In this document: one piece after another, positions 1 through 39,000 of the stretch
Position numbering within the stretch: the first letter of the stretch is position 1
How the letters are laid out: every line of letters starts with the position of its first letter
Assembly (NCBI GenBank): GCA_018813685.1
Contig: JAHJAV010000107.1
Coordinates: forward strand, 1-39,000
DNA: 39,000 nt
Origin: Nanobdellota archaeon
GTDB lineage: Archaea; Nanobdellota; Nanobdellia; Woesearchaeales; JACPBV01
Direction of reading: 5' to 3'
Made by a program: the position numbers and the translations under genes
The notes under the pieces: model-generated
Told to the model about the DNA's origin: nothing
The model's database searches: none
What the model saw: only the letters and a program-made list of their open reading frames with translations

Positions 1-2
1 CT

Positions 3-215
3 ATTCTTGTGGCTTATACTCAACTAATCTTGATGAAAGAGGATAGGCTTCTAAAGCCGCTAAATAGGATTCTTGAGACGATAGGTGATGGGTGCAGGTA
101 TCTAAGATTAATTGCCCTTAAGGGCGCTTTCTGGCTGAAGCAGAAAGCAAAAGATATCATGAAATTTAAGAAAATACTCAACGAACAGGTCTTTGTCAAA
201 AACGCAAAAGTCTAG
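3..215 (+). CDS. C-terminal part of an ORF open at the left window edge; possibly a transposase C-terminus
   Basis: Frame is open upstream of the listed GTG at 9. Protein ...YTQLILMKEDRLLKPLNRILETIGDGCRYLRLIALKGAFWLKQKAKDIMKF; family guess only. Confidence 0.35.
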   Translation: MLVAYTQLILMKEDRLLKPLNRILETIGDGCRYLRLIALKGAFWLKQKAKDIMKFKKILNEQVFVKNAKV

Positions 216-226
216 TAAACACAACC

Positions 227-234
227 TTTATATA
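227..234 (+). promoter_or_regulatory. Archaeal TATA box of arsR-iscS-iscU
   Basis: TTTATATA about 30 nt upstream of ATG at 257. Confidence 0.5.
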
Positions 235-256
235 CTACATATGAATTCTATATCAT

Positions 257-556
257 ATGAAATGTAAATCATATAACTTGTTTTTCGAAACATTCAGCAA
301 TAAGACTAGGATGCATATCATAGAATCCCTCATAGAAGGCCCAAAATCAGTAACAGAGATCTGCAGCATAACAGGTGAAGAACAAAGCCAGATAAGCCAT
401 AACTTAAGGAAACTTATGGAATGCCATTTCATCGATGTCGAAAGAAAAGGCAAACAAAGAATATACTCCTTAAACAAAGATACAATAATCCCTATCCTAA
501 AATTAGTAGAAACTCACGTTCATAAATATTGTAATAAGGAGTGTGGTAAAAAATGA
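257..556 (+). CDS. ArsR-family winged-helix regulator
   Basis: 99 aa with ArsR-like HTH (NKTRMHIIESLIEGPKSVTEICSITGEEQSQISHNLRKL) and His/Cys-rich C-terminus HVHKYCNKECGKK; overlaps iscS start. Confidence 0.85.
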   Translation: MKCKSYNLFFETFSNKTRMHIIESLIEGPKSVTEICSITGEEQSQISHNLRKLMECHFIDVERKGKQRIYSLNKDTIIPILKLVETHVHKYCNKECGKK

Positions 557-1809
557 AACTTTCGAACGATAGTGGGGAAGGTTTAGAAAATTCAAAGAAT
601 TTTCAAAAAATCTACTTAGACAACAGCGCAACAACCATGGTTGACAAAGAAGTAGCTAAAGCCATGCAGCCTTACTTCACAAAAATCTACGGAAATGCAT
701 CTTCTCTCCATCAATTCGGCCAGGAAGCAAAAAGAGCCCTAGAACAAAGCAGAGAGATCATAGCTAAAAGCATAAACGCAGATCCAAAAGAAATAATATT
801 TACAAGTGGAGGAACAGAATCAGACAACTTAGCTATAAAGGGAATAGCCTACGCTAACAAAGAAAAAGGGAATCATATAATCACTACAAAAATAGAGCAT
901 CACGCAGTTGAACATACTTGCAAATCATTAGAAAAAGAAGGATTCAAAATAACATACCTTGACGTAGATAAAGAAGGATTCATAAATCCGGATCAATTAA
1001 AAAAAGAGATAACAGATAAAACAATATTAGTTACCATCATCCATGGAAACAACGAAATAGGGGCAATACAAGACATAGAACCAATAGGAACCATTTGTAA
1101 AGAACATAACATCCCCCTCCACATAGATGCAGTCCAGTCATTCACAAAGACAGAGATAGATGTAAAAAAACAAAACATAACCTTATCATCATTCTCAGCC
1201 CATAAGCTCCACGGTCCAAAAGGGATAGGTGCCTTATACATAAAAAAAGGAACTAAACTGAATAAACTGATAGAAGGCGGAGCTCATGAATTTAACTTAA
1301 GGCCTGGAACAGAAAACATTCCAGGAATAGTTGGCTTTGCAAAAGCAGTTGAGATAGCAAAACAAGAAGACTGTAAAAAAATAGCAGAATTAAGAGACTA
1401 CTTCATAGAAAAAGTCCTAAAAGAAATCCCAGAAACAAAGCTTAATGGCCCAACAAAAGATAGGCTCTGCAACAACATAAACATAACCTTCAAATTCATA
1501 GAAGGAGAAGCGTTATTGATAAAATTAGACGATAAAGGTATTGCAGTTTCAACAGGTTCAGCCTGCTCATCTAAAGATTTAAGGCCATCACACGTTTTAA
1601 CAGCTATTGGCCTTCATCCAGCAGTAGCCCACGGCTCGATAAGATTCACATTATCCAAATATACAACAAAAGAAGAGCTGGATTACACTTTAACTCATCT
1701 AAAAAAAGCCGTAAAAGAATTAAGAGAGCTAAGCCCATTATGGGGTCAGTCAGAAGAAGAGCTTACAAAAGCAGCATATGAAGATGATCATGAACACGAA
1801 GGTGAATAA
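553..1809 (+). CDS. iscS: Cysteine desulfurase (IscS/NifS family)
   Basis: Motifs IYLDNSATT, HAVEHT, HGNNEIGAIQDIEPIG, SAHKLHGPKGIGALYIKKG, STGSACSS. Confidence 0.93.
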   Translation: MKLSNDSGEGLENSKNFQKIYLDNSATTMVDKEVAKAMQPYFTKIYGNASSLHQFGQEAKRALEQSREIIAKSINADPKEIIFTSGGTESDNLAIKGIAYANKEKGNHIITTKIEHHAVEHTCKSLEKEGFKITYLDVDKEGFINPDQLKKEITDKTILVTIIHGNNEIGAIQDIEPIGTICKEHNIPLHIDAVQSFTKTEIDVKKQNITLSSFSAHKLHGPKGIGALYIKKGTKLNKLIEGGAHEFNLRPGTENIPGIVGFAKAVEIAKQEDCKKIAELRDYFIEKVLKEIPETKLNGPTKDRLCNNINITFKFIEGEALLIKLDDKGIAVSTGSACSSKDLRPSHVLTAIGLHPAVAHGSIRFTLSKYTTKEELDYTLTHLKKAVKELRELSPLWGQSEEELTKAAYEDDHEHEGE

Positions 1810-1811
1810 AA

Positions 1812-1862
1812 ATGCAAAAAAATCAAGATTTTAAGCATAAAAAATCACGGGGTGATTTTTAA
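1812..1862 (+). CDS. Possible 16-codon leader ORF whose stop overlaps the iscU start (TAATG)
   Basis: ATG CAA AAA AAT CAA GAT TTT AAG CAT AAA AAA TCA CGG GGT GAT TTT TAA(TG) = MQKNQDFKHKKSRGDF. Confidence 0.3.
   Translation: MQKNQDFKHKKSRGDF
1840..1860 (+). promoter_or_regulatory. Perfect hairpin containing the iscU Shine-Dalgarno-like sequence
   Basis: AAAAATCAC-GGG-GTGATTTTT directly before ATG 1862; GGGGTGAT resembles the archaeal SD GGAGGTGAT. Confidence 0.5.
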
Positions 1863-3391
1863 TGTATTCAGAAAAAGTAATGGAACACTTCAAGAACCCT
1901 CATAATCTTCGAGAGATAAAAGACGCAGATGGTATAGGGAAGATAGGTAATCCTACATGTTTATTGCCCTCTGAAAAATTACACAAAAATTCAGAGTGTA
2001 TTGCAATATCTAGGCTAAAGAAAAATAAAATGGTTCTTAGCCATACAGGGAATTATGAGAAAGTCATTGAAGCATATTCTAGGAAATATAATGGAGAAAT
2101 TATACGGCTGAAGAATAAGATTGGAAGCGTAAACATAACTCCGGAACATCTGGTATATTCTATAAAAGTTCCTAAAGGGGACATGTTTAAAAGAAATTTT
2201 GGAAAAAAAACATTAACACCTACTTGGCATCATGCTCAAGATTTGAAAAAGGGCGATATAGTATTATACCCAATTTTAAAAAAAGAGGAAGATATCAAAT
2301 TTTTGGAAATAGATACCCCTAAGCCGAAATATGATTTTAGAAGTAAAAATATTCATAAAAAAGTAAAATTGGATTCAGATTTGCTAAGATTGTTTGGCTA
2401 TTTTCTTTCCGAAGGAAATATTCAAGAAAAGCCGTCTAAAACATATATTTCATTTAGCTTGAACTTAAATGAAAAAAATATATCTGATGATATACACCAT
2501 ATCTCAACTAAATTATTTAATATTGAAGTTAAAATTAAAGAAATTCCAAAAAGAAAGACAATGAGGGTCTACTTATACAATGCTCAATTAGCAAGATGGT
2601 TCAAAAGTTTATTTGGAAATGGGGCTGAAAATAAAAAACTTCCAGATTTCATTATGCGCCTCCCAACAGAAAAGCAGAAGGCATTAATTTTTGGTCTTTG
2701 GAAAGGGGATGGATACGTAAACATAGATAGGCATGGGCCAAGGGCAGGTTATGCTACAATTTCATATCAATTAGCCCAACAGATTAAGATGTTATTGTTA
2801 AGGCAGAATATTGTCCCTTCAATCTATGCAGAAAGAGCTAAGAAAATTAATGGAGTTAGCCATAAAAAAGCGTATAGGATACACATTGGGCAAAGAGAGT
2901 CCTTAAAAAGATTATGTAGGATATTAAATGTAAAATATAACCCAACCTCTTATGAGTCGATTAGATCATGGTTTGACAAAAACTTCCTTTACACCCCAAT
3001 AACCAACAAGGAAATCTTTAAATATGATGGAATCGTCAATAATCTTGAAGTAGCCAATACTCACTCTTTTGTTTCAGAATCCTTTTGCCTTCATAATTGC
3101 GGCGATGTTATGTGGGTTTATATCAAAGTAGAAAAGAACAAAGAAGGCAAGGAATACATAAAAGACATCGGTGTAAAGACCTTTGGCTGTGTTGCAGCTA
3201 TAGCCACATCCAGCATGATTACTGAATTAGCTAAAGGCAAAACTCTAGAGGAAGCAAAGAAAATAACTAGAGACGACATAAAAGACGCTTTAGATGGCCT
3301 CCCACTAATAAAAGTCCATTGTTCAAATTTATCAGCAGATGGCTTAAAGAAAGCAATAGAGGATTACGAAACCAAGAAAGGTAAAAGATGA
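1862..3391 (+). CDS. iscU: IscU-type Fe-S scaffold precursor interrupted in frame by an intein
   Basis: N-extein MYSEKVMEHFKNPHNLREIKDADGIGKIGNPT; C-extein CGDVMWVYIKVE...VKTFGCVAAIATSSMITELAKG...KVHCSNLSADGLKKAI. The three conserved Cys are present after removing the insert. Confidence 0.93.
   Translation: MYSEKVMEHFKNPHNLREIKDADGIGKIGNPTCLLPSEKLHKNSECIAISRLKKNKMVLSHTGNYEKVIEAYSRKYNGEIIRLKNKIGSVNITPEHLVYSIKVPKGDMFKRNFGKKTLTPTWHHAQDLKKGDIVLYPILKKEEDIKFLEIDTPKPKYDFRSKNIHKKVKLDSDLLRLFGYFLSEGNIQEKPSKTYISFSLNLNEKNISDDIHHISTKLFNIEVKIKEIPKRKTMRVYLYNAQLARWFKSLFGNGAENKKLPDFIMRLPTEKQKALIFGLWKGDGYVNIDRHGPRAGYATISYQLAQQIKMLLLRQNIVPSIYAERAKKINGVSHKKAYRIHIGQRESLKRLCRILNVKYNPTSYESIRSWFDKNFLYTPITNKEIFKYDGIVNNLEVANTHSFVSESFCLHNCGDVMWVYIKVEKNKEGKEYIKDIGVKTFGCVAAIATSSMITELAKGKTLEEAKKITRDDIKDALDGLPLIKVHCSNLSADGLKKAIEDYETKKGKR
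1958..3097 (+). other. Intein with LAGLIDADG homing endonuclease domain (380 aa)
   Basis: Starts at Cys (CLLPSEKLH), block B-like VNITPEHLVYSI, LAGLIDADG-like LLRLFGYFLSEGN and LIFGLWKGDGYVN, block F/G NNLEVANTHSFVSESFCLHN followed by Cys+1. Confidence 0.92.
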
Positions 3392-3438
3392 ACCCATATC
3401 AGATATTACCTAAAAAAGAAGTTTTAGAAATTTAAATG

Positions 3439-3495
3439 GTGGGACACTGGATTCACTTATCCAGAAAGTCTGACATAATATCAGATTGTGTCCAC
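3439..3495 (+). other. Potential three-way-junction structured element after iscU
   Basis: Outer stem GTGG(G)ACAC/GTGTCCAC, inner hairpins CTGGAT/ATCCAG and TCTGA/TCAGA. Confidence 0.35.
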
Positions 3496-3790
3496 GTAAG
3501 AAATTCTTTTCTCACTTTTCTCACCTCCATAATAATAAAGAGGAACAATATACAATAATGGACTTCTGTTTATAAGGCTTTTGGAATTACTTTGCAATTT
3601 CAAAGCTTAGAAAATCTACAGGTTTCATATTGCTATTGTGTAATTTACTGGGATAAACTGAGAAATTATCAATAATGCTCTTTTATCTGAAGAAGCAGTG
3701 CTTCATTATGGCAAAAACAAAAGGGACACATTACGTGGACTATAAAAATAAGATAATTTTATAAATCACTGCAATAACCTCATCTATACG

Positions 3791-4534
3791 ATGCACCTAT
3801 TACTCATTATAATCCTAGCAACCTTTATAGACAGCTTGACCGGGCTTGCAGGTATATTCACCTTATGGATGAAGCCTAAGCTATTCAAAAAGATATTGAT
3901 GAGTTTAGTCGCATTCTCAACAGGCGCTTTATTAAGCGGAGCCTTTTTCCATCTAATCCCTGAATCATTGGATAAACTAACTCCAATAGCTGCATTTACC
4001 TATGTAATGATAGGATTTGCTACCTTCTTCTTGATAGAAAGATTCTTACACTGGCATCACTGTCACGACGGCAAATGTGATGTCCATCCTGTAAGTTATC
4101 TGATCTTAGTTGGAGACGGAATCCATAATATAATAGATGGAATAATTATAGGGGTAAGCTTTTTTGTTAGTATCCCGTTTGGCATAATCACAACACTTCT
4201 TATCATAGGCCACGAAGTTCCACAGGAACTCGGCAATTTTGGTGTTTTAGTCTACAGCGGATGGACCAAGAAAAAATCATTGATTTACAATCTAATTGCT
4301 CAATCCACATGCATTCTTGGAGGCATAATAAGCTACTTCCTATCTACCTCTATTGAAGGTATAGTTCCATTTATCCTCCCATTTGCAGCAGGTGGCTTTA
4401 TCTATATAGCAGCATCTGACTTAGTTCCAGAGCTGCACAAAGAACCTGACCTTAAAAAATCTCTAATATCTTTTAGCTTTTTCATAATCGGCATATTATT
4501 CATGCTCGCAATAAAATTCATAGCAGAAGGCTGA
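3791..4534 (+). CDS. ZIP-family metal transporter
   Basis: 247 aa; HLIPES, His-rich loop HWHHCHDGKC, GDGIHNIIDGIIIG, HEVPQELGNFGVLVYSG. Confidence 0.88.
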   Translation: MHLLLIIILATFIDSLTGLAGIFTLWMKPKLFKKILMSLVAFSTGALLSGAFFHLIPESLDKLTPIAAFTYVMIGFATFFLIERFLHWHHCHDGKCDVHPVSYLILVGDGIHNIIDGIIIGVSFFVSIPFGIITTLLIIGHEVPQELGNFGVLVYSGWTKKKSLIYNLIAQSTCILGGIISYFLSTSIEGIVPFILPFAAGGFIYIAASDLVPELHKEPDLKKSLISFSFFIIGILFMLAIKFIAEG

Positions 4535-4544
4535 TTCAATCAGA

Positions 4545-4801
4545 TTAGCCATAGGCCATCTTTAGAACTAAAACACTGCCTACAATAACTAAAGTGATAG
4601 TGTTTGTGCAAACATCAAAGGCAAATCCTTAATAAGAATTCCATAAGCTAGCCATAATGAACTCCCTACACAGTTTAATATATACATCCATAACGAAATA
4701 TCTTTAGTTTCTTTAAGCTTCCAGCTTTTGATCAGCTGAGGCAATCCTGCAACAGTTGTAAATGTAGCAGCAGTTAATCCCGAGATAACAATTGGATCCA
4801 T
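4545..4801 (-). pseudogene. SemiSWEET (MtN3/saliva-like) transporter with an apparent frameshift near the 3' end
   Basis: In-frame part MDPIVISGLTAATFTTVAGLPQLIKSWKLKETKDISLWMYILNCVGSSLWLAYGILIKDLPLMFA; family-like C-terminus NTITLVIVGSVLVLKMAYG* continues in another frame to a stop at 4545-4547. Confidence 0.7.
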
Positions 4802-4884
4802 AGTGCCGATTAATCTCTTGTCTTATTTAAATACATTTGTTTTTAGAGTAATCTTTAAAAACAAACATCATTTCTTAACAGCTT

Positions 4885-5796
4885 ATGAAAGATAATTCAA
4901 TCTACACATTGCAGGCAGGGGAAAAGCTCAACAAGGCAAAATTCCTTGAATACTTTGAGAAAAAAGTACGTAAGACTATACGAACAAATAACCTCATAGG
5001 CAAAAAGGACAAGATCCTAGTAGCTTGCTCAGGGGGCAAAGATTCAACAACTGTTTTGTACCTATTAAACAAGATAACAAAAGAAAACAAACAAATAAAT
5101 GTAGAAGCAATCCACATAGACCCCTCAATAGGAACCTACAGCGAGATAAACAAAAAGAACTTAATAAGATTCTGCAAAGAGCAAAAAATAAAACTTCACT
5201 TATCTTCTTTTAGGGAAGAATTCAGCTATTCTCTGTGTTACATTAAATCATTGCTTCAAAAGAAAGGGATTAAATGGAAATCATGCACAATCTGCGGAAT
5301 CTTAAGAAGATACATATTAAACAAAAAAGCAAAGCAATTAAAAGCAACTAAGCTGGTAACAGGCCATAACTTAGATGATGAAGCCCAAAATATAATAATG
5401 AACATATTCCAGAATCACGTCGAAATCTTGCCTAGGTTAGGCCCAATTACAGGATTAAAAGAGCAAAAAGGATTTATTCCAAGAATAAAGCCATTATATT
5501 TCTGCACAGAAGAAGAAACAAGACTCTACTCAAAACTAAATAATTTCCCAGTAAAATACGAAAAATGCCCCTGCAGAGAAGAAGCATACAGGAAAGAGAT
5601 TGCAGATATGCTCAACCAATTCGAAAAACACCACAAAGCCACAAAAACAGGAATTATACAATCATTCCTAAAAATACTTCCAACATTAAAAAAAGCAGAC
5701 AAGGGAAAAGCTTCTATATGCAAGAAATGTAAAGAACCTAGTTCAGGAAATATCTGTAACACTTGTAAGATTGTAGAATTACTCAAATCTTCTTAA
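4885..5796 (+). CDS. Ncs6/TtuA/TtcA-like tRNA 2-thiolation protein
   Basis: PP-loop ACSGGKDSTTVLYLL, CTICGILRRYILNKKA, TGHNLDDEAQNIIMN, C-terminal CxxC zinc motifs. Confidence 0.88.
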   Translation: MKDNSIYTLQAGEKLNKAKFLEYFEKKVRKTIRTNNLIGKKDKILVACSGGKDSTTVLYLLNKITKENKQINVEAIHIDPSIGTYSEINKKNLIRFCKEQKIKLHLSSFREEFSYSLCYIKSLLQKKGIKWKSCTICGILRRYILNKKAKQLKATKLVTGHNLDDEAQNIIMNIFQNHVEILPRLGPITGLKEQKGFIPRIKPLYFCTEEETRLYSKLNNFPVKYEKCPCREEAYRKEIADMLNQFEKHHKATKTGIIQSFLKILPTLKKADKGKASICKKCKEPSSGNICNTCKIVELLKSS

Positions 5797-6679
5797 CCAG
5801 TTCTTCAACTATTTCAACATCATTCAGCACAAACAGATGAACTCCTGGAGAACCATACTCCTTCAACTTGCTAATCATAGAAACAGTATACTTAATCCCA
5901 AACTCATGAGCTGATTTATCATCTGAATCATCTTTAAGCCCTTCTTTCAGTTCATCAGCAACTTTTAATCCAAAAAACTTCTCAACACTTTCAGCCTGTT
6001 TGTAATTAACTAAAGGACGAATACCAGGGATTACAGGTAATTTAATCCCATTCTTACGAAGATTCTCAACATAATTTTTATATTCTTCAAAAGAAAAGAT
6101 CATCTGTGTAATAATCACTTCAGCTCCAACTTCAATCTTAGCTTTTATATGCTTAACCTCTTCCTCAACAGGATCCTCAGGATGCCCTGCTACTATAACG
6201 CAAAAATTAGTCTTAACTCCTTCTCTAAAATCACCTTTATCTATATTTTTACGTGGAATATACCGCCCTTTATTCAGATCAGATATCTGCTTAACAAGCA
6301 GATAAGCATACTTATAATCTCCATCCCACTTCTCGTCTTTAGCGCCAGCAGGAGGATCTCCGCGCAAAGCAAGAACATTGTTTATATCGAAATAATATAG
6401 GTCCATAATATCATTCTCAATCTCTGCTTTTGTTCTCTCTCTACATACAAAATGAGATATAGGTATTATTCCATTCTCTTTCGCAAACACAGATATAGGC
6501 AAAGTCCCTCCGCGAAGGCTCCCACCAGCTCCTTTTGTGATACTCACAAAATCAACCTTCCCCTTAAGGCTTTTAATCTTGCCAAGAATTTCTTCCTTTC
6601 CCTCACCATTTCTAGGCGGAACTAACTCTACAGAAATCGTAAACTTCTTCTCTTTCAGTATATCAGTTATTTTTTTCAT
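5783..6679 (-). CDS. metF: Methylenetetrahydrofolate reductase (MetF-like)
   Basis: VSITKGAGGSLRGGTLPIS, HFVCRERTKAEIENDI, NVLALRGDPP, FCVIVAGHPE. Confidence 0.87.
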   Translation of the reverse strand: MKKITDILKEKKFTISVELVPPRNGEGKEEILGKIKSLKGKVDFVSITKGAGGSLRGGTLPISVFAKENGIIPISHFVCRERTKAEIENDIMDLYYFDINNVLALRGDPPAGAKDEKWDGDYKYAYLLVKQISDLNKGRYIPRKNIDKGDFREGVKTNFCVIVAGHPEDPVEEEVKHIKAKIEVGAEVIITQMIFSFEEYKNYVENLRKNGIKLPVIPGIRPLVNYKQAESVEKFFGLKVADELKEGLKDDSDDKSAHEFGIKYTVSMISKLKEYGSPGVHLFVLNDVEIVEELVKKI

Positions 6680-6784
6680 TGTTAATAAATTATGGAATAA
6701 TTTACTTAACTAGGAAAAATTTTTAATTGTTTATAAAGTTTATAACTTTACTAAACTCAAGAAGATTTCACTATCTTAATAAAT

Positions 6785-9112
6785 TTATGAAATTTTCTTG
6801 TTTTTCCGTTTTATCAGTTCATTTATTATCTTAACAGCTGATAAAGCATCCTTCCCATAAGCTGCCTTTATCTGTGAAGCATAATCATCTGTAACAACAG
6901 CGCCTCCAACTATCACAGGCACATTGATATTCTTTAACCTTAATTCCTTTATAACATTTTCCATTTCCATAACTGTAGTTGTCATCAAAGCAGATAAAGC
7001 AACAATATCCGGCTTCTTATCAACAACCTCCTCAATTATCTTTTTGGTCTTTACATTAGCCCCCAGATCAATCACATTATAATTATGGCTCTCTAACAAA
7101 GCAATCACAATATTCTTTCCAATATCATGTATATCATTCTCAACAGTTGCAAAAAGAACAGTCCCTTTCTCTTTGCCGCCCTCAAGAATAAGCGCTTTCT
7201 TCAGCCTTGAAAAAGCCTTTTTCATAGCCTCAGCAGACAAAAGCACATTAGGTAAAAAATACTCTTTACAGTTAAACTTCTTTCCAACCTCATGCAAAGC
7301 ATCGATCAATATGTCATTTATCTTCATAGCCTTTAGTTCTTTTAATGCACTGTCTATGATCGAGACAATATTATCTTTATCCCCTAATAAGATAGCATGA
7401 TATAGTTTCTTCTCAGAAGACAAATTCTTATAATCCTCTTTCTTTGCCTTCTTTACATCAATTGAAATATCAGTCTCTTCCTGAAGTATATTATCTAGTG
7501 GATTTAATATAGCCAGGTCCAGCCCAACTTGATGAGCCTTAGTAAAAAACTTAGAGTTGATCTCCCTTCTATTAGGCAGCCCATGCGAGATATTGCTTAC
7601 ACCTAATATGGTCTTATATCCTAATTTCTTAATCTCGTTTACAGCCTCAAGTATTATCTTTTCATTCTCTGGATTTGTAGCAATCGTCAGTACTAAACTA
7701 TCAACAATAATATCCTCTTTCTTAATTCCAATCTTCAAAGCCCTGTCAATTATCTTCTTTGCAATCTCTATTCTTTTCTCCACAGTTTTAGGAATCCCAG
7801 ATTCATCTAAACAAAGCGCAATAATAGCAGCACCATACTTCTTAGCCAATGGCAGCACAGATTGTAAACTTTTTTCAGAGCCATGCACAGAATTTATCAA
7901 ACATTTTCCATCACATCTCTTCAAAGCTTCTTCCAAGGCAGCAGCATTAGACGTATCTATTACTAAAGGAATATTAACAACATTCTGCGCATCTTCAATT
8001 GCTTTAGGCAATATCTTAGTTTCATCACCACCAGCAACACCTACATTGATATCAAGCAAAGAAGCTCCTTCCTCAGCCTGCTGCACAGCCTGATTTCTTA
8101 TATAATCAGTCTTTCCCTCTTTTATCTCAGAAATAAAATTCTTCCTGTTAGTCGGATTTATCCTTTCTCCAACAATCAAAGTAGGTCTAACCGTCAATGT
8201 TTTTGTCCTTGAACAAAGTTTAGTCTCAAGTTTAATCTCACGCTTTACAGGCTTTAATTTCTTAACTCTAGAGCAAATCTCTTTGATAAAATCAGGGTTT
8301 GTCCCGCAACATCCGCCTACAATATTAGCACCTAACTTAACAAACTTCTCAGCATAATCAGCAAATCTCGAAATATGATAATCCCACACTGTCTCTTTAC
8401 CCACTAGCTTTGGCAGCCCCGCATTTGGCTCTAGCATTATTGGCTTGTTTGTATTCTTAACAATAATCTTAGCAGTTTCATACATACCTTCTGGCCCATC
8501 TGAACAATTAACTCCGATAATATCAGCCCCCAAGGTATCAGCAATAACAACATAAGTTTCAACATCTGTTCCAGTAGTTGTTCTTCCATCCTGTATTGTC
8601 ATTGAGCTTATCACAGGCCCTGAAAAAACCTCTTTAGCAGCAATAAGAGCAGCCTTTAATTCCTTAATATCAGATATGGTCTCAATAATCAGCAGATCAG
8701 CATCAGCCAAAGCAGAGATCTGCTCTTTATACACAGAATATGCATTATCAAAACTTAACTTGCCTAATGGCTCGATAAACTCCCCTAAGGGTCCAACATC
8801 CCCTACTACAAAACAATTAGGACAAGCTTCACGAGCATTCTTAACAGCAGCTTTATTTATCTCTTTAATTTTATCCTGTAATCCATACTTCTCTAATTTT
8901 AATCTATGCGCTCCAAAAGTATTAGTAATAACTAAATCAGCTCCAGCATCAGCATATGCCTTATGAACCTTCTTAACAATCTCAGGATTAGATATGTTTA
9001 ACTCATCAGGACATCCTTTTGTAAATCCATACTTCTGCAGCATAGTGCCCATAGCTCCATCTATTACAAACACTCTATCTTTCAATTCCTGCAAAATCTT
9101 ATCGTTAGTCAT
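6785..9112 (-). CDS. metH: Cobalamin-dependent methionine synthase-like protein (Hcy, pterin and B12 modules; no activation domain)
   Basis: Hcy module (DGAMGTMLQKYG, NIVGGCCGTNPDFI), pterin module (LIVGERINPTNRKNF, LDINVGVAGGDE), B12 module (TVENDIHDIGKNIV, VIVGGAVV). Ends directly after the B12 domain. Confidence 0.9.
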   Translation of the reverse strand: MTNDKILQELKDRVFVIDGAMGTMLQKYGFTKGCPDELNISNPEIVKKVHKAYADAGADLVITNTFGAHRLKLEKYGLQDKIKEINKAAVKNAREACPNCFVVGDVGPLGEFIEPLGKLSFDNAYSVYKEQISALADADLLIIETISDIKELKAALIAAKEVFSGPVISSMTIQDGRTTTGTDVETYVVIADTLGADIIGVNCSDGPEGMYETAKIIVKNTNKPIMLEPNAGLPKLVGKETVWDYHISRFADYAEKFVKLGANIVGGCCGTNPDFIKEICSRVKKLKPVKREIKLETKLCSRTKTLTVRPTLIVGERINPTNRKNFISEIKEGKTDYIRNQAVQQAEEGASLLDINVGVAGGDETKILPKAIEDAQNVVNIPLVIDTSNAAALEEALKRCDGKCLINSVHGSEKSLQSVLPLAKKYGAAIIALCLDESGIPKTVEKRIEIAKKIIDRALKIGIKKEDIIVDSLVLTIATNPENEKIILEAVNEIKKLGYKTILGVSNISHGLPNRREINSKFFTKAHQVGLDLAILNPLDNILQEETDISIDVKKAKKEDYKNLSSEKKLYHAILLGDKDNIVSIIDSALKELKAMKINDILIDALHEVGKKFNCKEYFLPNVLLSAEAMKKAFSRLKKALILEGGKEKGTVLFATVENDIHDIGKNIVIALLESHNYNVIDLGANVKTKKIIEEVVDKKPDIVALSALMTTTVMEMENVIKELRLKNINVPVIVGGAVVTDDYASQIKAAYGKDALSAVKIINELIKRKNKKIS

Positions 9113-9183
9113 AATATAGTCTAACCTCTATCCATTTATTAACTTTTCTTAGAATATGTATTTAAAAATGTTATTGAGTATAT

Positions 9184-9223
9184 TATTCCAATGAGAATAA
9201 TCATTAAACTATCTTATTCCAAT
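9184..9223. promoter_or_regulatory. Two direct copies of TATTCCAAT upstream of metH
   Basis: TATTCCAAT at 9184-9192 and 9215-9223 (31-nt spacing). Confidence 0.35.
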
Positions 9224-9229
9224 TACATT

Positions 9230-9931
9230 TTACTGGCTGTCTATTGACTCACTAATCTTCTTTTTCAATTGGATAAATTTCTCATCAAACTTTATATCTT
9301 TTCTTCTTGGTCTTGGGAAACTGATTACAAACTCTTTTGTAAGATGTTTGTCTTGTATTAATAAGGTCCTATCAGACAAAAAGATAGCCTCTTCAATTGA
9401 ATGAGTCACAAACAGAATTGTCTTTTTCTGCTCGTGCCATATCTTTAGCAGCCATTGCTGCATTTTTTCCCTATTATATACATCTAGAGCACCATACGGC
9501 TCATCCATAAGGATAAGTTCAGGATTTGCTGCTAATGTCCTTGCTAGCGCTACTCTTTGGACTTGCCCACCAGATAGCTCAAAGGGGTATTTATTCTTCT
9601 TATCCTCTAAAGAAGTCACCTTTAAGAAATGATCAACTAACTTAGTATCCTTTAGGCCAAAACATATATTATTCCTTACATTAAGCCACGGAAACACAGC
9701 ATAATTTTGAAAAACAAATCCTATCTCATCTGGCTTATCAATCCCCCCTTTATAATCAATAAACCCTGCAATCGCATTTAGTAATGTAGTTTTGCCACAA
9801 CCAGACTTGCCTACTATAGACACAAATTCTCCTTTTTTCAATTCTAGCCTCAAATTCTCAATCACTAAATAACCACCATATCTCACATTCAGGTCTTTAA
9901 TCACTAAGCTGTTCAAATCTTCTCTATCCAT
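9230..9931 (-). CDS. ABC transporter ATP-binding protein, NitT/TauT (SsuB/TauB) type
   Basis: Walker A GKSGCGKTTLLN, signature LSGGQVQR, Walker B LILMDEPYGALD. Confidence 0.92.
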   Translation of the reverse strand: MDREDLNSLVIKDLNVRYGGYLVIENLRLELKKGEFVSIVGKSGCGKTTLLNAIAGFIDYKGGIDKPDEIGFVFQNYAVFPWLNVRNNICFGLKDTKLVDHFLKVTSLEDKKNKYPFELSGGQVQRVALARTLAANPELILMDEPYGALDVYNREKMQQWLLKIWHEQKKTILFVTHSIEEAIFLSDRTLLIQDKHLTKEFVISFPRPRRKDIKFDEKFIQLKKKISESIDSQ

Positions 9932-10674
9932 GGTAATGTCCTCCTAATCATCCTAATAAAGATAAAATCAGTTAATGCTCCAAGCAAACCTAATAGGATC
10001 AAGCCTACAATCATCTTATCGATTCTATAAGCCAAATGTGATACAGATATTAGATAGCCTATTCCACTAGATGCTCCTGCTAGTTCAGACACAAATACCA
10101 TAATAAATGCTATTGCAATTCCATTTCTAATGCCTGCTACTATAAATGGAAGGGAAGCAGGCAATATCACTCTAAACCATTTTGTTATGATTGATTTTGT
10201 CAATAATGAACTAGATTGTAAGTAATGAACTGGAATCCTAGAAGAGCCAATATGTGTATTGATCCATACCGGAAAAAACACTGCAAAGCTAATGGAAAAT
10301 AATTTTGCTCCTTCCCCAATCCCAAACCACGCAATAACTAATGGAATTATCGCAACAGCCGGAAAAGACCTAAAAATCTGGAGTAAAGGGCTAAACGACT
10401 TATCATAGAGATTATTTCTTCCAGTCAATAACCCTATTATAATTCCTGCAACACTTCCCATCAACAGTCCAAATAAAACCCTCCATATGCTGGATTTGAT
10501 ATGCAGGATAATCTCCCCGCTTCTTAATAGCTCAGTAAAAGACAGAAATACCTTTGTTGGCGGAGGAAACAAAGAACTATTTACTAAACCGCTGTTTGAT
10601 AGAATCTGCAATAAACTAATAAATACTAAAAGGGGTAATAAAAAATAAATTCTTTTTATGTTTTTGAGCAGCAT
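9913..10674 (-). CDS. ABC transporter permease, SsuC/TauC type
   Basis: BPD_transp_1-like hydrophobic protein; overlaps ATPase start. Confidence 0.88.
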   Translation of the reverse strand: MLLKNIKRIYFLLPLLVFISLLQILSNSGLVNSSLFPPPTKVFLSFTELLRSGEIILHIKSSIWRVLFGLLMGSVAGIIIGLLTGRNNLYDKSFSPLLQIFRSFPAVAIIPLVIAWFGIGEGAKLFSISFAVFFPVWINTHIGSSRIPVHYLQSSSLLTKSIITKWFRVILPASLPFIVAGIRNGIAIAFIMVFVSELAGASSGIGYLISVSHLAYRIDKMIVGLILLGLLGALTDFIFIRMIRRTLPWIEKI

Positions 10675-10683
10675 TTTCCATTT

Positions 10684-11682
10684 TTATATTGTAACATACT
10701 CTAGTTTGATATCTTTTAATGGCTCAGAGTAGATATATTCCCTAAAATCAGGTATTTTTGTATCAGCAGCTACTTTCCCTGTTTCTATCGCCCATTGTGC
10801 TTCTTCAGTTAAATACCTTAAAAGCAGCTCATTAAGAGCAGGCCTGAACACAAAATTACCCCAAATAGCTTCAACAGTATCTCTATCCTGCTTCGTGTCT
10901 CTTGCCACAATTGATATAGCTTCTTGAGGATTTTTTTCTATAAACTCAGATGATTTTACCAGGCTGATCAATAACTTTCTCACAACGAGTGGATTTTTTT
11001 CAACCCATTCCCTATCTGCATTTAGTACATACAATTCAGAGTAAAGTAAATCATCTTTAAAGGTAATTGCATCTTCCCCTAATTTCTGTTCTGCAAAAAA
11101 AGCAAAAGGATCAAAGATTGCTATAGCATCTACTGTGCCGCTTTTTAAAGCCATAGGCATATCCTCTGGGTTTTGGCTGATTATTTCAACATCTTTAATT
11201 CCATATTTTTTTAAAAAATTATATGTATAAAATTCAGGTCCCCCGCCAAAAGACGTAGCTAATTTTCTCTTTTTAGCCTTGAAATATTCAGTCGGAGTGT
11301 CCAGACCTTCTTGCTTTCTTGCTACAACCCTCACCTCATTTATAGTTCTCTCCACCATTTGTGCAAGAATATAATATTCATTGCCTTGCAATGATGAATA
11401 TGTAACTGGTACCTCGCCGCTCACTGCCATATCAAGGGATCCTGCTAAGAAAGCTTGTAAAGCAAATTTACCTCCTGTAAATTCAACTAATTCTATATTT
11501 AATCCTTGTTCTTCAAAAAAGCCCTTTTCTCTAGCAATCAGCATAAGCGCATTTGGAAGGCCAACTTGTACCCCAATAGTTATTGGTTTGTTTTCCAATA
11601 CAACATTTCCAGTAATCTTATTAGTATTACATCCACTGATAATTACAATTATAAATATACTCCATAAAAGATATTTCTTCAT
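10684..11682 (-). CDS. ABC transporter substrate-binding lipoprotein, NMT1/SsuA type
   Basis: Lipobox IISGC; ITIGVQVGLPNALMLIAREKGFFEEQGLNIELVEFTGGKFALQAFLAGSLDMAVSGEVP. Confidence 0.88.
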   Translation of the reverse strand: MKKYLLWSIFIIVIISGCNTNKITGNVVLENKPITIGVQVGLPNALMLIAREKGFFEEQGLNIELVEFTGGKFALQAFLAGSLDMAVSGEVPVTYSSLQGNEYYILAQMVERTINEVRVVARKQEGLDTPTEYFKAKKRKLATSFGGGPEFYTYNFLKKYGIKDVEIISQNPEDMPMALKSGTVDAIAIFDPFAFFAEQKLGEDAITFKDDLLYSELYVLNADREWVEKNPLVVRKLLISLVKSSEFIEKNPQEAISIVARDTKQDRDTVEAIWGNFVFRPALNELLLRYLTEEAQWAIETGKVAADTKIPDFREYIYSEPLKDIKLEYVTI

Positions 11683-11735
11683 ATTCTACCACCCTAATTT
11701 ACTTGAAATCAACATTTAATATATAAAAACTAGGT

Positions 11736-11750
11736 GTCCAATAGTTGGAC
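11736..11750. promoter_or_regulatory. Palindromic operator candidate between divergent ABC and trmB units
   Basis: GTCCAA-TAG-TTGGAC, located between AT-rich TATA-like boxes for both directions. Confidence 0.6.
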
Positions 11751-11794
11751 TACTCAAAGAAAGATTTAAATACGACAACATATTCCAATATCCT

Positions 11795-12550
11795 ATGGAT
11801 ATATCAATCTTAGAAAAAATAGGCTTAAGCAAAGCAGAAACCAAAGTATATCTTGCTTTATTAAATCTGGGTTCAGTTCCATCTGGAAAAATAGTGGGAG
11901 AAACAAACTTAAGAAAATCAACAGTCTATGAAAGTATTAAAAGGCTGCAAAATAAAGGGTTAGTCTCTTACATTATAAAAAAAGGGATGAAATATTTCGA
12001 AGCTGCAGATCCTAATAGGATTATCGATTTTATTGAAGAGCAGGAAAGAAGATTGAAACAAACAAAAAAAGAAGCCAATAACTTAATACCTCAATTAAAA
12101 GAAGGGCTGGATATCTTAAAACCTCAGGCAGAAGCACATGTTTTGGTCGGAATTGAAGGTTTTAAAACAATGAGAAGAGATGCATTAAGAAACTCCGCAG
12201 GAGATCATATGCTTATTGGTGCAATTGGCAGGGAATATGAAGTAATACCTGGATTCTTTAAAGAGTGGAACAAACAAAGGCAAAAAAAGAAGATTCAATT
12301 TAAGATACTTCACAAAGAAAGTGCGAGAGAACATATCATGTCCAATCCAGGATTTATGGGTAAGTACTTCAAAACAAAATTTCTTCCTGAGGAATTAGAG
12401 AGCCCAGCAGTCATTAACATTTATGGAGATAGAGTTGTAAATGTTTTATGGAAAAAGGGGTATCCTATCTTATTCTTATTAATAAACAAAGAAATTGCAG
12501 ATTCATATAGAAAATATTTTGATTATCTATGGAAAATTGCTAAAGAATAA
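11795..12550 (+). CDS. TrmB-family transcriptional regulator
   Basis: ILEKIGLSKAETKVYLALLNLGSVPSGKIVGETNLRKSTVYESIKRLQNKGLV HTH and TrmB-like C-terminal domain. Confidence 0.88.
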   Translation: MDISILEKIGLSKAETKVYLALLNLGSVPSGKIVGETNLRKSTVYESIKRLQNKGLVSYIIKKGMKYFEAADPNRIIDFIEEQERRLKQTKKEANNLIPQLKEGLDILKPQAEAHVLVGIEGFKTMRRDALRNSAGDHMLIGAIGREYEVIPGFFKEWNKQRQKKKIQFKILHKESAREHIMSNPGFMGKYFKTKFLPEELESPAVINIYGDRVVNVLWKKGYPILFLLINKEIADSYRKYFDYLWKIAKE

Positions 12551-12565
12551 TTCACATCAGAATAA
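12551..12565. repeat. 15-bp direct repeat, distal copy
   Basis: TTCACATCAGAATAA, identical to 13118-13132. Confidence 0.75.
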
Positions 12566-12575
12566 CTTACCTTGC

Positions 12576-12698
12576 TTAAAGTTTTCCAATAGCCTCTAAC
12601 AACTCCCTGTGTCCTTCTATAAGGTTATTAAACTTTCTTAATTCTTCTTCAACAATCTTATACTTTTCCTTATCTTTTAAATTCCTTGATTTTGCCAT
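12576..12698 (-). CDS. Small charged ORF downstream of and overlapping doc-like gene
   Basis: MAKSRNLKDKEKYKIVEEELRKFNNLIEGHRELLEAIGKL*; read from the minus strand, not in the ORF track. Confidence 0.4.
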   Translation of the reverse strand: MAKSRNLKDKEKYKIVEEELRKFNNLIEGHRELLEAIGKL

Positions 12699-13071
12699 TT
12701 TTTATCCACTCCTTGATTTCTTCATCAGTATAGTAGTTTTCCCTAACGCCCTGCATGGGCCTTGCATACTGGGGGTCATCTTTGATTCCAAACTTTCCTT
12801 TATTTGCTTTTATGAAGTATTTTGTAGTGATAAAAGCTGTTCTTCTGTTTCCGCTTGCAAAGGCATGCTCTTGTACAAGTCCCTTAAAGAGGCAAACAGC
12901 CTTATCATAAATATCCCCTTCAGTTTCCTTGCATCGATTTATTATATTTGAAATAATTCCTGGCTTTAAAACTTGAGCTTTATCCGCTTTCTTAACTTTA
13001 ATCATATTAAGTACTAGGATATTATATTCGATGATTTGTTCGGCTATAGGGTATATAATATTATCTTCCAT
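12670..13071 (-). CDS. Fic/Doc-family (death-on-curing-like) protein
   Basis: 133 aa; EHAFASGNRRTAFITTKYFI resembles the Doc HxFx(D/N)xNKR motif with deviations. Confidence 0.75.
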   Translation of the reverse strand: MEDNIIYPIAEQIIEYNILVLNMIKVKKADKAQVLKPGIISNIINRCKETEGDIYDKAVCLFKGLVQEHAFASGNRRTAFITTKYFIKANKGKFGIKDDPQYARPMQGVRENYYTDEEIKEWIKNGKIKEFKR

Positions 13072-13117
13072 TAGAATTATATTATGTGCATATTAATATA
13101 AATCTTTTGTTTTAAGC

Positions 13118-13132
13118 TTCACATCAGAATAA
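13118..13132. repeat. 15-bp direct repeat, proximal copy overlapping the pdxT stop
   Basis: TTCACATCAGAATAA; encodes ...ILM* of PdxT on the minus strand. Confidence 0.75.
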
Positions 13133-13718
13133 ACTTCTCTAAGTCCATTGTCCTGCTCTTTTCGACCATATCTACAAAGTATTTATGCACCCTTAAATCC
13201 TTAGTCAATTCAGGGTGAAAAGTAGACGCTAGTAATCTTCCTTTCTGCTCGATAAAGACAGGATTTCCCTCAAACTCAGAGAGTATCTTGCATCCATCAT
13301 GAACACCACTTATCACAGGCGCTCTTATGAAAATACCCCTAAATGGCTTATCAAAAATATTCAATTCAGCCTCAAAGCTGTCTACTTGTCGGCCATATTC
13401 ATTCCTCTTTACAGAAATATCCATCAGCCCTAATTTGATCTGCTTGCTCCCTACAATCTCCTTAGCTAATAATATAGCCCCCGCACAAGTTCCATAAATT
13501 GGCATTCCCTGCTCATATCTAAACTTGATAGCCTTATCAAGTCCATATTCTTTCATAAGTTTTCCAATAGTAGTTGATTCACCGCCTGGAATGATCAATC
13601 CATTGATCTCATCCAGATCATGTGGCAGCTTGACTAGAACAACATCAACTTCGCACTTCTTAAGTGCTTCAACATGCTCTTTTACAGAACCTTGTAAAGC
13701 AAGTACTCCTATCTTCAT
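13119..13718 (-). CDS. pdxT: Pyridoxal 5'-phosphate synthase glutaminase subunit
   Basis: MKIGVLALQGSVKEHVEALKK, IIPGGESTTIGKLM, GTCAGAILLAKE, FHPEL. Confidence 0.95.
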   Translation of the reverse strand: MKIGVLALQGSVKEHVEALKKCEVDVVLVKLPHDLDEINGLIIPGGESTTIGKLMKEYGLDKAIKFRYEQGMPIYGTCAGAILLAKEIVGSKQIKLGLMDISVKRNEYGRQVDSFEAELNIFDKPFRGIFIRAPVISGVHDGCKILSEFEGNPVFIEQKGRLLASTFHPELTKDLRVHKYFVDMVEKSRTMDLEKFILM

Positions 13719-13723
13719 AAGGA

Positions 13724-14611
13724 TTACCAACCCCTATCTGCCATCTTAACATCTAGCTTAGAAATCTCTAGCCCAGGCATAGCTTCACCTAAACCTTCAG
13801 AAGCCTTTGCAATTATCTTAGCATCATTAAAATGAGTAGTAGCTTGCACTATCGCATGGGCTCTTGCTTTTGGATCCTTGCTCTTAAATATCCCAGACCC
13901 TACAAAAACACCATCTACACCTAACTGCATGCACAAAGCAGCATCAGCAGGAGTTGCAATTCCGCCTGCAGCAAAATTCACAACAGGCAATCTCCTTAAC
14001 TTTCTTACTTCCTCAACTAATCTTAAAGGAACCCTGCATTCATCAGCAACCCTTCTTAGATTAGAATCTTTCAGAGAAGCTATCTCTTCATTTACAGTCC
14101 TTATATGCCTTACAGCCTCTACAATATTGCCCGTGCCAGCTTCTCCTTTTGTTCTTATCATAGCAGCACCTTCATTGATACGCCTTAAAGCCTCGCCCAG
14201 ATTAGTGCATCCGCATACAAAAGGAACATTAAACTTATGCTTGTCAACATGAAATTTATTATCTGCAGGAGTCAATACCTCAGATTCATCAATATAATCA
14301 ACACCTAATGCTTCTAGAATTTGTGCTTCAACAAAATGTCCTATCCTGCACTTAGCCATAACAGGTATTGTAACAGCTGCCATTATCTCTTTTATCTTAG
14401 AAGGATCAGACATACGGGCAACTCCGCCCTGAGCTCTTATATCAGAAGGAACTCTTTCAAGAGCCATAACAGCAACAGCACCTGCCTTTTCAGCTATCTT
14501 AGCCTGCTCTGCATCAACAACATCCATTATGACGCCGCCTTTTAGCATCTCAGCTAATCCCTTTTTCAAAGCAAATGTCCCTTTCTCTAGTTTTTTATCC
14601 ATTCTTACCAC
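13724..14611 (-). CDS. pdxS: Pyridoxal 5'-phosphate synthase lyase subunit
   Basis: [77 protein letters not shown]. Confidence 0.97.
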
Positions 14612-14689
14612 ACAACCCTCCTTCAGAATTCCTTAGCTATTTATAAATCTTATCCCTTTTGTTGTGAACAGTATGATTGGAAATCTCCT

Positions 14690-15544
14690 TTAGAAGAATT
14701 CTCTTGAAAATTCTCTCAACCTCTTTACCAATTCAGTATCTTGGATATTCATCACTTCCCGTCCTAATTTCTGTTGTGCAACAATTGGATCTACCTTTGG
14801 TGTGTAATCCCATTTTTGAGAAGCATAATATCTAGCACGTTCTCTATCTTGCATTACACCTGCCACAGCTAAATCTGCTTCAAACAATCCTTCAGGGATA
14901 TATAATCCCTTATTTTTTTTGAATACTCTTAAGTGAAATGGTTCTCCTTTACTACTTGATCTATCAGTTCTGTCTAGTACCATATCCAATCCAACTAGTT
15001 TAGGATCAAATCCCAAGAAAAAGTTCTGTTCTCCATCATCAATTAAATGCCCTTTTTCTTTTATTAAATTATAGACGAGGGCTTTAAATCTAAAATTCTC
15101 TCTAAATCCAAGACTACATTTATCTATGAACACATCTATTCCACTTTGAATTTCTGGAGGTACTATTTTCATAGCATCCCCCCAATAATCTACCACGCTC
15201 AACCATTGAACTGGATATACTCTTCTCTGTCCATCTGGCGGTCCATCTTTTCCCTCTGGTGTAAAATCACGGAAACCAAATCCTACTGGAAACTCAACTC
15301 CTTCGTTTCTATCTACTAAAAATGGAGCTCCATGCTCATACTGTAAGTTAACTTGAACTTGAGTACCAGCACCAATTCCTCTAGAAATTATTGTTTCTCC
15401 CCCTGAACCAGGATAATAAGTTAATAAATCTAAATTAGTAGGATTTATAACTTGCCTTAGTTGATCCCATCTTCTTTCTGCATCAGGACTCCAACATTGA
15501 CTTTCATACTCACCCAAAGGTATACCTTTCTTTGTTTCTGACAT
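14690..15544 (-). CDS. Uncharacterised protein, possibly divergent Rossmann/methyltransferase-like
   Basis: 284 aa; LDLLTYYPGSGGETI, IDVFIDKCSLGFREN, LIKEKGHLI are loosely reminiscent of SAM-MTase motifs I/IV/V. Confidence 0.5.
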   Translation of the reverse strand: MSETKKGIPLGEYESQCWSPDAERRWDQLRQVINPTNLDLLTYYPGSGGETIISRGIGAGTQVQVNLQYEHGAPFLVDRNEGVEFPVGFGFRDFTPEGKDGPPDGQRRVYPVQWLSVVDYWGDAMKIVPPEIQSGIDVFIDKCSLGFRENFRFKALVYNLIKEKGHLIDDGEQNFFLGFDPKLVGLDMVLDRTDRSSSKGEPFHLRVFKKNKGLYIPEGLFEADLAVAGVMQDRERARYYASQKWDYTPKVDPIVAQQKLGREVMNIQDTELVKRLREFSREFF

Positions 15545-15634
15545 TCTTTTTAGGAAAACTTAAACATTTATAAATCTTGCTATTAAGTTACTATTATACA
15601 GTAAGAAAATTATTATTAAATAAAAAAGATATAG

Positions 15635-16297
15635 CTACTTCTTCTTGCATATGAACATACAATGGTCCATCTGGAAAGGCTCTAATGTCCTGCTGTCAAC
15701 TATACTCATCTCTTTTTCAAGCTTCTGTCTTATTTCAGCAAATATCTGCCTTGGTCTTTTAGTAACATCTATTGACCTGGCTTTGATAGCCAATAACCCA
15801 TATCCCTCTTTCTTCAGGAACATATTCACATTCTTCAAAAATATCTCAACCTGGCTTCTCTGCGCAATATCTTGATAGATAACATCAACCTGGCATACCC
15901 TATCAACAAAACTGTCTGGCTTGTTTGCATCAGCTAATATAGGGGCAATATTCTTTCTCTCTTCACACACAAAAACAATATCCCTTACCATCCTTGGTGC
16001 AAAATCAAGAGCAAAAACAAAACCATTAGAACCGACAATATCAGAAACATGCGAAACAGTTGTACCGCTGGAGCATCCAAGATACAATATCACATCATTC
16101 TTCCTTATGAAAACATTTGGGCTTCCTTTTAATATTGTAGCAGCAAGTTTAGATTTACTAGCATTCCACTCTCTATATTCAACCCCGTCTGCTTTGACTA
16201 ATCTTTCGCCATATACAGTCTTTCCAGGAGTCAGATTTATAGTATATAATCTGCCTTTACTGTCTTCATAAACCTCAAAGATCTTTGATTTCTTCAT
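15635..16297 (-). CDS. flpA: Fibrillarin-like rRNA/tRNA 2'-O-methyltransferase
   Basis: YREWNASKSKLAATILKG, LYLGCSSGTTVSHVSDIVG, VYAL-like VFALDFAPR, VDVIYQDIAQRSQVEIFLKN. Confidence 0.95.
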   Translation of the reverse strand: MKKSKIFEVYEDSKGRLYTINLTPGKTVYGERLVKADGVEYREWNASKSKLAATILKGSPNVFIRKNDVILYLGCSSGTTVSHVSDIVGSNGFVFALDFAPRMVRDIVFVCEERKNIAPILADANKPDSFVDRVCQVDVIYQDIAQRSQVEIFLKNVNMFLKKEGYGLLAIKARSIDVTKRPRQIFAEIRQKLEKEMSIVDSRTLEPFQMDHCMFICKKK

Positions 16298-16483
16298 TTA
16301 ATCCCCTGCAAATGTATAATCCAATCCATACTTCTCTTTTAAAAACTTAACAAATTCTTTCTGTTGCTCTATATCTTCTTTATCTGTTTTTGGTTTTGGC
16401 TTATCCTTATAAAATTCATCCCATGCTTTATCAAACACTTCTATTCTTTCTTTGAATATTGTTTTAATCTCTTCCTCTTTCAT
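16298..16483 (-). CDS. Small conserved-looking protein between nop5 and flpA
   Basis: 61 aa; start overlaps nop5 stop and its TAA directly abuts flpA ATG. Confidence 0.65.
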   Translation of the reverse strand: MKEEEIKTIFKERIEVFDKAWDEFYKDKPKPKTDKEDIEQQKEFVKFLKEKYGLDYTFAGD

Positions 16484-17424
16484 CGAAACTTCTCCTCTAG
16501 TTCTTTTATCAGTTTATCGCCTATAAGCTCTCCTTTAAAGTAATCCACCTTAACAGCTATAGCTATCTTATCCGCCAATGCTCGCGCTATCTTTCCTTGT
16601 TTTTGCCTTGGAGAGTGGTTAATCAATGGATGATCATGCAGGAACCCAAATCGAGGCGGCCTCGCTCCAGTTTTCATATGCCTAAACAAAGCCTTCTCAG
16701 CACCTAATAACTGTATCGTAGAAGCAGGAAAATCCATCAGTTTTCTTAAAGAGCCAGATTGCGCAATTAGTTTTGCTCCAATCACAGCACCAGTTATTGC
16801 AAGCATATTAGGACATACCTTTTTCATCATCCTCTCTAGATATTCTTCTTGTTTTTCCCGAAGTAAATAAAGATTGTCAACCTCTTTGGCTAGGTTCAAT
16901 ATATGCTCTACATCTTCTTTAGACAGCTCAGCTCCCATAGATTCTTCTTCACTAACCTTAATCTCTTTCAAAAGTTCTTGTTTGCTTTTTCCTAAAACCA
17001 GCTCTACAAACTTCTTCTGATCCTCTACAAAATCCTCAAATTCAGGATTATAATAAGCATACCATTCTCTTAATCTTCTTATATTCAGGCTTATTGACTT
17101 ATTCACTTCATCAATATTGTTTATTGTCTGTATGATAAGCAGATCATCCTTTACAGACGCTTTTACATCCCGTCTTGTAATCATAATATTCTTAAGATAA
17201 AACTCATCAAAAAACTCCTTATTCTTAAAAAACAGCAATACCTTATCAAGCTCTTTTCCCTCTGGCTTCTTCAGGCCGCTGTACTTCTTTGAAAACTCCC
17301 CTTCAACCAAAGCCCTCTCCCTATACTGTTCGATATTTTTAAACATTTTCTTATCTAATACACTAAAATGTTCATTAAATATAAACGTTCCAGCCACATT
17401 CGAAAATATATACTTGTTGTGCAT
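16480..17424 (-). CDS. nop5: Nop5/Nop56-like C/D box sRNP protein
   Basis: Nop domain: CPNMLAITGAVIGAKLIAQSGSLRKLMDFPASTIQLLGAEKALFRHMKTGARPPRFGFLHDHPLI. Confidence 0.95.
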   Translation of the reverse strand: MHNKYIFSNVAGTFIFNEHFSVLDKKMFKNIEQYRERALVEGEFSKKYSGLKKPEGKELDKVLLFFKNKEFFDEFYLKNIMITRRDVKASVKDDLLIIQTINNIDEVNKSISLNIRRLREWYAYYNPEFEDFVEDQKKFVELVLGKSKQELLKEIKVSEEESMGAELSKEDVEHILNLAKEVDNLYLLREKQEEYLERMMKKVCPNMLAITGAVIGAKLIAQSGSLRKLMDFPASTIQLLGAEKALFRHMKTGARPPRFGFLHDHPLINHSPRQKQGKIARALADKIAIAVKVDYFKGELIGDKLIKELEEKFR

Positions 17425-17517
17425 ATGATAAACAAATAATAATGGCTTTTTAAATCTTTATATTTTGCCTTACATAATCTAGCTATATTTAAAAAGAAAA
17501 GTTCATTCTTCTCCTTT

Positions 17518-18609
17518 ATGGATTGCACAACATCATCTGCACTAAAAACACTAGCTGAAACTCTTATCAAAAAGGCAAAAGAACTAAAATGGTCTGCTGA
17601 TAAGCCATGGGAAAGGCAGAGCTGGGTTGATTATGCTAAAGAAACTAATGCATTAAGGGATGAAGCAGGGTTATTCGAATCAAGATTTGAGGATTATTCT
17701 GATTCCCTCTATTGGTTAGGATCCATTATGTCTGAATTAGTTTGTGAACATGGGAATGATGGTGATGACAAAGTTAGGAAGGCTAAACGTTCATTTGATT
17801 ATGTTATTGAACAGATGAAGGAGTTTAATGAACAAAGAAGAAGAATATTCTCATTATTAAATATTTATAATGAACCTGGCAGTGATATGCCTTATAGTGA
17901 GATAGATCCAATAGCTATGGAACGTATTGTATGGATTCATGCCCTTGAGTTAGAATTTAGCCATGATACTAGGAACTATATAGCCAATTTAGCCACTCTT
18001 TGCCCAGAGAACATAGGAAAGTTTGACCTAAAAAAGATTTCTGCTACCGGGGACCATATAATTGCTGTTTCAAGGGGTATTTTAGACAGCCTATATCCTA
18101 TTTTAGTTGAACAATCCGATTTTAAGGCAGGTATTGTTTCTGTTCTTTCTGAATTTTTTAATAGAAGGTATAATCGGCATCCCAATAAACTTGAAATTGT
18201 ATATGAAAATCTTCGTTCTGACCAAAGGGGTGACATTACAGGTGGGGCATACTCATTATATAGGGTTTTTTATAATTTAGTGAACAATGCTATGAAAAGA
18301 GGCAATGCAAGCAGAGTAAAGATTCTGGCCTCTGATGGCATTTTGGATCATGTTGATGCAGTTAAACTGCAAGTTATGGATAATGGAACAGGCCTTCCTG
18401 ATGCTGATGATGTTTTTGAGTGGGGCATTAGCTATTCAGGGGGAACAGGATTAGGTCTTGCCATGGCAAGAAGAATAATTCAAGACCACCATGGAAAACT
18501 AACAGCTATATCTCATTATACTGATCCTGCTTACAATGGAGCTTGTTTTGAAGTTGTTTTGCCAAAAAGACAGAGTGAAGGATATTTATCTCCTTCTAGA
18601 AAACTATAA
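17518..18609 (+). CDS. Soluble histidine-kinase-like protein (DHp-like plus HATPase_c)
   Basis: FSHDTRNYIANL H-box-like; N-box NLVNNAMKRG; VMDNGTGLPDA; SGGTGLGLAMARRIIQDHHGKL. No obvious TM segments. Confidence 0.83.
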   Translation: MDCTTSSALKTLAETLIKKAKELKWSADKPWERQSWVDYAKETNALRDEAGLFESRFEDYSDSLYWLGSIMSELVCEHGNDGDDKVRKAKRSFDYVIEQMKEFNEQRRRIFSLLNIYNEPGSDMPYSEIDPIAMERIVWIHALELEFSHDTRNYIANLATLCPENIGKFDLKKISATGDHIIAVSRGILDSLYPILVEQSDFKAGIVSVLSEFFNRRYNRHPNKLEIVYENLRSDQRGDITGGAYSLYRVFYNLVNNAMKRGNASRVKILASDGILDHVDAVKLQVMDNGTGLPDADDVFEWGISYSGGTGLGLAMARRIIQDHHGKLTAISHYTDPAYNGACFEVVLPKRQSEGYLSPSRKL

Positions 18610-18653
18610 TCAAAGAGAAGATTAATAAATGTTAGTTGTATTACAGTATTAAA

Positions 18654-18956
18654 ATGATCCTAATATACATAACAGCTAAAGACAAAGCAGAAGCAAAAAA
18701 GATTTCAAAACATCTTTTAGAAAAAAAACTAGTTGCCTGTATCAACATCTTCCCAATAGAAAGCATGTACTGGTGGAAAGGCAAGATAGAAGAAGGTAAT
18801 GAAGTTGTAATAATAGCAAAAACCAAGGAAGAAAACTACAATAAAGTAAAAGAAGAAGTAAAAAAGATACATTCCTACTCTGTGCCCTGCATTCTAAAGA
18901 TAAAGGCAGATGCTAATGAAGAATATCAAAAATGGATTGAAAAAGAGACTTCTTAA
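18654..18956 (+). CDS. cutA: CutA1-like divalent cation tolerance protein
   Basis: KKLVACINIFPIESMYWWKGKIEEGNEVVIIAKT; start moved to ATG 18654. Confidence 0.93.
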   Translation: MILIYITAKDKAEAKKISKHLLEKKLVACINIFPIESMYWWKGKIEEGNEVVIIAKTKEENYNKVKEEVKKIHSYSVPCILKIKADANEEYQKWIEKETS

Positions 18957-19002
18957 ACAAAACCTTTTTAATAAACGGCAAATTAACGCCTGCTAGGATA
19001 AT

Positions 19003-19206
19003 ATGGTAAAAATCACAATAAATAGTGAAAAATGCAAGGAATGCGGATTTTGTATTACAGCTTGCCCTATAAAAAATATCAGGCTCTCTTCAAACCTAAA
19101 CAAAAAAGGCTATCATTACGCAGAAATCATAGATGTAAGCAAATGCACAGGTTGCGGTCTATGTTACCAGATGTGCCCTGATTTGTGCATAGAAATTGAG
19201 AAATAA
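19003..19206 (+). CDS. korD: 2x[4Fe-4S] ferredoxin subunit of 2-oxoacid:ferredoxin oxidoreductase
   Basis: CKECGFCITACP and CTGCGLCYQMCP. Confidence 0.88.
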   Translation: MVKITINSEKCKECGFCITACPIKNIRLSSNLNKKGYHYAEIIDVSKCTGCGLCYQMCPDLCIEIEK

Positions 19207-19216
19207 TCAACATAAA

Positions 19217-20284
19217 ATGTCCAACAAAAAAGTCATAATGAAGGGCAATGAAGTTATTGTAGAAGCTGCTTTAAACGCAGGCTGCAAATTCTATGCAGGC
19301 TATCCAATCACTCCACAAAACGAAATTCCAGAATACATGTCTAAAAGGGCACCTGCATTTAACTCAATCTTTATACAGGCAGAAGCAGAACTCTCTGCAA
19401 TAAACATGCTTTTCGGTGCATCTGCAGTAGGCGCAAGATGTATGACTTCATCCAGCTCACCAGGCATTGCATTAAAGCAGGAAGGCATTTCATACATAGC
19501 AGCAGGAGAGCTTCCATGCGTCATAGTAAATATAGTCAGAGGAGGTCCTGGCTTAGGAAACATAAAAGCAGCCCAGTCAGATTACTTCCAGGCAACTAAA
19601 GGCGGCGGCCATGGAGATTATCATATGATTGTGATAACCCCCCATACAGTTCAGGAACTATATGATTTAACAATGAAATCATTCGATTACGCTGACTACT
19701 ATAGAAATCCAGTTATGATTTTAGGAGATGGCATTTTAGGCCAGATGTTCGAGCCAGTTGAACTTACGCCATACAAGCCAATACTTCAACTTCCACCAAA
19801 AGACTTTGCATTGACAGGCTGCAAAGGCAGAGAACCAAGAGTAGTCAAGACCTTATTCTTATACCCTAATGATTCATTGATGAAACATAATATTCACTTG
19901 GATGAAAAATACAAAAAGATACAGAAAGAACTCACTTTAGTAGAAGAATACAAAACAGAAGACGCAGAAATAATCCTAGTAGCATATGGCATAACCGCAA
20001 GAATAGCAAAAGGCGCTATCGAACAGGCAAGAAAAGACAATATAAAAGTAGGATTGATACGTCCAATCACAGTCTGGCCATTCCCTTCTAAATCAATAGC
20101 AAAAGCATCAGAACACTGCAAGAAATTCATTTCAGTAGAGATGTCCAACGGCCAGATGGTAGAAGATGTAAAGCTTGCTCTATTCGGAAAATCAGGAATC
20201 AAGGTAGAGCATTTCGGAATTGGCGGCGGTTGGTATCCATCAAAAACTAATATTTATGATAAGATCAAAGAATCAGTAAAATAA
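19217..20284 (+). CDS. korA: 2-oxoacid (probably 2-oxoglutarate):ferredoxin oxidoreductase alpha subunit
   Basis: MKGNEVIVEAALNAGCKFYAGYPITPQNEIPEYMSKR; ASAVGARCMTSSSSPGIALKQEGISYIAAGELPCVIVNIVRGGPGLG. Confidence 0.9.
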   Translation: MSNKKVIMKGNEVIVEAALNAGCKFYAGYPITPQNEIPEYMSKRAPAFNSIFIQAEAELSAINMLFGASAVGARCMTSSSSPGIALKQEGISYIAAGELPCVIVNIVRGGPGLGNIKAAQSDYFQATKGGGHGDYHMIVITPHTVQELYDLTMKSFDYADYYRNPVMILGDGILGQMFEPVELTPYKPILQLPPKDFALTGCKGREPRVVKTLFLYPNDSLMKHNIHLDEKYKKIQKELTLVEEYKTEDAEIILVAYGITARIAKGAIEQARKDNIKVGLIRPITVWPFPSKSIAKASEHCKKFISVEMSNGQMVEDVKLALFGKSGIKVEHFGIGGGWYPSKTNIYDKIKESVK

Positions 20285-20292
20285 ACAATAAG

Positions 20293-21024
20293 ATGAAATT
20301 CAAAAAACCAGAATCACACAAATCAGCAGTAACTCACTATTGTAGTGGCTGCGGCCATGGGATTGCCCATCGTTTAGTCGCAGAAGTCTTAGATGAACTA
20401 AACATCAGGGAAAAAACAATAGGCACAGCGCCGGTAGGCTGCGCAGTCTTATTATACAACTATTTCAATTGCGACATAATCGAATGTGCGCATGGAAGGC
20501 CTCCGGCAGTTGCAACAGCAATGAAGCGATTGATGCCAGATAACATAGTATTTACATATCAGGGAGATGGTGATTTAGCAGCTATCGGCACAACAGAAAC
20601 AATCCACGCTGCAAACAGGGGAGAAAACTTCACAGTAATCTTTGTGAATAATGCAGTTTATGGTATGACTGGCGGCCAGATGGCCCCAACAACAATGCTC
20701 GGTCAAAAGACAACTACAACTCCATTCGGAAGAAGATCCGAAATAGAAGGCCATCCGATAAGAGTATGCGAACTATTGGCAACTCTAGACGGCACAACAT
20801 ACATAGAGCGTACAGCAGTAAACTCACCAAAAAACACATCAAAAGCAAAAGCAGCGATAAAAAAAGCATTCCAGTATCAACTTGAAAACAAAGGATTCAC
20901 ATTCGTAGAAATATTGTCACCATGTCCAACAAACTGGAAGTTAACTCCAAAAGATTCATTAGACTATGTTAATAAGATGCAGGAATACTTCCCATTAGGA
21001 GTTTTTAAAGATAAATTACAATAG
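20293..21024 (+). CDS. korB: 2-oxoacid:ferredoxin oxidoreductase beta subunit (TPP-binding)
   Basis: HYCSGCGHGIAHRLVAEVLDEL; GDGDLAAIGTTETIHAANRGENFTVIFVNNAVYGMTGGQMAPTT. Confidence 0.92.
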   Translation: MKFKKPESHKSAVTHYCSGCGHGIAHRLVAEVLDELNIREKTIGTAPVGCAVLLYNYFNCDIIECAHGRPPAVATAMKRLMPDNIVFTYQGDGDLAAIGTTETIHAANRGENFTVIFVNNAVYGMTGGQMAPTTMLGQKTTTTPFGRRSEIEGHPIRVCELLATLDGTTYIERTAVNSPKNTSKAKAAIKKAFQYQLENKGFTFVEILSPCPTNWKLTPKDSLDYVNKMQEYFPLGVFKDKLQ

Positions 21025-21043
21025 TACAAAAAATCAAACTAAC

Positions 21044-21580
21044 ATGAAAGAAGAAAAAATAATGATAGCAGGCTTTGGCGGGCAGGGAATAATCCTTGCA
21101 GGAAACGTTATAGCTCAGGCAGCATTAGCTGAAAACAAGAAAGTAGCTGCAATGGTAAGCTATGGTGCAGAAGTTCGTGGAGGAACAGCCACATGTACAG
21201 TAATAATATCTGATGAAGAGATTGCTTCCCCTGTAGTTGAAAACCCGACAAGCGCAATAATTCTAAACCAGCCTTCTCTAGATAAATTTGAAGATGACCT
21301 TGTAAAAGGCGGATTGATAGTCCTGAACAGCTCTTTAGTGCAAAGGGAAGTTATAAGAAAAGACCTTGAAGTTCTAAAGGTGCCAGCAACAGGATTGGCA
21401 AACGAACTTGGAAATCCAAAAGTAGCTAATTTAATATTGATAGGGGCATTCATAAAAAAAACTAAAATTCTGGACATAAACAAAGTCCTGGAAATTATCC
21501 CTCAGTCTTTTCCAAAGCATAAGCAGGATGTTGTTGAAATCAACAAAAAAGCTTTATTGAAAGGCGCTGAGTTAGTATAA
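21044..21580 (+). CDS. korC: 2-oxoacid:ferredoxin oxidoreductase gamma subunit
   Basis: GFGGQGIILAGNVIAQAAL; SYGAEVRGGTATCTVIIS. Confidence 0.92.
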   Translation: MKEEKIMIAGFGGQGIILAGNVIAQAALAENKKVAAMVSYGAEVRGGTATCTVIISDEEIASPVVENPTSAIILNQPSLDKFEDDLVKGGLIVLNSSLVQREVIRKDLEVLKVPATGLANELGNPKVANLILIGAFIKKTKILDINKVLEIIPQSFPKHKQDVVEINKKALLKGAELV

Positions 21581-21955
21581 AAAATCCAGCTGATCCGACC
21601 TTACTGTTATCTCAGAAGGAAACTTCTTATGAATCCTAATATCTGATTTTTTATCCTCTTTCTTCTCCGATACTTTAGCCGCATCAATACTTTTACTAGA
21701 ACCCTTAACCTGAGGATTCATCTCAATCCCTTTCTTAAAGTTGATATTTCCGCAGTTCATGCACTTGAAATAAGGCCCGTATTTTCCCTCAAATGTATCC
21801 AGCCACGAACCGCATACACACTTCATATCTTTTAATTCATCATCCTTATGCAAAGAACACACAGGAACTCCCTGCTTATTTTTAGTCACTCCAATCTTTC
21901 CGCAGAACGGGCAATTATCTATCCTAGATGATCCATAACGTTTTGGGATACGCAT
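21572..21955 (-). CDS. Zinc-ribbon protein distal in the por operon
   Basis: CPFCGK...CSLH...CVCG...CMNCG; stop of porB at 21956 directly abuts. Confidence 0.65.
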   Translation of the reverse strand: MRIPKRYGSSRIDNCPFCGKIGVTKNKQGVPVCSLHKDDELKDMKCVCGSWLDTFEGKYGPYFKCMNCGNINFKKGIEMNPQVKGSSKSIDAAKVSEKKEDKKSDIRIHKKFPSEITVRSDQLDFLY

Positions 21956-22876
21956 TTACTCACTCAGCTTGACAAGTTTATCCCATTCAGAATTAACATT
22001 CTCCTGTATTTTGTCTACAATGTGCTGGTTCTCTGGCTTAAGAAGATGCTTAAACCTTCCCTGTGTTTTTAAGAATTCAATTACAGGAACATCTTTAGCT
22101 GGCTTGTAAGTTAATTTATACTTACCATTCTCAACTTCATAAAGTGGCCAGAACTTTGTTTCGACAGCCAGCTTTGCAATCTCAACAGTCTTGTCCATAG
22201 GATATTTCCACCCTAATGTGCATGGCTGCAATACTAATAATACCTTTGGCCCTTTTATTGAAAAAGCCTTTTGTGCCTTGTTTGTAAGATCGATTATGTT
22301 GGATAATGATGCCTGTGCAACATAAGGTATATTATGTGCTACACATATCTTTGCAAAATCCTTTCTGAACTCCTGCTTTCCAGGTATCTTCTTTCCAGCT
22401 GGTGCTGTTGTTGTAGAAGCCCCATAAGGAGTAGCAGAACTTCTCTGTATTCCAGTATTCATATAAGCTTCATTATCATAACAGACATAAAGGAAATCAT
22501 GCCCTCTCTCCAATGCGCCAGAAAGCGATTGTAGTCCTATATCATAAGTCCCACCATCTCCGCCAAAAGCAACAAACTGTATATCGTTCTTTATCTTTCC
22601 TCTTCTTTTTAGTGCATTATAAGCTGCCTCTACTCCAGATATTGTTGCTGCTGAGTTCTCAAAAGCAGAGTGTATAAATGGGATGTTCCATGAAGTAAAT
22701 GGATAGATTGTTGTAGTAACTTCTAAGCACCCTGTTGCTGAAGCAGCTATCAATGGTTTATCAGTAGATGCTAATACTGCCCTAACTATTTGTGGAAATC
22801 CGCATCCAGAGCAGCTTCTATGCCCCGGTACTAATTTTTCAGTTTTTAGTTTTAATGCTAATTCTTTGTAGTTCAT
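21956..22876 (-). CDS. porB: Pyruvate:ferredoxin oxidoreductase beta subunit
   Basis: GHRSCSGCGFPQIVRAVL, GGDGGTYDIGLQSLSGALERGHDFLYVCYDNEAYMNTGIQRSSATP. Confidence 0.93.
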   Translation of the reverse strand: MNYKELALKLKTEKLVPGHRSCSGCGFPQIVRAVLASTDKPLIAASATGCLEVTTTIYPFTSWNIPFIHSAFENSAATISGVEAAYNALKRRGKIKNDIQFVAFGGDGGTYDIGLQSLSGALERGHDFLYVCYDNEAYMNTGIQRSSATPYGASTTTAPAGKKIPGKQEFRKDFAKICVAHNIPYVAQASLSNIIDLTNKAQKAFSIKGPKVLLVLQPCTLGWKYPMDKTVEIAKLAVETKFWPLYEVENGKYKLTYKPAKDVPVIEFLKTQGRFKHLLKPENQHIVDKIQENVNSEWDKLVKLSE

Positions 22877-24033
22877 TCTTCTCTCAACCCTATATAATCA
22901 TGATCTTTAAGTTTCCCGTCTAACAATCTATTAAACACGCCTATGATATCTTCAACAAATATATTTCTTCCCCCTAGTCCGAATACGCACGAATGTAATT
23001 TTCCAGTATATTTTACATCATATAATCCATTCTTTACCTCGCTATACAATGGAGGATTTGCTCCGAAAGAAACAGACCTGTCTAAAACAGCTATCTTCTT
23101 AACATGTTTTAATGCATCACTAACTTCTTTGTAAGGGAATGGCCTGAATAATCTTAATTTTAATAATCCTACTTTCTTGCCTTCTTTTCTCATTGCATCT
23201 ATTGCTGTTTTTGTTGTTCCAGCTGTGGAATTCATCACAACAATTACAGCTTCAGCATCCTTCATCTCATATTCATCAAATAAGGGGTATTTTTTCTTTG
23301 TTATCTTGCCAAGTTCTTCTCCTATCTTGACAAATTCCTTTTTAGCTTCTTCCATCACAGGAATCTGCTGGCTTCTTGTCTCAAAATAATAATCCTGTAA
23401 TTGTAATGGCCCGTGTGTAACTGGCTTTTTAATGTCGAGCAGCCCATAAGGATACTTATGCTCTCCAACAAACTTCTTTACACCCTCATCATCAAATATC
23501 TCAACATTCTCAACACCATGCGATGTTATGAATCCATCTTGGCATACCATAGCTGGAATCAATAATTTCTCAGCAAGCCTCACAGCAATAAGAGTATGCT
23601 CATAAACTTCCTGTGCATTTTCAGAGAATATCTGTATCCATCCAAGATCTCTAGTGCCCATTGAATCAGAATGATCGCAATGAATATTGATTGGCGCCGA
23701 TAAGGCCCTATTTACAACTTCCATCACTATAGGTAATCTTAATCCTGCAGCTACTCCAACAATCTCCCACATCAAAGCAAGCCCTGCAGACGAAGTAGCA
23801 GTCATTACTCTTGCTCCAGCAGCAGATGCTCCCACGCAGCAAGACATTGCAGAATGCTCAGATTCTACCCTTACCAATTCAGTATCTACAATTCCATTAG
23901 CAACATAATTTGCAAAGTTCTGTGCAATTGCAGTCTGAGGAGTAATAGGATAAGCAGCCACTACATCAGGATTTATCTGCCTCATTGCCTCTGCAGCAGA
24001 TTCAGCTCCAGTCATCGCTGTTGTTTTGCTCAT
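22873..24033 (-). CDS. porA: Pyruvate:ferredoxin oxidoreductase alpha subunit
   Basis: TAMTGAESAAEAMRQINPDVVAAYPITPQT; start set at MSKTTAM, overlapping porD stop. Confidence 0.93.
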   Translation of the reverse strand: MSKTTAMTGAESAAEAMRQINPDVVAAYPITPQTAIAQNFANYVANGIVDTELVRVESEHSAMSCCVGASAAGARVMTATSSAGLALMWEIVGVAAGLRLPIVMEVVNRALSAPINIHCDHSDSMGTRDLGWIQIFSENAQEVYEHTLIAVRLAEKLLIPAMVCQDGFITSHGVENVEIFDDEGVKKFVGEHKYPYGLLDIKKPVTHGPLQLQDYYFETRSQQIPVMEEAKKEFVKIGEELGKITKKKYPLFDEYEMKDAEAVIVVMNSTAGTTKTAIDAMRKEGKKVGLLKLRLFRPFPYKEVSDALKHVKKIAVLDRSVSFGANPPLYSEVKNGLYDVKYTGKLHSCVFGLGGRNIFVEDIIGVFNRLLDGKLKDHDYIGLREE

Positions 24034-24326
24034 TTTATGAACTTTGCCTCCTCTTCCATCTTTATACATTTGACAGGACAGACATTAGCGCAAATTCCGC
24101 ATCCTTTGCAATAATCAAGATCAATCTCCCCTCTTTTACCATCTTCTTTTACACTTATACAATGCTCGGGGCAGAATACATCGCACATCATACAGTTTAT
24201 GCATTTGCTTTCTTCAATCAATGGCCTGAAACTTCTCCAATCACCAGTCTTAAACTTTCTGGATGAGCCTGCTTCATCTATCAAGCCTCCAATCGGTATT
24301 TCTTTTGCTGATTTTAATCTGCTCAT
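24030..24326 (-). CDS. porD: Pyruvate:ferredoxin oxidoreductase delta (ferredoxin) subunit
   Basis: CINCMMCDVFCPEHC and CKGCGICANVCPVKC. Confidence 0.92.
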   Translation of the reverse strand: MSRLKSAKEIPIGGLIDEAGSSRKFKTGDWRSFRPLIEESKCINCMMCDVFCPEHCISVKEDGKRGEIDLDYCKGCGICANVCPVKCIKMEEEAKFIK

Positions 24327-24898
24327 TTGACTGCCTCATAAGCCATGTCTATACCATTGATAGTAGCATTTGTTTTTTCTTCACCTAATTTCTTCAAAAA
24401 CTTATCTTTGCAGCTTTTCTTTACTGCATCAAGTGGGATAGCATTTGTAAGTTTTACAAAAGCTCCAAGCATAGGCGTATTCGGAAGGTTCTTTCCAACA
24501 GTATCGATAGATATCTTAGTAGCATCTACAGTATATAATTTACCCTTATAATTTTTCAATTCTTTTCTTATATCATCAGCGCTTTTAGGCGTGTTTACGA
24601 TTAAAATTCCCTTATCACTCATCCCTTCAGTAACATCAATAGATACCATCAAAGTTGGATCAATAACCATAACAACATCAGGGCTTATAACAGGGGCATA
24701 ATTAGATATCGCCTTATCAGATATTCTTGCATAAGCTTTCATAGGAGCACCTGCTCTTTCAGGCCCATACTCTGGAAATGATTGTATATGTTTTCCCTCT
24801 CCAAGTGCAGACTCTGCAATGAACTGAGAAGCAGTTTTAGCCCCTTGACCCCCTCTTCCATGAATCCTTATTTCCAGTAATCCTTTTTCCATAGCCAA
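24323..24898 (-). CDS. porG: Pyruvate:ferredoxin oxidoreductase gamma subunit
   Basis: EIRIHGRGGQGAKTASQFIAESALGEGKHIQSFPEYGPERAGAPMKAYARIS. Confidence 0.93.
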   Translation of the reverse strand: MAMEKGLLEIRIHGRGGQGAKTASQFIAESALGEGKHIQSFPEYGPERAGAPMKAYARISDKAISNYAPVISPDVVMVIDPTLMVSIDVTEGMSDKGILIVNTPKSADDIRKELKNYKGKLYTVDATKISIDTVGKNLPNTPMLGAFVKLTNAIPLDAVKKSCKDKFLKKLGEEKTNATINGIDMAYEAVK

Positions 24899-24953
24899 AG
24901 GGGAAAATCACTCATATAAAAATGTTTGGTTTAAAATCTTTAAAATCCTTATC

Positions 24954-25117
24954 GGCTCTGTAGAAAATGTAGATTAGCAGCATAAAGTCAAAACCAATCG
25001 GTTTTTGAATAGGGATGACAAAGGGGATGCTCCATACGGGAAAGGTCATCTATCCAATAAAAGAAGCTAGGTTTTGAAGCTGCTAATCCGAGCGTTAGCG
25101 AGATTTTCTACAGAGCC
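24954..25117. mobile_element. 164-bp MITE-like element
   Basis: 15-bp perfect TIRs GGCTCTGTAGAAAAT (24954-24968) / ATTTTCTACAGAGCC (25103-25117), flanked by 9-bp direct repeats ATCCTTATC (24945-24953 and 25118-25126). No ORF. Confidence 0.85.
24972..25088 (+). repeat. Structured repeat, copy A (inside the MITE)
   Basis: GATTAGCAGC-ATAAAG-TCAAAACC ... GGTTTTGA-A-GCTGCTAATC; core GGGGATGCTCCATACGGGAA at 25023-25042. Confidence 0.75.
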
Positions 25118-25162
25118 ATCCTTATCAAAACGTTTATAAACATATAAAAATAAGAAAGACCC

Positions 25163-26812
25163 ATGAAACTAAACCCAAGGAAAGATTTTAGGGATCTTGC
25201 AAGATTCAATAAGATAATGCTGATCTCAACCCAGCAGGGGTTTGGTTTTCTATTTGATAAAATAAAAGTGCCATTCAGAAAGAAAACCAAAATAGAAGAA
25301 AAAAATAATCCAAAAAGGCTTAGAAAAACCTTAGAAAAACTCGGCCCAACTTTTGTAAAGTTAGGTCAGATATTAAGCTTAAGGCCTGATTTGATTCCAA
25401 AAGAATATGTTAGGGAATTAAGTGATCTTCAGGATAAAGTACCTCCTTTTCCATACGATGAAGTTGAAAAAATAATCCAGGCAGAGCTTCACCACCCTAT
25501 AATTGATTTATTTCAAAGTTTTAACAAAAAGCCAATAGCTTCTGCTTCTATCTCTCAGGTTCATAAGGCCAAACTAAAAGATGGCACCATAGTAGCAGTT
25601 AAAGTGCAAAGGCCAGCTGCAGAAGAGATAATGAAGATAGACATTGAAATAATGTTCTATCTGGCCAAGATTCTGGAAAGCCATTCTAAAGTAATGCAGA
25701 GATACAACCCTGTAAAAATTATAAAAGAATTTGAAGAATGGACAAAAAAAGAGCTTAATTTCAAAGTAGAAGCGCAAAACGCAAAAAGATTCTACAGGAA
25801 TTTCAAAAATTCTGCTACAGTTAAAATACCTAAAATCTTCGATGAATACTCTACACAGAAAGTATTGGCTATGGAGTTTATAGACGGCATTCCATTGCAC
25901 AGCCTGGACAAAGTTAAAGGCAAGAAGGGCTACAATATGAAAGAAATAATGAAAAATGGCTTTGATTCTATCCTAAACCAGATATTTATTCATGGTTTTT
26001 TTCATGCAGACCCTCATCCCGGAAACATATTGGTTCTTAAGGGAAACAAGATAGCTTGGATTGATTTCGGCATTGTAGGTACTTTCAATAAATACCTAAA
26101 GCAAAAGTCAATAGACTTATTGTATGGATTAGTTGAAGAAGACATAGATTCCATTACTGAAACATTCCTGGACATGGGGTTGATAAATGAAAAAAAGACA
26201 GATATAGACTTATTTAAAGAAGAAGTAAGGGACGCTGTTGAGCCATTGCAAAACAGCAAATTAAAAGACATCAAGATAAGCTATGTATTAGAATCTGTTT
26301 TGGATATAGCTTTAAAGCACCATGTTAAGATGCCGACAGACTTTGTCTTATCAGCAAAAACACTGCTTGAACTGGAAGGGATGGGCCTTGAATTTATCCC
26401 CTCATTTAAACTTGTAGATGCTACTAGGCCATTTTTAGAAAAATTGATAAAGAGAGAATTTAAAATTACCTATATGGCAAAGGATCTTATGAAAAATATG
26501 GCTAAATACAGTAGATTATTCAGGGAATTTCCAGATCAATTAAGCTCAGCTTTAAGAAAAATTCAAAAAGGAACAATAAAAGTAGATATCGAAGATACAG
26601 ATGTAAAACGATTAGCAACAGACATCGATAAATCAAGTAATAGGATGACTTATGGCATGCTTATAGCTGCTTTCCTCATAACCGGCGCATTGTTAGTCAA
26701 TGTAGGCAGCCCAATATTGTCAGGCTTTCCTTTATCCTCACTAATTTGTTTTGCATTGGCAGTAATCTTCGCATTAGTATTATTCGTATCGATAGAAAAA
26801 GAACAAAAATAG
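25163..26812 (+). CDS. UbiB/ABC1/COQ8-family atypical kinase
   Basis: LRKTLEKLGPTFVKLGQILSLRPDLIPKEYVRELSDLQDKVPPFP; PIASASISQVHKAKLKDGTIVAVKVQRP; HADPHPGNILV; C-terminal TM segments. Confidence 0.93.
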   Translation: MKLNPRKDFRDLARFNKIMLISTQQGFGFLFDKIKVPFRKKTKIEEKNNPKRLRKTLEKLGPTFVKLGQILSLRPDLIPKEYVRELSDLQDKVPPFPYDEVEKIIQAELHHPIIDLFQSFNKKPIASASISQVHKAKLKDGTIVAVKVQRPAAEEIMKIDIEIMFYLAKILESHSKVMQRYNPVKIIKEFEEWTKKELNFKVEAQNAKRFYRNFKNSATVKIPKIFDEYSTQKVLAMEFIDGIPLHSLDKVKGKKGYNMKEIMKNGFDSILNQIFIHGFFHADPHPGNILVLKGNKIAWIDFGIVGTFNKYLKQKSIDLLYGLVEEDIDSITETFLDMGLINEKKTDIDLFKEEVRDAVEPLQNSKLKDIKISYVLESVLDIALKHHVKMPTDFVLSAKTLLELEGMGLEFIPSFKLVDATRPFLEKLIKREFKITYMAKDLMKNMAKYSRLFREFPDQLSSALRKIQKGTIKVDIEDTDVKRLATDIDKSSNRMTYGMLIAAFLITGALLVNVGSPILSGFPLSSLICFALAVIFALVLFVSIEKEQK

Positions 26813-26827
26813 GCGAGGTGAATTTAA

Positions 26828-27190
26828 ATGGCAGATATTATAAAAAAAGGCTTGCTTACAGCAATAGGCACAGCAAGCATAGCTGCTGAAAAAGCAGATA
26901 AGATCTTGAAAGAAGTAGTGAAAAAAGGGATTATAAGCACAAAGGATGCAAAAATCCTGGTAGGAAAATTAGCTAAAGAAGCAGAAGCAAGTAGCAAAAG
27001 ATTGCAGAAGATCATTTCAGAAGAGATAACAAAACAAGCTAACAAAACAAAGCCAATGGTTAATAAGGGAAAAAAAACAGCCAAAAAAGCATTTTCTAAA
27101 GCGACAAAAAAAATAAGCTCAGCACAAAAAACAGCAGAAAAAAGAGGGAAAGGGATTGTAAAAAAAGCCGCAAAAAAGCTGAGAAAGTGA
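26828..27190 (+). CDS. Phasin-like N-terminus with Lys/Ala-rich histone-H1-like tail
   Basis: IKKGLLTAIGTASIAAEKADKILKEVVKKGIISTKDAKILVGKLAKEAEAS then KKTAKKAFSKATKKISSAQKTAEKRGKGIVKKAAKKLRK; SD GAGGTGA upstream. Confidence 0.65.
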   Translation: MADIIKKGLLTAIGTASIAAEKADKILKEVVKKGIISTKDAKILVGKLAKEAEASSKRLQKIISEEITKQANKTKPMVNKGKKTAKKAFSKATKKISSAQKTAEKRGKGIVKKAAKKLRK

Positions 27191-27191
27191 T

Positions 27192-27695
27192 ATGCCTTTA
27201 GCAGTAACTCATGTCTTATTGACAATCATTTTGTTAGATTTGTTTAGGGATTACATAATAAAAAAGAAAAGACTAATCCCTCTCCATTTTATATTTATTG
27301 GAGGCATAGCAGGGCTGATTCCAGATATAGACATACCTATTTTTTGGCTGTTGAATTTATTCAAGCTTAATATAACATGGTTCCACGGCACATTCACCCA
27401 TCTTTTCCTGATACCCATTGCAATATTAGCCGCTTCATTAATAACTTATAGATATAATAAAAAGGCAGGCATATTACTGGGAATAATATCCTTCGGTTAT
27501 GGCTTCCACATATTTTTAGACTTCCTGTTCTACGGATGCAACATCTCCCCTTTCTGGCCAATCATCACCCATAACTTTAACGGGTTATCGCACTATCTTA
27601 ATATTCCTGGCTTAGAGCAGGGCCTTGATGCATTCATTCTGTTGGCATGGCTCTGGCACGAAGAAGTAAGGCATAAGATAAGTGATTTTATCTAA
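27192..27695 (+). CDS. Membrane-bound metal-dependent hydrolase-like protein (YdjM/DUF457 type)
   Basis: MPLAVTHVLLTIILLDLF, GGIAGLIPDIDI, FHGTFTHLFLI. Confidence 0.75.
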   Translation: MPLAVTHVLLTIILLDLFRDYIIKKKRLIPLHFIFIGGIAGLIPDIDIPIFWLLNLFKLNITWFHGTFTHLFLIPIAILAASLITYRYNKKAGILLGIISFGYGFHIFLDFLFYGCNISPFWPIITHNFNGLSHYLNIPGLEQGLDAFILLAWLWHEEVRHKISDFI

Positions 27696-28350
27696 CCAGC
27701 GTTCCCTTAAACTTCTTCCCTTTTAGAAATCTCTCTAAATTACCAATATCTTTCCCCACAATTGCGGCCTTCAACCCCAATTTTTCAGCCTCTTTAGAAG
27801 CAATCGGGTCAAAAGGCATATTCAATCCAGGCTTCCACTTACTTCCAACAAGTTTCCTCAACATCTTCCATTCAATCTCCTTGATCGGCTTAGCGCCGCC
27901 TAATTTAGGGTCCTTATCATATACATAATCGACATTGGTCATATTCACAACAATAGAAGCGCCAATATTCTTAGCTAAGATCACAGCATCATAATCAGTG
28001 CTAAATCCAGGCTTCCATCCAGCAGCTATAAGCACCCTTTCATCAGAGATTATCTTCTCAGTTGGGTCTATTATTATTTCTTTCTTGACCTTAAACAGTT
28101 TCTTCAAAGTCAATGCATTGATTCTTGTTGCATAAATCCCTAACCAGTCTAAGTCCTTATGCGTTGTTCCTTTGATTTTCCTTGCTTCATTCTGCAGTTT
28201 TCTGGCCAGCTTTCCTCCGCCGCATATAATTATGAATCTATCCTTCTTAGAATATTTATCTATCAGTTTCTTAAACTTTTTCAGAAACTTAGTATCTACC
28301 TCATCTGGAATTATTACAGAACCGCCTAGTGATATAACAATCTTTTTCAT
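27688..28350 (-). CDS. pyrH: Archaeal-type UMP kinase
   Basis: MKKIVISLGGSVIIPDEVD, IIICGGGKLARKLQNEAR, LDWLGIYATRINALTLKKLF, KWKPGLNMPFDPIASKEAEKLGL. Confidence 0.88.
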   Translation of the reverse strand: MKKIVISLGGSVIIPDEVDTKFLKKFKKLIDKYSKKDRFIIICGGGKLARKLQNEARKIKGTTHKDLDWLGIYATRINALTLKKLFKVKKEIIIDPTEKIISDERVLIAAGWKPGFSTDYDAVILAKNIGASIVVNMTNVDYVYDKDPKLGGAKPIKEIEWKMLRKLVGSKWKPGLNMPFDPIASKEAEKLGLKAAIVGKDIGNLERFLKGKKFKGTLVR

Positions 28351-28351
28351 G

Positions 28352-28702
28352 TCAAGCACCCAATCCTATAAATACAACTCCAACTATAACCAATCCAATT
28401 CCCATCCACCTATACCTATTCATCTGTTCACCTAAAAACTTTATAGACCATAAGCTGACCCATACATAAGTAGTTGCAACTAAAGGATAAAGCACAGATA
28501 ACTCTCCCCCTTTCAATGCAGGGATAAACAATATAGTTCCTAGTCCATAAAAAACAAATCCCAGAATCAAATTATAATTCTTAATCAATTCTTTAATCTT
28601 AAGAGACATTTTTCCAGAAGCTTTCTTCAGCATTATTGGTCCAAATGAGCCTATAAAACAAGCTAAAATCACTAAACCAATTGCCCATAATTCTGTTTCC
28701 AT
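28352..28702 (-). CDS. EamA-type half-transporter (4 TM)
   Basis: ALKGGELSVLYPLVATTYVWVSLWSIKFLGEQMNRYRWMGIGLVIVGVVFIG. Confidence 0.75.
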   Translation of the reverse strand: METELWAIGLVILACFIGSFGPIMLKKASGKMSLKIKELIKNYNLILGFVFYGLGTILFIPALKGGELSVLYPLVATTYVWVSLWSIKFLGEQMNRYRWMGIGLVIVGVVFIGLGA

Positions 28703-29089
28703 TTATATCACGTCTGTATACTTCATGCTTTCTTTCTCTTTTGACCCGATATTGATAAAAATTATCCCAATTATAATGATTAATATCCCTGCCCACCTAA
28801 ATAAATTCAAACTCTCCTTAAAGACATACATAGATAATAAACTAACCCAGATATAGCTTGTAGCAATTATCGGATAAAGAACACTAACCTCTCCCCCTTT
28901 AAATGCAGTTATCATGATTATTGCTCCTAAAACATAAAGCGCCATCCCAGATATCAACGGAACATTTGTAATCAAACTGATCAGATTAAACTCAAGTTTA
29001 TCAGCCCCCATCTTATACAGGATCTGCGCAAAAGAAGTAAAAACAGTGCATAACACCATCAATCCTATTGCCCATGTTTTTGTAGTCAT
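28703..29089 (-). CDS. EamA-type half-transporter (4 TM), paralog of neighbour
   Basis: AFKGGEVSVLYPIIATSYIWVSLLSMYVFKESLNLFRWAGILIIIIGIIFINIG. Confidence 0.75.
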   Translation of the reverse strand: MTTKTWAIGLMVLCTVFTSFAQILYKMGADKLEFNLISLITNVPLISGMALYVLGAIIMITAFKGGEVSVLYPIIATSYIWVSLLSMYVFKESLNLFRWAGILIIIIGIIFINIGSKEKESMKYTDVI

Positions 29090-29188
29090 TAAAAAGAAAG
29101 TGAATTCTACTTATTTATAAACTTTATTGCTGAGCAAAACAATTAAGATTTAGAAATATATTTCTAAAAAGTTGTTAATCTAAGTTTA

Positions 29189-30913
29189 TCAGTCCCTCAA
29201 CAAAATCTCAATCACTTTAGCATAAGCCGGCCTTGCTATAAACACACCTATAGACACACCGATTATTGTAGTGATGGCAAAACCTTTAAGCAATCCAGCG
29301 CCAGCAAACATTAACGGAATCATAGCAAATGTTGTTGTTAAATAAGCGCCCATTATGATGAAGAAAGCCCCTTTTATCCTGTCTTTCCAGTTGAATATCC
29401 TCCTTGCTTCTCCGCTTAATGTCTCATCCGTAATCAATATCTGGTGATCAACACCAGTTCCTACTGCTATTATTATCCCTGCAACAGCAGCTAAATCTAG
29501 ATTCCACCCTATCAAAGCAGCAACACCCAATAATATGATTACCTCAGATATAGATGTCATCACAATAGGGATTGAAATCTGAAGTTTCCTGTATCTTATA
29601 AAAATGATAATTGAAACAGTTAATATGGCAAGGAACCCAACAAAAAGCGTATTCTTTACAAATTCATCTCCTAGAACAGGAGATAATGTATCTGTCTTTA
29701 CAATATTGAGCTTAAATGGCAGTGATCCTGTAATCAATATGGTCTGCAATTTTTTCATATTCTGCAGCGCATTTACAGCAGCTTCCTGCTGGGATATTCC
29801 TATGCCTGATCCTGAAATCTGTATATTCGTTTCTGCTTTTCCTTTTAATTCAGCGCCTATCCTTAATTCATCAACCTGCTTATCATCTAAGAAAAGAATC
29901 AGCTTCTCACTTAAGTACTGGCTTTTATCTTCTGTAATTATAGGCAAATCTTTTGTAGCATCAGCCTGCCTTTGTGCAGCCTCTGGTAAAAGGCTTATTG
30001 AGAATCTAAATCTGCATAGCCATTCTTGTCCGCTTTGTGAGCACCCATAGTTGGGATCAATCCCTGAGCAGTCAGCAGACCTGCATACATAAGTGATCTC
30101 ATTTCCGCCTTTAAATGTTGTTTCATTTCCGATTCTTGCTTCAAACTTCCCCTGCTTGGCTAAAAGGTTCTTTACTTCTTCTTCAGTAGCCCCTGCTATC
30201 TCAACTAATATATACTGGTTGCCTGATAGATCACCAGCAGATCTGATTATTAGATCAGATAATCCATATACATTAAGCCTTTCCTTCATCACTTCTATAA
30301 GATTCTCAATATCACCTTCACTTAATTTCTCCTCAGGCTGCAACATTACTCTTGTTCCTCCCTGGAGGTCAAGCCCCTTTCTCAAATTTGTTGTAGGGGC
30401 ATCATATACTCTTAATCCTATATCCTGAAAACCTAAACTTATTGCTTCTGTTTTAGGGACTGTAATCTGTTTAGTTTCTGTTTTATTTACCTTAATCATG
30501 CTTCCATTAACTTCTTCTTCAGCTTCAACAGTCTCTTCTATTGTTTTAATTTCAGTTTCATTCAATTCAATTATCTTAAAGTTCTCTTTAGGCATAAGCC
30601 TATAACTTCCCTTACTAGTCTTTATCTGGATGCTGGTATTGGGCTTTATAGTCCCTAATGCGCTATAATACTCCTCGGTATTGCTTATTACTTTATTATT
30701 TATAGAAGTAATGATCTCCCTGCTCATAGGTGCAGCTGTTGGCCTTGGGCTTTGTATCCCTGCTAAGTTAGCAGAAGAATTCACAATCACATTCCTTATA
30801 GCTGCGCCCTTATTATATGGATTTGGATGGATAGCAACTAAAGCTAAAACTATGCAGATCATCAAGATTATTATTCTTGGATTGGTTAAGATCTTCTTTG
30901 TTTTTCTATTCAT
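29189..30913 (-). CDS. secD: Protein-export membrane protein SecD
   Basis: GLDLQGGTRVMLQP, RLNVYGLSDLIIRSAG, AGIIIAVGTGVDHQILITDE. Confidence 0.92.
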   Translation of the reverse strand: MNRKTKKILTNPRIIILMICIVLALVAIHPNPYNKGAAIRNVIVNSSANLAGIQSPRPTAAPMSREIITSINNKVISNTEEYYSALGTIKPNTSIQIKTSKGSYRLMPKENFKIIELNETEIKTIEETVEAEEEVNGSMIKVNKTETKQITVPKTEAISLGFQDIGLRVYDAPTTNLRKGLDLQGGTRVMLQPEEKLSEGDIENLIEVMKERLNVYGLSDLIIRSAGDLSGNQYILVEIAGATEEEVKNLLAKQGKFEARIGNETTFKGGNEITYVCRSADCSGIDPNYGCSQSGQEWLCRFRFSISLLPEAAQRQADATKDLPIITEDKSQYLSEKLILFLDDKQVDELRIGAELKGKAETNIQISGSGIGISQQEAAVNALQNMKKLQTILITGSLPFKLNIVKTDTLSPVLGDEFVKNTLFVGFLAILTVSIIIFIRYRKLQISIPIVMTSISEVIILLGVAALIGWNLDLAAVAGIIIAVGTGVDHQILITDETLSGEARRIFNWKDRIKGAFFIIMGAYLTTTFAMIPLMFAGAGLLKGFAITTIIGVSIGVFIARPAYAKVIEILLRD

Positions 30914-32000
30914 TTCTTATCTTGCTCGCTTTTCTCTCTATATAGTATCTTAATATCCCTGTATTCTGTATCCATGTAAATATAATATCTACAAAAAGCC
31001 CTATGATGATTATTGTCATTATCTGTTTTATAACTGCAGATCGTACAAAGATTATTCCGACAAAAACAGCGCCAATTGTAGTCATAGTCATCATCATTCC
31101 AGTTTTTACAGAGCTCATAGTTCTTTCAAATACAGTCCCTTCTTTTCTCTTCAATAACCTTGTAGTAAGCAGCATGTCAGTATCAACAGAATATCCAACT
31201 AACATAAGGAAAGCAGCTATTCCGCCTGTGCTGACCTTCATTCCCATCAGGTCAACTATTGCTAATGTAACAATTATATCTGAAAACGCGCAAAGTATCA
31301 CAGCTATACTTGGCACAAAAGTCCTAAAATATATCATTACAACAATACTCATTAATATAAACGCAGCTATAAGCGCAATAAATGTTTCTTTAAAGAAACT
31401 GGAGCCCAAAGAAGAACCCATTATTTCAACACTATAATCATCTTCGTTAAGGGTATAATCTAGATTTGATTTGACAGTGCTTAAAAAAGTGTCTAGCACA
31501 TTTTTGTCTGTTCCCTCAATATCTGCTAAAATAATAACCCCTATCTGTTTGCCGCTTTCTGTTACAGGCTCAACCGAGATATCATTCCTGCCAAATTGCG
31601 TCCTTAATGCGCTCTCAAGAGCAGTAATATCTGTATTTGCCCCCTTGGTTATTGTTATAGTAACTCCCCCTTTCAAAGAAACATCCTTATAGATAAAAGA
31701 GCCGGTTGTTGCTGTCTGTACACCTATCACTATCATTGCTATTAACAATATTGCAAAAGGAATTACCATCAGTTTCTTATATTCCTTATCATAGAAATCT
31801 AATATCCGTTTAGAGATGGGCTTTTTCGGTTCCTTTTCTTCCTTTATCTTCTCCTCAACCTTCGGCTTTATAACCTCCTCTTCCTTGATTGGCTCTTCCT
31901 TTTCTTCATATACCTCTAATTTGGCAGTATTCCCTTTATCGTCTACTAAATCTATCTCTGGTTTTTTGTTTATTTCTGTATCTTCTTCCAAAATAGCCAC
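30906..32000 (-). CDS. secF: Protein-export membrane protein SecF
   Basis: DVSLKGGVTITI, GSSLGSSFFKETFIALIAAFILMSIVVMIYFR, LVGYSVDTDMLLTTRLLKR; charged N-terminal extension. Confidence 0.9.
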   Translation of the reverse strand: MAILEEDTEINKKPEIDLVDDKGNTAKLEVYEEKEEPIKEEEVIKPKVEEKIKEEKEPKKPISKRILDFYDKEYKKLMVIPFAILLIAMIVIGVQTATTGSFIYKDVSLKGGVTITITKGANTDITALESALRTQFGRNDISVEPVTESGKQIGVIILADIEGTDKNVLDTFLSTVKSNLDYTLNEDDYSVEIMGSSLGSSFFKETFIALIAAFILMSIVVMIYFRTFVPSIAVILCAFSDIIVTLAIVDLMGMKVSTGGIAAFLMLVGYSVDTDMLLTTRLLKRKEGTVFERTMSSVKTGMMMTMTTIGAVFVGIIFVRSAVIKQIMTIIIIGLFVDIIFTWIQNTGILRYYIERKASKIRNE

Positions 32001-32035
32001 CTTTCTGTTTGAGAAATATAGACCATTAATAAACC

Positions 32036-32677
32036 TTACTGTTTAATATACCTCTTATCATCTAAAGGCAGCTCCCCAAACTTGCAGTCCTTGCAAGTCC
32101 AATCTAAGTAAACAAACTCACCTATTTTATACCTCTTTAAAGCACTTTTGAGCCTTATGCTAAGGAAAACATGGCTGGGTATAAACACAAGCTCATAATC
32201 TACACCAATAGCGCCTAAAAGTGAGGCAAGCAATATTGTGCCGCCATCACAATCGCTTGATTTCATGTAAAGTGCTTCTTTAGGGCTTTCAACATACTCA
32301 AAACCTAATGGGTCTGCAACATACTCTATATTGTCTCTTACAAAATAATATATAGCTTTACTTTGACAAACCTGATTCCCATCACACGCTATTGTAGCAA
32401 TCTTATTAGCTATCTGTTTTATAGTAGGATCATAAGGCTTAATGTATGAATAAAAATCCTTATTCTGCTTAATCTCAATTGTTTCATTATCTAGCTTAAA
32501 ATCAGAAGGCATAACATCATCAATTGAAGGGATCAAAAAAGGCTCAGGATCCAGCTTTATAGATTCAGTAGGAAAATACCAAAGCACTATTAACAAAAGC
32601 AAAAAGATGCCTATTATATACTTTATGGGTCCTTTGTGCCATGGCTCTTTTTCAATAATATCATCATCTTCATCCAT
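32036..32677 (-). CDS. Membrane-anchored transglutaminase-like protein
   Basis: IYYFVRDNIEYVADPLGFEYVESPKEALYMKSSDCDGGTILLASLLGAIGVDYELVFIPSHVFLSI (Cys-His-Asp type). Confidence 0.82.
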   Translation of the reverse strand: MDEDDDIIEKEPWHKGPIKYIIGIFLLLLIVLWYFPTESIKLDPEPFLIPSIDDVMPSDFKLDNETIEIKQNKDFYSYIKPYDPTIKQIANKIATIACDGNQVCQSKAIYYFVRDNIEYVADPLGFEYVESPKEALYMKSSDCDGGTILLASLLGAIGVDYELVFIPSHVFLSIRLKSALKRYKIGEFVYLDWTCKDCKFGELPLDDKRYIKQ

Positions 32678-33080
32678 TTTGTATCATTCTAAGAAAATCA
32701 GCTGTTCTTATTATTTTAATATTGTTATACTCCTTTAGATTTAATAGATGATCATCACCAGAAACAATATAATCCACCTTGCCCTCTTCAGCGCATTCTA
32801 AAACCATATTATCATCTGGGTCTTCTTTTATAATGTCAATTCTTGTTTTAGGGCAGACTATCTGTGATATTCCCAATATCTTTTTAACCTCATCATTAAC
32901 AAAGTCAGTTGGATAATTGAATTTTGCTCTGGATATCACGTCTTTAAATTCATCCAATATTTCTAAAGAAAGAATCAATATTATTTTTCGATTTTTGATT
33001 GACTGTAACAAATTAAACTCATTACCTCTTATAATAGTTGCAGAAACTAATGTATTTGTATCAGTTGTTACCCTTATCAT
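32670..33080 (-). CDS. PIN-domain putative ribonuclease toxin (VapC-like)
   Basis: VTTDTNTLVSATIIRGNEFNLLQSI, EILDEFKDVI, DPDDNMVLECAEEGKVDYIVSGDDHLL. Confidence 0.88.
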   Translation of the reverse strand: MIRVTTDTNTLVSATIIRGNEFNLLQSIKNRKIILILSLEILDEFKDVISRAKFNYPTDFVNDEVKKILGISQIVCPKTRIDIIKEDPDDNMVLECAEEGKVDYIVSGDDHLLNLKEYNNIKIIRTADFLRMIQNG

Positions 33081-33352
33081 ATTCTCTCTTTTCTATATGC
33101 TTTGATCTCTTTTTTAACATCATCCCTTGTAATTCCTCTCTTTTGTGCTATCTTCCAGGTTTTTGCAAAGACTTTCTCAAACTCTTCCATATCCTTGGCC
33201 TTTTCTAGATTCTTTATTCTTTTTAGGACTATGCTGTCATCCAGGTCGTATACTAAAAACCTTTCTCCTTCTTTAAGATCATTGTTCTGTCTTATGTCCT
33301 GAGGTATTACAACCTGCCCCCTTGAAGTCATCTTGGTTATTTCCATGTTCAT
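33077..33352 (-). CDS. AbrB/MazE-type antitoxin (VapB-like)
   Basis: TKMTSRGQVVIPQDIRQNNDLKEGERFLVYDLDDSIVLKRI; overlaps toxin start. Confidence 0.88.
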   Translation of the reverse strand: MNMEITKMTSRGQVVIPQDIRQNNDLKEGERFLVYDLDDSIVLKRIKNLEKAKDMEEFEKVFAKTWKIAQKRGITRDDVKKEIKAYRKERI

Positions 33353-33384
33353 GTTTTAATCACCCTTTACATTAGTAAGAATAG

Positions 33385-33398
33385 TAAGATTAATCTTA
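33385..33398. promoter_or_regulatory. 14-bp palindrome upstream of vapB
   Basis: TAAGATTAATCTTA, adjacent to the minus-strand TATA-like AAATATAA. Confidence 0.5.
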
Positions 33399-33650
33399 TA
33401 TTTAAACTTTATGGTTTGAATACGTAAAACACAGCAGAGTTAGGGAAAGAAGTTGTTTGTTGATTAAAATTTTTGAATACTTCTGGTTTTAGCCTAATAA
33501 TTTAGTGAAAATGTTTTGCGTGATTCTAGAGCGGTAAATTTAATTCAGCCGTTTTTTAACAGCCTGCATTTACCCGCCACAGATTAACCAACCCACCTGC
33601 TTAACAACCTTTATAAATCTTAGTATACCTCACTAGACATAGGGGGCAGT

Positions 33651-35519
33651 ATGGAAACAGAAACTCATTTTTTAGACATGATAGAATCTCCTAAGGATCT
33701 AAAAGTTCTGAATAGCCAGCAGCTTAGTCTTCTAGCTAATGAGATAAGGAATAAGATCATCACCACAGTTGCAAAAACCGGCGGCCATCTAGCTTCTAGC
33801 CTAGGTGTTGTAGAACTCTCAATTGCATTAAACTATTCATTTAACCTCCCAAAAGACAAAATCGTTTGGGACGTAGGCCACCAAAGTTACGCCCACAAGC
33901 TTCTCACTGGCAGGGCAAAAAGATTCCATACATTAAGGCAGCATAAGGGACTATCTGGCTTTCCAAAAATCTATGAAAGCGAATACGACTCATTTGGTAC
34001 AGGCCACAGCTCAACAGCAATTTCAGCAGCTTTAGGAATTGCAAAAGCAAGAGACCTAAAACAAGAAAACTACAAGGTAATTTCAGTAGTTGGAGATGGC
34101 GCTCTTACAGGGGGGATGGCTTTTGAAGGCCTTAACAACGCAGGCCATCTTAAATCAGATTTAATCGTAGTTCTCAATGACAACAGGATGTCCATCAGCC
34201 AAAATATAGGCGCATTATCTTCTTATCTAAGAAAGATGATAACTCACCCTAAATACAAAGAAACAAGAAAAAAAATAGGCAGCTTCCTAAACAAATGGAG
34301 CAATAAAGCAGCAGAAAGAGCATTTGCACTCGAAGATACCCTAAGGGCAATGTCAGGTCCAGGCTTATTGTTCAAGGAGATGGGATTTAGGTATTTTGGT
34401 CCAATCAACGGCCATGACCTGCAGGCATTAACACGGGTATTCAACAACATAAAAGACATCAAAGGCCCAATATTGGTTCACATAATAACAAAAAAAGGAA
34501 AAGGCTATGCCTATGCAGAAGAAGAAGTCACAAAATTCCATGGAATCAGCCAGTTTAATATTGAAAATGGAGAAAAGATAAAATCAAGTAATCAGATAAC
34601 TTATACAGGTGCTTTCTCAAATGCACTAGTAAAGATGGCAAGAGAAGATAAGAGGGTTATAGCAATCACAGCAGCAATGTCAGCAGGCACAGGATTGGAC
34701 AGATTCTCAAAAGAATTCCCAGATAGGTTCTTCGATGTTGGAATAGCAGAGCAGCACGCTGTTACATTTGCAGCAGGATTGGCAACACAGGGCTTTAAGC
34801 CAGTTGTAGCAATGTATTCTACATTTCTCCAAAGGGCATATGACCAGATTATTCACGATGTATGCCTTCAAAATCTTCCAGTAACCTTTGCAATAGACAG
34901 AGCAGGAATAGTAGGGGAAGACGGCCCTACTCACCATGGTCCATTCGATTTAAGTTTCTTAAGGAACATACCTAATTTAACAATAATGGCGCCAAAAGAC
35001 GAAAACGAATTAGGCCATATGCTTAAAACAGCTTTAGAATTAAATTCACCTGCAGCAATCCGTTATCCAAGGGGTATAGGGGCAGGAGTACAGATACAAA
35101 ATCCATATCATACAATTGAAATAGGCAGCTCTGAAATACTTAAAGAAGGAAAAGACATCTTGATTATTGCAGCAGGCCCGCTTTCATACTTAGCGCTGGA
35201 AGCAGCAAAAGAACTGGAGAAAAAAGGAAAATCCGTATGTGTAATCAACACAAGATTCATCAAGCCGCTTGACGAAAAAACCATCTCAGCTCTGGCAAAA
35301 AAAATAGGGAAGATAATCACAATAGAAGAAAACGCACTAGAAGGCGGTTTTGGCTCAGCAATTTTAGAGCTATTGGAAAAAAACAAGATTAAAGCAAAAG
35401 TAAAAAGAATAGGCATTCCAGATGAATTCATAGAACATGGGCCCCAGGAATTATTAAGAAAAAATATCGGATTGACCAAAAGCAATATATTGTCTGCTGC
35501 TAAAGAGATATTATCATGA
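33651..35519 (+). CDS. dxs: 1-deoxy-D-xylulose-5-phosphate synthase
   Basis: GHLASSLGVVELSIALNY, WDVGHQSYAHKLLTGR, VVGDGALTGGMAFEGLNNAG, AEQHAVTFAAGLA, DRAGIVGEDGPTHHG. Confidence 0.97.
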   Translation: METETHFLDMIESPKDLKVLNSQQLSLLANEIRNKIITTVAKTGGHLASSLGVVELSIALNYSFNLPKDKIVWDVGHQSYAHKLLTGRAKRFHTLRQHKGLSGFPKIYESEYDSFGTGHSSTAISAALGIAKARDLKQENYKVISVVGDGALTGGMAFEGLNNAGHLKSDLIVVLNDNRMSISQNIGALSSYLRKMITHPKYKETRKKIGSFLNKWSNKAAERAFALEDTLRAMSGPGLLFKEMGFRYFGPINGHDLQALTRVFNNIKDIKGPILVHIITKKGKGYAYAEEEVTKFHGISQFNIENGEKIKSSNQITYTGAFSNALVKMAREDKRVIAITAAMSAGTGLDRFSKEFPDRFFDVGIAEQHAVTFAAGLATQGFKPVVAMYSTFLQRAYDQIIHDVCLQNLPVTFAIDRAGIVGEDGPTHHGPFDLSFLRNIPNLTIMAPKDENELGHMLKTALELNSPAAIRYPRGIGAGVQIQNPYHTIEIGSSEILKEGKDILIIAAGPLSYLALEAAKELEKKGKSVCVINTRFIKPLDEKTISALAKKIGKIITIEENALEGGFGSAILELLEKNKIKAKVKRIGIPDEFIEHGPQELLRKNIGLTKSNILSAAKEILS

Positions 35520-36565
35520 GAAGAAAAACAAGGCAGGTAAAGGTTGGAAATGTAATTATCGGGGGAGATTCCCCTATATCCATACAAAGCATGTGCAATA
35601 CATTGACTAAAGATGCAGACAAGACAATACAGCAGATTCACAAATTAGAAGAAGTTGGCTGTGAAATAATCAGAGTATCTGTTCCAGATATGGAATCAGC
35701 AAATGCCTTAAAAAAGATAAAAGAAAACATATCGATCCCTTTAGTTGCAGACATTCATTTCGACTACAAATTAGCTTTAGAATCAGCAAGATATGTTGAT
35801 AAATTAAGGATTAACCCAGGAAACATAGGGGATGAAGAAAAGATAAAATTAGTTATAAACGAAGCCAAAAATAGAAACATCCCTATAAGAATTGGAGTCA
35901 ACATGGGATCCTTAGAAAAAGACATTGAAGCAAAATATGGCCTTACAGCAAAAGCATTAGTGGAATCCGCAAAAAAGCACATTCAGCTCTTGGAAAAGCT
36001 TGATTTCTACAATATAATCATTGCATTGAAAGCATCAGATGTTCCCAGAACAATCAAAGCATATAGGATGTTTGCAGAACTGAATGATTATCCGTTGCAT
36101 CTGGGCATTACAGAAGCAGGAACAGGATTCACAGGCGGAATAAAATCAGCAGTTGGAATAGGCGCATTACTAGAACAAGGAATTGGAGACACGCTTAGAG
36201 TATCATTAAGCGCAGACCCAATAGAAGAAGTCAAAGTCGGAAAAGAAATCCTAAAATCATTAAAACTAAGAAGATTCGGAATAGAAGTAACAGCCTGCCC
36301 GACATGCGCAAGAGCTAACTTTGACGTTGCAAAGATAGTATCAGACATAGAAGAAAAGACTCAATCAATAAAAACTCCATTAAATATAGCAGTAATGGGC
36401 TGCGCAGTTAATGGCCCTGGCGAAGCAAAAGAAGCAGACTTGGGAATTGTAGGCGGAAAAGATGGCTGCTTGTTTTATAAAAATGGGGAGATAATTGGAA
36501 AGCTAAGAGAAGATGAAATAATTGATAAAATAATCCATGAAGTAAATTTAATCACTTTAAAGTAG
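35516..36565 (+). CDS. ispG: 4-hydroxy-3-methylbut-2-enyl diphosphate synthase
   Basis: VGNVIIGGDSPISIQSMCNT, VADIHFDYKLAL, RINPGNIG, TACPTCARANFD, MGCAVNGPGEAKEADLGIVGG. Confidence 0.97.
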   Translation: MRRKTRQVKVGNVIIGGDSPISIQSMCNTLTKDADKTIQQIHKLEEVGCEIIRVSVPDMESANALKKIKENISIPLVADIHFDYKLALESARYVDKLRINPGNIGDEEKIKLVINEAKNRNIPIRIGVNMGSLEKDIEAKYGLTAKALVESAKKHIQLLEKLDFYNIIIALKASDVPRTIKAYRMFAELNDYPLHLGITEAGTGFTGGIKSAVGIGALLEQGIGDTLRVSLSADPIEEVKVGKEILKSLKLRRFGIEVTACPTCARANFDVAKIVSDIEEKTQSIKTPLNIAVMGCAVNGPGEAKEADLGIVGGKDGCLFYKNGEIIGKLREDEIIDKIIHEVNLITLK

Positions 36566-36619
36566 ATTTCAAAACTAAATCTCCTCAAAAGAAATAAGCA
36601 GGCATCTAAAACTCGTAAA

Positions 36620-36652
36620 TATCGGATAACCCCCATTTCAACCTATCCGATA
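36620..36652. promoter_or_regulatory. 9-bp perfect inverted repeat upstream of the Fic gene
   Basis: TATCGGATA-N15-TATCCGATA, followed immediately by TATA-like TTTTATAAA. Confidence 0.6.
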
Positions 36653-36685
36653 CTTTTATAAACTCCATTTAACCCCTATTTTCTT

Positions 36686-37615
36686 ATGTGGGTGGATAAA
36701 GAATTATATGAAAGAATTCTAAGGAAAAAGAAAGAACTCGACAGCTTAAGGCCTTTTTCCAAGGCTTCGCTTAACAGGCTGAAAGGGAATTTTAATATAG
36801 AATCAACCTACAACTCCAACGCAATTGAAGGCAACACACTTACCAAATCTGAAACACGGCTGGTTCTTGAAGAAGGCGTAACCATTGGCGGCAAGTCAAT
36901 GAGGGAGCATTTTGAGGCAATAAACCACAAAGAGGCAATAGATTTTATAGAGTCTGTTGTAAATGATAAAAAAAAGATAAGCAAGGAAACAATCTGCAGG
37001 ATAAATGGTTTAATCTTAAATAACATAGAAGATGATGAAAAAGGAGTTTATAGGTTAAGAAAAGTGCATATCGAAGGAGCGTCTTTTATCCCCCCAATGC
37101 CTTCGCTTATTCCAAGGCTTATGGGTGATTTTCTTGGCTGGCTCGAAAAAAACAAAGAAAAGATGAATATAGCTGATTATGCTGCTTTAGCCCATGAGAA
37201 ATTTGTTTTTATTCACCCGTTTATAGATGGCAACGGAAGGTGCGCAAGATTATTGGTTAATCTGCTGCTCATTCAGCAAGGTTATCCCCCAATTGTCATT
37301 TTAAAGGCAGAAAGAAAGAAATATATAAAAACACTTGATGGCGCCCATCAGGAAAAATACACTCCTTTTGTAAATTTCATAGTCCGCAATATAGAGCGTT
37401 CGCTTTCTTTATGGATTGATGCCTTAAAAATACCTGAAAAAGGCAATAATGAAGAATACATTTCACTGACAGAAGCCTCAAAGCTGTGCCCCTACAGCCA
37501 GGAATACTTAAGTTTATTGGCAAGAAAAGGCACTTTGGAAAGCATAAAGATTAAAAGGAATTGGGTAACTACGAGGAAAGCACTAGGGGAATATCTAAAA
37601 AGGAACAAAAAATGA
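36686..37615 (+). CDS. Fic-domain AMPylase-like protein with N-terminal inhibitory motif and C-terminal HTH
   Basis: HPFIDGNGRCARLLVNLLLIQQG catalytic motif; SNAIEGN inhibitory-helix motif; C-terminal LTEASKLCPYSQEYLSLLARKGTLESIKIKRNWVTT. Confidence 0.93.
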   Translation: MWVDKELYERILRKKKELDSLRPFSKASLNRLKGNFNIESTYNSNAIEGNTLTKSETRLVLEEGVTIGGKSMREHFEAINHKEAIDFIESVVNDKKKISKETICRINGLILNNIEDDEKGVYRLRKVHIEGASFIPPMPSLIPRLMGDFLGWLEKNKEKMNIADYAALAHEKFVFIHPFIDGNGRCARLLVNLLLIQQGYPPIVILKAERKKYIKTLDGAHQEKYTPFVNFIVRNIERSLSLWIDALKIPEKGNNEEYISLTEASKLCPYSQEYLSLLARKGTLESIKIKRNWVTTRKALGEYLKRNKK

Positions 37616-38769
37616 AAACCCTCTCAATCTTAGGCTCAACAGGCAGCATAGGAACTCAAACCCTGGACATAGTCAGAATTTTTCCCAATAAATTCAAAGT
37701 AGTTGCACTAACTTGCAATTCTAACATCGAACTATTAAAACAGCAGATAGATGAATTCAAGCCAGAGATTGTTGCAGTATATGATGAAGAAAAAGCAGAT
37801 GAACTAAAAGCAGACATTCCAGTCTACAAAGGCATGGATGGCTTGATAAGAGCAGCAACAATAGGAAAAGCAAACACTATAGTAAACTCATTAGTCGGCT
37901 CCATCGGAGTTATACCCACGATAAAAGCAATTGACAACCTAAAAAATGTAGCATTAGCCAACAAAGAAACCTTAGTTACAGCAGGAGCAATTGTAATGAA
38001 AAAGCTGAGCTCAAGCAAAACAAGCCTGATCCCTATAGATTCAGAGCATTCTGCAATCCTTCAATGCTTGAATGGAGAAAACGTAAATGATGTAAGTAAA
38101 ATAACCCTTACCTGCTCAGGCGGAGCATTCAAAAACAGATCAAAAGGAGAACTAGGTCATGTAAAAGCTGAAGACGCATTAAAACATCCTACATGGAACA
38201 TGGGTGCTAAAATTACAATAGATAGTGCAACCTTTATGAACAAAGGCTTTGAAGTGATAGAAGCCCACTGGCTCTATAACCTTCCTTACTCAAAGATTGA
38301 TGTAGTTATCCATCCTCAAAGCATAGTCCATTCATTGGTTGAATTTAAAGACAAATCAGTTATTGCTCAGCTCGGAATGCCTGATATGAGAATTCCTATA
38401 CAGTATGCATTAAACTATCCACAAAGGATTAAAAATGAATCCCTGCCTCAACTAAACTTAACAGAAATAAAAGAGCTCACATTCAAAGAGCCAGACTTGG
38501 AAAGATTCCCCTGTCTTAAGATGGCTTACGACGTAGGAATCAAAAGTGGAACTCTGCCAGCAGTAATGAACGCAGCAAATGAAATAGCAGTGAAATATTT
38601 CCTTCAGGATAAGATAAGATTTAACGACATCCATAGAATAATCCAGGAAAGCATAGGCCAGCACACTGTAATAACCAATCCAACTATAGATGAGATTATG
38701 GAAATAGACAAAAAAACAAAAGAGGAAACAGAAAAAGAAATTGAAAAAGGTATGTGCATAGCATCCTAA
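37612..38769 (+). CDS. dxr: 1-deoxy-D-xylulose-5-phosphate reductoisomerase
   Basis: MKTLSILGSTGSIGTQTLDIVR, ALANKETLVTAG, IPIDSEHSAILQCL, LTCSGGAF, TWNMGAKITIDSATFMNKGFEVIEAHWLY, VIHPQSIVHSLVEFKD, MNAANEIAV. Confidence 0.97.
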   Translation: MKTLSILGSTGSIGTQTLDIVRIFPNKFKVVALTCNSNIELLKQQIDEFKPEIVAVYDEEKADELKADIPVYKGMDGLIRAATIGKANTIVNSLVGSIGVIPTIKAIDNLKNVALANKETLVTAGAIVMKKLSSSKTSLIPIDSEHSAILQCLNGENVNDVSKITLTCSGGAFKNRSKGELGHVKAEDALKHPTWNMGAKITIDSATFMNKGFEVIEAHWLYNLPYSKIDVVIHPQSIVHSLVEFKDKSVIAQLGMPDMRIPIQYALNYPQRIKNESLPQLNLTEIKELTFKEPDLERFPCLKMAYDVGIKSGTLPAVMNAANEIAVKYFLQDKIRFNDIHRIIQESIGQHTVITNPTIDEIMEIDKKTKEETEKEIEKGMCIAS

Positions 38770-38879
38770 GGTCAAAATTCCATAAATCAAATATTATCGA
38801 CGAGCGTTGCGAGGGGTTGCTCCATACGGGAACGCAGCTCCTTTACCGCTTCCGTCAAGAATTTTGAAGATGCTATGCA
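38755..38879 (+). repeat. Structured repeat, copy B (overlaps the dxr stop region)
   Basis: TGCATAGCATC-CTAAGG-TCAAAATTC ... GAATTTTGA-A-GATGCTATGCA; core GGGGTTGCTCCATACGGGAA at 38813-38832. Confidence 0.75.
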
Positions 38880-39000
38880 TCCATGAGAATTCTTTAGGTT
38901 GAACAAGAAGATTGCTCTTCTCATTCTTCCCTTAATTTGTTTCCGTTACATATTAATAATACCTCTCATATATAAGCTTTTAGGCTTTAAACGACATACA

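Follow-up and report, generated by a model that had tools for sequence, protein, structure and literature searches.

The window, meaning the whole 39,000-nt stretch of DNA analyzed here, comes from a genome of the Woesearchaeota order (DPANN) and carries an intein allele of iscU. Its gene order is ArsR-type regulator, iscS, and iscU, with iscS directly upstream of iscU (Table 1). The iscU precursor reads GKIGNPT-[CLLPSEK...FCLHN]-CGDVMWV free of stops, with residues 1–32 and 413–509 making up the two IscU/NifU_N halves and residues 33–412 the intein, and the IscU ligands are complete in the exteins (C413, D415, C443, H486, and C487).

Table 1. Features of the iscS–iscU cluster in the window (window coordinates)
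Feature	Position	Strand	Evidence or remark
ArsR-type winged-helix regulator	257..556	+	Pfam HTH_5 3.8e-10; opens the iscS–iscU cluster
iscS, cysteine desulfurase	553..1809	+	Pfam Aminotran_5 1.5e-89; NCBIfam NifS 1.5e-158
iscU precursor ORF, 509 aa, intein-interrupted	1862..3391	+	Pfam
IscU N-extein, 32 aa, ending in GNPT	1862..1957	+	Pfam NifU_N, stretch 1
Intein, 380 aa, class 1, LAGLIDADG homing endonuclease	1958..3097	+	Pfam, NCBIfam, AlphaFold2/Foldseek
Cys1, splicing nucleophile, block A, TGT	1958..1960	+	Invariant, 36/36 precursors
Block B, TPEH (TxxH)	2138..2149	+	H96 invariant, T93 nearly so
LAGLIDADG helix 1, LFGYFLSEGN, acidic E184	2390..2419	+	Pfam and allele alignment
LAGLIDADG helix 2, IFGLWKGDGY, acidic D283	2687..2716	+	Pfam and allele alignment
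Blocks F and G, ending in His411-Asn412	3032..3097	+	NCBIfam intein_Cterm above cut-off; HN invariant
Last intein Asn, AAT	3095-3097	+	Sequence
IscU C-extein, 97 aa and stop	3098..3391	+	Pfam NifU_N, stretch 2
Cys+1, TGC, splicing nucleophile and first cluster-ligand Cys of mature IscU	3098..3100	+	Invariant CGDxM; A. fulgidus IscU 4eb5 match
Second ligand Cys, C443	3188..3190	+	Cys in 35/36 precursors
His-Cys ligands, H486 and C487	3317..3322	+	Nearly invariant

Pfam searches with the window precursor matched NifU_N in two stretches (2.1e-34), LAGLIDADG_3 (1e-18), and Hom_end (2.9e-5), with Intein_splicing (1.6e-6) at 28.4 bits falling under its curated cut-off of 35.8, and NCBIfam intein_Cterm, at 22.8 bits, exceeding its cut-off of 15.6. 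In the window intein, blocks A (Cys), B (TPEH), and G (HN) are in place, as is C+1; block F reads VNNLEV (VYNLEV in most alleles), without a clear counterpart of the usual class 1 Asp, a residue that varies among inteins. An AlphaFold2 model of the precursor, computed from the window sequence and 35 homologues from the present searches, had a mean pLDDT of 90.5 and a pTM of 0.80. The best Foldseek match in the PDB was the TliVMA intein (7qsu, E 1.7e-22, TM 0.76 by target), further endonuclease inteins, PI-SceI among them, were also matched, and the extein matched IscU proteins, including that of A. fulgidus (4eb5), so that both readings, intein and IscU, stand at the fold level.

The first-pass annotation had placed an intein within IscU exactly before the first cluster-ligand Cys, and the exact junctions, the Pfam matches, and the fold model bear this out; the proposed check for a Hint or LAGLIDADG match to 1958–3097 returned a Hint fold from AlphaFold2/Foldseek and LAGLIDADG_3, with Intein_splicing as the sub-threshold match noted above. 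An acidic residue is kept in both LAGLIDADG helices, as had been claimed, and the motif quoted for the first helix is correct, the second, quoted as LFGLWKGDGY, being a misreading of IFGLWKGDGY. We conclude that 1958–3097 is a class 1 intein in IscU, predicted to splice autocatalytically, with a two-helix LAGLIDADG endonuclease domain whose cleavage of the empty allele is putative and has indirect support from the occurrence of empty alleles and from the discordant trees described below.

Same-site inteins in other genomes

Junction DNA was scanned in ~85,000 GTDB species genomes for HN/CGD[VIM]M (slash, splice junction) with a hydrophobic residue two positions further on. Four of the 42 loci found (L040, L048, L067, and L073) were chance matches and were dropped; in each of the other 38, an IscU gene carries an intein whose end coincides with the junction. 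By record title, the hosts are Nanoarchaeota, Pacearchaeota, Woesearchaeota, Diapherotrites, Micrarchaeota, Aenigmatarchaeota, Altiarchaeota, Thermoplasmata (including Methanomassiliicoccus), SCG-AAA382B04, Patescibacteria of several kinds, Omnitrophota, Elusimicrobiota, and WOR-1. The whole precursor is a single ORF at 35 fetched loci, and a 36th (L038) is complete in a longer stretch (L164); one precursor has an in-frame TGA (L037), and one gene lies across two contigs (L051). The lone in-frame stop of L037, from an Aenigmatarchaeota genome, falls at ~943–945 of a second stretch with the same gene (L162), where relatives have Gly (LSHDGKYH), and may be an error, a pseudogene, or recoding. 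A Paceibacterota MAG has the IscU intein on two contig ends (L163 and L165), which is likely an assembly break or, less probably, a split intein.

A census of 236 sampled genomes of the window's own phylum found NifU_N in 204, intein-split in at least eight (G000, G270, G176, G201, G224, G302, G304, and G267). Three of these cases were new; all three have the intein at the same site, and two belong to a second NifU-type subfamily of greater length. This subfamily (GSPAC type, with a C-terminal extension) carries the same intein at L168, L036, L046, and L166. The open frame of the G304 IscU intein (L166:920-2320) begins inside the intein, its N-terminal part being broken or frameshifted. No full-length match was obtained when 97 relatives were searched with the whole precursor, and the allele is therefore sporadic within the window's order. 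An inteinless allele, for which a search of related genomes had been suggested, was found in a relative of the same order (G018), with an identical ArsR-regulator/iscS/iscU order and an IscU 97% identical to that of the window over 33 residues through the junction Cys and 77% identical downstream; the empty site is thus present in relatives. Extended matches in G064 and G045, at first sight intein remnants, were ordinary inteinless NifU-type proteins. Viral carriage was also considered and rejected: the pattern gave two matches in viral contigs, both chance ORFs, and of the intein's relatives on viral contigs the ten best all lie within other genes. The IscU intein allele, as recognized from its sequence, is broadly distributed, occurring in ~40 genomes from several phyla of both Archaea and Bacteria, a breadth that the first-pass annotation had missed.

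Across 36 precursors, C33, H411, N412, C413, and the TxxH His are invariant. The other loci were selected in part by HN/C, which the window was not; none of Cys1, the block B motif, intein length, or the upstream site entered into that selection. Intein length is 369–384 aa in all alleles but one, and some pairs of alleles have diverged to 36 to 40% identity. Nearly every allele retains the two acidic residues of the endonuclease, the mutated ones being L041 (E to V) and L164 (D to G, GDG to GGG), and in a bacterium MAG the IscU site is occupied by a mini-intein of 144 aa that has no endonuclease (L046:6776-7207). The splicing residues are all intact in these three alleles, as expected from an ongoing need for splicing after loss of homing. 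Conservation of the protein motif leaves the target codons, GGN AAY CCN NNN / TGY GGN GAY NTN ATG, almost without variation, and this provides a simple explanation for the breadth of hosts.

Predicted splicing and its possible regulation

It is very probable, on the sequences and the fold model, that 1958–3097 is a class 1 homing-endonuclease intein, occupying one iscU site before the first ligand Cys, that self-splices and has spread by homing. The precursor would self-splice by the standard thioester route, from Cys1 to Cys+1 and on to Asn cyclization, joining GNPT to CGDVM and so producing an intact ligand loop. The endonuclease would cut intein-free iscU at the codons for GNPx/CGDxM, which cluster binding would hold nearly unchangeable, allowing the intein to pass between hosts that are only remotely related. 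Constitutive splicing is probable, as is its necessity for Fe-S assembly where there is no other scaffold.

The first-pass annotation had considered it plausible that redox state, metals, or Fe-S status gate splicing, in which case the intein would be kept as a switch and IscU released only when that status was suitable. Cys1 and Cys+1 are indeed both thiols, Cys+1 being also a cluster ligand, endonuclease-defective alleles are retained with intact splicing motifs, and there are two precedents: the M. tuberculosis SufB intein, an oxidative and nitrosative sensor (Topilina 2015, as cited in PMC5874633), and the P. abyssi MoaA intein, which forms a disulfide trap requiring an N-extein Cys (PMC10663303). 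The window N-extein, however, lacks the Cys that a MoaA-type trap would need, and among the 36 precursors none of the non-catalytic Cys is conserved, the best being present in 21 of them and replaced by Ser in the window, and C409 in 10; moreover, homing alone explains the patchy distribution, the mostly intact endonucleases, and the tree discordance described below. Retention of the intein as such a switch is accordingly unlikely. Gating by a direct Cys1–Cys+1 disulfide is possible, and redox or metal gating of IscU splicing in general, as judged from the sequences, is possible but unsupported, given an N-extein without Cys and no conserved regulatory Cys. It is likewise rather unlikely that a single IscU intein, carried across domains among uncultured lineages, both makes Fe-S assembly dependent on splicing wherever no other scaffold is present and, in some hosts, acts as a condition-sensitive gate.

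Both precedents resemble the IscU intein in other respects. The mycobacterial SufB (Pps1) intein is also class 1 with a LAGLIDADG endonuclease and an Fe-S scaffold as host, and has in common with it the canonical Cys1, penultimate His, Asn, and Cys+1; SufB, however, is a SUF-system protein unrelated to IscU, and its intein is described from mycobacteria and Ferroplasma (PMC8891592), whereas the IscU intein ranges over DPANN, CPR, Omnitrophota, and others. The P. abyssi MoaA intein is archaeal, resides in an Fe-S protein, and uses thiol chemistry, but its redox gate pairs the N-extein Cys with Cys1 (PMC10663303), and the IscU N-extein has no such residue.

Other scaffolds and the probable need for splicing

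The intein-split gene is the sole NifU_N in 34 of the 38 genomes found with the pattern (extra copies in G100, G120, G133, and G134), and a SUF core was present in four of the 38 (G100, G105, G117, and G119), leaving 31 in which no second NifU_N and no SUF core were detected; most of these genomes are incomplete MAGs, which weakens single cases and not the trend. Splicing therefore looks obligatory in the 31 genomes, where, judging from gene content, IscU-based Fe-S assembly should require it as a step.

In the window's genome, no SufB/SufD core was found with a search model that matches in all 14 control genomes, and there is one IscS (a single genome match, no second close copy being found). 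The genome has a further NifU_N, an intein-free IscU-like paralogue on contig C94 (G000:C94:10783-11148, L024:5784-6152; motif GDPDCSDV), which is 42% identical to the window IscU and retains the complete IscU set of three Cys, one Asp, and one His. Its neighbors are Mrp-like ATPase, NifX/NifB-type, and DUF134-like genes, with no IscS among them. Since a counterpart with 64% identity stands beside a normal inteinless IscU in G018, the C94 gene represents a separate paralogue of long standing rather than an allele that lacks the intein. The C94 protein could have some scaffold activity, as its ligand residues suggest.

These results qualify the claim that splicing creates the active scaffold: it is well grounded, the window gene being the only NifU_N adjoining the only IscS, in a genome with no SUF core, but the C94 paralogue bars a claim of complete dependence. 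A second intact iscU acting as the real scaffold had been named as grounds for rejecting that claim, and the C94 gene answers the description in part, being intein-free, but 42% identical and away from IscS. If it were the working scaffold, the window precursor could splice poorly or be dispensable. The retained Cys, Asp, and His residues and the lack of an intein would fit such a role; the low identity, the Mrp/NifX-like surroundings without IscS, and the coexistence of the orthologue with a normal IscU in G018 argue against it, as does the window ORF itself, which is intact, has conserved ligands and splice residues, and adjoins the only IscS, and we regard this alternative as decidedly unlikely.

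Two ferredoxin oxidoreductase gene sets, recognized by sequence reading only, lie back to back on opposite strands at 19196–24898 of the window; as Fe-S enzymes, their products would rely on IscU.

Descent of the intein and comparison with known systems

For the intein tree, 35 IscU inteins were compared with 16 others (four from the window's genome, and those of relatives, an Endonuclease Q-like protein, and viruses). The 35 IscU inteins formed one clade, with support of 98/94, apart from the 16 others, and none of the tested other inteins of the window's genome fell inside it. When constrained to the intein topology, the extein data rejected it (delta lnL 197, p-AU 3e-6), whereas four random intein samples of similar length were compatible with the intein tree, none being rejected (delta lnL 10 to 18 where printed), and the intein has therefore moved between iscU genes. 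Single transfers, tested for the window with L059 and for L060 with Omnitrophota, did not reach significance (p-AU 0.15 to 0.29, ~130 extein columns). The claim is limited to overall discordance between intein and extein, and individual transfers are without significant support. The window's genome is itself intein-rich, with further inteins in large ORFs on contigs C3, C115, C87, C110, and C34 (L169-L176, L178-L182).

Independent entry of several unrelated inteins into the same IscU site might be expected of a strongly conserved motif, the usual intein target, and some alleles are as highly diverged as noted above; nevertheless, with all 35 tested alleles in one clade against the 16 others, and with their nearly uniform length, such convergence is very improbable. 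An assembly chimera or bin artefact, conceivable for a window from a 128-contig MAG, is next to impossible, because the precursor is one open frame and its exact junctions recur in 38 independent loci, in records of independent projects and among them a complete chromosome (Ca. Fermentimicrarchaeum limneticum, CP058998), which likewise disposes of chance. The preferred reading remains a single homing intein family moving between iscU genes.

The nearest solved folds, the archaeal VMA inteins (TliVMA, 7qsu, and PhoVMA, 7qst) and PI-SceI, have the same arrangement of a Hint domain with an inserted LAGLIDADG domain, but differ in host gene and target and are 13 to 20% identical to the IscU intein. 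The tetraether lipid synthase Tes intein (NCBIfam NF045703, E 4.1e-23) was the best among the named intein-containing families listed; the match covers the endonuclease and the C-terminal part, and the Tes host protein and target site differ from those of IscU. The closest other-host intein found in the order, in an Endonuclease Q-like (PHP) protein of a relative (G042, L027:1665-4124), is 39% identical, and has a different host and a place outside the IscU clade. Compared with NifU_N scaffolds such as A. fulgidus IscU (4eb5), the window gene differs in being interrupted, whereas its extein is that of a normal IscU with a full set of ligands.

No report of an intein in IscU or NifU was found in open-access full text, nor was an IscU intein reported in open-access full text on inteins with DPANN, Woesearchaeota, Patescibacteria, or Nanoarchaeota, in agreement with the first-pass annotation, which was aware of no established case. 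Among the NCBIfam intein-containing exception models in the matches listed, Tes and GyrA were present and none was for IscU. What is new is the host, the site, and the breadth of the intein; the mechanism is that of an ordinary class 1 intein. Most known inteins reside in replication, recombination, and repair proteins (PMC5874633). The IscU intein sits in a scaffold for a basic cofactor, at a metal-ligand Cys that doubles as splicing nucleophile, and its natural allele series (full, endonuclease-dead, mini-intein, and empty site) could be used for studying cross-domain homing and any redox or iron tuning of splicing.

The window also contains genes of MEP isoprenoid synthesis, assigned by Pfam (dxs, 33651–35519; ispG (GcpE), 35516–36565; dxr, 37603–38769), the bacterial MEP pathway having been known earlier for some Woesearchaeota (PMC8421398).
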